Below the pieces are notes generated by a model. The model was not told the origin of the DNA and made no database searches. It saw only the letters and a list, made by a program, of their open reading frames with translations. Source: Streptococcus sanguinis SK49 (GTDB lineage: Bacteria; Bacillota; Bacilli; Lactobacillales; Streptococcaceae). From it: a stretch of 64,000 bases of DNA. Numbering within the stretch: position 1 is the first letter of the stretch; every line of letters begins with the position of its first letter. A program made the translations under genes and the position numbers. Shown piece after piece: positions 1-64,000 of the stretch. Where the stretch lies: positions 401,324 to 465,323 of the forward strand of contig NZ_GL890985.1 in the NCBI RefSeq assembly GCF_000212815.1, given 5' to 3'.

Positions 1-495
1 TTCCACTATCAGAAGCTGCTCTGCCTCTAGGTTAAGCACTGGCAGGGTTGTTACCGTCACCGTCAGATCCTCTAAGGCATAGATAAATTGAATTTCGTCA
101 TCTTGGCTAAGCTCTTGCCCATTCGAGATGGCAATCATCTGTCCCTGATAATGGTCGCTGTAGATTAAGTTAAAGTCGGTACAAGTCCCACGACTTGTGA
201 TAGAATCACTCCCTTCAAAGACATAGGGAGTAAAGGGAGCTAGAACCGTTTCCTCCTGCCGGCTGGCATTGTGGAGATGAAGTGCGTGGTCCAGGCTCAT
301 GAGAATGCGGTGAAAGCCGCTGAGGTCAGAAAACTGACTTTCAGCCAACTCCACAGTCGCTGTTGAGAGTCGATAGTCAAAGTCACGCTTGCCATAGTGG
401 CCAGTTGGCGGGGAAAGATAAAGCTGTTTTGTTTTTCCCCCCGACCAATCGGAAACTTGAAAATCATTTACTCTTAAAAGGCTTATATTTGTCAT
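1..495 (-). CDS. hutD: HutD/Ves family protein (3' part beyond window)
   Basis: Reading leftward from an ATG at 495-493, an open frame of 165 codons runs off the left edge without a stop. The product starts MTNISLLRVNDFQVSDWSGG and contains the HutD/Ves signatures SGGKTKQLY, DYRLSTATVE, LSGFHRILM and VLAPFTPYVFEG, plus TSRGTCTDFNLIY. HutD is a cupin-like protein encoded in many hut operons; its exact role is not firmly settled, with a ligand-binding or flux-limiting role in histidine degradation proposed. It starts 12 bases beyond the fhs stop, so it is in the same leftward operon. hutH and a terminal hydrolase gene would be expected further left, but that is outside view. Confidence 0.85.
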   Translation of the reverse strand, partial: MTNISLLRVNDFQVSDWSGGKTKQLYLSPPTGHYGKRDFDYRLSTATVELAESQFSDLSGFHRILMSLDHALHLHNASRQEETVLAPFTPYVFEGSDSITSRGTCTDFNLIYSDHYQGQMIAISNGQELSQDDEIQFIYALEDLTVTVTTLPVLNLEAEQLLIVE

Positions 496-507
496 TTTTG
501 GTATTTA

Positions 508-2181
508 TTAGAACAAACCGCTGATATTGCCGTCTTTATCAACATCAATCTTTTCGCTGGCTGGTACTTTAGGCAGTCCTGGCATGGTCATGATGGCACC
601 AGTCAGCGCAACGATAAAGCCTGCACCAGCAGAAACTTTGAGCTGGCTGATAGTCACGACAAAGTCTTTAGGTGCGCCCAGTTTCTTAGCATCGTCTGAG
701 AAGGAGTATTGAGTCTTAGCCATACAGATAGGATAGTTGGAGAAGCCCAGCTCTTCCAGTTGTTTGAGCTCGCGTTTAGCAGCAGGAGTCAGGCGAACGC
801 CCTTGCCTCCGTAGACCTTAGTAACAATTTTGTTCAGCTTGGTCTTAATGGAGTCCTCTTCATTATATACAAATTGGAAGTGATTGTCTCCTTCGGCCAG
901 TTCCACGACTTTTTCAGCCAACTCTTTACCGCCGGCTCCGCCATTCGCCCAGACGTCGGAAATCACTACGTCAACGCCGCGTTTTTGGCAGGCGTCATAA
1001 ACTGCTTGCAATTCTGCTTCGGTATCCAGCGGGAATTTATTGATGGCAACGACTGCTGGCAGGCCATAAACATCTTGAATGTTTTCCAGATGTTTTTCCA
1101 AGTTTGGCAGTCCATCTACAACGGATTGGACATTTTCTTCAGCCAGGTCGCTCTTAGCCACACCACCGTGCATCTTGAGAGCGCGGATGGTAGCAACTAG
1201 AACTACAGCTGCTGGACGAAGTCCAGATGTACGACACTTGATATCAATGAATTTTTCAGCACCGAGGTCAGCACCGAAACCAGCTTCTGTGACTGCATAA
1301 TCGGCATATTTGAGAGCCAGCTTGGTAGCTAGGACACTGTTACAGCCATGGGCAATGTTGGCAAAAGGTCCACCGTGAATCAAGGCTGGCGTATGTTCCA
1401 GAGTTTGCACCAAGTTTGGATGGATAGCGTCTTTGAGCACAGCAGCCATAGCGCCACCAGCTTTCAGATCCTTGGCAGTTATTGGCTTACCTTCAAAGCT
1501 GTAACCAATGATTATTTTTTCCAAACGGTTCTTGAGGTCAGTGATATTTTCTGACAGACATAGAATAGCCATAACCTCAGAAGCAACTGTAATGTCAAAC
1601 CCATCTTCACGTGGAACACCGTTAACCTTGCCCTGCAAGCCATCCACAATGTGGCGCAGTTGCCGGTCATTCATATCCACTGCCCGCTTCCAAGTGATGC
1701 GGCGAGAATCGATACCTAAGGCATTTCCATGATGGATGTGGTTATCAATGAGGGCTGCCAGCAGGTTGTTGGCAACACCGATGGCATGAAAGTCACCAGT
1801 GAAGTGGAGATTGATATCCTCCATGGGCACAACTTGAGCGTGCCCACCGCCAGCAGCTCCGCCCTTGATACCAAAGACAGGTCCGAGTGAAGGTTCCCGT
1901 AGAGCGATAACGGCTTTTTTACCGATAGCAGCCAAAGCATCGACTAATCCGACAGAAGTAGTGGTCTTGCCTTCTCCGGCTGGTGTTGGAGAAATAGCTG
2001 ACACGAGAATCAGTTTGCCGTCTGGTTTGTCTTTTAAGGCTTCCAGTTGGCCGGCACTGATTTTTGCCTTGTAATTTCCATAAAGAGACAGGGCATCTTC
2101 AGCAATTCCTAGCTTTTCTGCTACCTCTTTGATGGGCTTCATTTGAACCGAATTCGCAATTTCAATATCTGATAAAACCAT
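508..2181 (-). CDS. fhs: Formate--tetrahydrofolate ligase
   Basis: A 557-residue protein that ligates formate to tetrahydrofolate with ATP, giving 10-formyl-THF in the cytoplasm; the reverse reaction can yield ATP during histidine breakdown. The P-loop-like segment [10 protein letters not shown] lies at residues 66-75, followed by the family blocks [20 protein letters not shown] and [16 protein letters not shown] chose the ATG at 2181 because an AAGAGGTAA ribosome site sits just before it; a longer frame beginning MDFLFSRG would place that site inside the coding region. It lies between the cyclodeaminase and hutD genes, so it probably recovers one-carbon units from formiminoglutamate. The genome may have a second housekeeping copy elsewhere. 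Confidence 0.95.
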
Positions 2182-2247
2182 ATTGTTACCTCTTGAGAAA
2201 AGAAAGTCCATTCATGGGAAAGAGTGGGTTTCTCTTCCGTTTATCTA

Positions 2248-2874
2248 TTAGACAACTTTCAAAATTTCTTGATAAATTTCATCGGCTAGAGCGCAGCCTT
2301 TTTGCAGGAGGTCTTCACCCTTGCTGCGGTAGTCTGCGACGAATGCTTCATCCTTGACACCTGACAGATTGATGAGGACATTGAGCCAAGCCCCCTGCAG
2401 ACCAGCCTTAAGATTGAGAGCTGCTACTCCCAGGTCGCTGGCAGCATTGGTATTGGACTTGCCAACAGCTTTTTGAGTTGTTTGCAGGGCAGCAAAGATG
2501 TCTTCCATCATGCCATAAGGCGACTTGGTCGCTTCCTTGAGGGCTTGCTGCATCGCCTCTCGACGGGCAGCCTTGTCTTCGTCTGTTTCTTTAGGCATAT
2601 CAAAGACGGCGGAGACTAGATTGAAGGCTTCAGTGTCCTTGTCAATAGCTGCGAGCAGGTTTTCTTGCAGGCGGGCACTTTCTGCGTGCACTTGAGCAAT
2701 TTCTGCTTCAAATTCTGCGTATTTTTTCTTGCCAAGGGTCAATTCACAGACCATCTTAGTCAGGGAAATACCGTTCGCTGCGGAAAGAGCAGCGGCAGAG
2801 CCACCGCCAGGTGCAGGAGCATCTGAGCCTAGGACCTGGGCAAATTCTGTCAAGCTTAAATCTACTAATTTCAT
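2248..2874 (-). CDS. fchA: Formiminotetrahydrofolate cyclodeaminase
   Basis: A 208-residue protein of the cyclodeaminase family, which converts 5-formimino-THF to 5,10-methenyl-THF and ammonia. The N-terminal LSLTEFAQVLGSDAPAPGGG block and the Gly/Ala-rich PGGGSAAAL run at about residues 22-30 are typical of the substrate pocket. In vertebrates this domain is fused to the formiminotransferase; here the two are separate genes 14 bases apart in the same operon. fhs follows. The arrangement implies the formimino group of histidine is captured on folate. No regulatory signal is visible in the short gaps. Confidence 0.9.
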   Translation of the reverse strand: MKLVDLSLTEFAQVLGSDAPAPGGGSAAALSAANGISLTKMVCELTLGKKKYAEFEAEIAQVHAESARLQENLLAAIDKDTEAFNLVSAVFDMPKETDEDKAARREAMQQALKEATKSPYGMMEDIFAALQTTQKAVGKSNTNAASDLGVAALNLKAGLQGAWLNVLINLSGVKDEAFVADYRSKGEDLLQKGCALADEIYQEILKVV

Positions 2875-2888
2875 ATGTTTCAGTCCTC

Positions 2889-3788
2889 CTAGCCCAGCAA
2901 ATGGTTTTCCAGAACTTGCTTGCCGTAGTCAAAGTTTTCGATTTGCAGATAGTATTCTGCTGCGTCAATCAAAGCCTTGGCTGGAGCTAAACCGATAACT
3001 TCTGAGCCGAGGATTCCAACTCCGTAGCGCTTAGCTTCAAAGCGAACAGTTTCAAAGACACGATAGAGTGGGAATTTTTCCAGATTGACCATGTTGATAG
3101 AAACCTGAGCAATGTTGCGGTCTTCCAGCATAACACCGATCGCTTTACAGTACTTATAACCACCACTTGATCCACGGATGATTTTGGCAATTTTGTTAGC
3201 AATTTCCAGATTGTCTGTATCCAAGTTGATGTTGTAGGCGATGAGTGGCATTCTGGCACCAACAGCAGTAACACCAGCAGTTGGGTGAATCTTTCTTTCA
3301 CCGTAGTCAGGTGCCCAGTCAGGTTCCAAGAGTTTTTCAGGCATGCCTTCAAACTGTCCTTTACGAACCTTAGCTAAGTTCTTACGCTCTGGACGAGTCG
3401 CTGCATCTTCATAGAGGAAGATAGGAATACCGAGCTCACGATTGATCCGCTCAGATACTGTCTTCGCAATTTCTACGCATTCCTCACTTGTAATGTCCTT
3501 GATAGGTACAAAAGGCAGGACATCAGTTGCGCCCATACGAGGGTGTTCACCTTGGTGCTTGGTCAAGTCAATATTTTCAGAAGCGTATTTAACCAAACGG
3601 AAAGCAACTTCCTGAATATTTTGGTCATCACCGACCAAGGTAAAGACGCTGCGGTTGTGGCTGGCATCAGAAGAGTGGTCCAAAAGTGTTACGCCTGGCA
3701 CGCTCTTAGCTACTTCAACTAGACCGTCAATAACCGCTTGATTGCGGCCTTCAGAAAAGTTAGGAATACATTCAACAATTTTTGCCAT
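2889..3788 (-). CDS. ftcD: Glutamate formimidoyltransferase
   Basis: A 299-residue enzyme that moves the formimino group from N-formimino-L-glutamate to tetrahydrofolate, releasing glutamate. The start MAKIVECIPNFSEGRNQ is the family signature. His82 in KHQGEHPRMGATD corresponds to the catalytic histidine of the transferase domain of vertebrate FTCD. It corresponds only to the transferase half of FTCD, with the cyclodeaminase encoded just downstream. hutU lies 119 bases upstream in the same direction, with a strong inverted repeat in the gap. Confidence 0.93.
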   Translation of the reverse strand: MAKIVECIPNFSEGRNQAVIDGLVEVAKSVPGVTLLDHSSDASHNRSVFTLVGDDQNIQEVAFRLVKYASENIDLTKHQGEHPRMGATDVLPFVPIKDITSEECVEIAKTVSERINRELGIPIFLYEDAATRPERKNLAKVRKGQFEGMPEKLLEPDWAPDYGERKIHPTAGVTAVGARMPLIAYNINLDTDNLEIANKIAKIIRGSSGGYKYCKAIGVMLEDRNIAQVSINMVNLEKFPLYRVFETVRFEAKRYGVGILGSEVIGLAPAKALIDAAEYYLQIENFDYGKQVLENHLLG

Positions 3789-3854
3789 AAGATATTACCT
3801 CGTGATATCAATAATTTTAATTTATAATATGAACTTAATAAAGCAGAATCTCCT

Positions 3855-3882
3855 CCTGAGCTAGGTTGATACCCAGCTCAGG
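3855..3882 (-). repeat. 12-bp inverted repeat between hutU and ftcD
   Basis: CCTGAGCTAGGT at 3855-3866 and ACCCAGCTCAGG at 3871-3882 are complementary over 12 bp with one G-T pair and a four-base loop. On the leftward transcript no T-run follows, so it does not look like an intrinsic terminator. It may instead be an mRNA stability or processing hairpin between two operon cistrons, or a protein-binding palindrome. The function is unknown. Confidence 0.6.
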
Positions 3883-3907
3883 TCGGAAGTTGGGGGACAA
3901 GTTTTTC

Positions 3908-5938
3908 CTATTCGAACAATTTCTTAACAGATTCTTTGACCAAATCTTCGTCAGTTAAGTATGGAATGGTAATGTGGTCTGTTCCTTGGTGGAGGCGGTT
4001 GTACTCGATAGCAGTTTCGATGGCATGCTCATTACGTGCCCAGTTACGACGAGCGACTCCTCCGATTGTATCCCAAGCGATAGCAGATTTGATGATTTCA
4101 TCAATGCGTTCGCTACCGTCCAGTACCAAGCCAAAGCCACCGTTGATTGCTTTACCGATACCAGTTCCGCCACCGTTGTGGAGAGCTACTAGACTCATAC
4201 CGCGAGCTGCATTACCAGCGTAACATTGCACGGCCATGTCGCAAGTAACGTTAGATCCATCTTTAATATTAGAAGTTTCACGGAATGGAGAGTCAGTACC
4301 AGATACGTCGTGGTGGTCACGACCAATCATGACAGGACCAATCTTGCCTTCGCGTACTAATTCATTGAACTTGAGGGCGATATTGACGCGTCCCATACAG
4401 TCTTGGTAGAGAATCCGAGCCTGGGTTCCAACAACCAGCTGGTTCTTTTCTGCATCGCGGATCCAGTTGTAGTTGTCGCGGTCTTGGTAGCGGCGGTTAG
4501 GATCAATCACTTCCATAGCTGCATGGTCAGTAGCGACTAGGTCTTCGTGCTTACCGCTCAGACATACCCAACGGAAAGGACCATAACCATAGTCAAAGAG
4601 CATTGGACCCATGATATCTTCTACATAGGATGGCCAGATGAAGCCGTCTTTGTCGTCAAAGCCGTTCTTAGAAATTTCTTTGATGCCAGAGTCATAGACT
4701 GCCTTCATGAAGGCATTACCATAGTCAAAGAAGTAGGTACCATTGCTAGTCAAGGTCTTGATCGCCTTGAAGTGACGTTCCAAGGTTTGGTCAACCAGCT
4801 TAGCAAAGCTTTCCTTGTCTTCAGCCAGGAGACGAGTCCGCTCTTCAAAGCTAATGCCAGCCGGGCAGTAGCCGCCGTCGTAAACATTGTGGCAAGAAGT
4901 TTGGTCAGACAGTAGGTCTACATGGATATTGTTTTCGTTGACATATTCCAAGAGGTCTACGATGTTACCATGATAGGCAATGGAAGTTGATTCGCCAGCT
5001 TCCAGAGCTTTTTGAGCCAAGTCGATAGCTTCCTTCGGACTTTCAGCCAATTGGCTAATCCAGCCTTGTGAATGGCGAGTTTCAATCCGAGATTGGTCTA
5101 CTTCAGCTACGATCGCCACAGCTTTAGCAATTTCAGCCGCTTTCCCTTGAGCTCCACTCATGCCGCCCAGACCAGAAGAGATGAAGAGTTTGCCAGTCAG
5201 GTCGCCATCATCAGCTACACCCAGTTTCAAGCGCCCAGCATTGAGGAGGGTGTTGAAAGTACCATGGACGATACCTTGAGGGCCGATGTACATCCAGCCG
5301 CCAGCTGTCATTTGACCATAGTTGGTCACGCCCATTTCTTCCGCAATTTCCCAGTCCTTCATATTGTCATATTCACCGACTAAGAGACCATTGGTGATAA
5401 TAACACGAGGTGCTTCTGGTTTGGACTTGAAGAGTCCGAGTGGGTGGCCAGATTCTACGACCAAGGTTTGATGGTCGGTCATGATTTCCAAGTATTTCTT
5501 GATCAGGTTGTACTGCATCCAGTTAGCGCAGACAGATCCAGTTTCTCCGTAGGTAACCAATTCATAAGGATAAAGGGCGATTTCAAAGCTCAGGTTGTTG
5601 TCAATCATAACCTGCATAGCTTTGGCCGCAGTACAGTTCCCTTTATATTCATCAATTGGTTTACCGTAGATGCGTTCTTTTGGACGCCAGCGGTAGCCAT
5701 AAATCCGTCCGCGAGTCTTCAGTTCTTCTAAGAATTCTGGAATTACTTCCTCATGGAATCTCTTTGGAATATAGCGAAGGGCATTTTTTAAAGCGATTTC
5801 GGTTTGAGCTTGAGTCAAACGGAAGCCTCGGTCAGGTGCTCGACGAATGCCTTCTTGGAAAACTGTTTTTTCAGGCAGTACATCGTCTAATTTGACAGTC
5901 ATTGCTGCTGCAATTTCATTTTCGCTAAAGTATGACAT
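3908..5938 (-). CDS. hutU: Urocanate hydratase
   Basis: A 676-residue NAD-dependent enzyme that hydrates urocanate to imidazolonepropionate, the second step of histidine degradation. Recognisable blocks are FISSGLGGMSGAQGKA (cofactor region), DQTSCHNVYDGGYCPAGISF (active-site region) and QARILYQDCMGR near the C-terminal half. It is longer than the roughly 550-residue Bacillus type and belongs to a longer subclass. The start is supported by an AGGAGG site close upstream. It is the first gene of the leftward hut/folate operon and is divergent from hutI. Confidence 0.95.
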   Translation of the reverse strand: MSYFSENEIAAAMTVKLDDVLPEKTVFQEGIRRAPDRGFRLTQAQTEIALKNALRYIPKRFHEEVIPEFLEELKTRGRIYGYRWRPKERIYGKPIDEYKGNCTAAKAMQVMIDNNLSFEIALYPYELVTYGETGSVCANWMQYNLIKKYLEIMTDHQTLVVESGHPLGLFKSKPEAPRVIITNGLLVGEYDNMKDWEIAEEMGVTNYGQMTAGGWMYIGPQGIVHGTFNTLLNAGRLKLGVADDGDLTGKLFISSGLGGMSGAQGKAAEIAKAVAIVAEVDQSRIETRHSQGWISQLAESPKEAIDLAQKALEAGESTSIAYHGNIVDLLEYVNENNIHVDLLSDQTSCHNVYDGGYCPAGISFEERTRLLAEDKESFAKLVDQTLERHFKAIKTLTSNGTYFFDYGNAFMKAVYDSGIKEISKNGFDDKDGFIWPSYVEDIMGPMLFDYGYGPFRWVCLSGKHEDLVATDHAAMEVIDPNRRYQDRDNYNWIRDAEKNQLVVGTQARILYQDCMGRVNIALKFNELVREGKIGPVMIGRDHHDVSGTDSPFRETSNIKDGSNVTCDMAVQCYAGNAARGMSLVALHNGGGTGIGKAINGGFGLVLDGSERIDEIIKSAIAWDTIGGVARRNWARNEHAIETAIEYNRLHQGTDHITIPYLTDEDLVKESVKKLFE

Positions 5939-5984
5939 GAAAAATCCTCCTTTTAGTCAAGTGTAAAATATCTTTCTCCTACAT

Positions 5985-6014
5985 TCTATAAGACTCCCGT
6001 CCATAAAGAGTCAA
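5985..6014 (-). promoter_or_regulatory. Promoter for the hutU operon
   Basis: On the minus strand a TTGACT -35 (complement of 6009-6014) is followed after 18 bases by a TATAGA -10 (complement of 5985-5990). It points at hutU and lies back to back with the hutI promoter, so a shared regulator could act on both. I see no convincing cre box or obvious operator in the 199-base gap. Confidence 0.55.
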
Positions 6015-6065
6015 GAAAATGACAAAAACAGTAAAAAAAGTGTGACTCCTATCTTTTACAAGCTT

Positions 6066-6094
6066 TTGACTATAATTTGACGATAGTGTATTAT
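6066..6094 (+). promoter_or_regulatory. Promoter for hutI
   Basis: TTGACT at 6066-6071 and TATTAT at 6089-6094 are separated by 17 bases, a good vegetative sigma-factor match, about 45 bases before the hutI start. A second TTGACG at 6077-6082 overlaps the spacer. Confidence 0.65.
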
Positions 6095-6137
6095 GATGAA
6101 AAGCAAATATGTCGGAAAATGAAATGGAGGAACAAGC

Positions 6138-7403
6138 ATGACTGCTGATTTACTATTAACTCACTTTAATCAAGTCTTCTGTCCCAAGGATCTCGGTCAT
6201 CCACTTTTTGGTGAGGAGATGAAAGAAGCTCAGGTCTTGGAGGACGGCTACATTGCAGTCAAAGACGGCAAAATCCTAGCAGTCGGCAGCGGAGAGCCGG
6301 ATGCCAGTCTGGTTGGACCAGATACTAAGATTCAGTCTTATGAAGGCAAGATTGCCACACCTGGCTTGATTGACTGCCACACTCACTTAGTCTACGGTGG
6401 CAGCCGGGAGCATGAATTTGCTAAGAAATTAGCTGGTGTCCCTTATCTGGAAATTCTTGCCCAAGGCGGCGGTATTCTCAGTACAGTCCGGGCGACGCGA
6501 GAAGCTTCTTTTGACACTCTCTACGATAAGTCTAAGAGACTGCTGGACTATATGCTGCTGCATGGGGTGACAACGGTTGAGGCCAAGAGTGGCTATGGTT
6601 TGGACTGGGAAACAGAGAAGCGCCAGCTAGATGTCGTTGGGGCTCTGGACCGTGACCACGATATTGATTTGGTTTCGACCTTTATGGCTGCCCACGCCGT
6701 TCCACCAGAATACAAGGGACGCTCTCAGGAATATCTGGAGCTCATCGTCGAGGAAATGCTGCCTCGGGTAAAAGCAGAAAATCTAGCTGAATTCTGTGAT
6801 ATTTTCTGTGAAAAAGGCGTCTTTACAGCTGACGAGTCGCGCTACCTGCTTTCTAAAGCTAAGGAGATGGGCTTCAAGCTTCGTATCCATGCTGATGAAA
6901 TCGAGTCTATCGGCGGGGTGGATGTAGCGGCTGAGCTAGGAGCAACTAGTGCAGAGCACTTGATGATGGCGACCGATGAGGGCATTCGCAAGATGGCAGA
7001 AGCTAAGGTTATCGGCAATCTCCTACCAGCAACTACCTTCAGTCTGATGGAAGATACCTATGCACCAGCTCGCAAGATGTTGAAAGCTGGCATGGCCATT
7101 ACTCTGACCACAGACAGCAATCCAGGCTCTTGTCCGACAGCTAATCTGCAGTTCGTCATGCAGCTGGGCTGCTTTATGATGCGTCTGACGCCAGTGGAAG
7201 TCCTTAACGCTGTAACCATCAATGCGGCCTATTCAGTTAACCGTCAAGATAAGATTGGCAGCTTTGATACTGGCAAGCAGGCGGACATTACTATCCTAGA
7301 CGCTAAGAACATTGACTATCCACTCTACTTCTTTGCGACTAACCTGACCCATCAGGTCTATAAGGCTGGAAAACTGGTCGTCGATCAAGGAAGAATTGTC
7401 TAG
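6138..7403 (+). CDS. hutI: Imidazolonepropionase
   Basis: A 421-residue amidohydrolase that opens 4-imidazolone-5-propionate to N-formimino-L-glutamate, the third step of histidine degradation. Metal-site motifs of the family are visible: [19 protein letters not shown] near residue 80, the [10 protein letters not shown] block around residue 255 and [11 protein letters not shown] around residue 330. The ATG follows a GGAGG site. It is transcribed alone, divergently from hutU, and ends at a hairpin terminator. Confidence 0.95.
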
Positions 7404-7432
7404 CCTCTCTAAAAAAGAATCGTATTTTTCGG

Positions 7433-7462
7433 ACTCTCTCTGATGACAGGGAGAGTTTTCTT
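7433..7462 (+). terminator. Intrinsic terminator after hutI
   Basis: ACTCTCTC (7433-7440) pairs with GGGAGAGT (7449-7456) around an eight-base loop and is followed by TTTCTTT. Confidence 0.7.
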
Positions 7463-7479
7463 TATATAAAAACTTTCCC

Positions 7480-7508
7480 TTGCCATTCTGCCGCAAGTCT
7501 GCTATAAT
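7480..7508 (+). promoter_or_regulatory. Promoter of rpsF-ssb-rpsR
   Basis: TTGCCA at 7480-7485 and a perfect TATAAT at 7503-7508 with a 17-base spacer. The leader that follows (about 7515-7581) holds two short inverted repeats, GTGAG/CTCAC (7517-7531) and ACCCC/GGGGT (7534-7555). These might take part in S6/S18 autoregulation, but I cannot see the CCG-bulge motif expected for the known S6:S18-binding leader. Confidence 0.75.
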
Positions 7509-7581
7509 AGTTATTTGTGAGCAAACCTCACTTACCCCTTGCAAAGTCTTGGGGTCATTAGACCAAAAGGAGGAAAAATCA

Positions 7582-7872
7582 ATGGCTAAATACGAAATTC
7601 TTTATATTATTCGTCCAAACATTGAAGAAGAAGCTAAAAACGCTTTGGTAGCACGCTTTGACTCTATCTTGACTGACAATGGTGCAACTGTTGTTGAATC
7701 AAAAGACTGGGAAAAACGTCGTCTTGCATACGAAATCCAAGATTTCCGTGAAGGACTTTACCACATCGTTAACGTTGAAGCAAACGACGATGCAGCTCTT
7801 AAAGAGTTTGACCGTCTTTCAAAAATCAACGCTGACATTCTTCGTCACATGATTGTCAAACTTGACGCTTAA
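7582..7872 (+). CDS. rpsF: 30S ribosomal protein S6
   Basis: A 96-residue ribosomal protein starting [17 protein letters not shown], which pairs with S18 on the platform of the small subunit. The ATG at 7582 follows AAAGGAGG by a normal distance; an in-frame extension upstream lacks any such support. The rpsF-ssb-rpsR order is the classic bacterial arrangement. The short leader may carry autoregulation, but the expected motif is not clear. Confidence 0.97.
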
Positions 7873-7883
7873 GAAGGTAGACT

Positions 7884-8378
7884 ATGATTAATAACGTTGT
7901 ACTGGTGGGTCGCATGACCCGTGATGCCGAGCTTCGCTATACTCCGCAGAACCAAGCGGTCGCAACATTTACTCTGGCTGTCAATCGCAACTTCAAAAAT
8001 CAAAGTGGTGAGCGAGAAGCGGACTTTATCAATGTTGTCATCTGGCGTCAGCAGGCAGAGAATCTTGCAAACTGGGCTAAAAAAGGAGCCCTGATCGGAA
8101 TTACAGGTCGTATTCAAACGCGTAACTACGAGAATCAGCAAGGCCAGCGTGTCTATGTCACAGAAGTTGTTGCGGACAATTTCCAACTCTTGGAAAGCCG
8201 CTCTAATCGTGAAGGTCAGTCATCTGGCGGTTACGGTGGAAACAGCTTTGGCGGCAGTTCTGCTCCAAGTTATGGCAGTGCAGACTCGTCTAACCAAGTA
8301 CCGAACTTTTCTCGTGATGAGAGCCCATTTGGCAATTCTAACCCGATGGATATCTCAGACGACGATCTACCTTTCTAA
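7884..8378 (+). CDS. ssb: Single-stranded DNA-binding protein
   Basis: A 164-residue SSB. The OB-fold covers roughly residues 1-105 ([54 protein letters not shown]). A Gly/Ser/Asn-rich linker follows, and the acidic tail DISDDDLPF recruits replication and repair partners. It lies between rpsF and rpsR, the usual place for the main replicative SSB rather than the shorter competence-induced paralogue. Confidence 0.96.
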
Positions 8379-8414
8379 GGACCGAATCTAACTATAATAT
8401 AAAGGAGAAAACAC

Positions 8415-8654
8415 ATGGCTCAACAACGTCGTGGCGGATTCAAACGCCGTAAAAAAGTTGATTACATCGCAGCGAACAAAATTGAATATGTTGATTACAA
8501 AGATACTGAGCTTCTTAGCCGTTTCGTTTCAGAACGTGGAAAAATCCTTCCTCGTCGTGTAACAGGAACTTCAGCTAAAAACCAACGTAAAGTAACAACA
8601 GCTATCAAACGCGCTCGCGTAATGGCTTTGATGCCTTTCGTAAATGAAGACTAA
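8415..8654 (+). CDS. rpsR: 30S ribosomal protein S18
   Basis: A 79-residue protein, [18 protein letters not shown] with the [17 protein letters not shown] core, that binds S6 in the 30S platform. An AAAGGAG site precedes the ATG. It is the last gene of the operon and is followed by two consecutive hairpins. It lacks the Cys residues of zinc-type S18 paralogues. Confidence 0.97.
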
Positions 8655-8658
8655 TTAG

Positions 8659-8684
8659 ATTCCCTGCCTCGGCAGGGATTTTTT
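8659..8684 (+). terminator. Intrinsic terminator after rpsR
   Basis: TCCCTGCC (8661-8668) pairs with GGCAGGGA (8671-8678), and a T6 run follows. The loop is very short, so the inner pairs probably open. Confidence 0.85.
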
Positions 8685-8707
8685 AGATAATAGAAGAATT
8701 GTATAAT

Positions 8708-8738
8708 AAAAAGACAGTTTGATTTGAACTGTCTTTTT
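8708..8738. terminator. Bidirectional terminator
   Basis: AAAAAGACAGTT (8708-8719) and AACTGTCTTTTT (8727-8738) form a stem bounded by A and T runs on either side. It can stop rpsR read-through rightward and the DUF1129/corA transcript leftward. Confidence 0.8.
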
Positions 8739-8763
8739 AAGTATTATTTGATTTAAAGATTTC

Positions 8764-9435
8764 TTATCTCGTCGGTCCCATAGTCGCGCTCTTGATGTTG
8801 AAGCGTTTCTTGAGATAAAAACGCAGGGCTAGGGTAATAGCGCCGACAATAGCAACTACGACATTGGACAGGCGGGGATTGAGGAATTCAGGCAGGAGAC
8901 TGGTCAATACGATGGACATGCTCCAGAGGAGAATAGCCGCTGCCATGGTAAGGATAGACTTGAGCAGTTTAGGGCGCTGGCTACGGTCCTTATCTGGTCC
9001 GTAGAAACGGTAGATAAAGTGGTAGAGAGCATAGAAAGAAAGGCCACCGACGATGCTTCCGAGTACGAGAGTCGTCAGTCCATAGACAGATGGCTGAGAG
9101 GAAGCCAGATTGACGATAGAGGTCAGGAGGGTAAAGAAACCAAAGATAAAGAGGACAGAGTCCAGCATCATCCATTTAGGATCGTCATTTTCCTTTGGAT
9201 GCTCGGCATCATAGCGCTCTTTTGCGGTCAAAGAAGCTGCCCAAGTAGTCGGGGCTCCGTAGAGGCCACGGGCAGTGATTCCCTTGGTTTGATTTTCCAG
9301 GATTTCCGGTAGAATGCCTTCTAAGATGGTCTGGATTTCCTGGTCGGATTTGCCGTCTTGTAAAAGCTGGTTAGTCGCGATATGGATAAATTCTTTGTTT
9401 TTTTTGCTGAGTTTGTCGAGGGATACTTGTGACAT
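8764..9435 (-). CDS. DUF1129 family membrane protein
   Basis: A 223-residue protein with a soluble N-terminal half (MSQVSLDKLSKKNKEFIHIA, helical) followed by four hydrophobic segments at roughly residues 93-113, 119-141, 160-183 and 189-207. The N-terminal pattern and layout match DUF1129 proteins, whose function is unknown. It lies 18 bases downstream of the corA-like gene and is probably co-transcribed with it, a pairing I recall from other streptococci. No catalytic motif is visible. Confidence 0.8.
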   Translation of the reverse strand: MSQVSLDKLSKKNKEFIHIATNQLLQDGKSDQEIQTILEGILPEILENQTKGITARGLYGAPTTWAASLTAKERYDAEHPKENDDPKWMMLDSVLFIFGFFTLLTSIVNLASSQPSVYGLTTLVLGSIVGGLSFYALYHFIYRFYGPDKDRSQRPKLLKSILTMAAAILLWSMSIVLTSLLPEFLNPRLSNVVVAIVGAITLALRFYLKKRFNIKSATMGPTR

Positions 9436-9453
9436 AGGCGTTCTTTCTAATGG

Positions 9454-10398
9454 TTAAAATAGTTTTTTGTGCATGAGATAAGCCATAACCGAAGCACTCA
9501 TGGCAAAGGCGATGAACATAATAATCCAGAAGGCATGTGGTTCACCGTTGAGAGGCAGTTCGTTATTTTTGAAGTTCATCCCATAGGCTGAGAAAATCAT
9601 GGTCGGGATAGACATGACAATGGTCACCAGAGCCAAGGCTTTCATGATATTGTTCTGGTTATTAGAAATGATAGAGGCAAAGGTCTCCGTCATACTGTGG
9701 AGGATGTTGCCGTAGATATCAGCCATTTCAATAGCCTGCTGGGTCTCAATCAAGGTGTCTTCCAGCAAGTCCTCGTCTTCCAGATATTTCTTGATATTGC
9801 TAGTGGAGCTGGTCAGCTTCTTAATCACGCGCTCATTTGTCTTAAGGGAGGCCTTGAAATAGACGATGGTCTTTTCCAACTCCATGAGCTCAATCAGTTC
9901 TTCGTTTCGCGTGGACTTGTGCAGTTGGCTCTCAATTTGCTCACTCTTACGGTCAATGGAGCGCAGGGCTGTCAGATATAGCTCGGCATTGTGGTAGAGA
10001 ATCTGAAAGATAAAACGTGACTTCATAAAAGTATAGAAGTTGCGCAGGCGCCGGTGAATGAAGATGTCCAGCAGAGGTAATTTTTCCAAACAGGTGGTAA
10101 TAATCGCCTCTTCCGTGATGATAATACCAAGGGGAATCGTGACATAATAAGTCTGGTTATTCCGCTCCTCTGTGATGGGCACGTCAACGATGATCAGCGT
10201 GTACTCATCCTCTATAGTAACCCGAGACATTTCTTCCGCATCGAGTGGCGCTCGCAGGTCAGTGATGTCAATGCCAAAGGCGTTGGCAATTTCGATTGAT
10301 TCGCTCTGGGAAGGATTGACAAGATTGATCCAGGTGCCTGATTCGAGCGCATCAATCTCTTTGAATTCTGTCGTAGTAGATAAAAAGACTTGCTTCAT
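9454..10398 (-). CDS. corA: CorA family divalent cation transporter
   Basis: A 314-residue protein of the CorA/MIT superfamily. A large acidic cytoplasmic N-terminal region with long helices precedes two C-terminal transmembrane segments. The hallmark pore motif YGMNF is present at the end of the first segment, followed by the periplasmic-type loop KNNELPLNGEPHAFW. CorA pentamers mainly take up Mg2+, and some members move Co2+ or Ni2+, which is notable given the B12 genes downstream, though nothing here decides the ion. It is divergent from uvrA and co-directional with the DUF1129 gene. Confidence 0.88.
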   Translation of the reverse strand: MKQVFLSTTTEFKEIDALESGTWINLVNPSQSESIEIANAFGIDITDLRAPLDAEEMSRVTIEDEYTLIIVDVPITEERNNQTYYVTIPLGIIITEEAIITTCLEKLPLLDIFIHRRLRNFYTFMKSRFIFQILYHNAELYLTALRSIDRKSEQIESQLHKSTRNEELIELMELEKTIVYFKASLKTNERVIKKLTSSTSNIKKYLEDEDLLEDTLIETQQAIEMADIYGNILHSMTETFASIISNNQNNIMKALALVTIVMSIPTMIFSAYGMNFKNNELPLNGEPHAFWIIMFIAFAMSASVMAYLMHKKLF

Positions 10399-10486
10399 GC
10401 TCTTTTTCCTTTCCAGAGTGTTTTTTGCATACCGTACTATTATACTACAAATTCGGGCTTTTGGGGCAAAAGTTTGCAGAAAAATT

Positions 10487-10495
10487 TGTTATAAT
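10487..10495 (+). promoter_or_regulatory. Extended -10 promoter of uvrA
   Basis: TGTTATAAT is an extended -10 (TGn plus TATAAT at 10490-10495) without a clear -35. It lies 32 bases before the uvrA start. A possible leftward TATAAT for corA is the complement of 10439-10444. No LexA/DinR-type box was seen. Confidence 0.55.
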
Positions 10496-10526
10496 GGAGA
10501 AGGTTTATAAGTGAAACGAGGTCAAG

Positions 10527-13358
10527 ATGCAAGATAAAATTGTGATTCATGGAGCGCGAGCTCATAATTTAAAAAATATTGATGTAGAAATTCCGCGGGA
10601 CAAGCTGGTCGTGGTGACGGGGCTGTCCGGTTCGGGCAAGTCCAGTCTGGCTTTTGATACCCTTTATGCCGAGGGGCAGCGCCGCTATGTGGAGAGTTTG
10701 TCGGCCTATGCTCGGCAGTTTTTGGGCAATATGGAAAAGCCGGATGTGGACTCGATCGATGGTCTCAGCCCGGCTATTTCCATCGACCAGAAGACGACCA
10801 GTAAAAATCCCCGCTCAACAGTGGGAACAGCTACCGAAATCAATGACTACCTGCGCCTGCTCTATGCTCGTGTTGGGACGCCATACTGTATCAACGGTCA
10901 TGGAGCCATTACGGCTTCATCTGTTGAACAGATTGTTGACAAGGTCTTGGAATTGCCAGATCGTCAGCGGTTGCAGATTTTAGCGCCGGTCATCCGTAAG
11001 AAAAAGGGGCAGCATAAGACCGTTTTTGATAAGATTCAGAAGGACGGTTATGTCCGTGTGCGCGTGGATGGCGATATTTACGATGTGACGGAAGTGCCAG
11101 AGCTTTCTAAGAGCAAGCAGCATGATATTGAGGTTGTGGTAGACAGAATTGTTATCAAGGAAGGGGTGCGCAGCCGCCTCTTTGACTCAGTCGAAGCTGC
11201 TCTGCGGATTGCTGAGGGGTATGTGGTGATTGATACCATGGACGGTCAAGAGCTGCTTTTTTCAGAACACTATGCCTGCCCTGTTTGTGGCTTTACAGTG
11301 CCAGAGCTAGAGCCACGTCTCTTCTCTTTCAATGCGCCTTTTGGCTCCTGTCCGGACTGTGATGGTCTGGGGGTTAAGCTGGAGGTGGATCTAGATGTGG
11401 TTGTGCCAGAAGCTGGCAAGACCTTGCGCGAAGGGGCGCTAGCGCCTTGGAATCCCATCTCCTCCAACTACTATCCACAGATGCTGGAGCAGGCGATGAT
11501 TGCCTTTGGCATTGATATGGACAAGCCATTTGAGGAGCTGACGGAGGAAGAAAAGCAGCTGATTTTCTTTGGCTCAGATGGACAAGAGTTCCATTTTCAT
11601 TATGAAAATGAATTTGGCGGTGTGCGCGATATTGACATTCCTTTTGAGGGGGTTGTCACCAATATCAACCGCCGCTACCATGAAACCAATAGTGATTTTA
11701 CTCGGACGCAGATGCGGGCTTATATGAATGAGCTGACTTGTGCGGCTTGTCACGGTTATCGACTCAGCCCTCAGGCCTTGTCTGTCAAGGTTGGCGGCGA
11801 AGCTGGCTTGCATATCGGTGAGATTTCAGATTTGTCGATTGCTGATCATTTGCTTCAGTTGGATAAGCTTAGCTTGACTGACAATGAAGCTACGATTGCG
11901 CAGCCTATTCTTAAAGAAATTCATGATAGACTGACCTTCCTTAATAACGTTGGCCTTAATTACCTGACTTTGTCTCGCTCGGCTGGGACTCTATCAGGAG
12001 GTGAGAGTCAGCGGATTCGCTTGGCGACTCAGATCGGTTCTAACTTGAGTGGTGTCCTCTATATCTTGGACGAGCCCTCTATTGGCTTGCACCAGCGTGA
12101 CAATGACCGCTTGATTGCCAGCCTCAAGAAGATGCGCGACCTGGGCAATACCCTCATTGTGGTTGAGCATGATGAGGACACCATGCGGGAGGCTGACTGG
12201 CTGATTGATGTGGGACCAGGAGCCGGTGTTTTCGGTGGTGAAATCGTCGCAGCCGGCACCCCTGCACAAGTAGCTAAGAGTAAGAAATCTATCACAGGCC
12301 AATACTTGTCAGGTAAGCGCGAGATCCCAGTACCATTGGAACGCCGTGTAGGCAATGGCCGCTTTATCGAAGTGACTGGTGCTCAGGAAAATAACTTGCA
12401 GAATATCACGGCTAGATTCCCCTTGGGCAAATTCATCGCTGTGACGGGAGTTTCTGGATCCGGTAAGTCAACGCTGGTCAACTCTATCCTTAAAAAGGCT
12501 ATTGCTCAAAAACTCAACCGCAACTCTGCTAAGCCAGGTAAGTTTAAGAAAATCAGCGGTATTGAGCATGTGGACAGACTGATTGATATTGATCAAAGTC
12601 CGATTGGCCGGACACCGCGCTCTAATCCGGCTACCTATACTGGAGTTTTTGACGATATTCGCGATCTGTTTGCCAAGACCAATGAAGCCAAGATTCGCGG
12701 CTACAAGAAGGGCCGTTTCAGCTTTAATGTCAAGGGCGGCCGCTGTGAGGCTTGCTCGGGTGATGGGATTATCAAGATTGAGATGCACTTCCTACCTGAC
12801 GTCTATGTGGCCTGTGAGGTCTGCCACGGTACCCGTTATAATAGCGAGACTCTAGAGGTTCACTACAAGGAGAAGAATATCGCTCAGGTTCTGGACATGA
12901 CGGTCAATGATGCGGTAGAGTTCTTCCAGCATATTCCCAAGATTGCCCGCAAACTTCAGACTATCAAGGATGTGGGACTAGGCTATGTGACTCTAGGGCA
13001 GCCAGCCACAACCTTGTCAGGTGGTGAAGCTCAGCGGATGAAGCTGGCCAGCGAACTTCACAAGCGCTCGACTGGTAAGTCCTTCTATATCTTGGATGAG
13101 CCGACCACGGGTCTGCATTCTGAAGATATTGCCAAGCTCCTTCAAGTGCTATCACGCTTTGTGGACGATGGCAATACAGTACTTGTTATCGAGCACAATT
13201 TGGATGTTATCAAGACAGCTGACCATATCATTGATTTGGGACCGGAAGGCGGTGTCGGTGGCGGTACGATTATTGCGACGGGGACACCGGAAGAAGTCGC
13301 AGCTAATCCAGCCAGCTATACCGGTCAATATTTGAAAGGCAAGCTGCACGTAAAATAA
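10527..13358 (+). CDS. uvrA: Excinuclease ABC subunit A
   Basis: A 943-residue DNA damage sensor of nucleotide excision repair. Two ABC ATPase modules are seen: Walker [11 protein letters not shown] near residue 33 and [10 protein letters not shown] near residue 643, and signatures [12 protein letters not shown] and [12 protein letters not shown]. The zinc-binding segments are CPVCGF with CPDCDGLG and CEACSGDG with CEVCHGTRY. Length and order are standard. It is a single-gene unit ending at a strong hairpin. Confidence 0.98.
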
Positions 13359-13364
13359 TTCATC

Positions 13365-13398
13365 AAATCCCTGTTTGATATTAAAAACAGGGATTTTT
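13365..13398 (+). terminator. Intrinsic terminator after uvrA
   Basis: AAATCCCTGTTT (13365-13376) pairs with AAACAGGGATTT (13386-13397), with a T run at the 3' side. Confidence 0.85.
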
Positions 13399-13473
13399 TG
13401 TGTCAGAGAATGCTCGTTGGATTCTAATTCCTGGATAAGGTTTGTCAAAAAATGTCCTATTTGACTGGTTTTT

Positions 13474-13482
13474 TGATATAAT
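13474..13482 (+). promoter_or_regulatory. Extended -10 promoter of the peptidase gene
   Basis: TGATATAAT, a TGn extension with a perfect TATAAT at 13477-13482, lies 28 bases before the peptidase start. A poor -35 (TGTCCT) sits 18 bases upstream. Confidence 0.6.
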
Positions 13483-13510
13483 AAGCTTAGTTATTTCACG
13501 GAGGTGCCTC

Positions 13511-14572
13511 ATGTTATCAAGAGTTGAAAAGTTTGAAGCAGCATTGGCTCAGACAGACTGCGATGCTGTTTTAGTAACCAATCTGAAAAATATTTACTAT
13601 CTGACTGGTTTCAGCGGGACAGAAGCGACGGTTTTCATCAGCAAGAATCGTCGGATTTTTCTGACGGATGCACGCTATACGCTGATTGCCAAGGGAGTAG
13701 TCCAAGGTTTTGATATTGTCGAAACGCGCGACGCGATTGGAGAGATTGTCAAGATTATTGCAGACGACAAGCTGCAAAAAATCGGTTTTGACGACGAGAT
13801 TTCCTATGCCTACTTCAAAATGATGGAAAGTGTCTTCTCTGCCTACGAGTTGGTTCCCATGACGGGCTTTATTGAAAATCTGCGCATGATTAAAGATGAG
13901 CAAGAAATCGCGACTATTCGCAAGGCCTGTCAGATTTCGGATCAAGCTTTCCTAGATGTGCTGGATTTTATCAAGCCTGGTGAGACGACAGAACTGGCTG
14001 TTATGAACTTTTTAGATGCTCGTATGCGTCAGCTAGGTGCTTCAGGTGCTTCTTTTGACTTCATCATCGCTTCGGGCTACCGCTCTGCTATGCCGCATGG
14101 TGTGGCTAGTGACAAGGTCATTCAAAAGGGTGAAACCCTGACCATGGACTTTGGCTGCTACTACAATCACTATGTCAGCGATATGACGCGGACTGTTCAT
14201 GTGGGGCATGTGACGGATGAGGAGCGGGAGATTTATGATATTGTCCTGCGCAGCAATCAAGCTCTGATAGAAGCAGCTAAGGCTGGTCTTAGTCGGGTTG
14301 ATTTTGACCGGATTCCGCGCCAGATTATTAACGATGCTGGCTACGGTCCATACTTTAGCCATGGGATTGGTCACGGTATCGGACTGGATATCCATGAAAT
14401 TCCTTACTTTGGTAAGTCAGAAGAGCCGATTGAGGCCGGTATGGTCCTGACCGATGAGCCGGGTATTTATCTGGATGGCAAATACGGCGTCCGCATCGAA
14501 GACGATCTCCTCATCACAGAAACAGGCTGCGAAGTCCTAACTCTTGCGCCGAAAGAGTTGATTGTTATTTGA
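13511..14572 (+). CDS. pepP: Xaa-Pro aminopeptidase/dipeptidase (M24 family)
   Basis: A 353-residue cytoplasmic metallopeptidase that releases residues preceding proline. The N-terminal creatinase-like domain (about 1-130) is followed by the pita-bread catalytic domain with the five metal ligands in order: MDFGCYYNHYVSDMTRT (two Asp), SHGIGHGIGLDIHE (His), TDEPGIYL (Glu) and GVRIEDDLLI (Glu). I started it at 13511, after GGAGGTGCCTC; a frame extending to 13442 would overlap the promoter. Whether it is PepP or PepQ-like cannot be decided from sequence alone. efp follows closely. Confidence 0.85.
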   Translation: MLSRVEKFEAALAQTDCDAVLVTNLKNIYYLTGFSGTEATVFISKNRRIFLTDARYTLIAKGVVQGFDIVETRDAIGEIVKIIADDKLQKIGFDDEISYAYFKMMESVFSAYELVPMTGFIENLRMIKDEQEIATIRKACQISDQAFLDVLDFIKPGETTELAVMNFLDARMRQLGASGASFDFIIASGYRSAMPHGVASDKVIQKGETLTMDFGCYYNHYVSDMTRTVHVGHVTDEEREIYDIVLRSNQALIEAAKAGLSRVDFDRIPRQIINDAGYGPYFSHGIGHGIGLDIHEIPYFGKSEEPIEAGMVLTDEPGIYLDGKYGVRIEDDLLITETGCEVLTLAPKELIVI

Positions 14573-14597
14573 GAATTATCAGGCTTTATGATAGAAT
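14569..14597 (+). promoter_or_regulatory. Promoter of efp-yqhY-nusB
   Basis: TTGAGA at 14569-14574 and TAGAAT at 14592-14597, spacer 17, overlapping the stop codon of the peptidase gene. Confidence 0.6.
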
Positions 14598-14633
14598 AAG
14601 TAGAAATATAATTTTAAAAAGAGGTAATATAGA

Positions 14634-15194
14634 ATGATTGAAGCAAGTAAGCTGAAAGCTGGAATGACCTTCGAAACAGCTGATGGAAAACTCATCCGCG
14701 TTTTGGAAGCGAGCCACCACAAACCAGGTAAGGGAAATACGATTATGCGTATGAAATTGCGTGACGTTCGTACTGGTTCTACATTTGACACAAGCTACCG
14801 TCCAGAAGAAAAATTTGAACAAGCCATTATTGAAACTGTTCCAGCTCAATACTTGTACCAAATGGATGACACTGCATATTTCATGAATACTGAGACTTAC
14901 GATCAATATGAAATTCCAGTAGTCAATGTAGAAGAAGAATTGAAATTCATCCTTGAAAACTCTGATGTGAAAATCCAGTTCTACGGAACAGAAGTGATTG
15001 GTGTGACAGTACCAACAACAGTTGAATTGGTCGTAACAGATACTCAGCCATCTATCAAGGGAGCTACTGTTACTGGATCTGGTAAGCCAGCAACACTTGA
15101 GACAGGTCTTGTTGTCAACGTACCAGACTTCATCGAAGTTGGACAAAAATTAATCATCAACACTGCAGAAGGAACTTACGTTTCTCGCGCATAA
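14634..15194 (+). CDS. efp: Elongation factor P
   Basis: A 186-residue translation factor that rescues ribosomes stalled at polyproline stretches. The KOW-like domain carries the tip loop KPGKGN with Lys33 in the position of the modified lysine of E. coli EF-P; domains II and III follow, ending GTYVSRA. A GAGG site precedes the ATG. It heads a probable efp-yqhY-nusB operon, the order also seen around nusB in other Firmicutes. Confidence 0.97.
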
Positions 15195-15213
15195 TATAGA
15201 AGAGGTAATAACT

Positions 15214-15603
15214 ATGGCAGCTGAACAATTAGGTGAAATCGTCATTGCGCCACGTGTTTTGGAAAAAATCATTGCCATTGCAACAGCAAAGGTAGAAGGT
15301 GTTTATTCCTTCGCAAATAAGAGTATGTCAGACAGTCTTTCTATGCGCTCACTCGGTCGCGGAGTGTCACTTCATACCGATGAGACAGGTGATGTGACTG
15401 TAGACATCTACCTGTATTTGGAATACGGTGTCAGCGTTCCAACTGTTGCAGTAGCAATCCAGAAGGCTGTAAAAAGCGCAGTTTTTGATATGGCTGAGGT
15501 AGAGCTGTCTGCTGTCAATATCCATGTGGCAGGCATTGTTCCAGAAAAGGCACCGAAGCCAGACTTGAAAGATCTATTTGATGAGGACTTCCTCAATGAC
15601 TGA
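15214..15603 (+). CDS. yqhY: Asp23/Gls24 family protein (YqhY-like)
   Basis: A 129-residue protein of the Asp23/Gls24 family: LGEIVIAPRVLEKIIAIATA, then VEGVYSF, then a typical beta-rich core with DIYLYLEYGVSVPTVA, and an acidic tail DLKDLFDEDFLND. In Bacillus subtilis YqhY lies next to nusB and affects acetyl-CoA carboxylase activity; a similar role here is only inference. Its stop overlaps the nusB start. Confidence 0.88.
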   Translation: MAAEQLGEIVIAPRVLEKIIAIATAKVEGVYSFANKSMSDSLSMRSLGRGVSLHTDETGDVTVDIYLYLEYGVSVPTVAVAIQKAVKSAVFDMAEVELSAVNIHVAGIVPEKAPKPDLKDLFDEDFLND

Positions 15604-16027
15604 TATACTGTTGGAATCCAGAAGAGGTCTGCGCCAGCGGGCTTTTCAGGCCCTGATGAGCCTAGAGTATGAAGGGGATCTTGTAGAAGCTTGCCGTTTT
15701 GCTTATTCGTATGATAAGGACGAAGATGCTGACAAAGTGGCGGAAGCTGATATTCCAGCCTTCTTGCTCAATCTGGTCTCCGGTGTGGTCCAGTCCAAGG
15801 ACGACTTGGACAAGAAAATTGCCCAGCACCTCAAAAAGGGCTGGACAGTAGATCGTCTGACGTTGGTCGAAAAAAATATCCTGCGTCTGGGGATCTTTGA
15901 GATTACGGAGTTTGATACCCCACAGCTGGTAGCAGTCAACGAAGCCATTGAGCTTTCCAAGCAATTCTCTGACGAAAAGTCCAGTAAGTTCATCAATGGG
16001 ATTTTGAGTCAATTTATCGTTGAATAA
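15596..16027 (+). CDS. nusB: Transcription antitermination protein NusB
   Basis: A 143-residue all-helical protein that, with S10 (NusE), binds boxA RNA in rRNA leaders. Family features are RRGLRQRAFQALMSLEYE at the N-terminus and KNILRLGIFEI with VAVNEAIELSKQFSDEKSSKF at the C-terminus. The ATG at 15596 overlaps the yqhY stop, indicating translational coupling. An upstream in-frame ATG pair at 15578 lies inside yqhY and lacks a ribosome site. Confidence 0.95.
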   Translation: MTDILLESRRGLRQRAFQALMSLEYEGDLVEACRFAYSYDKDEDADKVAEADIPAFLLNLVSGVVQSKDDLDKKIAQHLKKGWTVDRLTLVEKNILRLGIFEITEFDTPQLVAVNEAIELSKQFSDEKSSKFINGILSQFIVE

Positions 16028-16033
16028 TAATGA

Positions 16034-16062
16034 AGGTCGAGACAAATGTCTTGACCTTTTTG
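16034..16062 (+). terminator. Intrinsic terminator after nusB
   Basis: AAGGTCGAGAC (16034-16044) and GTCTTGACCTT (16049-16059) make an 11-bp stem with a four-base loop and a T-rich 3' end. Confidence 0.85.
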
Positions 16063-16161
16063 CTTGTCAATTGTTGTTTAAATCACAAATAGCTTATCGA
16101 ATTATTAAAATCCGTACAGAGAGCATTAAATATCTGAGTGAAAAAACTCTTATTGAAAGCC

Positions 16162-16210
16162 TTTACAATTTTAAAAAGAATCGGTATAATAAACGAAGAA
16201 AACGTTTGCA
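16162..16210 (+). promoter_or_regulatory. Pullulanase promoter with a candidate CcpA cre site
   Basis: TTTACA at 16162-16167 and TATAAT at 16185-16190, spacer 17. Directly downstream, AGAAAACGTTTGCA at 16197-16210 resembles the catabolite-responsive element (consensus TGWNANCGNTNWCA, two mismatches). A site just after the start of transcription suits repression by CcpA when preferred sugar is present. Confidence 0.6.
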
Positions 16211-16251
16211 TAGATGTTCTCTATAAGAAAAAATAAAGGAGTTTTCTGTTT

Positions 16252-19200
16252 ATGAAAAATAACTATCGCCTACAGTCTCAGATGGGCGAAAAGCGTCATT
16301 ATTTTGGCATCCGTCGTTTAAAAGTAGGAGTAGCCTCTGTTGTCATTGCCTCAGGTTTCCTCCTGGGAAATGCTCAGCTAGTCCAAGCGGATGAGGCGAG
16401 CACAGCCACTAGCCCTGCAATAGAAGCAGTCTTTGATGCAGATGCGGCAGCCCTCCCTAAGTCAGCAGATGAAGAAAAAACTGGAGAGGCAGATAGTTCA
16501 GGAGCGGGAACTTCAGAGCAGGCTGCTCCAACTGGTGTGCTAGCAGATCAAGCTCCAGCTAGTGCAGGTTCAGAAGCAGCTGGTCAAGAAGCTGCAAATC
16601 CAAGTGAAAAAGACAAGCAAGAACCAGTTAGTCAGCCGCAGGCTTCGGCGAAAGATGCTATCGAAGAAGGCAATATTCGCTTTCATTTCAAAACCTTGCC
16701 TTCACAAAATCTAGACAGCCTGGGCCTGTGGACTTGGGACGATGTTGAGACGCCTTCTAGCCAAAAGGGAGCTTGGCCAACCGGAGCGACTAGCTTTGCG
16801 ACTGCTAAAGAAGATGACTACGGCTATTATCTTGATGTTAAAATGGCTGAGAAAAGAAGCAAAATCAGCCTTCTAATCAATAATACAGCAGGTCAGAATA
16901 TTACGGGTGACAAGACGGTCGAGCTACTCAGCCCTCAGATGAATGAGATTTGGTTTGACACAGACTATCAACCTCATACTTACGAGCCTTTGAAAAAAGG
17001 GATGGTACGGATCAACTACTATCGTACAGATGGCCAGTATGATAAGAAGTCGCTCTGGCTCTGGGGAGATGTCCAAAACCCGAGCAAGAATTGGCCTGAC
17101 GGAGTGGACTTTGAGAAGACTGGGAAATATGGTCGTTATGTAGATGTTCCCTTGAAAGATGCTGCTAAGATGATTGGCTTTTTGCTTCTAGACGAAAGCA
17201 AATCAGGAGATGATGTGAAGATTCAAAATCAGGATTATAATTTCACGAATTTGGAAAAAAACAGCCAAATTTTCTTGCGTGATGCGGATCCGACAGTTTA
17301 TACCAACCCTTACTTTGTCAACGATATTCGTATGACGGGAGCCCAGCATGTAGGATTAACCAAGATTGAAGCTAGCTTTTCTACTTTAGAAAGTGCTAAA
17401 AAAGAGGAAATTTTAAAGAACTTAAAGATTACAGACAAAGATGGCCATGAAGTCTCTGTTAAAGATGTAGTTCTGGATCCTAAGACCAAAAGCGCCAAAT
17501 TCATCGGTGATTTTAACCAAGCTCAGTCACCTTATCTTATCAAATATGGCAATGACCAATTCAAAACCAGCATGAACTGGCAACTGAAGGACAGCCTTTA
17601 CAAGTATGATGGTGATTTGGGAACACGTGTTTCTCAAGCGGGCAAACAAGTGGACCTAACCTTCTGGTCACCGAGTGCAGAGCAAGTTGATTTGGTGGTC
17701 TATGACAAAGAAGATCAGAACAAGGTCATTGGACGCCTGGCTATGCAGAAAGGGGAGTCTGGAACATGGACCAGTAGCTTGACACCTGAGAGTGGTCTAG
17801 GAATTTCTGACTATCGTGGGTATTTCTATCATTATGAAATTACTCGCGGTGGCAAAAAGGTTCTTGTGCTGGATCCTTATGCCAAGTCTTTAGCTGCTTG
17901 GAACAGTGAAGATGCGGACAAGGGGGATGCCTACAAGATTGCCAAGGCAGCCTTTGTAGATCCAAGTGAATATGGACCGAAAGACCTGACCTATGCTACT
18001 ATTCCGAACTTCAAGAAGCGGGAAGATGCCTTGATTTATGAGGCCCATGTTCGTGATTTTACCTCTGATCCAGCTATTTCAAAGGATTTGAAATCTCAAT
18101 TTGGAACCTTCTCAGCTTTCATTGAGAAATTAGATTATTTGAAAGACTTGGGAGTGACCCACGTTCAGCTCTTGCCAGTTTTGAGTTATTATTTTGTAAA
18201 TGAGCTGAAAAATGCTGAGCGCATGGACAAGTACGCTTCCAGCAACAGTAACTACAACTGGGGCTATGACCCGCAAAACTATTTTTCGCTGACAGGTATG
18301 TACTCCAGCGCGCCGACAGATCCAGCCAAGCGCATTGAGGAATTCAAAAACCTTGTCAACGAGATTCATAAGCGTGGTATGGGCGTTATCCTGGATGTGG
18401 TCTATAATCATACGGCTAAGACCTCTATCTTTGAAGATTTGGAGCCCAATTACTACCACTTTATGGATGCGGATGGTACACCGAGAACCAGCTTTGGTGG
18501 TGGCCGCTTGGGGACCACCCACTATATGAGCAGACGGGTCTTGGTGGATTCGATCAAGTACCTGACAGAGCAGTACAAAGTAGATGGCTTCCGTTTTGAT
18601 ATGATGGGGGACCATGATGCTGAGTCCATCCAAAAAGCCTTTGAAGAAGCCAAGAAGCTCAACCCAAATCTCATTATGCTGGGTGAGGGCTGGAAGACTT
18701 ATGCAGGTGATGAAAATAAAGCTGTCCAGCCTGCTGACCAATCTTGGATGAAGTCAACAGACACGGTAGCGGTCTTCTCAGATGATGTTCGCAATACCTT
18801 GAAATCAGGTTATCCAAATGAGGGAACACCAGCCTTTATCACTGGTGGCAAGCGCAGTGTAGAAAATGTCTTCAAAAACATCAAGGCGCAGCCAACCAAT
18901 TTTGAGGCGGATAGCCCAGGGGATGTGATCCAATACATCGCAGCCCATGATAATCTGACGCTCTTTGATATCATTGCCCAGTCGATCAAGAAAGATCCGG
19001 CAGTGGCTGCCAATAATCAAGAGATTCATCGCCGCCTGCGTCTGGGAAATCTGATGATTCTGACTTCGCAAGGGACACCATTTATCCACTCTGGTCAAGA
19101 GTACGGCCGGACCAAGCAATTCCGTGATCCTGCCTATAAATATCCTGTCTCAGAAGACAAGGTTCCAAACAAAGCGCATTTGTTGACCAATGAGGACGGC

Positions 19201-19950
19201 ACGCCGTTTGACTATCCGTACTTCATTCATGATTCTTATGATTCGAGTGACGCGGTCAACCACTTTGACTGGACCAAGGCGACTGATTCAGAGAAGTTCC
19301 CTGAAAATGCCAAGAGTCGTGCCTATATGAAAGGCTTGATTGCCTTGCGGAAATCAACGGATGCCTTTACCCGCAGCTCCAAAGATGAAGTGGAGCAAAA
19401 TGTGACCCTCATCACCCAGCCTGGCAAGGATGGTGTTGAGAAAGAAGACCTTGTTCTCGGTTACCAAGTGGTTGCGTCGAATGGCGATATTTATGCTGTT
19501 TTTGTCAATGCGGACACCAAGGAACGACAATTCAACTTTGGTGAAGTCTACAAGCATCTAGCAGGTGCAGAGGTTGTGGCAGACGGCAATACGGCAGGAG
19601 TGAGAGCCATTTCTGACCCGGTAGGTGTCACCAGAAACGGCAATGGTTTAGCCCTAGCTCCGCTGACAGCGACTATTTTGCGACTTCGAAAAGCGAACCT
19701 AGCTCAGGAAGAAAAATCTCAAGCTCCAGTAGCTCAAGAAGAGCAGCTGTCTGCCGCTTCTGTAGCCAACGCTCAGCCTCAAGCTTTATCCTTGGATGGG
19801 CAAAAAATTCAGGCTTCAGAAGTAAAAGAAGCGGCTAACCAAACAGAAAAAGCCTTGCCAAAAACGGGAACAAATACTTCCCTGCTGGCACTTTTAGGTG
19901 GCTTCCTTGCTTTCCTGGCCGGTCTGTTAAGCTTTAGAAAGAAAGAGTAA
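16252..19950 (+). CDS. pulA: Cell-wall-anchored type I pullulanase
   Basis: A 1232-residue surface glycoside hydrolase (GH13) that cuts alpha-1,6 bonds in pullulan, glycogen and branched starch. In order: a YSIRK-type signal (RHYFGIRRLKVGVAS, residues 15-30), a low-complexity Ala/Ser/Glu stretch to about 135, two CBM41-like starch-binding repeats (about 138-245 and 250-345), a beta-sandwich region, and the catalytic barrel. The barrel carries YNWGYDP, DVVYNHT (about 714), GFRFDMMGD with the nucleophile Asp (about 783), GEGW with the acid/base Glu (about 812) and AHDN (about 900). The LPKTG sortase motif near 1202 is followed by a hydrophobic segment and RKKE. It resembles streptococcal SpuA. 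Confidence 0.95.
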   Translation: MKNNYRLQSQMGEKRHYFGIRRLKVGVASVVIASGFLLGNAQLVQADEASTATSPAIEAVFDADAAALPKSADEEKTGEADSSGAGTSEQAAPTGVLADQAPASAGSEAAGQEAANPSEKDKQEPVSQPQASAKDAIEEGNIRFHFKTLPSQNLDSLGLWTWDDVETPSSQKGAWPTGATSFATAKEDDYGYYLDVKMAEKRSKISLLINNTAGQNITGDKTVELLSPQMNEIWFDTDYQPHTYEPLKKGMVRINYYRTDGQYDKKSLWLWGDVQNPSKNWPDGVDFEKTGKYGRYVDVPLKDAAKMIGFLLLDESKSGDDVKIQNQDYNFTNLEKNSQIFLRDADPTVYTNPYFVNDIRMTGAQHVGLTKIEASFSTLESAKKEEILKNLKITDKDGHEVSVKDVVLDPKTKSAKFIGDFNQAQSPYLIKYGNDQFKTSMNWQLKDSLYKYDGDLGTRVSQAGKQVDLTFWSPSAEQVDLVVYDKEDQNKVIGRLAMQKGESGTWTSSLTPESGLGISDYRGYFYHYEITRGGKKVLVLDPYAKSLAAWNSEDADKGDAYKIAKAAFVDPSEYGPKDLTYATIPNFKKREDALIYEAHVRDFTSDPAISKDLKSQFGTFSAFIEKLDYLKDLGVTHVQLLPVLSYYFVNELKNAERMDKYASSNSNYNWGYDPQNYFSLTGMYSSAPTDPAKRIEEFKNLVNEIHKRGMGVILDVVYNHTAKTSIFEDLEPNYYHFMDADGTPRTSFGGGRLGTTHYMSRRVLVDSIKYLTEQYKVDGFRFDMMGDHDAESIQKAFEEAKKLNPNLIMLGEGWKTYAGDENKAVQPADQSWMKSTDTVAVFSDDVRNTLKSGYPNEGTPAFITGGKRSVENVFKNIKAQPTNFEADSPGDVIQYIAAHDNLTLFDIIAQSIKKDPAVAANNQEIHRRLRLGNLMILTSQGTPFIHSGQEYGRTKQFRDPAYKYPVSEDKVPNKAHLLTNEDGTPFDYPYFIHDSYDSSDAVNHFDWTKATDSEKFPENAKSRAYMKGLIALRKSTDAFTRSSKDEVEQNVTLITQPGKDGVEKEDLVLGYQVVASNGDIYAVFVNADTKERQFNFGEVYKHLAGAEVVADGNTAGVRAISDPVGVTRNGNGLALAPLTATILRLRKANLAQEEKSQAPVAQEEQLSAASVANAQPQALSLDGQKIQASEVKEAANQTEKALPKTGTNTSLLALLGGFLAFLAGLLSFRKKE

Positions 19951-19994
19951 TAATTGATTATTGCCCTGTGAGAATTTTTAGACTATGGCTAAAT

Positions 19995-20036
19995 AAAGAC
20001 GACTTCCAATAATGGAGGTCGTCTTTACTTTTTTAT
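19995..20036. terminator. Terminator between pulA and scrR (convergent)
   Basis: AAAGACGACTTCC (19995-20007) pairs with GGAGGTCGTCTTT (20014-20026) with one G-U pair, flanked by A- and T-rich sequence. It serves pulA rightward and possibly scrR leftward. Confidence 0.8.
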
Positions 20037-20041
20037 CTATA

Positions 20042-21007
20042 TCAAACACTCTTACCAGGCAAGAGGCTGACTGGCAGGAAGTAGCCAGTCGTTTGGACTT
20101 CTTGGCCGGCTATTTTTTTGAGGAGCAGATCCACAGAGAGACGGGCAATATCTTTCAGCGGCTGCTTGATCGTTGCCAGCTGTGGGTAGTAGTTCTCTAC
20201 AAAGTAGGTACCATCGTAGCCAATGATTTTTAAATCTTCGGGAATCTGGATGTCCAGCTCCTGAGCGACCTTCATAATTAAAATGGCTGTCAGATCGTCT
20301 GATGTAAAAATGCCATCAGGTTTGGTCTGAGTCAGAATTTGCTTGATTTCCATTTCCTTTCGGACGGGAGAAAAATCACTAGATACATTGATAATCGGTG
20401 CGTCCGGCAGGACGGAAGCGAAGCCAGCGTGGCGCAGGCCGGTTGGCGAGTTGGAATTGTCATTGCCGGTTATCATGATGATGTTTTGTGCCCCAGCCTT
20501 GACCAAGGTCTGAGCCGCCAGCACTCCGCCACCATAGTTGTCTGAGGAGACGACAGGGATATCCGGAGAAAGATTGCGGTCAAAGGCAATGATTGGAGCA
20601 GTCACGCGATTGTAGTCCTCAATGCCTAGATTGTGGCTGCCAGAAATGATGCCGTCCACCTGATTGGCTTCCAGCATCTCAAGGTATTCACGCTCCTTAT
20701 CAGAGTCATGCTCACTATTGCAGATGATGGTTTTATAGCCTTGTTTAAAGAGTTCATGCTCCAGCTTACCAATCAATTCTGCATAAAAGACATTGCTGAT
20801 ATTAGGGAAAATGAGTCCAATTAGCTTGGCTGATTTACCTTGGAGGCTACGCGCCAGATTGTTAGGCTTGTAAGCCAACTCTCGCATGGCTGCCTCGACC
20901 TTGGAAATCGTTTTGTCAGATAAGTAGCCTTTTCTGTTGATGACGCGGGAAACAGTTGTGGGGCTGACTCCTGCAAGTTTTGCTACATCAGTTAGCTTTG
21001 CGACCAT
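20042..21007 (-). CDS. scrR: Sucrose operon repressor, LacI family
   Basis: A 321-residue LacI/GalR regulator. The helix-turn-helix LTDVAKLAGVSPTTVSRVIN is at residues 5-24, with hinge residues RELAYKPNNLARSL following, then a periplasmic-binding-protein-like effector domain. Its start overlaps the end of scrB by 20 bases, so the two are co-expressed. Location next to scrB and opposite scrA supports a role as repressor of sucrose uptake, with probable operators in the scrB-scrA gap. Confidence 0.92.
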   Translation of the reverse strand: MVAKLTDVAKLAGVSPTTVSRVINRKGYLSDKTISKVEAAMRELAYKPNNLARSLQGKSAKLIGLIFPNISNVFYAELIGKLEHELFKQGYKTIICNSEHDSDKEREYLEMLEANQVDGIISGSHNLGIEDYNRVTAPIIAFDRNLSPDIPVVSSDNYGGGVLAAQTLVKAGAQNIIMITGNDNSNSPTGLRHAGFASVLPDAPIINVSSDFSPVRKEMEIKQILTQTKPDGIFTSDDLTAILIMKVAQELDIQIPEDLKIIGYDGTYFVENYYPQLATIKQPLKDIARLSVDLLLKKIAGQEVQTTGYFLPVSLLPGKSV

Positions 21008-22442
21008 AATCTAATTCATAGTAAGTACCGGTTGGATTGCCCTTGGTAATAGCAATACCTGTCTGGTCTTCTCTTGGGAAGACACGGCCGGAAAATACTT
21101 TCTCTCCTTTATTGATGAAAATTTCAAAAATCGATTTATCGATGAAGATAGTAGCGCTCGTTGCTTCTTTGTCAATATTACAGCTTCGGCTGGTTCCAAA
21201 GTCCAGAGCAAATGACTCACCAGCCTGACTGCGGTCAACGGTCACTTGACCTGCCTTGAGGTCGAAGTTGATGCGTAACCCCTTGCCATCCTTGTCTGCA
21301 AAGAGGACGATTTCGTGTTCAGTGTCCGCAGCGAGATTCAACTCTAGTTCGTAGCTATTCTTGCTTTCTACCAAAGCAGCGAAAGGTTGTTCCTCTGCTC
21401 GCAAATTCTTGATAGCAGGCACGGGGTATTGATAGAGCTTGCCGTCTTTCAGGGTTAATTCCTTGACGAGAGAGAAGGCCCCTTGATGGTCGAAGCGGTC
21501 AGATGGGTATTCCACATCCGGCAAGCCTAGCCAGCTGACAGCTAGTGCACGGCCGTCAGGCGCGTTAAAAGCTTGGGTCGCGTAGCAGTCGAAACCGTAG
21601 TCCAGATTTTGGATAGGGCTAGGATTAATCAAAGCAGCGTTACTTATGTCAAACGATTGACCCATTTTATACATGTTTGGATAAATGTTGCCATAATCCA
21701 GCACGTCCTTAGACAAACCTTGAGGGCAATAGAGCAGGACTGGTTGGTCGTTGATAAAGACTAGATTAGGACACTCCATCATATAGGCTGTCTTGTCATT
21801 GGCGAAGTCTAAATCGCCGACGACTTCCCACTTGGTATAGTCATTATCAACAGCCTTGTAAAGCTTAACATAGCCTTGCTTGTCTAGATTTTGTCCTCCA
21901 ACGATAGCATAGAATTGTCCTTTGTAGTTGAAAATCTGGGGATCGCGGAAGTGGTCAGTCGCTTCAGCAGGCTGCTCAATCAAGACCTTGTCAATTTTTT
22001 CCAGCTTGCCTGATTTATCTAACAAGGCGCCGATTTGATAGGGGTGACGCACCCAATTCTCATCACGAACATTGCCGGTATAGAAGAGAAAGAGCTTGTC
22101 GTCAAACTGCATGGCAGAGCCTGAGTAGGCACCGTGGCTGTCCAGAGCAGTATCTGGCAGCACTCGAAGACCAGTTTCCTTGAAGTGGACTAGGTCATCG
22201 CTTTCCATCTGGACCCAGCACTTGAGGCCGTGAGCTGCTCCGAAAGGAAAGTTTTGGTAGAAAACCACCCACTTGCCGTCAAAATAAGAAAAGCCATTGG
22301 GGTCATTGAGCAGACCTGTTTGAGGCTCAACATGGTAATTAGCCCGCCAAGGAGATTTAGCGATGTTTTCTTTGATGTGCTGTAGCTCTTCCTGAGTCCA
22401 GTCTTCATAGCGTTTGTAGCGTTTTTCAGTCGTCCAAGCCAA
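20988..22442 (-). CDS. scrB: Sucrose-6-phosphate hydrolase
   Basis: A 484-residue GH32 enzyme that cleaves sucrose-6-phosphate, the product of ScrA, into glucose-6-phosphate and fructose. Family motifs: LLNDPNGFSYFDGKW (nucleophile Asp) near residue 45, FRDPQIF (transition-state Asp) near 165 and MECPNLVF (acid/base Glu) near 225. The C-terminal beta-sandwich ends with IFINKGEKVFSGRVFP. It is divergent from scrA and translationally linked to scrR. Confidence 0.95.
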   Translation of the reverse strand: MAWTTEKRYKRYEDWTQEELQHIKENIAKSPWRANYHVEPQTGLLNDPNGFSYFDGKWVVFYQNFPFGAAHGLKCWVQMESDDLVHFKETGLRVLPDTALDSHGAYSGSAMQFDDKLFLFYTGNVRDENWVRHPYQIGALLDKSGKLEKIDKVLIEQPAEATDHFRDPQIFNYKGQFYAIVGGQNLDKQGYVKLYKAVDNDYTKWEVVGDLDFANDKTAYMMECPNLVFINDQPVLLYCPQGLSKDVLDYGNIYPNMYKMGQSFDISNAALINPSPIQNLDYGFDCYATQAFNAPDGRALAVSWLGLPDVEYPSDRFDHQGAFSLVKELTLKDGKLYQYPVPAIKNLRAEEQPFAALVESKNSYELELNLAADTEHEIVLFADKDGKGLRINFDLKAGQVTVDRSQAGESFALDFGTSRSCNIDKEATSATIFIDKSIFEIFINKGEKVFSGRVFPREDQTGIAITKGNPTGTYYELDYGRKAN

Positions 22443-22480
22443 ACTTTTGTCCTCCGAATCATATTATTTCTTATTACTAT

Positions 22481-22494
22481 AGTAAACGTTTTCT
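22481..22494. promoter_or_regulatory. Candidate ScrR operator, scrB side
   Basis: AGTAAACGTTTTCT is a nearly palindromic LacI-type site (central AACGTT) just upstream of scrB. It could also be read as a CcpA-like box. Confidence 0.5.
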
Positions 22495-22534
22495 GTCGAA
22501 AAATCAACATTTAACAGTAAAAAAATATTTTTTC

Positions 22535-22572
22535 TGCAAAACGCTTGACATATTTTTGAATCATGGTAAAAT
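22535..22572 (+). promoter_or_regulatory. scrA promoter with overlapping operator
   Basis: TTGACA at 22545-22550 and TAAAAT at 22567-22572 (spacer 16, with a TGG before the -10). The LacI-type half-palindrome TGCAAAACGCTTGACA (22535-22550) covers the -35, so binding there should block polymerase. It shares the AAACG core with the scrB-side site about 55 bases away. Confidence 0.65.
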
Positions 22573-22637
22573 AATATTCGTAAAGGCGATAAAATCGCTT
22601 TCAAAAGTTAAAAATATTTATAAGGAGATTTTTGCAA

Positions 22638-24650
22638 ATGAATAATACTGACATTGCAAAAAAAGTCATCGAAGCCCTTGGCGGACGTGAGAATGTTAAC
22701 AGTGTGGCTCACTGTGCGACTCGCTTACGCGTGATGGTTAAAGATGAAGGTAAAATCGACAAAAATACTGTCGAGAATCTGGAAAAAGTTCAGGGTGCCT
22801 TCTTTAACTCAGGCCAATACCAGATTATCTTTGGTACTGGTACGGTTAATAAAATCTATGACGAAGTTGTAGCCTTAGGATTGCCAACTTCATCAAAAGA
22901 TGACATGAAAGCAGAAGCTGCTAAGCAAGGGAATTGGTTCCAACGCGCCATCCGTACATTTGGTGATGTATTTGTACCAATTCTTCCAGCTATTGTTGCG
23001 ACAGGACTTTTCATGGGAGTTCGTGGAGCAATTGCTCAGGATCAAGTTTTAGCTTTGTTTGGTACTACTGCGGATGCTTTCAAAGCAACTGACTTCTATA
23101 CTTATACAGTAGTCTTAACTGATACTGCCTTTGCTTTCTTCCCTGCTTTGATTTGCTGGTCGGCTTTTAGAGTTTTTGGCGGAAACCCAATCATTGGTTT
23201 GGTTCTTGGTCTAATGATGGTTAACTCAGCACTTCCAAATGCTTGGGAGGTAGCTGGTCAGGCTACTAAATTTGCTGTTGATCCTTCTAAGGACATTTTA
23301 GACAAAATTGCTAATATGGATGTTCTAGGAAGTTTGAAATTTACCAGCGAAGTTACAGCAACAAAAGTTCACCCAATTTACTTCTTTGGTTTTATTCCAG
23401 TAGTTGGCTACCAAAACTCTGTGCTTCCAGCCTTCTTTGTAGGTTTGTTTGGTGCAAAATTTGAAAAATGGCTGCACAAGAAAATTCCAGATGTTTTGGA
23501 TCTTCTTCTTGTTCCATTCCTTACTTTCCTTGTCATGTCTATTCTGGGACTCTTTGTGATTGGTCCAGTCTTCCACATTGTAGAGTCATATGTTTTAAAT
23601 GGAACAGAGTTCCTTCTTAGCCTTCCGTTTGGTCTTGCTGGATTGATTATCGGTGCTGTGCATCAGCTGATTGTCGTAACTGGTGTTCATCACATCTTCA
23701 ACTTACTAGAATCTCAGTTGGTATCTCAAACTGGGAAAGATCCATTTAATGCGATTATCACTGCTGCTATGACAGCTCAAGCTGGTGCGACTTTGGCTGT
23801 AGCTGTGAAGACAAAATCTAAAAAACTCAAGGCTCTTGCCTTCCCAGCAGCACTTTCTGCAGGATTGGGTATTACTGAGCCAGCTATCTTCGGGGTTAAC
23901 TTGCGCTTTGTTAAACCTTTTGTAATTGGACTGGGTGCTGGTGCCGTTGGTGGTTGGTTAGCTTCTATTATGGGGCTTGCAGGTACAAGTTTCGGTATCA
24001 CAATTATTCCAGGTACTCTCCTTTACCTGAATGGTCAATTGTTGCAATATATCTTTATGGTTGTTTTGACAACTGGTTTGAGTTTTGTTCTGACTTATTT
24101 GTTTGGTTACAAAGACGAAGAAACTGCTGAAGAAAAAGCTGTAACTGAAAAACTGGTCGAAGAAGAAACAACTGGTAATGTGCCAGCTGCCCTCCAAGAC
24201 GAAACAATTATTTCTCCAATTGTTGGTCAGGCAGTAGCTTTGAGCGATGTTAATGATCCTGTTTTCTCTAGCGGAGCGATGGGACGAGGAATTGCTATCA
24301 AACCTAGCCAAGGTGTGGTTTATGCTCCGGCTGATGCAGAAGTTACGATTGCATTTGCGACTGGCCATGCTTATGGTTTGAAGACAGCTAATGGTGCTGA
24401 AATTCTGATTCACGTCGGAATTGATACAGTATCTATGGGCGGCGAAGGCTTTGACCAAAAGGTTGCTCAAGGTGACAAGGTTAAAGCTGGTGATGTGCTG
24501 GGAACATTTGAAGCTGAGAAAATTGCAGCTGCTGGTCTGGATGATACGACTATGGTCATCGTTACCAACACAGCTGACTATGCTTCTGTGACTCCAGTAG
24601 CAGAAGGAGCTCTTGCTAAAGGCGACGCAATTATCGAAGTGAAAGCCTAA
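22638..24650 (+). CDS. scrA: Sucrose-specific PTS transporter, EIIBCA
   Basis: A 670-residue phosphotransferase permease that imports sucrose as sucrose-6-phosphate. EIIB comes first with the phospho-accepting Cys26 in SVAHCATRLRV. The EIIC membrane domain follows (about 105-490, many hydrophobic helices, GITEPAIFGVNLRF). EIIA is at the C-terminus with His592 in EILIHVGIDTV as the site phosphorylated by HPr. The ATG at 22638 has AAGGAGA nine bases upstream; a TTG six bases earlier is less likely. It is divergent from scrB and ends at a strong terminator. Confidence 0.96.
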   Translation: MNNTDIAKKVIEALGGRENVNSVAHCATRLRVMVKDEGKIDKNTVENLEKVQGAFFNSGQYQIIFGTGTVNKIYDEVVALGLPTSSKDDMKAEAAKQGNWFQRAIRTFGDVFVPILPAIVATGLFMGVRGAIAQDQVLALFGTTADAFKATDFYTYTVVLTDTAFAFFPALICWSAFRVFGGNPIIGLVLGLMMVNSALPNAWEVAGQATKFAVDPSKDILDKIANMDVLGSLKFTSEVTATKVHPIYFFGFIPVVGYQNSVLPAFFVGLFGAKFEKWLHKKIPDVLDLLLVPFLTFLVMSILGLFVIGPVFHIVESYVLNGTEFLLSLPFGLAGLIIGAVHQLIVVTGVHHIFNLLESQLVSQTGKDPFNAIITAAMTAQAGATLAVAVKTKSKKLKALAFPAALSAGLGITEPAIFGVNLRFVKPFVIGLGAGAVGGWLASIMGLAGTSFGITIIPGTLLYLNGQLLQYIFMVVLTTGLSFVLTYLFGYKDEETAEEKAVTEKLVEEETTGNVPAALQDETIISPIVGQAVALSDVNDPVFSSGAMGRGIAIKPSQGVVYAPADAEVTIAFATGHAYGLKTANGAEILIHVGIDTVSMGGEGFDQKVAQGDKVKAGDVLGTFEAEKIAAAGLDDTTMVIVTNTADYASVTPVAEGALAKGDAIIEVKA

Positions 24651-24660
24651 TGGAATTTAG

Positions 24661-24692
24661 AAAACGAACAAATCAGTTTTTGTTCGTTTTTT
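24661..24692 (+). terminator. Intrinsic terminator after scrA
   Basis: AAAACGAACAAA (24661-24672) pairs with the TTTGTTCGTTTT block ending in a T run (to 24692). Confidence 0.85.
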
Positions 24693-24762
24693 ATGTCATA
24701 AGTGCAGTCTTGTTGAAAAAGCTTTTAAAAGACTATTTTTAGCAAGAAGTCTGCAAGAGATA

Positions 24763-24771
24763 TGCTATAAT
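24763..24771 (+). promoter_or_regulatory. Extended -10 promoter of scrK
   Basis: TGCTATAAT is a TGn-extended TATAAT (24766-24771), 38 bases before scrK, with no good -35. Confidence 0.55.
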
Positions 24772-24809
24772 GAATAGAGTAGAAATCAAATTTTAAAAGA
24801 GGATTTATA

Positions 24810-25709
24810 ATGACAAAATTGTATGGAAGTTTGGAAGCGGGCGGCACTAAGTTTGTCTGTGCTGTAGGCGATGAACGGTTTGAAGTTGTTGAAAAGACAC
24901 AGTTTCCAACGACCACGCCTATTGAAACGCTAGACAAGACGATTGAGTTCTTTTCTCGTTTTGACAATCTAGCTGGTCTGGCTGTAGGCTCTTTTGGGCC
25001 GATTGATATTGACCCTAACTCAAAGACTTACGGCTTTATCACGACTACACCTAAGCCGCACTGGGCTAATGTGGATATTGTTGGCGCTCTGCGCCGGGCC
25101 CTCAATGTGCCCATTTACTTCACGACGGATGTCAATAGTTCAGCTTATGGTGAAGTAGTAGCCCGCAATAATGCTGGTGGCCGTATTGAAAATCTGGTCT
25201 ATTATACGATTGGGACAGGAATCGGTGCTGGTGCTATTCAGCGAGGCGAATTTGTAGGGGGGACAGGACACCCAGAGATGGGGCATTATTATGTAGCTAA
25301 GCACCCTATGGATGTGGAGAAAGAGTTCAATGGCGTTTGTCCTTTCCACAATGGTTGCTTGGAAGGATTGGCGGCTGGGCCAAGCTTAGAGGCGCGGACC
25401 GGAATTCGTGGGGAAAATATTAAACTCAATAGTTCCGTCTGGGATATTCAAGCTTACTATATCGCTCAGGCGGCTATTCAGGCGACAGTGACTTTCCGTC
25501 CAGATGTCATCGTCTTTGGTGGCGGCGTTATGGCTCAGCAGCACATGCTGGATCGGGTGCGTGAGAAATTCACAGTTCTTCTGAATGGTTATTTGCCAGT
25601 TCCTGATGTCCGTGACTATATCGTGACACCGGCTGTGGCTGGAAATGGCTCCGCAACGCTGGGCAACTTTGTACTGGCTAAAGAAGTTGGTGAGCGTTAC
25701 GCAAAATAA
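24810..25709 (+). CDS. scrK: Fructokinase, ROK family
   Basis: A 299-residue ROK sugar kinase that phosphorylates the fructose released by ScrB to fructose-6-phosphate. The ATP-site motif LEAGGTKFVCAVGD is at the N-terminus and DVNSSAYGE and GTGIGAG lie in the middle. The ROK zinc-binding cluster is seen as GHPEMGHYY with CPFHNGCLEG. It lies downstream of scrA with its own promoter, completing the sucrose pathway. Confidence 0.93.
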   Translation: MTKLYGSLEAGGTKFVCAVGDERFEVVEKTQFPTTTPIETLDKTIEFFSRFDNLAGLAVGSFGPIDIDPNSKTYGFITTTPKPHWANVDIVGALRRALNVPIYFTTDVNSSAYGEVVARNNAGGRIENLVYYTIGTGIGAGAIQRGEFVGGTGHPEMGHYYVAKHPMDVEKEFNGVCPFHNGCLEGLAAGPSLEARTGIRGENIKLNSSVWDIQAYYIAQAAIQATVTFRPDVIVFGGGVMAQQHMLDRVREKFTVLLNGYLPVPDVRDYIVTPAVAGNGSATLGNFVLAKEVGERYAK

Positions 25710-25755
25710 GCTTATAGGGTCTGATTTATCAGGCCCTTCTCTATGAGGGAAAGCA

Positions 25756-26166
25756 ATGGAAAAAGCAATTGTCAAAGATATTTTCTTCCTACAGCAACCA
25801 TCAGAGCAGGCTAGTAGAGAAGACCTTTATCTGGCTCAAGACTTGCAGGATACTCTGCAGGCCAATCGAGAAAACTGTATAGGGCTCGCAGCAAATATGA
25901 TTGGTGTCCGTAAGCGGGTCATTATCTTTCTATATGGCTTGGTGCCGGTAGTCATGTTTAATCCGGTGCTGCTCTCTAAGTCAGGCCCTTATAAGACAGA
26001 AGAGGGCTGCCTGTCCTTGGTTGGAAGCCGTCCCACTCAACGTTATCAGGAAATCACAGTCGATTATCTGGATAAACATTGGCAGCAGCAGACCATGACC
26101 TTGAAAGGCCTGCCTGCCCAAATCTGCCAGCATGAATTGGATCATTTGGAAGGGATTATCATTTAG
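25756..26166 (+). CDS. Short peptide-deformylase-like protein with altered motif I
   Basis: A 136-residue protein with motif II EEGCLS and motif III QHELDH of peptide deformylases, giving the metal-binding Cys and two His with the catalytic Glu. Motif I reads IGLAANMIG, so Met stands where the canonical GIGLAAxQ has the oxyanion-stabilising Gln. It is shorter than the roughly 200-residue housekeeping Def of Gram-positives. It could be a divergent active deformylase or a related amidase with a different substrate. It follows scrK by 46 bases with a GAGG site. The main def is expected elsewhere. Confidence 0.75.
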   Translation: MEKAIVKDIFFLQQPSEQASREDLYLAQDLQDTLQANRENCIGLAANMIGVRKRVIIFLYGLVPVVMFNPVLLSKSGPYKTEEGCLSLVGSRPTQRYQEITVDYLDKHWQQQTMTLKGLPAQICQHELDHLEGIII

Positions 26167-26172
26167 AAAAAT

Positions 26173-26202
26173 TTGACAAAATTGCAAAAAAATGTCTAAA
26201 AT
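26173..26202 (+). promoter_or_regulatory. Promoter of the small membrane protein gene
   Basis: TTGACA at 26173-26178 and TAAAAT at 26197-26202 with an 18-base spacer. Confidence 0.6.
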
Positions 26203-26245
26203 TAGAGATAATTAGCAGAATAATATTGAAGGAGGCAAGATGTAA

Positions 26246-26581
26246 ATGAAAACAAAAACTTTAGCACTGATAAGCGGTCTGGTTGGTTTGATTGGAGGGA
26301 CTATTTTGCTGCTCTCGAATATCTTTTTTGTTCCTTTTTCAGCCCTACTAGGTGATTCTGGCCTGAATTTACTGGGAGCGGTGATTAAATTGGCAGCTCT
26401 GGGCTTGGGAATTACTTCCTTGGCTTATTACAAAGGTCAAATGCGTTTCAGTGTCGCAGCGGGCGTCCTCCTTATCGTCGGAAGCAGCAACATCGCGCCC
26501 ATTCCATTTATAGGCTGGATTGCAGGCATTCTCCTTATCATTGGAGGGGCTCTATTCCTCGCTTCTTCTTCAAAATTTTAA
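26246..26581 (+). CDS. Small hydrophobic membrane protein, unknown function
   Basis: A 111-residue protein with three to four hydrophobic segments (about residues 6-30, 38-60, 66-84 and 88-107) and short charged turns. It has its own promoter, an AAGGAGG site ten bases before the ATG, and a terminator downstream, so it looks like a real single-gene unit. I do not recognise a family with confidence; it resembles small DUF4064-like proteins. Confidence 0.6.
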   Translation: MKTKTLALISGLVGLIGGTILLLSNIFFVPFSALLGDSGLNLLGAVIKLAALGLGITSLAYYKGQMRFSVAAGVLLIVGSSNIAPIPFIGWIAGILLIIGGALFLASSSKF

Positions 26582-26628
26582 TGCGGGACCAATCAATTTT
26601 TAGGCTGTTTGTCAGTTTGAAAGGAAGG

Positions 26629-26654
26629 GTGAAGAAATTTTCTTCGCTTTTTTT
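26629..26654 (+). terminator. Intrinsic terminator
   Basis: GTGAAGAA (26629-26636) pairs with TTCTTCGC (26640-26647) and is followed by T7. Confidence 0.75.
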
Positions 26655-26664
26655 CTTGTTGAAA

Positions 26665-26740
26665 AAAATAGTTCTCATGGACACTTTTTTCTTGACTTTC
26701 TTTTTTCTTGTGTTAAAATAGTTCTCACGAAAACTATTTT
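26665..26740 (+). promoter_or_regulatory. marR promoter with repeated operator boxes
   Basis: TTGACT at 26692-26697 and TAAAAT at 26714-26719 (spacer 16). The 13-mer AAAATAGTTCTCA occurs at 26665-26677 and again at 26715-26727, one copy on each side of the -35. The second copy is part of a perfect inverted repeat, AAAATAGTT (26715-26723) and AACTATTTT (26732-26740), covering the -10 and start region. This fits autorepression by the MarR protein encoded next. Confidence 0.65.
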
Positions 26741-26756
26741 TACAAAGGATACAGGT

Positions 26757-27215
26757 ATGGATAAGCCTTTACTGGAATTGAAGCGTTTTGGACGAAAGAT
26801 TCATCTCATAGCGGAAAAGCTTGCCAAGGAGCAAGGGATTGAGTCCATGGCTGGGCCTCAGGGGCAGGTCTTGCATATTGTCGCCTGTCGTATGGAAGAG
26901 GGTAAGGATACTCTTATCAAGGATATTGAGCAGAAGTTGGATATTTCTAAATCGGTGGCCTCTAACTTAATGAAAAGGATGGAGAAGAATGGCTTTATTC
27001 AGTTGGAAACGAGCAAGACAGACAAGCGGGCCAAGTATATTCGCCTTACTCCGCAGTCGCAGGAAAGAATGAAGAAAATCCGTGACTTTTTTGATGAAAT
27101 GGACCGTGCTATTTTGAATGGTGTTTCTGAGCAAGAATTGCTGATTTTTTCACAAGTCATGGCCAAGTTTTATCAGAATATCGAAAGTTTAGAACATGGA
27201 GGGAAAGATGTTTAA
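26757..27215 (+). CDS. MarR family transcriptional regulator
   Basis: A 152-residue winged-helix protein. The recognition region LIKDIEQKLDISKSVASNLM followed by KRMEKNGFIQLETSKTDKRA with the DKR wing is typical of MarR. It overlaps the first ABC gene by 8 bases and lies behind a promoter with a perfect inverted repeat, so it probably represses its own operon and is relieved by a compound that the exporter handles. The ligand is unknown. Confidence 0.9.
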   Translation: MDKPLLELKRFGRKIHLIAEKLAKEQGIESMAGPQGQVLHIVACRMEEGKDTLIKDIEQKLDISKSVASNLMKRMEKNGFIQLETSKTDKRAKYIRLTPQSQERMKKIRDFFDEMDRAILNGVSEQELLIFSQVMAKFYQNIESLEHGGKDV

Positions 27216-28974
27216 GTTATTTAAACGCCTGACGGTAAGGGAAGTGAGCATGATTGTTCTCAGTGTGCTCTTCACCTTCCTGACGGTATATTTGGAATTA
27301 GAAGTTCCGACCTATATTTCGACGATTACAGAGCTATTGCAAACGCCGGGGACTGGTTTGGCGGATTTGTGGGAGCCAGGCCTGAAAATGATTGGTCTGT
27401 CTTTTGCTAGCTTGCTGTCAGCTATCATGGTTGGCTTTTTTGCCGCTCGTACAGCAGCTAGCTTTACCCAGAGTTTGCGAAGCGATATTTTCAACCGTGT
27501 GCTAGACTATTCGCAGACAGAGATTAAGAAATTTTCGATTCCTAGTTTGCTAACTCGGACAACGAATGACATTACTCAGGTGCAAACTTTAATTACCATG
27601 GGACTGCAGGTGGTGACCAGGGGACCGATTATGGCGATTTGGGCTATGACCAAGATTATCGGTAAGTCCGAGAACTGGCTGACAGCAGTGCTTATTGCTG
27701 TTATAGTGAATATCCTGCTGACAGTAGTTTTGGTTACATTGGCCTTTCCTAAGCAATCAGTGGCGCAGCGTTTGGTCGATAAGCTAAATAGCGTCACTAG
27801 AGAGAGTCTGACTGGGATTCGCGTGGTCCGGGCTTACAATGCTGAGGATTATCAGGATGAGAAGTTTGCGGCGGCCAATGATGAAGTAACCCGACTCAAT
27901 CTTTTCATCGGTCGTCTGATGGCCATGATGAATCCAGTTATGATGGGGATTTCCAGCGGCTTGACACTGGCGATTTACTGGATTGGTGCTTATTTGATCC
28001 AGGAGGCTGGACTGCAGGAGCGTCTCCCGCTCTTCAGTGATATGGTCGTCTTTATGTCCTATGCTATGCAGATTGTGATTGGGTTCTTGCTCATGGGTGC
28101 CCTCTTCATCGTCCTGCCTCGGACCATTGTATCGGCTGGCCGGATTAATGAAGTACTGGACCTGCATTCTTCTATCACCAGTCCAGAACAGCCTAAGGCA
28201 GCAGCGGATAGCAAGGGAGAGGTGGTCTTTCGAGACGTGTCCTTCCGCTATTCCAAGAATTCAGAAGCGGTCATTGAGCATGTTAGCTTTACAGCGCAGG
28301 CTGGTGATACCGTGGCCTTTATCGGTTCAACTGGTTCAGGGAAATCCACGCTAGTCAATCTCATCCCTCGTTTCTACGATGTGACTGAAGGAGAGATTCT
28401 GGTAGATGGTGTCAATGTTCAGGATTACCAGCTGGAAGACCTGCATAATAAGGTCGGCTACATCCCGCAAAAGGCGGTGCTTTTCTCTGGCGATATCGAG
28501 AGCAATCTGAACTTCGGTCAAAGCAAAGAAAGCCCGCTGGATGAGCAGAAAATGTGGGAGGCTCTTGACCTTGCACAGGCTAAGCCCTTTGTCCAAGAGA
28601 AGGAAAAGGGGCTGAAAGCTGAAGTGGCTCAAAGCGGAACCAACTTCTCTGGTGGCCAGCGTCAGCGCTTGGCCATTGCCAGAGCCTTGGCTCGTAAGCC
28701 AGAAATCCTCATCTTTGACGACTCCTTCTCAGCGCTAGACTATAAGACAGACCGCATTTTGCGCAAGGAACTGGCTGAGCGGACGCAGGATATGACCAAG
28801 CTAATCGTGGCGCAGCGGATTTCTACTATCATGGATGCGGATCAAATCTTGGTCTTGGATGCTGGTAAGGTAGTCGGTCAAGGTACTCACCGAGAACTTT
28901 TGGCCAGCAACGAAGTCTATCAAGAAATTGCTTACTCACAACTATCCAAGGAGGAATTAGAAAATGGAAAATAA
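27208..28974 (+). CDS. ABC exporter half-transporter with degenerate ATP site
   Basis: A 588-residue protein: six-helix exporter domain (about 1-310) then an ATPase domain with Walker A GSTGSGKSTL, signature FSGGQRQR and Walker B ILIFDDSFSALD. The catalytic Glu after Walker B is Asp and the switch His is Gln (IVAQRIST). This is the pattern of the inactive site in heterodimeric exporters of the BmrC/LmrC type. I start it at 27208, overlapping marR; four upstream codons are in frame but fall within marR. The partner is encoded immediately downstream. Multidrug or peptide export is likely. Confidence 0.9.
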   Translation: MFKLFKRLTVREVSMIVLSVLFTFLTVYLELEVPTYISTITELLQTPGTGLADLWEPGLKMIGLSFASLLSAIMVGFFAARTAASFTQSLRSDIFNRVLDYSQTEIKKFSIPSLLTRTTNDITQVQTLITMGLQVVTRGPIMAIWAMTKIIGKSENWLTAVLIAVIVNILLTVVLVTLAFPKQSVAQRLVDKLNSVTRESLTGIRVVRAYNAEDYQDEKFAAANDEVTRLNLFIGRLMAMMNPVMMGISSGLTLAIYWIGAYLIQEAGLQERLPLFSDMVVFMSYAMQIVIGFLLMGALFIVLPRTIVSAGRINEVLDLHSSITSPEQPKAAADSKGEVVFRDVSFRYSKNSEAVIEHVSFTAQAGDTVAFIGSTGSGKSTLVNLIPRFYDVTEGEILVDGVNVQDYQLEDLHNKVGYIPQKAVLFSGDIESNLNFGQSKESPLDEQKMWEALDLAQAKPFVQEKEKGLKAEVAQSGTNFSGGQRQRLAIARALARKPEILIFDDSFSALDYKTDRILRKELAERTQDMTKLIVAQRISTIMDADQILVLDAGKVVGQGTHRELLASNEVYQEIAYSQLSKEELENGK

Positions 28975-30721
28975 GAAGCCTTCATTATTTAGCCAGATAC
29001 GGCCTTATCTCAAAGGCTTCCAGCTTCCTCTTGCTTTGGCATTTGTGGGAGCTGTCTTGTCAAACATTATCACGGTCTATGGGCCAAATAAATTAAAAGA
29101 AATTACCAACCTCATCTCTGAAGGTTTGGCTACCAGTATTGATTTGAAAGCTGTGTCTCAGATTGCCCTTTTGCTGACCGTGCTCTATGCAGTCGGAGCC
29201 CTGCTCAACTATGGTCAGTCCTTTATCATCAGTACGGTTATCCAGTATTTCTCCAAGCGGCTGCGGACGGCCATTGCAGAGAAGATAAACAAGCTGCCGT
29301 TGGGCTATTTTGACGGTCATTCTCAGGGGGATACTCTGTCGCGCGTGACCAATGACGTAGATACGGTCGGCCAATCCCTCAACCAGAGTCTGGGGAATGT
29401 TATCTCTGCCAGCTTGCTCTTGGTGGCTGTGGTCTTGACCATGTTCTTCATGAACTGGATCTTGGCCTTGGTAACCATCTTGGCTACTGTATTAGGCTTT
29501 GTCTTTGTCGGTCTCATCATGGGCAAGTCTCAGGGCTATTTCACCGCCCAGCAAAACGATCTGGCGGCTGTCAACGGTTATGTAGAGGAAATGTACTCCG
29601 GTCATAATGTCGTTACCAGCTATAATGCTATTGAGCAGTCTAAGGAGCGCTTTGCAGTTCTCAATCACAATCTCTATAACAGTATTTGGAAGTCTCAATT
29701 TATCTCTGGCATGATGATGCCGCTCATGTTCTTTACGGGGAATTTTGCCTATGTGCTGGTTATTTTGGTCGGTGCTACTCTGGCAATTAATGGCTCTATT
29801 AGCATCGGAATTATTGTCGCCTTTATGGTTTATGTGCGGACCTTCTCTCAGCCATTGTCACAGATTGCTCAAGGTATCACTGTCTTGCAGCAGGCTGGTG
29901 CAGCACTGGTTCGTGTCCTTGAATTTCTGGCTGAGCCTGAGATGGAAGACGACCAGTATAAAGAGCGGCAGCTTGCTGCTGTCAAGGGAGATGTTGCCTT
30001 TGAAGAGGTCTTCTTTGGCTATAAGCCAGACCAGACGATTATTCATGATTTCTCAGCCCAGGCCAAAGCAGGACAGAAGATAGCCATTGTCGGCCCGACT
30101 GGTGCTGGTAAGACAACCATCGTGAATCTGCTCATGAAGTTCTATGAAATTGACAAGGGTCGTATCAGCATTGATGGTATAGATATTAAGGATATGAAAC
30201 GCTCCGAGGTTCACGATGCCTTTTCAATGGTCTTGCAGGATACCTGGCTCTTTGAGGGGACGATTCGGGAGAACTTGATTTACAATCAGGAGCATGTGAC
30301 TGATGAAGCAGTTGTTGCTGCAGCGAAGGCGGTCGGTGTTCATCACTTTATTATGACTCTGCCACAGGGCTATGATACGGTGCTGGATGACACGGTCAAC
30401 TTATCGGTCGGTCAGAAGCAGCTGCTGACAATTGCTCGTGCTCTGTTGAAAGATGCGCCGCTCTTGATATTGGATGAGGCAACTTCGTCAGTCGATACGC
30501 GGACGGAGGAGCTCATTCAAAAGGCTATGGACAAACTCATGGAAGGCCGGACTTCTTTTGTCATTGCCCACCGTCTGTCTACTATCCGTAATGCGGATCT
30601 TATCTTGGTCATGCGCGATGGAAATATCATCGAGCAGGGCAACCATGATGAACTCATGAATCAGAATGGCTTCTATGCGGATCTCTATAATAGTCAGTTT
30701 GTAGAGGAAGATGCAGGTTGA
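28964..30721 (+). CDS. ABC exporter half-transporter with canonical ATP site
   Basis: A 585-residue partner of the preceding protein. Exporter membrane domain to about residue 320, then Walker A GPTGAGKTT, signature LSVGQKQL (canonical LSGGQ altered), Walker B LLILDEATSSVD with Glu intact and switch His in VIAHRLST. Together the pair can build one active ATP site (Walker motifs here, signature from the partner) and one degenerate site. It overlaps the upstream gene by 11 bases with AAGGAGG before the ATG. Confidence 0.92.
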   Translation: MENKKPSLFSQIRPYLKGFQLPLALAFVGAVLSNIITVYGPNKLKEITNLISEGLATSIDLKAVSQIALLLTVLYAVGALLNYGQSFIISTVIQYFSKRLRTAIAEKINKLPLGYFDGHSQGDTLSRVTNDVDTVGQSLNQSLGNVISASLLLVAVVLTMFFMNWILALVTILATVLGFVFVGLIMGKSQGYFTAQQNDLAAVNGYVEEMYSGHNVVTSYNAIEQSKERFAVLNHNLYNSIWKSQFISGMMMPLMFFTGNFAYVLVILVGATLAINGSISIGIIVAFMVYVRTFSQPLSQIAQGITVLQQAGAALVRVLEFLAEPEMEDDQYKERQLAAVKGDVAFEEVFFGYKPDQTIIHDFSAQAKAGQKIAIVGPTGAGKTTIVNLLMKFYEIDKGRISIDGIDIKDMKRSEVHDAFSMVLQDTWLFEGTIRENLIYNQEHVTDEAVVAAAKAVGVHHFIMTLPQGYDTVLDDTVNLSVGQKQLLTIARALLKDAPLLILDEATSSVDTRTEELIQKAMDKLMEGRTSFVIAHRLSTIRNADLILVMRDGNIIEQGNHDELMNQNGFYADLYNSQFVEEDAG

Positions 30722-30731
30722 TGCTCAAATA

Positions 30732-30769
30732 AAACATCAGGAATGTTCGTTTTCCTGATGTTTTTTTAA
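30732..30769 (+). terminator. Intrinsic terminator after the ABC operon
   Basis: AAACATCAGGAA and TTCCTGATGTTT form a 12-bp stem with a T7 run. It separates the exporter operon from the B12 operon. The following stretch to 30854 holds a weaker promoter-like TTGACT (30823-30828)/TATTAA (30845-30850) pair and nothing else I can name. Confidence 0.85.
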
Positions 30770-30854
30770 ATTTAACAGAATTGTAAAAAATGCTCAATTT
30801 TCAGTGGAGACGCTCTAGAATCTTGACTTTTTTCGCAGATGCTCTATTAAAAAC

Positions 30855-30883
30855 TTGACAGCTTTTGTCGTTTATATTAAAAT
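30855..30883 (+). promoter_or_regulatory. Promoter of the cobalamin operon
   Basis: TTGACA at 30855-30860 and TAAAAT at 30878-30883, spacer 17. Transcription should start near 30890, giving a leader of about 130 bases before cbiA. Confidence 0.75.
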
Positions 30884-30904
30884 AAATTTAATATAAGAAC
30901 TGAA

Positions 30905-30955
30905 AGCGAACACAACGGGGTGTTTGTTCTACATATAAGTGAGCAACGGTGCTAC
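30905..30955 (+). promoter_or_regulatory. Candidate ANTAR dual-hairpin antiterminator element
   Basis: Hairpin 1: 30905-30913 pairs with 30920-30928 (nine pairs, two G-U) around the six-base loop AACGGG (30914-30919). Hairpin 2: GTGAGC (30939-30944) pairs with GCTAC (30951-30955), with one bulged G, around the loop AACGGT (30945-30950). The linker is ten bases. Both loops have A at position 1 and G at position 4, the established signature for RNA bound by ANTAR-domain antiterminators such as EutV. Hairpin 2 shares its loop end and 3' arm with the terminator that follows, so the two are mutually exclusive. The protein partner is not in the window. Confidence 0.72.
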
Positions 30956-30996
30956 AAAAAAATAAAAATTCCTTATTTTTTTGTAGTACTTTTTTT
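30949..30996 (+). terminator. Leader terminator (attenuator) before cbiA
   Basis: The arm at 30949-30965 pairs with 30973-30989 over 17 bp (one G-U), loop of seven bases, followed by T7 at 30990-30996. The lower stem is GTGCTAC with GTAGTAC and the upper stem is A-T rich. It lies between the promoter and the first cob gene, so by default it would stop most transcripts. cbiA starts 24 bases later behind GGAG at 31009-31012. Confidence 0.88.
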
Positions 30997-31019
30997 ATCA
31001 GCGAATCTGGAGTAAAGCG

Positions 31020-32378
31020 ATGAAGCAATTTATGCTAGCTGGTGTTTCCAGCGGTGTCGGAAAGACCACAGTTACCCTAGGGATTTTGAAAGCTCTGGCA
31101 GACAGAGGTTATCAGGTCCAGCCTTATAAGGTAGGACCTGATTATATTGATACAGCTTATCATAGTCGGATTACCAAGCGGCCTTCACGGAATGTGGACA
31201 GCTTTATGATACCGGACGATCAGAGTCTGGCTTGGTCCTACTATAAATGGCATGGAGATGCTGATGTGGCAGTGGTCGAAGGAGTCATGGGGCTCTTTGA
31301 TGGTCTGGGAACGGACAAGGACTGTGCGTCTTCTGCTTCTGTTGCTAAGAAGTTGGGAATTCCTGTTGTCTTGATTATTGATGGGAAGGCAACATCCACC
31401 TCAGCGGCTGCTATGGTCCATGGTTTTGCGACTTTTGATCCCGATTTGGATATTGCTGGGGTCATTATCAATCGGGTGGCTTCACAGACTCACTTTGAAC
31501 TTATCAAGGGCGCCATTGAGCGTTACACGGATGTGGAAGTGCTGGGCTATCTGCCTAAGAATGCAACAGCAGAGCTGCCATCGCGCCATCTGGGTCTAAT
31601 CCCAGACATAGAAATGGATGATTTGGACCGTCGATTTGAGGAGTTGGGAGCGGCAGCGGCTAAGCATATAAATCTAGACAGGCTGCTGGAAAAGGCAGAA
31701 CTTCCCGATAAGCGGATGACAAATCCTTTTCGTATCCGCAATGACCAGCCCTTAACTTTGGCTTATGCTTTGGATGATGCTTTTCACTTTTACTACGAAG
31801 ACAATCTGGACTTTCTAAGAGAGCTCAATGTCCAGCTGGTACCTTTCAGCCCCCTGAAAGATAAGGAACTGCCAGCAGCAGATGCATATTATTTTGGCGG
31901 CGGTTTTCCAGAAGTCTACGCTCAGGAGCTGATGGCAAATGCTGACTTCCGGGCTTCGGTCAAGAAAGCTCACGAGCAGGGCCGGCCAATCTATGCAGAA
32001 TGCGGCGGCCTCATGTATCTGGGAGAGCTGCTGGAAGTAGATGGTCATATCTATGAAATGGTCGGTATTTTCGAGGGCAAGAGCCTGATGACCCCCGGCC
32101 TGAAAAGCTTTGGCTACTGCCAAGCAGAAACGCAGGTAGACAGTCTTTTTGGCCCTAAAGGTACAGCGGTCAGGGGACATGAGTTTCACCATTCAGTCTT
32201 TGAGACGGAGGAAGTTACGGTCCTCAAGCTAGAGAAGGTCAGAGACGGTCAGGTCGTAGCTGCCTGGACAGGCGGTTATCAAAAGGGCCGGACCTTTGCC
32301 AGCTACTTGCATGTTCATTTTTATCAGGACGAGCAGCTGCTGGCCAACTGGCTGAATTATATCAAAGAGGCGAACTGA
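31020..32378 (+). CDS. cbiA: Cobyrinate a,c-diamide synthase
   Basis: A 452-residue ATP- and glutamine-dependent amidotransferase that amidates the a and c side chains of cobyrinate. The N-terminal P-loop GVSSGVGKTT is at residues 8-17 with KVGPDYIDTAYH following, and a C-terminal class I glutaminase domain has its nucleophile Cys328 in YAECGGLMYLG and a conserved HEFHHS block. It is the first gene of the B12 operon, preceded by the attenuated leader. cbiB follows after one base. Confidence 0.95.
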   Translation: MKQFMLAGVSSGVGKTTVTLGILKALADRGYQVQPYKVGPDYIDTAYHSRITKRPSRNVDSFMIPDDQSLAWSYYKWHGDADVAVVEGVMGLFDGLGTDKDCASSASVAKKLGIPVVLIIDGKATSTSAAAMVHGFATFDPDLDIAGVIINRVASQTHFELIKGAIERYTDVEVLGYLPKNATAELPSRHLGLIPDIEMDDLDRRFEELGAAAAKHINLDRLLEKAELPDKRMTNPFRIRNDQPLTLAYALDDAFHFYYEDNLDFLRELNVQLVPFSPLKDKELPAADAYYFGGGFPEVYAQELMANADFRASVKKAHEQGRPIYAECGGLMYLGELLEVDGHIYEMVGIFEGKSLMTPGLKSFGYCQAETQVDSLFGPKGTAVRGHEFHHSVFETEEVTVLKLEKVRDGQVVAAWTGGYQKGRTFASYLHVHFYQDEQLLANWLNYIKEAN

Positions 32379-32379
32379 T

Positions 32380-33330
32380 ATGGCACTCATTGCAATTTTT
32401 TTGGCCGTCTTACTGGACTGGCTGATTGGCGACCCCTATAGCTGGCCTCATCCAGTCAAGTGGATGGGTTCCTATATTTATTTATGTATGCATTTGCAAG
32501 AGAAAAGGCAGTTTTCGCCCTATCTATTTGGCTTTTTCCTCTGGTTGACAACAGTTGGACTGGCGCTGGGAGTGAGCTACGGGTTGCTCTGGTTGGCTGG
32601 TCTGGTCCATCCCGTCCTCTACTGGCTCGTCTGGATCTATCTGGCCTATGCTAGTCTAGCGGCTAAGAGTCTAGCTTTTGAGGCCCAAAAGGTTTACCAT
32701 ACGCTCAAGTTTGGCACTTTGGAAGAAGCTAGAAAGCAAGTTGGTATGATTGTCGGCCGTGAAACTTCCCAGCTGACACCAGAGGAAATCAGCAAGGCGA
32801 CAATTGAGACGGTGGCTGAAAATACCAGTGACGGGGTTATCGGCCCTCTGCTCTGCCTCTTTCTGGGCGGACCCATTCTAGCTATGACATATAAGGCCAT
32901 CAATACCTTGGACTCCATGGTAGGCTATAAGACGGAAAAATACCGCAAAATCGGCTTGATATCTGCCAAGATGGATGATCTGGCCAATCTGATTCCTGCG
33001 CGTTTGACTTGGTTTTTCTTGATTCTCAGCAGTCAGATTTTACTGCTAGATTTCAAGGGGGCGTTGCGAATTGGCTGGCGGGATCGCTACCAGCATGCCA
33101 GTCCCAACAGTGCTTTTTCAGAGGCAGTTGTAGCTGGTGCTCTGGGCATTCAGCTGGGCGGACCGCATGTCTATCACGGAGAGCTGATTGAGAAGCCGAC
33201 CATTGGAGAGGCTTCCAGATTGGTTGAGGCGGATGATATTCAGACGGCGATCTCTCTGCTTTATACAAGCACCATGACAGGTTTAATCTTGTTCACTCTT
33301 TTTTATTTAGTAAAGCAAGCATATTTCTAG
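32380..33330 (+). CDS. cbiB: Adenosylcobinamide-phosphate synthase
   Basis: A 316-residue membrane protein that attaches aminopropanol phosphate to adenosylcobyric acid. The N-terminus LLDWLIGDPYSWPHPVKWMG is the family signature, with VAENTSDGVIGPLL and GGPHVYHGELIEKP further on, and four to five hydrophobic helices. Its aminopropanol phosphate substrate is normally made by CobD, for which I see no gene in the window. Confidence 0.94.
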   Translation: MALIAIFLAVLLDWLIGDPYSWPHPVKWMGSYIYLCMHLQEKRQFSPYLFGFFLWLTTVGLALGVSYGLLWLAGLVHPVLYWLVWIYLAYASLAAKSLAFEAQKVYHTLKFGTLEEARKQVGMIVGRETSQLTPEEISKATIETVAENTSDGVIGPLLCLFLGGPILAMTYKAINTLDSMVGYKTEKYRKIGLISAKMDDLANLIPARLTWFFLILSSQILLLDFKGALRIGWRDRYQHASPNSAFSEAVVAGALGIQLGGPHVYHGELIEKPTIGEASRLVEADDIQTAISLLYTSTMTGLILFTLFYLVKQAYF

Positions 33331-33339
33331 GAGTATACT

Positions 33340-34038
33340 ATGACATATATCCAAAATCCTTCCTCTATCGAGGAAAAGAGCTTTCAAATCATTCAGTCTA
33401 TGATTACTGAAAAAGACCCTGATTATGTCTTCCATTCGGAAATGGAAGAATCCATCATCAAGAGGGCAATCCATACGACGGGAGATTTTGATTATCTCTA
33501 TACCATGCGCTTTGAGCACGAAGTCCTTAAAAAAATTGAAGAGGTAATCAGAGCTAAGGGTACCATCCTACTGGACTCCAATATCTCTCTCAATGGCATT
33601 AACAAGCGCGTGCTTGACCAGCTGGGTGTGAGCTACCGCTGTTTGATTAGCGATGAAGAAGTAGTTGCGCTGGCCAAGGAAAAGCAGATTACCAGAGCTA
33701 TGGCGGCTGTTGAGATAGCAGCCAAGATTGAAGGACCTAAAGTGTTTGCCTTCGGTGGTGCTCCTACGGCTCTGTCTTATCTGATTGAGCTGGCGGAGCA
33801 GGGACTGGTAGAAGCGGATGCAGTGATTGGGGTTCCAGTCGGCTTTATCAATGTCGAAGAATCCAAAGAAGAACTGCTTCAGTCAGGTCTTCCTGCCCTT
33901 GTAAATCTCGGCAGAAAAGGCGGCAGCACGATTGTAGTAGCCATTATCAATGCCATTATCTATCAGCTGAGAGAAGTGGTGACGGACGACTATGTCCGCT
34001 ACTCTACACCATCCAGTAAAGAAGGAGGAAAGAACTAG
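33340..34038 (+). CDS. cbiC: Cobalt-precorrin-8 methylmutase (catalytic copy)
   Basis: A 232-residue enzyme that moves a methyl group from C11 to C12 to make cobyrinate. The catalytic His, His45 here, lies in KRAIHTTGDFDY. Other conserved blocks are LLDSNISLNGIN, RAMAAVEIAAK, GVPVGFI and RKGGSTI. It is the first of two adjacent cbiC-like genes; the stop codon is followed immediately by the ATG of the second. Confidence 0.95.
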   Translation: MTYIQNPSSIEEKSFQIIQSMITEKDPDYVFHSEMEESIIKRAIHTTGDFDYLYTMRFEHEVLKKIEEVIRAKGTILLDSNISLNGINKRVLDQLGVSYRCLISDEEVVALAKEKQITRAMAAVEIAAKIEGPKVFAFGGAPTALSYLIELAEQGLVEADAVIGVPVGFINVEESKEELLQSGLPALVNLGRKGGSTIVVAIINAIIYQLREVVTDDYVRYSTPSSKEGGKN

Positions 34039-34743
34039 ATGTCCTATCTAAAAGCAGCACATAAGATTGAAGAAGCTAGTTTCAGCAAGATTCAGGAAAT
34101 TATTGACCAAGAGCATCCGGATATTCATTTTTCAGATCCTTTTGAAGAGGCAGTGCTCAAACGGGTTGTCTTTACCAGTGCAGACTTTGACTACCTCTAC
34201 AATATCAAGTTTTCCAATCAGGTTATTGAGAAAATCCTCTACGTCCTCCGAAACAAGGGCACGATTTTTACGGATACAACCATGGTCTTGGGTGGTTTTA
34301 ATAAGAAATTGCTGGATGATCTAGGTGTTTCTTATCGCTGTCTGGTCAATGAGCCAGCAGTCTTTCAGGAAGCTAAGGAAAAGGGAATTACTCGCTCCAT
34401 GGCCGCTGTAGAATATGCAGCTAAAGTGGATGGTCCAAAACTTTTTGTCTTCGGGAATGCTCCAACGTCCATCTTTAAGGTTTTGGATATGGTTGAAGAG
34501 GGAAGCTTGCAGCCGGATGCAGTTGTCGGAGTTCCAGTCGGCTTTGTCGGAGCGGCAGAATCCAAGCTCAAACTGCATGAAAGTTCTGTGCCTTCTATTG
34601 CGGCACTGGGTCAAAAGGGCGGCAGTACCATCGCAGCAGCGGTCATCAATGCTATCCTCTACCAGCTCAAGCTCGACACTATGGACTATGAGCGTTACAG
34701 TGTTTCAGATAAAAAGCAGGCTCCGGAGAAAGGAGAGGGCTGA
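34039..34743 (+). CDS. CbiC paralogue lacking the catalytic histidine
   Basis: A 234-residue protein clearly homologous to the preceding CbiC over its whole length without gaps in the first 60 residues. The catalytic His45 is Phe45 here (KRVVFTSADFDY, codon TTT at 34171-34173). The fold-defining blocks RSMAAVEYAAK, GVPVGFV and QKGGSTI are kept and the frame is intact, so it is not a decayed pseudogene. Possible roles are product binding or channelling of cobyrinate, a heteromer with CbiC, or a changed reaction. Annotation as an active methylmutase would be unsafe. Confidence 0.88.
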   Translation: MSYLKAAHKIEEASFSKIQEIIDQEHPDIHFSDPFEEAVLKRVVFTSADFDYLYNIKFSNQVIEKILYVLRNKGTIFTDTTMVLGGFNKKLLDDLGVSYRCLVNEPAVFQEAKEKGITRSMAAVEYAAKVDGPKLFVFGNAPTSIFKVLDMVEEGSLQPDAVVGVPVGFVGAAESKLKLHESSVPSIAALGQKGGSTIAAAVINAILYQLKLDTMDYERYSVSDKKQAPEKGEG

Positions 34744-35870
34744 TGATGGATGAATACGCTTATGTCAATGGAAAGAAATTAAGAAAAGGTTTTACAACTG
34801 GTACTTGTGCGACGGCAGCGACTGTTGCAGCCTTGAGTATGATTCTAAATCAGGAAAGGGAAGAAAAGGTCACTGTGCATACGGCTTCAGGTGTGGAAGT
34901 GACCATGGATGTCCATAATCCTTCCTTTGGACCAGAAGAAGCGACAGCGGCCATTGAAAAAGATGGCGGTGATGATGCGGATGCGACGCATGGCCTCTTG
35001 ATTTATTCGACCGTGACTCTCCTGCCAGATCAGAAGGAAATCGAGATTGACGGTGGTCAGGGCGTTGGGCTTGTGACTGAGAAGGGGTTGGCCTGCGATG
35101 TTGGCATGGCAGCCATCAATCCAACTCCTAGACGGATGATTGAGCAGCATGTCCGTGAGATTATCGGTTCCAACTGTGGGGCGCGGGTCATCATTTCCGT
35201 TCCCGGAGGAGAAGAAACGGCCAAGCTGACCTACAATTCCAGACTAGGTATTGTCGGTGGCATTTCAATTTTGGGAACGACAGGGATTGTCAATCCAATG
35301 TCCGAGGATAGCTGGAAAGCGTCCATCACGATTGAGCTGACCATGCTCTACAATCAAGGACATCGCTCAGTCGTCTTGGTGCCGGGGAATTACGGTGAAG
35401 ACTTTGCTACTAATACTGTGGGGATTCCAGCTGGGCGCATCGTCAATATGAGTAACTTTGTAGGCCATGTCCTCAAAGAAGTCCAGCGAATCGGCTTTAC
35501 CAAGGTTTTGATGATCGGTCACATGGGCAAGTTTGTCAAAGTGGCGGCTGGGATTTTCTCTACCCACAGTAAGGACTCGGATGCCCGTATGGAAACGCTG
35601 GTGGCTAATCTAGCCCTGATGGGGGCGCCTATGGAGCTGCTGGAAAAGGTTGACAAGTGCTTGACGACCGAGGCAGCTGGAACAGCCATTAAAGAATTTT
35701 CTTATGAGGGTGTCTATCAGGTCTTGGCGGATAAGATCAAGGCTAGAAGTGAGCGTCTGCTCCGCTATCGTAAGCCAGAAGTCAGTATTGAAGTGGTCGT
35801 CTTTGGGACTGAGGAAGGCTATTTGGCCTCAACCCAGCCTTTGGAGCAGATAAAGGAGGAATGGACATGA
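34743..35870 (+). CDS. cbiD: Cobalt-precorrin-5B C1-methyltransferase
   Basis: A 375-residue protein of the CbiD family, which methylates C1 in the anaerobic pathway. The signature YVNGKKLRKGFTTGTCATAA is near the N-terminus, and FVGHVLKEVQRIGFTKVLMIGH in the C-terminal part. Its ATG overlaps the upstream stop codon; a second ATG three bases on is equally possible. CbiD has no counterpart in the oxygen-dependent pathway, so it marks this cluster as anaerobic. Confidence 0.94.
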   Translation: MMDEYAYVNGKKLRKGFTTGTCATAATVAALSMILNQEREEKVTVHTASGVEVTMDVHNPSFGPEEATAAIEKDGGDDADATHGLLIYSTVTLLPDQKEIEIDGGQGVGLVTEKGLACDVGMAAINPTPRRMIEQHVREIIGSNCGARVIISVPGGEETAKLTYNSRLGIVGGISILGTTGIVNPMSEDSWKASITIELTMLYNQGHRSVVLVPGNYGEDFATNTVGIPAGRIVNMSNFVGHVLKEVQRIGFTKVLMIGHMGKFVKVAAGIFSTHSKDSDARMETLVANLALMGAPMELLEKVDKCLTTEAAGTAIKEFSYEGVYQVLADKIKARSERLLRYRKPEVSIEVVVFGTEEGYLASTQPLEQIKEEWT

Positions 35871-36493
35871 TTTATGTTATCGGAATTGGTCCGGGAGATC
35901 CTAGCTATGGTCTTCTGAGACAGGAAGCCTACTTTGAAAAGGCTGACCGCATTTTGGGCAGTGAACGCCATCTGGAAATTTTACCACCTGCTTATCGGGA
36001 TAAGGGTTTGGTCCCTCCCAAAAAATTAGCTGCGCTGGCAGAATTGCTGGAGAGCTTTGGTGAGGATGAAGAAATTTTATATCTGGCCTCAGGCGATCCC
36101 CTGATTTACGGCTTGGGCAAATGGCTGTCAGAGAAGTTCAAGGGGCGCGTGGTTATCTCGCCAGGTATCAGCGCTATGCAGTATCTGGCCAGTAGAATTG
36201 CCTTGCCTATGAATGACGCTTATCTGACGAGCAGTCATGCTAAGGTGCCTAACTTTGACTTGATTATGAGTTTGTCAAAAGTCTTTATGGTGACCGATCA
36301 GAAAGTTGGCCCCTACGAGATTGCTCAAGAGGCTGTTAAAAGAGGCTTAGATAAGGTGCTGGTCATCGGTGAGCAGCTGAGTTATGAAGACGAGCGTATT
36401 ACCATTCTGCCTGCGAGTGAGGTAGAAGATAGAGAATATGAAATGAATGTGGTGGTGGTGTTAGATGAGGGATTCGGAATTTATCAGGGCTAA
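35867..36493 (+). CDS. cbiE: Cobalt-precorrin-7 C5-methyltransferase
   Basis: A 208-residue SAM-dependent tetrapyrrole methylase: VIGIGPGDPSYG at the N-terminus, LASGDPLIYGLGKWL and VVISPGISAMQYLA. I start it at the second ATG (35867) because AGGAGG ends seven bases before; the ATG at 35861 is only one base from that site. It overlaps cbiD at one end and cbiT at the other. In some bacteria CbiE and CbiT are one fused protein (CobL); here they are separate but coupled. Confidence 0.93.
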   Translation: MIYVIGIGPGDPSYGLLRQEAYFEKADRILGSERHLEILPPAYRDKGLVPPKKLAALAELLESFGEDEEILYLASGDPLIYGLGKWLSEKFKGRVVISPGISAMQYLASRIALPMNDAYLTSSHAKVPNFDLIMSLSKVFMVTDQKVGPYEIAQEAVKRGLDKVLVIGEQLSYEDERITILPASEVEDREYEMNVVVVLDEGFGIYQG

Positions 36494-37034
36494 AGTCCCT
36501 ATGACTAAGGAAGAAGTCAGAGCCATCAGTTTGGATAAGTTGGAGCTGCATCGAGCCAAGCGCATGCTGGATGTCGGCTCTGGAACTGGCAGTGTCACGA
36601 TTCAGGCAGCCCGAACCTATCCAGAACTGGAAGTGGTGGCAGTGGAGCGCAATGAAGATGCGGTGGCCTTGACGCAGGAGAATATCCAGCACTTTGGCTG
36701 CCACAATGTCCGCCTCCATCAAGGACTGGCTCCGATTGAGCTGGATGGCAGCTTTGATGCCATTTTTGTCGGAGGGACCGGGGGCAATATTCAGGAGATT
36801 TTCGACTGGTGTGCCCAGCTCATGGAGCCGGGCGGTCGGCTGGTCTTGAACTTTATCCTGCTGGAGAATGCTCTGGAAGCAGCTCAAATAGCGGAGCAGA
36901 TGGACTGGGAGGATTTAGAGATTGTCTCGGTTCAGGCTAGTCGCTGGACAGCTATAGGCAAGGGGCACTACTTCAAACCTCAGAATCCGACCATTATCGT
37001 TTCCTGTAAGAAAAAAGAAAGAGAGGCTAATTGA
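36465..37034 (+). CDS. cbiT: Cobalt-precorrin-6B C15-methyltransferase (decarboxylating)
   Basis: A 189-residue class I methyltransferase that methylates C15 and removes the acetate carboxyl at C12. Characteristic start [23 protein letters not shown] motif [13 protein letters not shown] near residue 40 and [10 protein letters not shown]. It overlaps cbiE by 29 bases and its stop overlaps the cbiF start. Confidence 0.94.
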
Positions 37035-37807
37035 TGTCCAAAGTACATTTTGTTGGAGCAGGCCCAGGTGATGTCGAGCTGATTACGCTCAAAGGTTACA
37101 AGCAGCTGTCTGAGGCTGATGTGGTCATTTACGCAGGCTCCTTGGTCAATCCAGACCTGCTGAACTACTGTAAGGAAGGAGCTGAGATTCACGACAGCGC
37201 CAGTATGCACTTGATGGAAATCATCGATGTCATGGAAGCTGGAGTCAAGGCTGGTAAAGATGTGGTTCGCCTGCAGACGGGAGATTTCTCTATTTATGGC
37301 TCCATTCGAGAGCAGATCGAAGAGATGAAGAAGCGCGACATAGAGTTTGACTGTACGCCGGGCGTCAGCTCTTTTCTGGGAGCTGCTTCCAGTATCGGGG
37401 CAGAGTATACCGTACCGGAGGTTTCTCAAAGCCTCATCATCACTCGGATGGCTGGCCGGACGCCTGTGCCAGATCGGGAATCCCTAAAAAGCTATGCACA
37501 GCACCGGACCTCTATGGCCATTTTCTTGTCAGTTCAAGGGATTGAGAAGGTGGTCAGCGAGCTGATTGAGGGTGGCTATCCTCCAGAAACGCCTGTGGCT
37601 GTTATTTACAAGGCGACTTGGCCGGATGAGAAGAAGGTCTTTGGCGATTTGACAAACATTGCTGAGAAGGTCAAGGAAGCTAAGATTAGAAAGACAGCTT
37701 TGATTTTGGTCGGTGACTTTTTAGGTCAGGAATTCTACTATTCCAAGCTCTACCATGCAGATTTTCAGCATGAGTTCAGACGGGGGAAGAGTAGCCATGC
37801 CAAGTGA
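37034..37807 (+). CDS. cbiF: Cobalt-precorrin-4 C11-methyltransferase
   Basis: A 257-residue tetrapyrrole methylase: [47 protein letters not shown] and [12 protein letters not shown]. The ATG at 37034 overlaps the cbiT stop as TGATG. The last residues overlap the start of cbiG. Order in the pathway is after CbiH and before CbiG. Confidence 0.95.
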
Positions 37808-38858
37808 TTCTCAAGCCCGCTACGCAATCGCAACAGTGACAGCGGTCGGAAAGGACTTGGCTCTGACTCTGCGAGAAAAGCTAGACAAGGAAATCCCTAT
37901 CTATACGACACCTCGATTGGCAGATGACAGGGTCATCGCCATCGAAGGACGAGTCGTTGAAGCACTTGGTCAGCTCTTTCAGGAAGTGGATGTTCTCATT
38001 TGTATCATGGCTATCGGGGCGGTTGTGCGAGCTATTGCACCAGTCTTGAAAGACAAGGCGACTGACCCCGCTGTGGTTGTCATGGATGAGAAAGCGACGA
38101 ATGTCATCAGCCTGCTGAGCGGACATCTAGGCGGAGCCAATCAAGTGACGCGAGACATCGCAGAATTGCTCGGTTCCAATCCTGTTATCACGACAGCAAC
38201 AGATGTGCAAAATGTAACAGCTCTAGACAATCTGGCCCAATCAGTCAATGGCTGGCGGCCGGAATTGAGAGAGTTCATCAAACCTTTCAACAGCTATCTA
38301 GGCAGCGGCCGAACCGTCTATTTCTATCAGGAAAAGGACTGGGTTACGGACCTTCGCGGTCTGACTCTGGTGGATGAGGAAGAGTTGGCGGCTGTTCTCA
38401 AGGGAACGGAACCGCTGATTATGCTGACTGCAGAAAAAAAGGACATTCAAAGAGAAAATCTAGCTCTCATCTATCCTCAACCCTATATCTTAGGAGTTGG
38501 TGCTAGAAAGGATGTTGCTCCTACTGTCTTCCGAGAAGGCTTTGAGGAATTTTGTCAGCAGCAGGGGATTTCTGCCAGCGAGATTTCCAAAATCGTCAGC
38601 ATTGATGTCAAGAAGGACGAAGCAGCCATTCTGGCCTTGGCTGAGGAATTAGGTTGTCCCTTTGAGACCTTTAGCAAGGAGGAGCTGTCTGTCGTAGCAG
38701 ATCGCTACCCTCAGTCAGAATTTGTCAAAAAGACAGTCGGAGTCGGCAGTGTCGCCTTGGCCAGCGCAGATCTGGCCAGTCAGGGTCAAGTCCTGACAGA
38801 GCGCTTTGCCAAGAACGGCTGTACCTATGCGCTTGCAAAAGCAATAACCAAAAAGTAA
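37797..38858 (+). CDS. cbiG: Cobalt-precorrin-5A hydrolase
   Basis: A 353-residue protein that opens the delta-lactone ring and releases acetaldehyde (C20 extrusion), specific to the anaerobic pathway. Blocks: [40 protein letters not shown] (N-terminal domain) and [10 protein letters not shown] with [14 protein letters not shown] (C-terminal domain). I start it at 37797, where a purine-rich GGGGGAAGAG lies upstream; two in-frame ATGs at 37755 and 37770 lie deeper in cbiF. Confidence 0.93.
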
Positions 38859-38869
38859 ATCAAAAAGAG

Positions 38870-38881
38870 CAGACGGTCTTA
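38870..38881. repeat. 12-mer shared with the nik-like operon leader
   Basis: CAGACGGTCTTA at 38870-38881, in the cbiG-cbiH gap, differs by one central base from CAGACCGTCTTA at 56968-56979. The core AGAC-S-GTCT is palindromic. It may be an operator or a coincidence. Confidence 0.3.
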
Positions 38882-38934
38882 CTGCCCAACTGCCATTATA
38901 AAATTTTATTATACCAATAAAGGAGAAAAAATAT

Positions 38935-39660
38935 ATGTTATACGTTATCGGATTAGGCCCAGGTAAAGAAGAATTGATGTCACAAGAAGCATTGGCTGCT
39001 ATAGCAGATTGTGAAATTATCGTCGGCTACTCAACTTATATGAGATTGATTCTTGATTTGGTCAAGGACAAGGAACTCGTAGCGAATGGTATGCGCCAGG
39101 AAATCGACCGTTGTCAAAAGGCCATTGATTTGGCTAGAGAGACTGGCAAAAATGTCGGAGTTGTTTCCAGTGGAGATGCCGGAGTCTATGGAATGGCTGG
39201 CTTGATTTTAGAATTGCTGGGAGATGCCAGTGATGTAGAAGTTAAGGTGGTTCCAGGTATTACAGCTAGTCTGGGTGCTGCTGCAGTTATGGGTGCTCCC
39301 CTCATGAACGACTTCTGTCACATCAGTCTGAGTGATTTGATGACGCCTTGGGAAATGATTGAGAAGCGTCTGCATGCCGCAGCTCAAGGTGACTTTGTAG
39401 TCTGCCTTTACAACCCTCGGAGTAAGGGACGTCCAGACCATCTAGCAAAAGCACTTTCTATCATGTCTGAGTATAAGTCAGAGGATACTATTGTCGGTAT
39501 CGGTAAGGACATTGGCCGTAAGGATGAGGAAATCATCTTGACGACTATCAAAGACTTGGATGAAACTTTGGTAGATATGACGACAATTGTTATCGTTGGT
39601 AACAAAGAAACTTATGTTAAAAACGGACGCATGATCACACCTCGAGGATATACTTTATGA
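38935..39660 (+). CDS. cbiH: Cobalt-precorrin-3 C17-methyltransferase
   Basis: A 241-residue tetrapyrrole methylase that methylates C17 with ring contraction. Motifs: YVIGLGPGKEELMSQEALAA, VGYSTYMRLI, VSSGDAGVYGMAGLI and VVPGITASLGAAAVMGAPLM, with CLYNPRSKGRPDHL later. It follows a 76-base gap after cbiG that contains an AAAGGAG site; a weak promoter there cannot be excluded. It overlaps cbiJ. Confidence 0.95.
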   Translation: MLYVIGLGPGKEELMSQEALAAIADCEIIVGYSTYMRLILDLVKDKELVANGMRQEIDRCQKAIDLARETGKNVGVVSSGDAGVYGMAGLILELLGDASDVEVKVVPGITASLGAAAVMGAPLMNDFCHISLSDLMTPWEMIEKRLHAAAQGDFVVCLYNPRSKGRPDHLAKALSIMSEYKSEDTIVGIGKDIGRKDEEIILTTIKDLDETLVDMTTIVIVGNKETYVKNGRMITPRGYTL

Positions 39661-40406
39661 TGAAATTACTGCTGGGAGGGACATCCGACAGCACCGCTAT
39701 TTTAGAAGTGCTTGACCGCTTGAAAATCGATGTGACCAGCTCTGTTGTCACAGACTACGGCCGGCACTTGGCTTCCAAATACGGCCAGCCGGTCATTCAG
39801 GGCCGTCTGACAGCCGAGGACATGGTTGCCTTTATCAAAGAGAATGATGTGGATGAAATCATTGATGCGACCCATCCTTTTGCGGACATCGTTTCCAAGG
39901 AAGCCATTCGGGCGGCAGAGATGGCCGGTGTATCTTACCTGCGCTTTGAGCGTCAGGCGACCTTGGATTTGAGCGGGGCCATCGTGGTGCATTCGACCCA
40001 AGAAGCGATTGAAGAGATTGCCAAGCGCGGCTACAAGACAGTCTATCTGGGAACAGGCAGCAAGACCTTGCCGCTCTTTGTCAAGGGGCTGCCAGAGCAG
40101 CGGATTGTCGTTCGCGTTCTGCCGACTTCGGAAGTGCTTCTGGCTTGTGAGCAGCTAGGACTGGTAGCGGATCAGATCGATGCGATTAAGGCTCCATTTT
40201 CCAAAGAGTGTAATAAAGAGCTCTTGCTGCGCTCTGGAGCAGATGTCTTTGTTTCCAAGGAGAGCGGTACCGTCGGTGGTATTCGTGAAAAGATTGATGG
40301 TTGCCAAGAGCTGGGGATGGACTGCATTATCATCTCTCGGCCAATTGTGGCCTATCCGCAGATGGTTTCTAACTTAGAAGAGTTAGAGGCCTATCTGACA
40401 AAATAG
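39657..40406 (+). CDS. cbiJ: Cobalt-precorrin-6A reductase
   Basis: A 249-residue NAD(P)H-dependent reductase of the CobK/CbiJ family. The N-terminal LLGGTSDSTAILEVL nucleotide-binding loop, IIDATHPFADIVSKEAIRAA, YLRFER and SKESGTVGG are family blocks. Start ATG overlaps the cbiH stop; the second ATG at 39660 is equally plausible. Confidence 0.93.
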   Translation: MMKLLLGGTSDSTAILEVLDRLKIDVTSSVVTDYGRHLASKYGQPVIQGRLTAEDMVAFIKENDVDEIIDATHPFADIVSKEAIRAAEMAGVSYLRFERQATLDLSGAIVVHSTQEAIEEIAKRGYKTVYLGTGSKTLPLFVKGLPEQRIVVRVLPTSEVLLACEQLGLVADQIDAIKAPFSKECNKELLLRSGADVFVSKESGTVGGIREKIDGCQELGMDCIIISRPIVAYPQMVSNLEELEAYLTK

Positions 40407-40424
40407 CTAATAAAAGGAGAAAAA

Positions 40425-41864
40425 ATGTCCGGTTTAGTAACATTACTGGGAGCAGGTCCAGGCGATGCAGAGTTGTTGACCCTCAAAGGAAAGAGACGGC
40501 TTCAAGAAGCAGATGTCTTGGTCTTTGACCGCTTGGTCAATCAAGAACTCTTTCAGCATCTAAAGTCTGACTGCGAAAAGATAGATGTCGGCAAAAAGCC
40601 AGGCCAGCCCTGCATCCGACAGGAAGAGATTGAAAAGATTCTCATCGAAAAAGCCCGTCAGGGTAAGCGGGTAGTCCGCCTCAAGAGCGGTGATCCCTAT
40701 ATCTTTGGCCGAGGCGGAGAAGAAGGAGTCAAGCTGGTGGAAGCTGGCGTGGACTTTGAAGTGGTGCCAGGTATCACCTCTGCTGTGGCTGGTCTGACCT
40801 ATGCAGGGATTCCTATGACTTATCGGGATGTAGCGACTAGCTTCCATGTCTTTACAGCCCATCTTAAGGATGAGACAGAAATGCTCAATTGGCAAGCAAT
40901 TTCTGAGCTCAAAGGAACCTTGGTCTTCCTCATGGGTATGAAAAATCTGCCTTCCATCGTCCAAGAGCTGACGGCTAGAGGCTATGGCAAGGACAAGCCA
41001 GCCGCCATCGTTGAATGGGGAACCCATCCTCAGCAGCGCTCGGTGGACGGAACCTTGGGCAATATAGTCGAACTAGCAGAAGCAGAGGACTTTAAGGCAC
41101 CGAGTGTCATCGTGGTAGGTGATGTCGTGGCCTATAGACAGCAGCTGAATTTCCATGAGAATCTGCCACTTTTCGGTCGTAAAATCCTTATCCAACAGTC
41201 AGAGACTGGCAGACTTCCTCGCTTGCTCAAGGATGCTGGAGCTGCACTGACCACTTTCCCTGCTCGAGATTTGGTTGAAGAGTTAGAATTGCCGCTGCCG
41301 GACTTGGAGCAGGTAGACGGTCTCCTCTTTTCAGATATGCAGAGCTGGCCGCTCTTCTTGAAAGCTCTCCGCAAGGCAGGCAAAGACTTGCGCAGTCTGC
41401 CGCACATCCGCTTTGCAGCTATCGGTCATCATACGGCTAAGTCTATCGAAGCGAGCGGTATTGTGCTGGATCGGATGACGCCTCAGCAGTCGGATGCGGA
41501 TTTCGCGGCTGCTCTTGAAAAAGAAGGCGGCAACTGGTATATTCTGACTGCTGAACATAAGAAAGCCAGTCTGGCAGAACTCTATTCGCTGCCGATTATT
41601 GCTAGCCACAGACTGGCCTTTGACAGTCAGATTAGCAGTGACAATTGGTCAGAGATTGAAGTAGTCTGTCTTCCGAACTCTGCTGCGGCCATGAATTTTG
41701 TGGCAGCTAGTCAGGAAGCTGGATTTGACTGGAAGGATGCCCCAATCGTTGTCATGGGTGCCAGCACGCGGGCTGTTTTAGAAGAAGCAGGCTTTAGCAA
41801 GATTGTTGAGACAGATGAAGCGACTATTGCTTCCATCATTGACAAATGTCGGGAAATTCTCTGA
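40425..41864 (+). CDS. cobA: Uroporphyrinogen-III C-methyltransferase fused to a HemD-like domain
   Basis: A 479-residue two-domain protein. Residues 1 to about 240 are a SUMT that makes precorrin-2: LLGAGPGDAELLTLKG, LKSGDPYIFGRGGEE, VVPGITSAVAGLTYAGIPMT. Residues about 245-479 (GRKILIQQSETGRLPRLLKD, then a two-lobed region ending VVMGASTRAVLEEAGF) match the uroporphyrinogen-III synthase fold. A separate hemD lies at 50790, so this domain is either redundant or specialised for channelling. The sequence of the HemD part looks divergent but is uninterrupted. Confidence 0.9.
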   Translation: MSGLVTLLGAGPGDAELLTLKGKRRLQEADVLVFDRLVNQELFQHLKSDCEKIDVGKKPGQPCIRQEEIEKILIEKARQGKRVVRLKSGDPYIFGRGGEEGVKLVEAGVDFEVVPGITSAVAGLTYAGIPMTYRDVATSFHVFTAHLKDETEMLNWQAISELKGTLVFLMGMKNLPSIVQELTARGYGKDKPAAIVEWGTHPQQRSVDGTLGNIVELAEAEDFKAPSVIVVGDVVAYRQQLNFHENLPLFGRKILIQQSETGRLPRLLKDAGAALTTFPARDLVEELELPLPDLEQVDGLLFSDMQSWPLFLKALRKAGKDLRSLPHIRFAAIGHHTAKSIEASGIVLDRMTPQQSDADFAAALEKEGGNWYILTAEHKKASLAELYSLPIIASHRLAFDSQISSDNWSEIEVVCLPNSAAAMNFVAASQEAGFDWKDAPIVVMGASTRAVLEEAGFSKIVETDEATIASIIDKCREIL

Positions 41865-41877
41865 AAGGATACAGGTC

Positions 41878-42645
41878 ATGAGTAAAGCTATAGTAGTAGT
41901 CAGTTTCGGAACGACCTATCCCGAGACCAGACGCAAAACAATCGAGGCTTGCGAGCAGGCCATTCAGGAACATTTTCCAGACTATCCGGTCCACCGAGCT
42001 TTTACCTCCAATGTCGTTAGACGGCGGATTAAGAAGCAGGAAGGGCTGGATATCCCTACGGTCAAAGAAGTTTTAGAGCAGCTCCTGGAAGCGGGCACTG
42101 AAGAGGTCTATATCCAGCCTCTCCATGTCATTTTGGGCAGCGAGTATGAGAAGATTCTCACTCAAGCCAAAGAGTTTGAATCAGCTTTTAAAAAGCTAGT
42201 CGTTGCCAAGCCTCTGCTCAATAGTCAGGAAGACTATGAGGCTGTCAAGGATATTCTGCTGGAACAGTATGGCCATGAGGGTCAGGATGCAGCAACAGTT
42301 CTGATGGGCCATGGCAGTCAGCATTATGCTTTTACAGCTTATGCGGCCTTGGATCATATGCTGAAGGGAAGCTCAGTCTATGTCGGCTGTGTAGAGAGCT
42401 ATCCTCCAGTTGAGCTTATTGAGCAGGAACTGAAGAAAGAGGGCGTCCGAGAAGTGCATCTGGCACCTTTCATGCTGGTAGCGGGCGACCATGCGACCAA
42501 TGATATGAGCTCAGATGAGGAAGGTTCTTGGTATCACTTCTTCAAGGAGCAGGGGTATGAGGTCAAGGCCCATCTGGTCGGCCTGGGCGAATACCCTGAG
42601 GTTCAGAAGCTCTACATCCAGCATTTAGAAGAAATCATCGAATAG
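41878..42645 (+). CDS. cbiK: Sirohydrochlorin cobaltochelatase
   Basis: A 255-residue ATP-independent chelatase that inserts cobalt into sirohydrochlorin. It begins MSKAIVVVSFGTTYPETR. The two metal-site histidines are His145 in LMGHGSQHYAF and His205 in VAGDHATNDMSSDE, matching the Salmonella CbiK pattern. I start it at 41878 after AAAGGATACAGG, because the longer frame lies within the cobA end. No signal peptide is seen, so the enzyme is cytoplasmic. Confidence 0.94.
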   Translation: MSKAIVVVSFGTTYPETRRKTIEACEQAIQEHFPDYPVHRAFTSNVVRRRIKKQEGLDIPTVKEVLEQLLEAGTEEVYIQPLHVILGSEYEKILTQAKEFESAFKKLVVAKPLLNSQEDYEAVKDILLEQYGHEGQDAATVLMGHGSQHYAFTAYAALDHMLKGSSVYVGCVESYPPVELIEQELKKEGVREVHLAPFMLVAGDHATNDMSSDEEGSWYHFFKEQGYEVKAHLVGLGEYPEVQKLYIQHLEEIIE

Positions 42646-42654
42646 GAGGAAGGA

Positions 42655-43356
42655 ATGGCAAAATTTTACGGAATTGGTGTGGGCCCAGGTGATAGCGAGC
42701 TAGTAACTATCAAGGCCAGTCGGATTTTGGAAGACTTAGATATTCTCTATACACCAGAGGCTAAGAAGGGGAGCAAGAGCTTTGCATTAGGCATTGCGGA
42801 GCCCTACCTGAAAGAGCATCTGGAAATCAAGCAGCGGCATTTCCCTATGGTCCGTTCCAATTCGACCAAAGAAGTCCAGTGGCAGGCTATCTCTGCTGAA
42901 ATCGCAGAGGATGTCAAGTCAGGCAAGAATGTCGGTTTTATCACACTGGGTGACCCCATGGTCTACAGCACTTATAGCTATCTGCTGGCCCTGCTGGAAA
43001 AGGAAATCGACTGTCAGACCATCCCTGGTATCACCTCTTTCTGCAGCATGGCTTCTGAGCTAGGTCAGCCCCTGACCATGGATGAGGAGTCGCTGGCGGT
43101 CATGCCGGCTACGGCTTCTGCTGAGAAGATCGAGGCGGCGCTTGAGTTGCATGACTCGATTGTGATCATGAAGGTGGCCAATCACCTAGATACCGTCCTG
43201 CCCCTGCTCGAAAAGCTCGGTCTCTTGCAGCAGACTTTCATGGTTAGCAATTCTTCGACGGATAAGCAGCAGACTCTGCTGGGTCTCGAAGGAATCACAC
43301 AAGAGACCAAGTTGCCTTATTTTACTACCTTCCTCGTGAAAAAGAAGATTTTTTAA
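42655..43356 (+). CDS. cbiL: Cobalt-precorrin-2 C20-methyltransferase
   Basis: A 233-residue tetrapyrrole methylase: FYGIGVGPGDSELVTIKASR, GFITLGDPMVYSTYSYLL and TIPGITSFCSMASELGQPL. It acts directly after CbiK, next to which it is encoded, with AGGAGGAAGG before the ATG. A 68-base gap then precedes the cobalt importer genes. Confidence 0.95.
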   Translation: MAKFYGIGVGPGDSELVTIKASRILEDLDILYTPEAKKGSKSFALGIAEPYLKEHLEIKQRHFPMVRSNSTKEVQWQAISAEIAEDVKSGKNVGFITLGDPMVYSTYSYLLALLEKEIDCQTIPGITSFCSMASELGQPLTMDEESLAVMPATASAEKIEAALELHDSIVIMKVANHLDTVLPLLEKLGLLQQTFMVSNSSTDKQQTLLGLEGITQETKLPYFTTFLVKKKIF

Positions 43357-43424
43357 AATCAGAGTCTATGTTCAAGGATGAAGATTCATTCTTGTGAGCT
43401 CAGGCTCTTAGAAAAGGAAAAAAC

Positions 43425-44159
43425 ATGAAACTATTAAAAAATAAAAAAGTAACTTTTGTTGCCTTGCTGGCTATTTTGGCGGTACTGAGTACCCAGTCTG
43501 TGTCAGCTATGCATATCATGGAAGGCTATCTCCCACTCTTTTGGTGTATCTTCTGGTTCGCTGTATTCCTGCCTTTCTTTGTAGTAGGCTTGATGCGCAT
43601 CAAGAAAATCGTTGCAGAGGATCCAAATTCCAAGACTATGTTGGCCTTGTCCGGTGCCTTTATCTTTATCCTGTCTTCTTTGAAGATTCCATCTGTTACA
43701 GGATCTAGTTCGCATCCGACTGGGGTTGGTCTGGGGACAGCTATGTTTGGCCCATCCGTTATCAGCGTTTTGGGAACCATTTGCTTGCTCTTCCAAGCCC
43801 TTCTCTTAGCTCACGGCGGCTTGACTACTCTAGGTGCTAATGCATTCTCAATGGCAGTGGTTGGTCCATTTGTTGGTTATTTCGTCTACAAGTTTGCTAA
43901 ATCCATCAAGCTTTCTACGCCGGTATCTATCTTTATCTGTGCTGTGATTGCGGACTTGGCGACTTATGCGACAACTTCTATCCAGCTCGGTTTGGTCTTC
44001 CCAGATGCTAACAGTGGCTTTGTTGGTTCTGCACTGAAGTTCATGGGTGTCTTCTTGACCACTCAAATCCCGATTGCTATAGTAGAAGGATTGCTGACAG
44101 TTGTCCTTTATAACTTGATCTCAGAAAATATCAAAGAAAGAGCAGGTCTGTTCAAATGA
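43425..44159 (+). CDS. cbiM: Cobalt ECF transporter S component CbiM
   Basis: A 244-residue membrane protein that recognises and passes Co2+. A cleavable leader ([20 protein letters not shown], ending SVSA) precedes the family start MHIMEGYLP at residues 29-37. Cleavage after VSA would expose Met-His at the N-terminus, known to form part of the metal site in CbiM/NikM. Further blocks: [48 protein letters not shown]. It overlaps cbiN. Confidence 0.95.
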
Positions 44160-44461
44160 AAAAATATAAGAATCTCATCTTGATCTTGGCTGCAGTAGCA
44201 GTCACTCTAGCTGCCTTTATCTTTGCACCTAAGGGTGTGGAATACAGTGGAACAGATGACGCTGCTGAAAAAACCATTAGCTCTATCCAAAAGGACTATG
44301 AGCCTTGGTTTTCACCAATTTTTGAGCCAGCAGGTCCGGAAGTAGAAAGTCTGCTCTTCACCCTGCAAGGCAGTATCGGAGCGGGTATCATCTTCTATGT
44401 CATTGGCTACCACAAAGGGAAAAAGCAAGGCCAACAAAAGGAAAACTCTGAACATAAATAA
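44156..44461 (+). CDS. cbiN: Cobalt ECF transporter accessory protein CbiN
   Basis: A 101-residue protein with two transmembrane segments (about 5-25 and 68-86) and an extracellular loop containing [17 protein letters not shown] and [11 protein letters not shown], as in other CbiN proteins, which load metal onto CbiM. Its ATG overlaps the cbiM stop. A 116-base gap follows. Confidence 0.93.
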
Positions 44462-44482
44462 AAGCCTTCAACAGTATGAGAG

Positions 44483-44527
44483 AGCTCTGGTTCTTGATAG
44501 CGATTCAGCTTGTTTGGGACCGGAGCT
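44483..44527 (+). repeat. Inverted repeat in the cbiN-cbiQ gap
   Basis: AGCTCTGGTTC (44483-44493) can pair with GGACCGGAGCT (44517-44527) over 11 bp with two G-U pairs, loop of 23 bases. No T run follows, so it is not a standard terminator. It could affect mRNA processing or relative amounts of CbiMN and CbiQO. Confidence 0.4.
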
Positions 44528-44577
44528 GCTCTGTACTGGGGGCATGGTAAAAACAAAGCTAGAAAGGAGACCTCCAC

Positions 44578-45252
44578 TTGTTTGCGATTGATAAATACGC
44601 CTATCAAAATCGGCTGAAAAATCTGCCGGTTGCTTATAAATTTGTCATCTATCTGCTCTTGTTAGCTGCCAGCTTTTCTGGTGTCAGGAGTCTGCAGCTA
44701 GGACTTATCGTCTTGGTGGCGCCTCTGACTTGCTATGTGGCTCGGCTTCCGTGGCTGCGCTATCTGAAGTGGTATCTGCATGCCAGTATCTTTATCCTGA
44801 TTAGTCTCTTGACCTTTGTCTTGACCTATCAGAACAGTCAGGAGCAGCTCTTGCTGGCCTTGCCTTTAGGTCAGGGCTATCTGGGCATCAGCCAATCCTC
44901 TGTCCAGCAGACCATTTTTATCCTCTTGCGCATCTATTCATCTTTGGTTTCGACTTATTTCTTTGTCCTGACGGTGCCTTTTGCTCAGATGCTGCGGCTT
45001 TTTAAAGCCATGCATGTGCCACGGGTACTGCTAGACTTGATTGTCCTCATGTATCGCTTTATTTTCCTGGTCTTCTATGAGTTTGTGACCATTCGGGATA
45101 CCTTGGACTTGAAATTCTCCTTTTACAATAAAAGGAAGCAACACCAAGCTTGGGGCAGATTAGCCAATACTCTTTTTGTTAAATTGCTAGATGATAATCA
45201 GCATTTAAATGAAGTACTGACGCTAAGATTTGATGCAGAGCACAGTGAATAA
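44578..45252 (+). CDS. cbiQ: Cobalt ECF transporter T component CbiQ
   Basis: A 224-residue membrane protein that couples the ATPase CbiO to CbiM. Start is a TTG at 44578 with AAAGGAGA seven bases upstream; no ATG in a suitable place is seen. Five hydrophobic segments are visible, and the coupling helix motif region is around LVSTYFFVLTVPFAQMLRLF and LLDLIVLMYRFIFLVFYE. cbiO follows behind a small gap that holds a promoter-like sequence. Confidence 0.9.
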   Translation: MFAIDKYAYQNRLKNLPVAYKFVIYLLLLAASFSGVRSLQLGLIVLVAPLTCYVARLPWLRYLKWYLHASIFILISLLTFVLTYQNSQEQLLLALPLGQGYLGISQSSVQQTIFILLRIYSSLVSTYFFVLTVPFAQMLRLFKAMHVPRVLLDLIVLMYRFIFLVFYEFVTIRDTLDLKFSFYNKRKQHQAWGRLANTLFVKLLDDNQHLNEVLTLRFDAEHSE

Positions 45253-45262
45253 TGAAAGCGCA

Positions 45263-45292
45263 TTTACAATAAGACTGCTTTTATACTATAAT
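45263..45292 (+). promoter_or_regulatory. Possible internal promoter before cbiO
   Basis: TTTACA at 45263-45268 and a perfect TATAAT at 45287-45292, spacer 18, in the 62-base cbiQ-cbiO gap. It could give basal expression of cbiO and the distal half of the cluster, independent of the leader attenuator. Confidence 0.5.
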
Positions 45293-45314
45293 GGAAAGTA
45301 GATAGGAAACATAG

Positions 45315-46130
45315 ATGTTACAAGTAAAGAATATTTCTTTTTCGTATGACGAAAATCCAACGCTGCACGACATTTCTATGGACTTCGAAGAGGGCCGGAT
45401 TACTGGCATTCTGGGAGTCAACGGTTCAGGTAAGTCTACCATCATGAAAATCATCACCCGACTGCTCCAACCGCAGAAGGGCAGTGTTTTATATGATGGT
45501 CAGCCTGTAGGCGACTCTAAGAAGGCCTTGTTCCAGTATCGGCAGCATGTCAATATGGTCTTTCAGAATCCAGAGCAGCAGCTCTTTTATACCATTGTGA
45601 AGGACGATATTGGCATGGCCTTGGAAAACTTAGGCTATGAAGAAGACGAGATAACCAGCAGAGTGGCGACGGCTTTAGAGATGATGGACATTTCTCATCT
45701 GCAGGACAGACCGCTGCAGTATCTGAGCTATGGCCAGAAAAAGCGGGTGGCTATTGCTGGCATGCTGGCCCTGCAGCCCAAGTATCTGCTGCTTGATGAG
45801 CCTACGGCAGGATTGGATCCCAAAGGGCGGGACCAGATGGCAGCGACCATGAAAAAGCTGGTCCAGGCTGGGACCAACATCATCGTATCCAGCCATGACA
45901 TGGATCTGATGTATGACTGCTGTGACTATGCCTACCTGCTGCAGAAGGGGCATTTGATTGCGGAGGGCAGCAAGTTTGATTTCTTCCAGCAGGGAAATCT
46001 GCTAGTAGAGGCAGGCTTGGCTGTGCCTTGGATTGTCAAGCTTCATCAGACTATCCAGACGCCACTGGCAGAAAATGAAGCTGCTTTCTTTGAGCAGCTA
46101 GGAGGAAATGTAAAATGGTCAAATCATTGA
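45315..46130 (+). CDS. cbiO: Cobalt ECF transporter ATPase CbiO
   Basis: A 271-residue ABC ATPase powering CbiMNQ. Walker A GVNGSGKSTI near residue 35, Q-loop FQNPEQQLF, signature LSYGQKKRVAIA, Walker B YLLLDEPTAGLD and switch region VSSHDMDLM. It overlaps cbiP by 16 bases. Confidence 0.95.
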   Translation: MLQVKNISFSYDENPTLHDISMDFEEGRITGILGVNGSGKSTIMKIITRLLQPQKGSVLYDGQPVGDSKKALFQYRQHVNMVFQNPEQQLFYTIVKDDIGMALENLGYEEDEITSRVATALEMMDISHLQDRPLQYLSYGQKKRVAIAGMLALQPKYLLLDEPTAGLDPKGRDQMAATMKKLVQAGTNIIVSSHDMDLMYDCCDYAYLLQKGHLIAEGSKFDFFQQGNLLVEAGLAVPWIVKLHQTIQTPLAENEAAFFEQLGGNVKWSNH

Positions 46131-47614
46131 TGGTACAGGGAACTGCCTCAGATGCTGGGAAGAGCATTATTGCGGCAGGGCTCTGCCGGATTTTTAAGCA
46201 GGATGGCCTAGAAGTGGTGCCTTTTAAGTCGCAGAATATGGCGCTTAATTCCTTTATCACCAAAAAAGGGGATGAAATGGGCCGGGCTCAGGTCGTTCAG
46301 GCTGAGGCAGCTGGCAAAGAGCCGGATGTCCGCATGAATCCAGTCCTGCTCAAACCGACCTCTGACCGCAAGTCCCAGGTCGTCTTTTTAGGTCGGGTAC
46401 TGCGGGATATGGATGCTGTCGAATACCATGAATACAAGCAGCAGCTCCTGCCTAAGATTAAGGAGGTCTATGAGGAGCTGGGCGCTGAGAATGATATGAT
46501 CATTATTGAGGGAGCAGGCAGTCCAGCTGAAATCAATCTCAATGACCGAGACATTGTCAATATGGGCATGGCCAAGCTGGTTGATGCGCCAGTGATTTTA
46601 GTGGCGGATATTGATAAGGGAGGCGTCTTTGCCTCTATCTACGGAACGATTGAGCTCATGCCGCCTGAGGACCGCAAGCGAATCAAGGGTGTTATTATCA
46701 ATAAATTCCGAGGCGATGTGGCCTTGCTACAGTCTGGCATTGATATGATTGAAGAGCTGACTCAGGTGCCGGTTATCGGAGTCGTGCCTTATGCCCAACT
46801 GGATATTGACAGTGAAGACAGTGTGGCCCTGGTACAGAAAAGCCGGCGCTTTGATAGCAGAAAGAGTCTGGATATCGCAGTTGTCAGCCTCAGGCGCCTG
46901 TCTAACTTTACGGATTTTCATAGTCTAGAAATCCAGCCGGATGTTTCTGTCCGCTATGTCCAGCCTGGTGATGCAATCGGTCGGCCGGATCTCTTGATTC
47001 TGCCGGGCAGCAAAAATACCATCGAAGACATGAACTACCTACGCGAGTCTGGTCTTGAAGCCGAGATTCTCGAGTGTCTGGAGCAGGGCGTGCGAATCTT
47101 TGGCATCTGCGGCGGCTATCAGCTGCTGGGACAGAAGATTAGCGACCCGCTGCACCTAGAGTCTGACTTAGAAGAGATTAGCGGGCTGGGTATTTTAGAG
47201 ACCGAGACGGTGCTTCAGCCGGTCAAGAGGACGACTCAGGTCAGAGCTCTGCATGAGGGGCAAGACTTAGAAGGCTACGAGATTCACATGGGCGAAACCC
47301 AGCTAGCGGATAGTCTGGAGCCATTTTCCATCATCAAGGAGCAAAATGGTGAGGCGACCGAGCGTCTGGATGGAGCAGTGGCTTATGGCGGTCAGGTGCA
47401 AGGAACCTACCTTCATGGGGTCTTTGACAATCTAGAATGGACTCGTCAGTACCTGAATGAACTTCGGCTGGCTAAGGGCTTAGAGCCGCTAGAGGACCAG
47501 CTTATCAGTATCAAAGACTTTAAAGACAGAGAGTATGATAAGTTAGCAGACGTCCTGCGCCAGTCTTTGGACATGGAGCAGATCTATCAAATCATCAACA
47601 GAGAAGAAAAATGA
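46115..47614 (+). CDS. cbiP: Adenosylcobyric acid synthase
   Basis: A 499-residue glutamine-dependent amidotransferase that amidates the b, d, e and g side chains. The N-terminal ATP site is QGTASDAGKSIIAAGLCRIF, then PFKSQNMALNSFIT. The glutaminase domain has Cys332 in RIFGICGGYQLLGQ, and YLHGVFDN near the C-terminus. AGGAGG lies nine bases before the ATG inside cbiO. Confidence 0.95.
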   Translation: MVKSLMVQGTASDAGKSIIAAGLCRIFKQDGLEVVPFKSQNMALNSFITKKGDEMGRAQVVQAEAAGKEPDVRMNPVLLKPTSDRKSQVVFLGRVLRDMDAVEYHEYKQQLLPKIKEVYEELGAENDMIIIEGAGSPAEINLNDRDIVNMGMAKLVDAPVILVADIDKGGVFASIYGTIELMPPEDRKRIKGVIINKFRGDVALLQSGIDMIEELTQVPVIGVVPYAQLDIDSEDSVALVQKSRRFDSRKSLDIAVVSLRRLSNFTDFHSLEIQPDVSVRYVQPGDAIGRPDLLILPGSKNTIEDMNYLRESGLEAEILECLEQGVRIFGICGGYQLLGQKISDPLHLESDLEEISGLGILETETVLQPVKRTTQVRALHEGQDLEGYEIHMGETQLADSLEPFSIIKEQNGEATERLDGAVAYGGQVQGTYLHGVFDNLEWTRQYLNELRLAKGLEPLEDQLISIKDFKDREYDKLADVLRQSLDMEQIYQIINREEK

Positions 47615-48186
47615 GAATTTATACGAAATACGGTGACAAGGGCTTTACACGGCTCTACGGTGGGGACCGAGTATCCAAGACCCATATTCGGGTCGAAGCT
47701 TATGGAACGATGGATGAGCTATGCTCTCATCTAGGCTATGTCGTATCTGAGATGCGTGACTATCCCATCTTGGATGACCTACGTCTAGAATGCGAGGAAA
47801 TCCAGCAGCATCTCTTTGACTGCGGCAGCGACTTGGCTACACCGAGGGAATTGCGTCCCTACAAGCAAGAGCCAGCCAATGTCAGCTGGCTGGAGGAGCG
47901 GATGGACGAGTATATGCATATTCCTCCGAAAATCGACCGCTTTATCATTCCGGGCGGCCATCGGATTGCGAGTCTTTTGCATGTGGCCCGCACCATGACC
48001 AGACGCCTGGAGCGGCGCATGGTGGCTGTTATAGAGGCAGATGAAGCGGTCAATGAGATAGGCTTGATCTACATCAACCGCCTGTCAGATTACTTTTTTG
48101 TGCTGGCTCGATTGGTCAATGACCGTCTAGAGGAGCCAGATACAATCTACAAACGCAGCGCGAAAATCTTTCGGGAAAAGAAATAG
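47611..48186 (+). CDS. pduO: ATP:cob(I)alamin adenosyltransferase, PduO type
   Basis: A 191-residue PduO/CobA-type adenosyltransferase that adds the adenosyl group to cob(I)inamide or cobyrinate intermediates. Motifs: YTKYGDKGFTRLYGGDRVSK, VEAYGTMDELCSHLG, and the ATP/corrin region GGHRIASLLHVARTMTRRLE. It is distinct from the CobA/BtuR P-loop type. Start overlaps the cbiP stop. Confidence 0.9.
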   Translation: MRIYTKYGDKGFTRLYGGDRVSKTHIRVEAYGTMDELCSHLGYVVSEMRDYPILDDLRLECEEIQQHLFDCGSDLATPRELRPYKQEPANVSWLEERMDEYMHIPPKIDRFIIPGGHRIASLLHVARTMTRRLERRMVAVIEADEAVNEIGLIYINRLSDYFFVLARLVNDRLEEPDTIYKRSAKIFREKK

Positions 48187-48197
48187 GAGAAGCTAGC

Positions 48198-48629
48198 ATG
48201 TATCCAGTCATGATTAATATCAGAGAGAAGAAAGTCGTGGTAGTGGGAGGCGGCAAGGTCGCTGCGCGGAAGATTAAGACCCTGCTGGCTGAGCAGGCTG
48301 CTGTGACAGTGGTCAGTCCGACTCTGCATGCTGACATTCCGCAGGCGGAGATCCAATGGCTAGCTAGACCCTACCAGACAGGCGATTTGGAAGGCGCGAA
48401 GCTGGTCTTTGCCTGTACAGATCAGGCGGAGGTCAACCGTCAGATTATGGAGGATGCGGCACCTAGCCAGCTGGTAAACAATACGGGCGACAAGACCTTT
48501 TCTGACTTCTACAATGTAGCCATTGCGAGAAAGAAGGACGTATCTGTCATGATCTCGACCAATGGTCTCTCGCCCAGCCGTTCCAAGGAGATTCGTAAGA
48601 AGATAGAAGCAATTTTAGACCAACTTTAA
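48198..48629 (+). CDS. Precorrin-2 dehydrogenase (SirC-like)
   Basis: A 143-residue Rossmann protein that oxidises precorrin-2 to sirohydrochlorin, needed because CbiK loads cobalt into sirohydrochlorin. The NAD site VVVVGGGKVAARKI is at residues 13-26 and STNGLSPSRSKEIRKKIE is at the C-terminus. It is short, with little left of the C-terminal extension seen in Met8p/CysG. As a chelatase is encoded separately, only the dehydrogenase function is needed. Confidence 0.88.
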   Translation: MYPVMINIREKKVVVVGGGKVAARKIKTLLAEQAAVTVVSPTLHADIPQAEIQWLARPYQTGDLEGAKLVFACTDQAEVNRQIMEDAAPSQLVNNTGDKTFSDFYNVAIARKKDVSVMISTNGLSPSRSKEIRKKIEAILDQL

Positions 48630-48644
48630 AAGAAGGAAAGAAGC

Positions 48645-49898
48645 ATGCACCTATTATATGTGGGTTTGACCCATCGGGAAACGCCGCTGCCAATTTTGGA
48701 AAAAGCGCATTTCTCAGATCAGGAGGGGCTCAAAGCTCTAAAGCTCCTGAAAAGAGAAAAAAGTATCTTGGAAAATATCATCCTGTCCACCTGCAATCGG
48801 ACCGAGCTCTATCTGGTGGTGGACCAGCTGCACACTGGCCGCTACTATTCCAAGCATTTTTTGGCGGACTGGTTTCAAATTCCTGTCAAGGAGCTGGAAG
48901 AGTATTTAGTCTTTCGTGAGGGGGATGAGGCCTTGCGGCATCTGCTGCGGGTTTCTATCGGCCTAGAATCCAAAATTGTCGGTGAAAGTCAGGTCTTGGG
49001 CCAGCTCAAGCAGGCTTTCTTGACAGCGCAAGATGCTGGTACGACTGGAATTGTCCTCAATCAGGCTTTCAAGCAGGCGCTGACCTTTGCCAAGCGCATG
49101 CATGATACTTATCGAATCAATGACCGGCCTATTTCTATCGGCCTGACGGCTATCCAAGAATTGGACCGAATGGGGCTGGATTACAGCACTAAAAAGATAG
49201 CTGTTATCGGTTTGGGAGAGATTGGTCAGCTGGTGACCAAGTATGCTCTGCATCGTCCATTCGAATCCGTCATGCTGCTCAACCGGACGGTCAGCAAGGC
49301 CCAAGCATTTCTGACAGAGGACAGGGTATCTGCCCATGGCTGGGATGAGTTGGAGGCAGTGCTGGCGGATGCGGATGTGGTCTTTTCAGCGGTTAAAACG
49401 GAAGAATACATTATCTTTCCCTCTATGCTTAAGGAGGGTGCGATTGTATTTGACCTCTGTCTGCCGCGTTCCTGCCATCCTAGCTCGTCTCTGAAGCTCT
49501 ATAATATCGAAAATCTAACCAATCAACTCGAGCAATATAAGGCAGAGCGGCAGGAGATTGCCGGTCGGATTGCTTTGGAGATTGATGAGGAGCTGGTCAA
49601 GTTTGCTGACTGGCGTCAGCAATTGGGCATTATTCCTCTGATTCAGGAAATCAGGGATAAGGCTTTGGAAGCTCAAGCTTCGGCCATGGAAAGTCTTAAT
49701 CGCAAGATTCCAGATTTGACCGAGCGGGAGCAGAAGCAGATCTCCAAGCACATGAAGAGTATCATCAACCAAGTCTTGAAGGAGCCAATCTTGCAGCTCA
49801 AAGAGCTGTCAGTAGGAGAGCATTCAGACTATGACATTGCCTTGATTGCCAAGATATTTGGCTTGCACAGAGAAAGGGGAAAAGATGAAGGTCATTAA
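48645..49898 (+). CDS. hemA: Glutamyl-tRNA reductase
   Basis: A 417-residue enzyme that reduces glutamyl-tRNA to glutamate-1-semialdehyde, the first step of tetrapyrrole synthesis (C5 pathway). MHLLYVGLTHRETPLPILEK at the N-terminus, catalytic Cys50 in LSTCNRTELYL, and a Rossmann segment IAVIGLGEIGQLVTKYAL near residue 185. Streptococci generally do not make haem, so this set probably serves B12 only. It overlaps hemC by 14 bases. Confidence 0.95.
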   Translation: MHLLYVGLTHRETPLPILEKAHFSDQEGLKALKLLKREKSILENIILSTCNRTELYLVVDQLHTGRYYSKHFLADWFQIPVKELEEYLVFREGDEALRHLLRVSIGLESKIVGESQVLGQLKQAFLTAQDAGTTGIVLNQAFKQALTFAKRMHDTYRINDRPISIGLTAIQELDRMGLDYSTKKIAVIGLGEIGQLVTKYALHRPFESVMLLNRTVSKAQAFLTEDRVSAHGWDELEAVLADADVVFSAVKTEEYIIFPSMLKEGAIVFDLCLPRSCHPSSSLKLYNIENLTNQLEQYKAERQEIAGRIALEIDEELVKFADWRQQLGIIPLIQEIRDKALEAQASAMESLNRKIPDLTEREQKQISKHMKSIINQVLKEPILQLKELSVGEHSDYDIALIAKIFGLHRERGKDEGH

Positions 49899-50805
49899 GG
49901 TAGGAACCCGCAAGAGTAAGCTGGCCATAACCCAGACCCAACAGTTAGTGGACCAACTCAAGGAGCTCCATCCAGAGCGGGACTTTGTCCTCGTTCCCTA
50001 TACCACAAAAGGAGATCGCCTGACCCACGTCAGCCTCCAGGAAATTGGCGGCAAGGGAGTCTTTGTCAAGGAAATTGAGCGGGCTCTCTTGGCTGGTGAG
50101 ATTGATATGGCCGTTCACAGTCTCAAGGACATGCCGGCTAAGCTAGCTGAGGGCTGTGCGCTCGGTGCGATTAGTCGGCGAGAAGATGTTCGGGACTGCT
50201 TGATTTTCCGTCAAGCTGGCCAGACGCTGGCGGACCTGCCTAAGGGCGCTCTTATAGGAACCAGCAGCATTCGCCGACAGGTTCAGCTGCAGGCTCAGAG
50301 ACCGGATTTGGCTTTTAAACCACTTCGAGGCAACATTGATACACGCATCAAGAAGCTGGAAGAAGGCGAGTACGACGCGATTGTCTTGGCTATGGCCGGA
50401 CTTAAACGCTTGGGCTGGCTGGACCAAAGCCGTCTTCACATTCAGCCTTTAGAGACCAGTCTTTGTCTGCCGGCTATTTCTCAGGGAGCTTTGGCAGTGG
50501 AATGCCGGGAAGAGGATGAGGAGTTGCGGAGTCTGTTAGCGGCTGTTCAGGATGAGAAGACAGCAGCTGAAGTGGCAGTTGAACGGGCAGTTTTGGCTCA
50601 GATGAATGCAGACTGCACCTTCCCTATCGCTGCTTTTGCCCAGAAAAACGGTCAGGACTATCAGCTAGAGGCCATGCTGGCCAAGGAGGACGGCCAATGT
50701 GTGTTTGTCAGCCTTCAAGGGCAGGATGGTCAGGAATTGGCAGAGCAGGCTGTGCGCCAGTTAGCCGATAAGGGAGCAGTAGGAATGCCATGGTTAAAAA
50801 AATAA
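49885..50805 (+). CDS. hemC: Hydroxymethylbilane synthase
   Basis: A 306-residue porphobilinogen deaminase. VGTRKSKLAITQTQQL at the N-terminus, HSLKDMPAKLAEG and GTSSIRRQVQLQA, and Cys244 in MNADCTFPIAAF as the dipyrromethane attachment site. I start it at 49885, with AAAGGGGAAA upstream, instead of a longer frame that lies in hemA. The 3' end overlaps hemD. Confidence 0.95.
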   Translation: MKVIKVGTRKSKLAITQTQQLVDQLKELHPERDFVLVPYTTKGDRLTHVSLQEIGGKGVFVKEIERALLAGEIDMAVHSLKDMPAKLAEGCALGAISRREDVRDCLIFRQAGQTLADLPKGALIGTSSIRRQVQLQAQRPDLAFKPLRGNIDTRIKKLEEGEYDAIVLAMAGLKRLGWLDQSRLHIQPLETSLCLPAISQGALAVECREEDEELRSLLAAVQDEKTAAEVAVERAVLAQMNADCTFPIAAFAQKNGQDYQLEAMLAKEDGQCVFVSLQGQDGQELAEQAVRQLADKGAVGMPWLKK

Positions 50806-51515
50806 TCTTTACCAGAGAGCAGGCGCCGAACTCTGCCTGGCTAGAAGAAATCAGACGAGCTGGGTTTGAGACGCATCATGTTCCTCTCATTCGTTGTCAG
50901 TCCCTGCCCTTGCCAGAAGATGTCCAAGCAGCACTGCCAGAAGCTGACTGGGCCTTTTTTACCAGTGCTGTCGCAGTAGAGGCTTTCAGTCCCTATCTGA
51001 AAGCGGACTACCAGATTGCGACCATTGGGCCGCAGACCAGTCAGGCGCTGGATAAGCTAGGCCGAGCCTGTGATTTTCAGGCCAGCAGCCACTATGGTCT
51101 TGATTTTATTCAGGAGTGGCTGGATTTGGCTCTGCCGACGCAGAAGATCTTGTTGCCCCAGAGCAGCTTGTCCAATCCCAGTCTGGCTGAGAAATTAAAA
51201 GAAGCAGGCCATGAGGTCTGGGCTTGGCCTATGTACGAAACGACCTCAAATCCTGCTGGTCAGGACCAGCTCGAGACCTATCTGTCCCAGGAGGATGTGA
51301 TTTGGACCTTTGCCAGTCCGTCGGCTTGGCAGAGTTTTTGTGCTATTAAGCCCCATCTAGCGTCCAGCCATCAGATTGCAGTGATTGGCCAGACCACGGC
51401 TCAGGCGGTTAAGGAGTCCGGCTATGGGGTAGACTACCAGCCCCAGAGTCCTTCTGTTGAGGAAATGGTCAAGGAAATAATCAAGAAAGAAGAGAAGAAG
51501 CATGGAATTTTATAG
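50790..51515 (+). CDS. hemD: Uroporphyrinogen-III synthase
   Basis: A 241-residue stand-alone HemD that inverts ring D and closes the macrocycle. [20 protein letters not shown] at the N-terminus, [14 protein letters not shown], and in the second lobe [14 protein letters not shown] with [16 protein letters not shown]. The family is poorly conserved, but these features and position between hemC and hemB are convincing. It coexists with the HemD-like domain fused to CobA at 40425-41864. Confidence 0.9.
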
Positions 51516-52473
51516 ACATCGCAGACTGAGAAGAAGCAGCGGTTTGCGGCAGCTGGTTCGAGAAACCAAACTGTCTGTGGATGATTTTATCCAACCCTTG
51601 TTTGTCAAGGAAGGCTTGACTGAAAAGAAAGAAGTTGCCTCCATGCCGGGAGTTTATCAGTTCTCCCTCGAGGATTTGCTGCCAGAAGTTCAGGAATGTG
51701 TGGACTTGGGCATTCGAGCTTTTATCGTCTTTGGCATTCCGTCAGGAAAGGACGAAATAGGCAGTCAGGCTTCAGCTGAAAATGGCATTGTCCAAGAAGC
51801 TATCCGTCTAATCAAGAAGCATTTTCCTGAGACGGTCGTCATTGCAGACACCTGTCTCTGTGAGTTTACCAGTCACGGACATTGCGGTATTTTGCGAGGG
51901 GAGGAAGTGGACAATGATCTGTCTCTGACTAGACTGACAGAAGTCGCTGTCAGCCAAGCCAGGGCTGGAGCAGATGTCATTGCGCCTTCCAATGCCATGG
52001 ACGGTTTTGTGGCGGCTATCCGTCAGGGACTTGATGTGGCGGGCTTTGAAGACATTCCGATCATGTCCTATGCGATTAAGTTTGCCTCTAGCTTTTATGG
52101 ACCTTTCCGAGATGCAGGTGAGAGTGCTCCGGCCTTTGGCGATCGCAAGACCTATCAGATGAATCCAGCCAATCGCTTGGAGGCTTTGAGAGAAGCCAAG
52201 AGCGATGAGGAGCAAGGAGCAGACTTTCTCATGGTTAAGCCGGCTCTGGCCTTTCTGGATATCCTCAGAGAGCTGCGCCAGGAAACCCGGCTGCCTCTGG
52301 TGACCTATAATGTCAGTGGAGAATACGCCATGGTCAAGGCAGCAGCTCAGCAGGGGTGGATCAATGAAAAAGCCATTGTCATGGAAACTTTGACCAGTAT
52401 GAAGCGGGCTGGTGCAGACTTGATTATCACTTATTTTGCCAAGGATGCGGCTGGCTATCTGAAAGAAGGATAG
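51502..52473 (+). CDS. hemB: Delta-aminolevulinic acid dehydratase (porphobilinogen synthase)
   Basis: A 323-residue enzyme condensing two 5-aminolevulinate to porphobilinogen. The three zinc-ligand cysteines 118, 120 and 128 are seen in [14 protein letters not shown], marking the Zn-dependent class. The Schiff-base lysines lie in [17 protein letters not shown] and LMVKPALAF. It overlaps hemD by 14 bases; hemL follows after a 43-base gap. Confidence 0.96.
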
Positions 52474-52516
52474 AGACTGCGGAAAATCAGCAGTTTTCTA
52501 GATAAGGAGGACGAAC

Positions 52517-53815
52517 TTGAAGAGAGAACATTCCAACCAATATTTCACAGAGGCTCAAAAGCTCTTTCCAGGCGGGGTCAACAGTCCTGTCAGGGCTTTT
52601 AAGGCTGTGGGCGGCCATCCGCTTTTTATTGAAAAAGCCAGCGGAGCCTATCTGCATGATGTCGATGGCAACCGCTATATTGACTACGTCCTGTCTTGGG
52701 GGCCTATGATTTTGGGACATGCTCCTAAGGATGTGTTGCCAGCAGTTGAGGAAGCTATTTGGGAGGGGACCAGTTTTGGTGCTCCGAGCCCCAGAGAGAT
52801 TGCCCTCGGCCAGCTGGTGCAGGAGCGTCTGCCTTTCATGGAAAGAATGCGGATGGTCAATTCGGGAACGGAAGCGACCATGAGCGCCATTCGGGTAGCG
52901 CGTGGAGTGACCAAGCGTTCTAAAATTGTCAAATTTATCGGCTGCTATCACGGCCACAGCGATTCCTTTTTGGTTCAGGCTGGTTCAGGCTTGGCCAGCT
53001 TTGGGATTGCTGATTCTGCCGGAGTCATTGCTCAGGTAGCTGGGGAAACTCTGGCCTTGCCTTACAATGACACAGATGCTCTCAAGACTTGCTTTGAAAA
53101 GCATGGAGATGACATCGCCTGTGTCATTTTAGAAGCAGTTGCTGGCAATATGGGTTTGATTCCAGCGGATGCGGACTTTATCAGTACTATTCGCTCCCTC
53201 ACTCAGGAATACGGCTCTCTCTTTATCGTGGACGAGGTCATGAGTGGTTTCCGAGCTCATTATCAGGGGGCAGTTGGCCTCTATCAGACAGAGCCAGATC
53301 TGGTCTGCTTGGGCAAGGTTATTGGTGGCGGCTTCCCAGTCGCAGCCTTTGGCGGTAAGGCCCTCTATATGGATCAGGTAGCGCCTCTAGGCAGCATCTA
53401 CCAGGCTGGTACCCTATCAGGCAATCCAGTTGCCATGACGGCCGGTTATGAAACCCTGAAACAGCTAACACCTGAACTCTTTGCTGAGATTGAAGAGAAA
53501 ACAAGCTACCTCTGTGATGGCTTGCGAAATCTAGCAGACAAGTACAGTATTGATCTGCAAGTCGTATCAAAAGGTACCATGTTTGGCTTCTTCTTCAGTC
53601 AGAAGCCAGTCCGCAATTTTGAGGATTCTAAGGCGGCTGACCATGCTCAGTTTGCACGACTGCATGGACTCTTGCTGGAAGAGGGCATTTATCTGGCGCC
53701 ATCTCAGTATGAAACCAACTTTATGTCCAGTGCCCATACTAGAGAGGATCTAGACCAGACTTTGGCAGCCTTTGAGCGGGCATTTCAAGCAATGAAAGAA
53801 GAAGCAAATGGCTAA
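52517..53815 (+). CDS. hemL: Glutamate-1-semialdehyde 2,1-aminomutase
   Basis: A 432-residue PLP enzyme making 5-aminolevulinate. Start is TTG at 52517 with AAGGAGG six bases upstream, which I judge better than any internal ATG. Blocks: [38 protein letters not shown], and the PLP lysine Lys267 in [17 protein letters not shown]. It overlaps cobU by 8 bases. Confidence 0.95.
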
Positions 53816-54392
53816 GATTGTGTTAGTGACAGGCGGTGCCAGAAGCGGTAAGTCGGCATTTGCGGAGGAGCAGTTGGCGGATCGAGAGCGAGTTTGCTAT
53901 ATTGCGACCGGCCTACCCCGAGGAGAAGATCCAGAATGGCAGGAGCGGATTCGGCTGCACCAAGAACGCCGGCCGACTTCCTGGACGACTCAAGAGCAGT
54001 ATGCAGGGCTGGCCGACTGGCTGCGAGAGCAGTCGCATCCAGTTTATCTGCTGGATTGTGCCACGCTTCTGACCAGCAATCGCCTCTTTGATTTGATTGC
54101 TCAGCATTTTCCAGACAAGCTGGAGCTGACAGAGGAGCACTTTCTCAGTCGGCAGGAGCAGTCTTTCCTACTGCAGCTCTTGGAAGAAGAATGGCAAGAG
54201 CTTCTATCTATAATCCGTCAGATAGATTCTGAGTGCTGGATTGTAACGGACGAGGTTGGCCTGGGCATTATCCCAGAGACCAGACTAGGACGCTTTTTCC
54301 GTGATGTGCAGGGAAAGATCAACCAACTGATTGCAAAGGAGGCGAGTGAGGCTTATCTAGTCATCTGCGGCCTCGCTCAGCAGTTGAAATGA
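53808..54392 (+). CDS. cobU: Adenosylcobinamide kinase/guanylyltransferase
   Basis: A 194-residue bifunctional enzyme. P-loop [18 protein letters not shown] at residues 6-23, then the guanylylation region [15 protein letters not shown] with its His, and [19 protein letters not shown]. It converts adenosylcobinamide to GDP-cobinamide for CobS. Overlapping start and stop codons on both sides indicate tight coupling. Confidence 0.94.
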
Positions 54393-55117
54393 TAAAGGCA
54401 TTGATTATCTATACTCAATTTTTTAGCCGGATTGTGATTCCAAAGGCAGTGGATATTTCCTATCTGCGACGGGGACTTCCTTTTCTAACCCTCTTTGGTC
54501 TCTTGCTGGGTTTGATTTCAGGAGGATTTTATTTCCTGATGAGTCTAGTTCTGCCTGGAATGGTTGCTTGGGTTCTGACCCTTGCTTTCGATGTTCTGCT
54601 GACGGGCGGTTTTCACTTAGACGCTTTAGCGGATACGGCAGACGGTCTCTTCTCCTCTCGTAAGAAGGAGCGGATGCTGGAAATTATGAAGGACAGTCGC
54701 ATTGGCAGCAATGGCGTTCTGGCACTCATTCTCTACTATGCTCTGATGCTGGTTCTCTACCCTTATCTGCCAGAGCCTCGCTGGTTTATCGTGGCTAGTC
54801 TGTCCATGATTGGCAAGGCCGGTCTGAGCCTACAGCTCTATCGGATGACCTATGCCAGAGAAGGCGGTGGATCAGGGAATTTCTTCAGTGGCAGCAAGAC
54901 TAGTCATATTCTGCTTGCCCAGTTTTTGCCTGTGCTCCTGTCTCTGTTGTTTTTCAGCTGGAGAGGTCTCTTGGCTTACGGCTTGGTATTTCTGGGAGCA
55001 ATCGGCTATCGCCGGTTCGTTTATAATAAAATTGACGGCCACACAGGCGATACGCTAGGAGCCTATGTCGAAATTGCCCAGCTCCTCTATCTCTTAGGAT
55101 TGGTGGTGCTAGGATGA
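54389..55117 (+). CDS. cobS: Adenosylcobinamide-GDP ribazoletransferase
   Basis: A 242-residue membrane enzyme joining GDP-cobinamide to alpha-ribazole. N-terminal FFSRIVIPKAV, conserved GGFHLDALADTADGLFSS with metal-binding Asp residues, and SRIGSNGVLAL, with about six hydrophobic helices. Needs alpha-ribazole phosphate, normally from CobT, whose gene is not seen here. Confidence 0.93.
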   Translation: MIKALIIYTQFFSRIVIPKAVDISYLRRGLPFLTLFGLLLGLISGGFYFLMSLVLPGMVAWVLTLAFDVLLTGGFHLDALADTADGLFSSRKKERMLEIMKDSRIGSNGVLALILYYALMLVLYPYLPEPRWFIVASLSMIGKAGLSLQLYRMTYAREGGGSGNFFSGSKTSHILLAQFLPVLLSLLFFSWRGLLAYGLVFLGAIGYRRFVYNKIDGHTGDTLGAYVEIAQLLYLLGLVVLG

Positions 55118-55686
55118 AAAGATGGTATCTAATGCGGCACGGTCAGACAGACTACAACCGCAGGCGCTGTTTCTATGGCAGCCATGATGTCTCTATCAAC
55201 GGACAGGGCCAAGAGGATGCTAGGCAGCTGGCGCTTCTGATGCAGGAGCACCCAGTTGATGTGATTTACACCAGCTGTCTCAAGCGGACACAGGAAACAG
55301 CCCAGCTGGCTTTTCCAGAAAGGAAAGTCCAGCCCATAGCCGACTTTGACGAGCGGGGCTTTGGGCAATGGGAAGGCTTGACAGCTGATGAGATTGAAGC
55401 GGCTTTTCCAGAAGTCTGGCAGGCTTGGCTGGAAGCACCCTTTGAGGTCACGCCTCCTGAGGCAGAAGTTTTCTCAGCTTTTCAGACCAGAGTCTGGACA
55501 GCAACAGACCGCCTGCTAGATAGTGCTGAGGAATCAATGGCTCTAGTAGCTCATTTGGGAGTCCTTCGCTTAATTTACCAGCATTTGGTTGACCGAGAGG
55601 CTGTTTTTTGGAACATTGATGTCCCCCAAGGACGAGTGCTGCTCTTGGAAGAGCGGGACCAGACTTGGCAGGCGACCTTACTCTAA
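55114..55686 (+). CDS. cobC: Alpha-ribazole phosphatase, histidine phosphatase family
   Basis: A 190-residue phosphoglycerate-mutase-like phosphatase. Catalytic LMRHGQTDYNRR at residues 6-17, GFGQWEGLTADEI and the second His in VAHLGVLRLI. Assigned to CobC because of the coupling to cobS. It is the last gene of the continuous B12 run; no clear terminator follows. Confidence 0.86.
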   Translation: MKRWYLMRHGQTDYNRRRCFYGSHDVSINGQGQEDARQLALLMQEHPVDVIYTSCLKRTQETAQLAFPERKVQPIADFDERGFGQWEGLTADEIEAAFPEVWQAWLEAPFEVTPPEAEVFSAFQTRVWTATDRLLDSAEESMALVAHLGVLRLIYQHLVDREAVFWNIDVPQGRVLLLEERDQTWQATLL

Positions 55687-55737
55687 GGCTTTATTATTAA
55701 AAAACAACATGATTTATCTTGGGAAAGAGGTGACTAG

Positions 55738-56841
55738 ATGAATACACAGATTCAGGATAAATTTACTTTTAAAAATGGTCAGACCATGCGCAATCGCGTT
55801 GTATTGGCTCCTATGACTATCTGCGCTAGTGAGCCGGGTGGCTATGTATCTCAGGCAGATATTGATTTTTTTGCCCGCCGGTCTAGGTCGGTTGGTATGG
55901 TCATTACTGGCAGTACCTATGTCCATCCTCTGGGAAAGTCCTTTGCGGAGAGCTTCAGCGGCGCCGAGGACGATAAGATTGAGGGGCTTAGCCGTCTAGC
56001 TAAGGCCATCAAGGACCAAGGGGCTCTGGCTATTGTGCAGCTTTATCATGGTGGTCGTATGGTTCTGCCTGATTTGATTGACGGTCAGCCAGTAGCACCC
56101 AGCGCTGTCAAGGCTCCGCGCGATTATCTGGCAGAGCCGAGAGCGCTCAAGAATTCTGAAGTGGAGCAGGTGATAGAGGATTTTCTGTCAGCCATCAGAC
56201 GGGCCATTCAGGCTGGCTTTGACGGAGTTGAGCTTCATGGCGCCAATACCTATCTGATCCAGCAGTTTGTCTCTCCCCATTCCAATGTCCGTCAGGACAA
56301 GTGGGGCGGCAGTCTTAACAACCGCCTGCGCTTTCCAAAGACCTTGCTGAAAAGAGCCAAGCAACTAGTCAAAGAAGAGGCTGACCGCCCCTTCCTGATT
56401 GGCTACCGCTTTTCTCCGGAAGAGATTGAGGAACCAGGTATCCAGCTTTATGATACCCTGCAGTTACTGGAGCAGCTTATCTATCATCAGGTGGACTATC
56501 TGCATATTTCGACCTCTGATGTCTGGCGCTCGTCTATCAGAGATTCTCAGGACTCAGAGCCAGTGATTCAGAAAATTATCAAAAAAATTAATGGTAGAGT
56601 GCCCCTGATTGGTGTCGGTCAGATAGAGACCAAGCAGGATGCCCAGCGAGTATTGGATGCGGGGATTCCGCTTTTTGCCCTCGGCAAGGCCCTGCTCCTA
56701 GACCCCGACTGGGCAGAAAAGGTTGTCTCTGGCCGAGAGGCAGAAGTCATCCGAGCTTATCGCGATGAGCTGCAGGCTGACCTAGCTCTGCCAACGGCCT
56801 TTGTCGAAGATGCTCGAAGCTATCTGGAAGGAAAAGATTAA
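55738..56841 (+). CDS. NADH:flavin oxidoreductase, old yellow enzyme family
   Basis: A 367-residue FMN-dependent TIM-barrel protein. LAPMTICASEPGGYVSQAD, QLYHGGRM, GFDGVELHGANTYLIQQFVS and WGGSLNNRLRFP are characteristic of the YqjM/NADH-oxidase-like branch. Substrate unknown; it could reduce an enone or nitro compound. It lies 51 bases after cobC with a GAGG site, so it may be co-transcribed with the B12 genes; a part in corrin reduction is only speculation. Confidence 0.87.
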   Translation: MNTQIQDKFTFKNGQTMRNRVVLAPMTICASEPGGYVSQADIDFFARRSRSVGMVITGSTYVHPLGKSFAESFSGAEDDKIEGLSRLAKAIKDQGALAIVQLYHGGRMVLPDLIDGQPVAPSAVKAPRDYLAEPRALKNSEVEQVIEDFLSAIRRAIQAGFDGVELHGANTYLIQQFVSPHSNVRQDKWGGSLNNRLRFPKTLLKRAKQLVKEEADRPFLIGYRFSPEEIEEPGIQLYDTLQLLEQLIYHQVDYLHISTSDVWRSSIRDSQDSEPVIQKIIKKINGRVPLIGVGQIETKQDAQRVLDAGIPLFALGKALLLDPDWAEKVVSGREAEVIRAYRDELQADLALPTAFVEDARSYLEGKD

Positions 56842-56870
56842 GACAAGCAAATCCCCAAGGAGGAAAAAGA

Positions 56871-56933
56871 ATGAGCAATCATTTGTTTTTCACTCGTTTG
56901 CTCTCTCATCTTCAGGACATAGAACCACCTTAG
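56871..56933 (+). CDS. Possible 20-residue leader peptide
   Basis: ATG at 56871 with a perfect AAGGAGG (56857-56863) seven bases upstream, then 20 codons (MSNHLFFTRLLSHLQDIEPP) and TAG. A 10-bp stem, TTTGCTCTCT (56897-56906) with AGAGAGCGAA (56936-56945), has its 5' arm in the ORF and its 3' arm just after the stop. It sits in the 176-base gap before the nik-like operon. It could be a regulatory leader peptide, a small protein or a gene remnant. I recognise no homologue. Confidence 0.45.
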   Translation: MSNHLFFTRLLSHLQDIEPP

Positions 56934-56967
56934 ACAGAGAGCGAAGCGTATTTAGATTTGACTAGGA

Positions 56968-56979
56968 CAGACCGTCTTA
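56968..56979. repeat. 12-mer shared with the cbiG-cbiH gap
   Basis: CAGACCGTCTTA, palindromic core AGACCGTCT, one mismatch from the copy at 38870-38881. It lies 38 bases before the first nik-like gene, close to a poor promoter-like TTGACT (56958-56963). Confidence 0.3.
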
Positions 56980-57017
56980 AAGTAGTTTACTAAATAGAAA
57001 AGGAAGTTGAATATTTT

Positions 57018-58553
57018 ATGAAACATTTTAAAAAAATTATGGCTCTAGCCTTGGCAGGCCTAGCCCTAGCCTCCTGTGTAAACCCTAGCAAAACCAGTGA
57101 GTCTACTGGCGATAGTGGCAGTAAGACTGTAACCATTGGCTACACTCAATTTCCAGCAAATGTAGATCCAGCAGCGGAATACAATGGCTGGTTCACGGTT
57201 CGTTACGGAGTGGGAGAAACCCTCTTTAAGATGGACGACAAACTTGAGGTAAAACCTTGGCTGGCTGAGAAAATCGAAGCAGTCTCGGACCTAGAGTGGA
57301 AAATTACCCTCAAGGATAAGGTGACCTTCCAAAATGGTGAAAAAATGACCGGTGAAAAGGTCAAAGCTTCTCTGGAACGCTTGATTAAGACAAGCGAGCG
57401 GGCAGCATCAGATATGGGTATTGACAGCATTTCTGCGGAAGGTCAAACTGTGACCATCAAGACAAAGGCTGCGCAACCGATTATGGCGAATCTCTTGGCA
57501 GAGCCCTACTCCGCTATTGTTGATACGACTGGCAAGAGCGCATCTGACAAGGCTCCTGTCGGAACTGGACCTTACATGGTGACCAAGTACACTCCTGAGA
57601 GCGGAGCAGAGCTCAAGGCTTATGAAGACTACTGGGATGGCAAGCCAAAAGTTGCTAATCTGAAGATTAAATACTTCTCTGATCCGACAGCTATTTCTGC
57701 AGCCCTCAAGTCTAAGGAAGTTGATGCCGTCTATGGTCTGCCTTATGCAAATCTAAGTACCTATGCTTCCGATAAGAACTACAAAATCTCTGAAGTAGAA
57801 GGTTCTCGCTACCTAGCTTACTACTATAACTTTGAAAATCCTTATGTAGCAGATGACAAATTCCGTCAGGCTTTAGATACCTTGGTAGACAAGAAGACCT
57901 ACTCAGAATCCCTCTTTAAAGGCTCAGCTGTGCCAGCTGTTGGACCTTTCCCTAAAGGGTTTGCCTTTGCCCTGCAAAAGAGCGTCCATGAATTTAACGT
58001 AGACAAGGCTAAGAAACTCTTGGATGAAGCTGGTTACAAGGATACTGACGGTGATGGTTATCGTGAAAAAGACGGCCAAAAAGTCAGCATTGAGTTGCTG
58101 TCCTTTACTCGTCTGCCTGAAATGCCGCTGGCTGTAGAAGCAACCCAGCAACAGCTCAAGGAAGTCGGAATCGAAGCGACTATCAAGAAAGTTGAAGTCA
58201 GTGCCGTTGCCAGTGAAAAGGACTATGCCTTCACACCTTATGCGGTGGTAGCAGCTCCTATCGGTGACCCATACGCCTTCTTCAACAGTGCTGTTAAGAC
58301 TAATGGTACAGCCAATATCGGTCACTACAGCAACCCAGAAGCAGACAAGAAAATCGAAGAGTTAGCGACTGAAACTGATCCAGCTAAGCGTAATCAGCTC
58401 AGCAAGGAAATCCAAGAAATCATGGATAAGGACTACGGCTTTACTATTATCGGCTTCTTCAAGGTCGCTCTGGTGATGGACAAGTCCGTCTCTGGTTTGG
58501 AATCTCATCCGACAGACTACTATCACGTCAGCAACAAACTATCAAAGGAATAA
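57018..58553 (+). CDS. Nickel/peptide-type ABC substrate-binding lipoprotein
   Basis: A 511-residue extracytoplasmic solute-binding protein of family 5 (Opp/NikA type). Signal peptide with lipobox LALASC at residues 15-20, then VTIGYTQFPANVDPAAEYNG, VGTGPYMVTKYTPE and NPEADKKIEEL typical of the family. The branch looks like receptors for metal or metal-chelate complexes such as CntA, judging by operon context. It is the first gene of a seven-gene importer operon. Confidence 0.87.
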   Translation: MKHFKKIMALALAGLALASCVNPSKTSESTGDSGSKTVTIGYTQFPANVDPAAEYNGWFTVRYGVGETLFKMDDKLEVKPWLAEKIEAVSDLEWKITLKDKVTFQNGEKMTGEKVKASLERLIKTSERAASDMGIDSISAEGQTVTIKTKAAQPIMANLLAEPYSAIVDTTGKSASDKAPVGTGPYMVTKYTPESGAELKAYEDYWDGKPKVANLKIKYFSDPTAISAALKSKEVDAVYGLPYANLSTYASDKNYKISEVEGSRYLAYYYNFENPYVADDKFRQALDTLVDKKTYSESLFKGSAVPAVGPFPKGFAFALQKSVHEFNVDKAKKLLDEAGYKDTDGDGYREKDGQKVSIELLSFTRLPEMPLAVEATQQQLKEVGIEATIKKVEVSAVASEKDYAFTPYAVVAAPIGDPYAFFNSAVKTNGTANIGHYSNPEADKKIEELATETDPAKRNQLSKEIQEIMDKDYGFTIIGFFKVALVMDKSVSGLESHPTDYYHVSNKLSKE

Positions 58554-58556
58554 AAC

Positions 58557-59339
58557 ATGCTGGAAATGAAAGATCTGCTGGTGCAGTCAGCAGATAAAGT
58601 CATTCTCGATCGGGTCTCCCTCTCTCTTGCTGAGGGGGAGTCCCTTTCGATTGTGGGCGAGAGTGGCAGTGGCAAGTCCACCCTGCTCAAGATGCTGCTG
58701 GGTCTCCCTCTTAGGGGTCTGACAGTAACAGAGGGCAGTATTACCTTTGAGGGGCAGGAAATTCAGCCCCAGGATCACCGCATTTATCTGCCTTTTGTAG
58801 GCCGAGAAGTGGCTTGGATTAGTCAGCATGCCAGTCTCAGCTTCAATAACCGCCGTAAGATCAAAAAGCATTATCAGGACTTGGTGAAAAATCAGGGCCA
58901 GCAGGCAGCAAATCTCCGTCCCTTGGAAGAATGTCTAGAAATGGTGGGACTGCTGCCTGAAAAAGTCGTCAATAAGTATCCTTTCGAACTTAGTGGCGGT
59001 ATGATGCAGCTAGTCGGTGTGGCGCTAGCTCTAGCTAGCAGACCCAAACTATTGCTGGCTGACGAGCCGACTAGCGCTCTTGATGTCCTGTCGAAAATGA
59101 AGCTGCTTGATCTCTTGAGCAAGCTTCATCAGGAGGAAAAAATGGCCATTCTCTTTGTTACACATGATATCAGTGTGGCTGAGCATCTAGCGCAAAAAGT
59201 AGTCGTCATGAAAGAAGGGCAGATTGTCGAAAGTGGTCCAGCCCATCAAGTTCTTCGCCATCCTGAGCAGGCCTACACCCAGAAATTGCTGAAGGCCGTG
59301 CCTAAGCTAGCAGCATTTAGAGAAGGGGGGCAGCTATGA
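58557..59339 (+). CDS. Nickel/peptide-type ABC transporter ATPase (NikD/OppD-like)
   Basis: A 260-residue ATPase. Walker [14 protein letters not shown] near residue 35, signature ELSGGMMQLVGVALALASRP, Walker B LLLADEPTSALD and switch FVTHDISV. The start lies 3 bases after the receptor gene and the stop overlaps the next ATPase. It pairs with the following NikE-like subunit. Confidence 0.9.
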   Translation: MLEMKDLLVQSADKVILDRVSLSLAEGESLSIVGESGSGKSTLLKMLLGLPLRGLTVTEGSITFEGQEIQPQDHRIYLPFVGREVAWISQHASLSFNNRRKIKKHYQDLVKNQGQQAANLRPLEECLEMVGLLPEKVVNKYPFELSGGMMQLVGVALALASRPKLLLADEPTSALDVLSKMKLLDLLSKLHQEEKMAILFVTHDISVAEHLAQKVVVMKEGQIVESGPAHQVLRHPEQAYTQKLLKAVPKLAAFREGGQL

Positions 59340-60106
59340 ATCAAGTATTGGTTGGTCGCCAACTGACCTACGAGTACAGTCAGATAGGTGAGCGGAGAAT
59401 CGGTGTATTTGATATTGACATTAGCTTGGAAAAGGGACAGGCTTTAGGGCTGGTCGGAGAGTCAGGCTCTGGTAAGAGTACCATTGCCAAACTCATTTGC
59501 CGCTTTTTAAAGCCGGACCAAGGGAAGCTGACCCTACTGGGCAAACCAGTCTATGACTACAAGGATAGGGAATACTATGCTCGGGTCCAGTATATTGCCC
59601 AGCAGCCCCAGTCGACTTTTCATCCCAAGCGCAGCATTCAGCAGAGCCTGGAAGAGGTCTGTCGTAACTTCTCTCTCTATCAGCAGCAGTTAGATAGAAA
59701 GCAGGCCATCCATGACTTGCTGACCTCAGTTGGTCTGACAGCTGAGCTTGCCCAGCGGCTGCCGTATCAGCTGAGCGGAGGAGAATGCCAGCGGGCGGCC
59801 ATTGCCCGTGCCCTGCTGATTAATCCCGATGTGCTCATCTGCGATGAAATCACCAGTGCCCTTGATGTGACTGTTCAGTATGAAGTCATGCAGCTGCTGG
59901 CAGATATCAAGGAGCGCTCGCAGACATCCTTTCTCTTCATCTCTCATGACATCGCTCTGGTCAGCAATTTTGCGGAAGATTTGATCGTCCTCAAGGACGG
60001 AATCGTGCAGGAGAAGGGCAGCATGCGAGAGGTCGTCTCTGCTCCCAAGAGTGACTATACCAAGCTCTTGCTCAGTCAGTACAGGGAGGATAAAGATGAG
60101 GATTAA
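59336..60106 (+). CDS. Nickel/peptide-type ABC transporter ATPase (NikE/OppF-like)
   Basis: A 256-residue ATPase with Walker A GESGSGKSTIAKL, Q-loop IAQQPQSTFHPKRSI, signature LSGGECQRAAIARALLINP and Walker B VLICDEITSALD. GRQLTYEYSQIGERRIGVFD at the N-terminus fits the F-type ATPases. It overlaps the AstE-like gene at its 3' end. Confidence 0.9.
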   Translation: MNQVLVGRQLTYEYSQIGERRIGVFDIDISLEKGQALGLVGESGSGKSTIAKLICRFLKPDQGKLTLLGKPVYDYKDREYYARVQYIAQQPQSTFHPKRSIQQSLEEVCRNFSLYQQQLDRKQAIHDLLTSVGLTAELAQRLPYQLSGGECQRAAIARALLINPDVLICDEITSALDVTVQYEVMQLLADIKERSQTSFLFISHDIALVSNFAEDLIVLKDGIVQEKGSMREVVSAPKSDYTKLLLSQYREDKDED

Positions 60107-61079
60107 GCAAGAACTAGACTCTATGGCTCCTTGCAGCAGCTATCAAGGCAGTCTGCCCATCACGGATGAGCTGGCTATCCAGTACACCCTGCTCAAAGGA
60201 CAGGCTACCCAGCCCTTGCTGACCATCAGTGCGGCGGTTCATGGCTGTGAGTATGTCGGGGTTAAGGCGCTGATGGACTTAGCGCATGAATGGGACTTTA
60301 ACTTTCAGGGCTCTGTCCTCCTCCTGCATGCAGTCAATGTCAGCGGCTTCTGGGCTCGGGAGACGACACTTGTACCTGAGGACGGCCTCGATCTGAACAG
60401 GATTTTTCAGGATCAAGAGCCGGTTTCCAGCCTCAGCTATCAGATTCGGTCTGTGATTGAGAGTCAGGTCTTTAGCGTCAGTGACTTCCTGATTGACCTG
60501 CATAGTGGCAATCGGGAAGAACTGCTGACCCCTCATGGTTACTATTCTCTGCGGGCAAATCCAGAGGTGATGGAAAAGTCCTATCAGATGCTGCAGGCTT
60601 CAGGGACACCGATAATCTATCAATCTCAGGACTGCGGCAATCTTTATCACGCTGCCTCGGTGGACTATGGACTGCCTAGCATCCTGCTGGAGCAGGGAGA
60701 AAATGGTACCTGTCTGCCAGAAGATGTATTGGCTATGAAGGAGTCAGTCAAACAAGTCGCCCGCTATCTTTTTGAAGGGACCATGCCCTATTATAAGCAG
60801 GCGCCGCTGATCTTTGACGACAGTTACTATCTGACCTGTCAGAGGTCGGGCTGCTGGATGTGCTTTGTCCGGCCCAATCAAACAGTACAGGCTGGTCAGG
60901 TCATCGGCGAAATCTGTGATATTTATGGCAATATTTTAGAAAAGGTGACTGCCAAGGAAGACGGTCTGGTCCTCTACCAGAAGGCGACCCTGGTTGTCCA
61001 CCAAGACGAAGTGCTGCTGGCCGTAGCTAGCAAGAAGCCTGAAAGCTACCAGACATCTGAAAGGGAGGCGCATGATTAA
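60096..61079 (+). CDS. AstE/aspartoacylase-like zinc hydrolase within the importer operon
   Basis: A 327-residue protein of the succinylglutamate desuccinylase/aspartoacylase (M14-like) family. Zinc ligands appear as His49 and Glu52 in AAVHGCEYVG and His135 in LIDLHSGNREEL; ILLEQGENG probably carries the catalytic Glu. A C-terminal beta-rich segment with GLVLYQKATLVV follows. I start it at 60096 (GAGGATAAAG upstream), inside the end of the ATPase gene. No signal peptide, so it acts in the cytoplasm, perhaps on an imported amide-containing ligand. Confidence 0.82.
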   Translation: MRIKQELDSMAPCSSYQGSLPITDELAIQYTLLKGQATQPLLTISAAVHGCEYVGVKALMDLAHEWDFNFQGSVLLLHAVNVSGFWARETTLVPEDGLDLNRIFQDQEPVSSLSYQIRSVIESQVFSVSDFLIDLHSGNREELLTPHGYYSLRANPEVMEKSYQMLQASGTPIIYQSQDCGNLYHAASVDYGLPSILLEQGENGTCLPEDVLAMKESVKQVARYLFEGTMPYYKQAPLIFDDSYYLTCQRSGCWMCFVRPNQTVQAGQVIGEICDIYGNILEKVTAKEDGLVLYQKATLVVHQDEVLLAVASKKPESYQTSEREAHD

Positions 61080-62067
61080 ATTTATTATCAAAACTATTCT
61101 GCAATTCGTCCTCATCCTGCTCTGCGTCAGCTTTATCTCCTTTTTGCTGGTTTATCTAGCACCGGGAGATCCGGCTGAGAGCATCCTCAACGCTCAGGGC
61201 ATTCCTTTTACCAAGGAACTGCTGGAAATCAAGCGGGCAGAGATGGGTCTGAATGGCAGCTTTATGGAGCAATATCTGGCCTGGCTGGGCAAGATTGTCC
61301 ATGGCGACTTTGGTGTGACCTATAATTCCGGAGCTTCGGTCTGGGAGCAGCTGGTTTTCTATTTTCCCAATACAGTCTACCTAGCTTTTTATACCCTGCT
61401 AACAACTCTGGGAATTTCCTTGCCGACAGCTCTCTACACATCCTACCATGCTGGAAAGCCGGTTGACCGCTTCCTGATGGGAGGTCTGGCCTTCCTAAAT
61501 GCCATTCCTAGCTTTGTTATGGGGATTATCCTGATTCTGATCTTTTCTGTTCAGCTGCACTGGTTTCCCATTCAGGCAACGGCCAATGAGCTGGGCTTGG
61601 TCTTGCCAGTCATAACACTGGCCATGATCATGTCCACTCGCTATATTCCGCAGCTGCGGACCGCTCTGATAGAAGTGCTGCATTCGCCAGAAGTCGAAGG
61701 TGCGCAAGGTCGGGGGATTCGAGAGGGACATATCCTGTTGCATGACGTGATTTACAATGTCCTGCCCTTTCTTCTCACCTTGGTCAGCCTTTCTCTGGGC
61801 TCGCTCTTGGGCGGCGTGGCTATTATTGAGCACCTCTTTTCCTGGCCGGGCATTGGTAAGATGCTGATTGGCGTAGTTGCCAAGCGGGATTATCCTCTCA
61901 TTCAGGGGGCGGTTCTCTTTATCACAGCGGGAGTTTTGACTGTAAATCTAGTCTTTCAACTGCTTACTGTTTGGCTCAATCCTCGTGTCCGACTGGCTCA
62001 GGAAAATCCCAAACTGCTGCCGCGCACGAAGAAATTAAAAGTAAGCAAGGAGGGTTCGTATGGATAA
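61072..62067 (+). CDS. Nickel/peptide-type ABC permease (NikB-like)
   Basis: A 331-residue membrane permease with six hydrophobic helices. N-terminal LLVYLAPGDPAESIL, and the EAA-type loop EVEGAQGRGIREGHILLHDV that contacts the ATPases. LFSWPGIGKMLIGVV near residue 260 is typical of DppB/NikB. It overlaps neighbours on both sides. Confidence 0.92.
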   Translation: MIKFIIKTILQFVLILLCVSFISFLLVYLAPGDPAESILNAQGIPFTKELLEIKRAEMGLNGSFMEQYLAWLGKIVHGDFGVTYNSGASVWEQLVFYFPNTVYLAFYTLLTTLGISLPTALYTSYHAGKPVDRFLMGGLAFLNAIPSFVMGIILILIFSVQLHWFPIQATANELGLVLPVITLAMIMSTRYIPQLRTALIEVLHSPEVEGAQGRGIREGHILLHDVIYNVLPFLLTLVSLSLGSLLGGVAIIEHLFSWPGIGKMLIGVVAKRDYPLIQGAVLFITAGVLTVNLVFQLLTVWLNPRVRLAQENPKLLPRTKKLKVSKEGSYG

Positions 62068-62869
62068 GAAAATCAATCGAAAACTCCTGGTCTTGGGCGG
62101 TCTCATCCTCCTGGCCTTGGTCCTTTCCTCCTTGGCTCCTCATCTCTTGGGTGACAGTTTAACCAAGGTCAATCTGGGACAAGCCCTACAAGGGCCCAGC
62201 AGCAGTGAGTGGTTCGGAACAGACGCTCTGGGACGGTCTGTCTTTGCGCGTGCAGTGAGCGGAGGTGCGGAAACGGTCCTGCCAGCCTTGATGATTCTGA
62301 TGCTGATTGCGGCGGTGGGCTCCTTTATCGGGGTGACTAGCGCTTTTATCGGCGGGAAATTCGACCAGTTCATCTTGCTAGTAATCACGGCTTTTCAGTC
62401 TTTCCCATCTATCATTCTGGTCATTGCTATCGTCAGTATCTTGGGCATCGGTCTCCAGCAAACCCTCATCGCTATTTGCTTGACGGCCTGGACCAAGTAT
62501 GCCTACCTGATGCGCTCCATGACCATGCAGCTGAAAAATGAACCCTATATCCAGTCCTCGAAAATGTATGGCAATAGTTTTTGGACAAGCCTGAAAAACT
62601 ATTATTTCCCCAGTCTTTTCCCTCAGATTCTGACGACCATGAGCTTTGACATCAGCACCATTATCATGGAAATCGCTGGTCTCAGCTTTGTTGGATTGGG
62701 AGCTCAGGCACCGTCGCCTGAGTGGGGAGCCATGATAAATGACGGACGGATCTACATTCAGGAAGCCCCTTGGATTGTGGTCTTTCCTTGTATCTTGCTG
62801 ATTTTGACCATTCTCCTCTTTACCAAGTTCGGAGACGCTCTGAACAGCAAGTACAACCGCATGAATTGA
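62060..62869 (+). CDS. Nickel/peptide-type ABC permease (NikC-like)
   Basis: A 269-residue permease of the DppC/NikC type: GTDALGRSVFARAVSGGAET near residue 53, helices through FIGVTSAF and IILVIAIVSILGIG, the loop SKMYGNSFWTSLKNYYFPSL and SFVGLGAQAPSPEWGAMI. The EAA loop is degenerate compared with the NikB-like partner. Confidence 0.92.
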   Translation: MDKKINRKLLVLGGLILLALVLSSLAPHLLGDSLTKVNLGQALQGPSSSEWFGTDALGRSVFARAVSGGAETVLPALMILMLIAAVGSFIGVTSAFIGGKFDQFILLVITAFQSFPSIILVIAIVSILGIGLQQTLIAICLTAWTKYAYLMRSMTMQLKNEPYIQSSKMYGNSFWTSLKNYYFPSLFPQILTTMSFDISTIIMEIAGLSFVGLGAQAPSPEWGAMINDGRIYIQEAPWIVVFPCILLILTILLFTKFGDALNSKYNRMN

Positions 62870-62954
62870 TTATCAAAAAAACATAAACTATAGCCCCTAT
62901 CTCTTGGGACTGCAATCATAAAAAATATGAATACAAGAAAGTGATTCAATAAAA

Positions 62955-64000
62955 ATGAGAAAAAAACTATTTTTATTAGTTGTCCTCTTGCTGCCTTTAT
63001 TCTTGGTAGCCTGCCAGCAAAACTCAAATTCTTCCAAACAAGCCAATGAGAAAGACAAACTCACTATGGTCTGGGGAGAGGACTTTGGGGATGTCAATCC
63101 TCACCGCTACAATCCAGACCAATTTGTCATTCAGGATATGGTCTATGAAGGCCTAGTCCGCTACGGTGACAATGGTAAAATCGAGCCAGCCTTGGCTGAA
63201 AGCTGGGATATCAGCGAAGATGGTAAAACCTATACCTTCAAGCTGAGAAAGGCAAAATTCTCAGACGACTCTGACTTTAATGCTGAGAATGTCAAACGGA
63301 ATTTCGATACCGTCTTTTCAGAGGAAAACAAGAAAAACCACACTTGGTTTGACTTTACTAACCAATTGGAAAGCTATCGAGTTGTAGATGAGCATACCTT
63401 TGAGATTAAGCTCAAACAAGCCTACAGTGCGACTCTCTATGATTTATCAATGATTCGTCCGATTCGCTTCATAGCTGATGCTGCTTTCCCTGACGGAGAC
63501 GATACGACCAAGGACAACCTCAAAAAGCCAATCGGAACAGGTCAATGGGTTGTCAAAGACAAGAAGCAAAACGAGTACATTACCTTTACCCGTAACGAAA
63601 ATTACTGGGGTGAAAAGCCTAAATTGAAAGAAGTAACAGTCAAGATTATTCCAGATCCACAAACCCGTGCTCTTGAGTTTGAGTCTGGCAATGTTGACTT
63701 GATCTATGGAAATGGCGTTATCGGTCTGGATAACTTTGCCAAGTATGCCAAGGATGACAAGTACACAACGGATGTATCACAACCAATGTCCAGCCGCCTC
63801 ATGCTCTTGAATGCCAAGCAAGAAATTTTCAAAGACAAGACTGTCCGTCAGGCGATGAACCATGCAGTTGATAAGAAGTCTATTGCGAAAGACATTTTCC
63901 GCGGCACAGAAACACCAGCTGATACCATCTTCTCTAAGTCTACACCGCATTCTGACGCCAATCTGACTCCCTATGACTACGACATCAAGCAGGCTGAAAA
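62955..64000 (+). CDS. nikA: NikA-like nickel/cobalt-binding lipoprotein (5' part)
   Basis: The frame opens at an ATG at 62955 and runs through the right edge (348 full codons visible). Lipobox LFLVAC at about residues 14-19, then LTMVWGEDFGDVNPHRYNPD, MVYEGLVRYGDNGKIEPALA and SMIRPIRFIADAAFP, which closely follow E. coli NikA in order and wording. It is the second receptor of the operon, 85 bases after the permease, with only a weak ribosome site. Two receptors for one importer suggest two substrates or staged capture. Confidence 0.88.
   Translation, partial: MRKKLFLLVVLLLPLFLVACQQNSNSSKQANEKDKLTMVWGEDFGDVNPHRYNPDQFVIQDMVYEGLVRYGDNGKIEPALAESWDISEDGKTYTFKLRKAKFSDDSDFNAENVKRNFDTVFSEENKKNHTWFDFTNQLESYRVVDEHTFEIKLKQAYSATLYDLSMIRPIRFIADAAFPDGDDTTKDNLKKPIGTGQWVVKDKKQNEYITFTRNENYWGEKPKLKEVTVKIIPDPQTRALEFESGNVDLIYGNGVIGLDNFAKYAKDDKYTTDVSQPMSSRLMLLNAKQEIFKDKTVRQAMNHAVDKKSIAKDIFRGTETPADTIFSKSTPHSDANLTPYDYDIKQAE

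Follow-up and report, generated by a model that had tools for sequence, protein, structure and literature searches.

B12 synthesis operons are a textbook case of riboswitch control, with repression by the product. Streptococcus sanguinis, a common mouth bacterium, carries a long B12 operon, and the question raised by its locus is how transcription of these genes is controlled. No match to an Rfam riboswitch was found in the window, i.e. in the whole 64,000-nt stretch of DNA that was analysed (C1:401324-465323; the genome measures 2.28 Mb and is divided into 5 contigs). The initial annotation had placed in front of the operon an antitermination leader of the type bound by ANTAR response regulators such as EutV. 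We followed up this proposal in the genome and in the cobB loci of relatives; the nearest named relatives of the genome are Streptococcus sanguinis records, whose cobB is 96-98% identical.

The features of the locus are collected in Table 1. The genes from 31020 to 55686 probably form one transcript; among them, cbiN was named by position only, and cbiK, cbiQ and cobC scored below curated cut-offs. The upstream neighbour is an ORF ending at 30721, ABC-transporter-like by eye. Within the operon, two copies of cbiC (cobalt-precorrin-8 methylmutase) lie in tandem (33340-34038 and 34039-34743), both above the NCBIfam cut-off. There are also two pduO-type adenosyltransferases in the genome: the first belongs to the B12 operon (47611-48186), and the other is next to cobT, close to the EutX region (C1:478068-478667). 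This second pduO-type gene, together with cobD and cobT, is located behind a eutP-like gene (C1:474525-478667), and our covariance model R3 (described below) detected no leader element in the cluster. The claim that a whole B12 pathway is under antitermination was therefore slightly too wide: it would apply to the operon from cbiA onwards, and cobD, cobT and the second pduO-type gene lie elsewhere.

Table 1. Positions of the features of the B12 leader and operon (numbered in the window) and of the EutX-like RNA
Feature	Position	Strand	Basis
Putative sigma-A promoter: TTGACA (30855-30860), 17-nt spacer, TAAAAT (30878-30883)	30855..30883	+	consensus match
Cre-like sequence TGAAAGCGAACACA (TGNAANCGNWNNCA), possible CcpA site; overlaps P1 5' arm, early transcribed region	30901..30914	+	pattern match
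P1 hairpin: 9 pairs including two G-U, arms 30905-30913/30920-30928, hexaloop AACGGG (30914-30919)	30905..30928	+	folding
Linker P1-P2, ten bases	30929..30938	+	sequence
P2 hairpin, antiterminator half: AGC (30942-30944)/GCT (30951-30953), hexaloop AACGGT (30945-30950)	30939..30955	+	folding
Intrinsic terminator: 17 pairs, or 18 if the closing G-U is counted, stem 30948-30990, T7 30990-30996	30948..30996	+	folding
cbiA/cobB, cobyrinic acid a,c-diamide synthase, first operon gene	31020..32378	+	NF002204 525.6 bits, cut-off 254
B12 run, first part: cbiB, two cbiC, cbiD, cbiE, cbiT, cbiF, cbiG, cbiH, cbiJ, cobA-type, cbiK, cbiL, cbiM	from 32380	+	profile matches
B12 run, rest: cbiN-sized ORF, cbiQ, cbiO, cbiP, pduO-type, precorrin-2 dehydrogenase-like, hemA, hemC, hemD, hemB, hemL, cobU, cobS, cobC	to 55686	+	
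Putative EutX-like RNA: AdoCbl aptamer and two candidate hexaloop hairpins	L002:18750-19077	minus	RF01482 and reading; same place in 11 further regions

The sequence in front of cbiA agreed with the initial annotation in all its parts. The promoter was present as described, with 11 of 12 consensus letters, though such a match is no commoner here than in shuffled sequence (one here, 1.4 on average in shuffles); transcription is expected to start near 30890. Both small hairpins with their loops, A1 and G4 in each, and the ten-base linker were found, as was the sharing of bases between the second hairpin and the base of the 17-bp terminator stem. Besides its inner stem, P2 has two outer pairs across a one-base bulge, and the T run of the terminator ends 23 nt before the start of cbiA/cobB. 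The minimum-energy fold of the leader consists of P1 and the terminator (z -3.85; 0/200 shuffles equally stable), and the terminator takes the P2 3' arm together with the 3' half of the P2 loop, so that P2 and the terminator are mutually exclusive. It was thus confirmed that the leader (30890-30996) is built as an ANTAR-target RNA: it has two hairpins, each with three or more pairs and a six-base loop, A1 and G4 in both loops, a 10-nt linker and a P2 that overlaps and excludes an intrinsic terminator, and there is an ANTAR protein in the genome.

The hairpins themselves are less conspicuous. When P2 was folded alone, a four-base loop was predicted, closed by an A1-U6 pair (z -0.84; 36 of 200 shuffles equally stable), and the stability of P1, linker and P2 together was unremarkable in comparison with shuffles (z -1.17). 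Two A1/G4 hexaloops with suitable spacing arose in 239/20000 shuffles of 30890-30960 that keep dinucleotide composition, and in 216/20000 stretches of 71 nt drawn at random from the 64,000-nt window; two loops that also agree in their first five letters appeared in 4/20000 shuffles. The case for the element from the single sequence is only moderate. It becomes strong through conservation among leaders and a held-out covariance model.

Conservation was examined at streptococcal cobB loci. Of 147 Streptococcus genomes, 18 contain the gene; together with 20 loci from named Streptococcus records (S. sanguinis, merionis, ovuberis (L071), suis strains, australis, sp. F0442, parasanguinis, varani, catagoni and cuniculi) this gave 38 loci, some genomes being present twice, from two collections. 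The element was present in 38/38, in 22 distinct versions, and also in two additional streptococcal cobB loci, L210 and L211 (40/40 in total). The loops are kept along with the terminator: the P2 loop has A1 and G4 in all 22 distinct leaders, and the P1 loop has G4 in 22/22 and A1 in 19/22, the remaining three having G at position 1. The distance from loop to loop is 19-27 nt. The loops and P2 are the conserved part of the streptococcal cob leader. The three exceptions are the cob leaders L054, L056 and L057, in which the P1 loop reads GACGAT, with G1 instead of A1 and G4 kept.

Pairing was followed across the same 22 leaders, in P1 for the inner six pairs. In P1 and P2, 95.9% of cells were paired, compared with 22-56% (at most 56.1%) in slid controls; for the terminator the values were 94.7% and 52-65% (at most 64.6%). 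The shuffle tests that follow are inflated by the relatedness of the leaders, and the slid controls are the fairer comparison. The covariation score of P1+P2 was reached by 1/500 shuffles; the number of pairs changed on both sides was two, but 275 of the 500 shuffles had at least as many, and two slid versions had the same number. In the terminator three pairs were changed on both sides (reached by 3/500 shuffles), and the number of further pair types was reached by 152/500. In addition, position 6 of the P2 loop covaries with its partner in the terminator (U-A in 13 leaders, G-C in 5, A-U in 3, unpaired in 1). Covariation therefore backs the terminator more than the hairpins, because double changes in P1+P2 are common in shuffles and the P2 stem, invariant among the 22 leaders, never varies.

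The same dual-hairpin organisation was found elsewhere in the genome, before eutG (C1:479255) and eutA (C1:483017); P1 of the eutA leader has two pairs, a mismatch and then further pairs. The gene called eutG encodes an iron-containing alcohol dehydrogenase, and its name rests on position because the NCBIfam EutG score was below the cut-off. We built model R3 from 23 leaders (13 eut and 10 cob) of other streptococci, none of them from the S. sanguinis group. Over the whole 2.28 Mb genome, R3 recovered the eutG leader with 44.8 bits, the eutA leader with 41.6 bits and the B12 leader with 36.4 bits (E 3.7e-5), whereas the fourth-ranked match had 17.3 bits and an E of about 1. Model R1, made of 16 eut leaders only, placed the B12 leader third among its matches in the window, with 10.1 bits and an E of 0.97, which is not significant. 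It did find the cob leaders L062 (26.2 bits, E 4.7e-5) and L061 (21.8 bits, E 7.4e-4), so the bridge from eut leaders to the S. sanguinis cob leader passes through these relatives. The rank of the B12 leader with a third model, R2, is not used as evidence because S. sanguinis leaders are in its seed.

With these results a different reading of the leader could be weighed, in which it is a plain attenuator or a CcpA-controlled promoter, the terminator being constitutive or governed by some other factor, while the hairpins merely accompany a cre site. Positions 30901-30914 fit the cre consensus and are a possible CcpA site. A perfect site of this kind lies over the P1 5' arm in 8/18 leaders, all from the S. 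sanguinis-like group, and CcpA has been linked with the eut locus in a transcriptome study of 2020 (PMC7674665). The other 10/18 leaders do not have the strict cre pattern, yet P1, P2 and the loops persist in them, and CcpA-only control leaves unexplained both the covariation of the P2 loop with the terminator and the model that the leader has in common with eutG and eutA. We consider this reading improbable; the cre-like sites suggest CcpA control in addition to antitermination.

R3 was also applied to 295 genomes of the order (E <= 0.001). It matched in 22, all of them among the 50 genomes with an ANTAR match, and no R3 match was found in the 245 genomes in which the ANTAR domain had no match; in 28 of the 50 ANTAR genomes there was no R3 match in this search, which had stricter filters. 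Fourteen of the 22 matched genomes are non-streptococcal and 7/14 have cobB, and in none of these seven was the R3 match at cobB. One R3 match, in L260, lies far from eutV in another genus.

Outside the streptococci, the cobB loci looked different. A loose scan of 56 non-streptococcal loci, four of which (L092, L109, L120 and L139) have <200 bases upstream, gave a single match, in L088, which was judged to be due to chance. Similarly, no credible element was seen in 23 non-streptococcal cobB loci, drawn from 25 genomes of which two yielded no locus; the loose matches there had A1 missing in one or both loops, except for a -9.3 kcal match in L220. When ten of these 23 cobB loci were scanned with Rfam, a cobalamin riboswitch was found just upstream of cobB in five (L213, L222, L229, L230 and L233) and no cobalamin riboswitch in the remaining five. 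The closest non-streptococcal cobB, L212, has neither the element nor a riboswitch.

The regulator was found in the same genome. The ANTAR profile PF03861 had exactly one match (C1:481394), outside the window, in a 191-residue protein with a receiver and an ANTAR domain. Its gene lies beside EutW and eut genes, ~49 kb downstream of the B12 leader, and the protein matches the 6wsh/6ww6 chain over its full length (E 5.1e-65), which is E. faecalis EutV (PMC8934654). In an alignment read by eye, with contact residues named as in PMC8934654 (where position 147 is printed L147), D54, K147, R168, M172 and R175 are the same as in E. faecalis EutV, and the contact positions K143I, N173Q and R177P are unlike it; Y164F is milder. 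The neighbouring gene, EutW, codes for a kinase that combines a PdtaS-type GAF domain with HisKA_2 and HATPase. A eutS-like gene (118.4 bits against a cut-off of 123) precedes eutV, and eutA and eutB come after eutW. The organisation known from RNAs bound by ANTAR regulators of the EutV type is borne out, at the level of sequence comparison, by the conservation of the leader, by the held-out model and by EutV in the genome. No second ANTAR protein was found in the genome, and EutV very probably binds the B12 leader and prevents termination.

B12 operons are commonly under riboswitch control, and some relatives have a riboswitch at the same place as the B12 leader, which might speak for an unrecognised riboswitch, or for a leader-peptide attenuator sensing a B12 intermediate. 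Several observations argue against such a sensor. No cobalamin aptamer was found in the leader, and an Rfam riboswitch search of the 18 streptococcal cobB loci, like that of the window, found none (the sole match was an unrelated sRNA in L057). The part of the leader ahead of the terminator measures ~60 nt, mostly occupied by the two hairpins, and what is conserved in it are the loops and P2. We regard this explanation as very improbable.

A cobalamin riboswitch does exist in the genome, near eutV. The only RF01482/RF00174 site found is at C1:478928-479096; the RF01482 match (C1:478928-479076, or L002:19077-18929, minus strand, 130.2 bits) lies upstream of eutG. RF01482 and, independently, RF00174 match the same 19 of 147 Streptococcus genomes, once each and at overlapping sites. 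These 19 are the 18 genomes with cobB and G111, and all 18 cobB genomes have EutV and exactly one cobalamin riboswitch. An ANTAR match in a genome with no cobB occurs in two Streptococcus genomes, G111 and G022, the latter being a weak match in a 331-residue frame. G111 (L151) has eutV, eut leaders and the AdoCbl riboswitch and no cobB match, i.e. a eut module apart from B12 synthesis. In 19/19 genomes the riboswitch is on the eutV contig, in the orientation opposite to eutV; its distance from the ANTAR match is at most ~3 kb, with G024 (11 kb) as the one exception. The cob locus lies 14-50 kb from eutV in 18/18 genomes, so that the co-occurrence of cob and eut may partly reflect linkage and is not independent evidence.

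In all 12 regions read (of the 19), the aptamer is followed on the same strand by two hexaloop hairpins, with G4 in 24/24 loops and A1 in 22/24; ten regions were read by script and two (L151 and L199) by eye, and the two hairpins were chosen by hand among candidates. They are mostly within a GAAAGC/GCTTTC-type stem, the first having one closing pair, a mismatch and then five or more pairs, and in several species a T run comes afterwards. The loops of this genome are AACGAA and GATGAT, the second having G1 in place of A1. Model R2 gave no significant match to these hairpins (best 14.2 bits, E 0.11). With G1 also in P1 of three cob leaders, G at loop position 1 is possibly tolerated by streptococcal EutV in some targets. 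The arrangement resembles EutX/Rli55, known from E. faecalis and Listeria, where it acts on EutV in trans, and a 2018 review had already described EutX as reversed within the eut locus of S. sanguinis (PMC5821096). The EutV-type leader of the initial annotation stands, and the AdoCbl riboswitch of this EutX-like module, which is outside the window, changes the logic of control.

The following course of events may be proposed. Ethanolamine would activate the sensor kinase EutW, as in work on E. faecalis and Listeria. By analogy with E. faecalis (PMC3369931, PMC8934654), dimers of EutV-P would then hold P2 open and keep the terminator from forming, and transcription would proceed into the B12 operon. 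AdoCbl would lead to a shortened EutX, and EutV would no longer be sequestered (by analogy; PMC5821096). Ethanolamine and AdoCbl together would then give more of the AdoCbl-dependent lyase and also more AdoCbl synthesis. On the strength of these analogies, there is about an even chance that control of the B12 operon by AdoCbl is positive, i.e. opposite to riboswitch feedback repression.

In a broader reading, streptococci would have swapped riboswitch feedback on the B12 operon for EutV antitermination and kept one AdoCbl riboswitch, in EutX; the product and ethanolamine, the fuel that needs the cofactor, would exert positive control in a feed-forward manner, possibly bistable, with traces of AdoCbl starting bulk synthesis. 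The chances of this being right seem to us roughly balanced. Another explanation has the EutV part in common with our main one: the leader is a EutV target and AdoCbl has little or no positive effect, either because the leader is a good competitor of EutX or because enough B12 is made through basal read-through, which would leave ethanolamine as the sole real signal. The cob loops (AACGGG/AACGGT) are more alike than the EutX loops of this genome, so the relative affinities for EutV may differ, and a strain that needs AdoCbl to make AdoCbl would require a start-up source. On the other side, every cob genome has its one cobalamin riboswitch near eutV, in the EutX position, and EutX/Rli55 is known to act in trans on EutV in E. 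faecalis and Listeria (PMC5821096). We hold this ethanolamine-only explanation to be rather unlikely.

The proposed control through EutV and EutX can be set beside known systems. EutV-responsive leaders of the E. faecalis eut genes (eutP and others) and of ef0120 have A1/G4 hexaloop pairs with P2 overlapping the terminator (PMC3369931, PMC8934654), and linkers among the eut leaders are 5-12 nt long (PMC3369931). The B12 leader is like them in its A1/G4 hexaloop hairpins, its short linker, the overlap of P2 with the terminator and the presence of EutV/EutW in the genome, but it precedes a B12 biosynthesis operon and not genes of ethanolamine catabolism; moreover, A1 of P1 is G in some streptococcal relatives and some RNA-contact residues of EutV differ. 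As in EutX/Rli55, there is one AdoCbl riboswitch in this genome, followed by two candidate hexaloop hairpins; what differs is that B12 synthesis, too, would be under the decoy, the ligand favouring its own production. Cobalamin riboswitch leaders (RF00174, RF01482) are similar in their place before cobB and, in most, in having a terminator; unlike them, the streptococcal cob leaders have no aptamer, and the expected response to AdoCbl is opposite in sign.

The dual hexaloop motif with A1 and G4 is also known from targets of NasR, AmiR and actinobacterial ANTAR proteins (PMC3369931, PMC8164766), where signals and genes are different and, in the text consulted, an operon for B12 biosynthesis is not mentioned. 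Streptococcus is named among the covariance matches of the 2012 screen, with no details in the available text (PMC3369931). In a literature search of openly licensed papers we found no description of an ANTAR leader on a B12 operon; an earlier listing among the matches of the 2012 screen is possible. On its own, the B12 leader adds another example to the ANTAR-target RNAs, and the novelty lies in its position and in the proposed sign of control.

Through the exchange of one ~100-nt leader, a vitamin pathway of ~25 kb has apparently come under the regulator of a catabolic pathway that consumes the vitamin. The sign of control by the product would be reversed via an sRNA decoy, and the EutV regulon would be extended from the use of a fuel to the supply of a cofactor.
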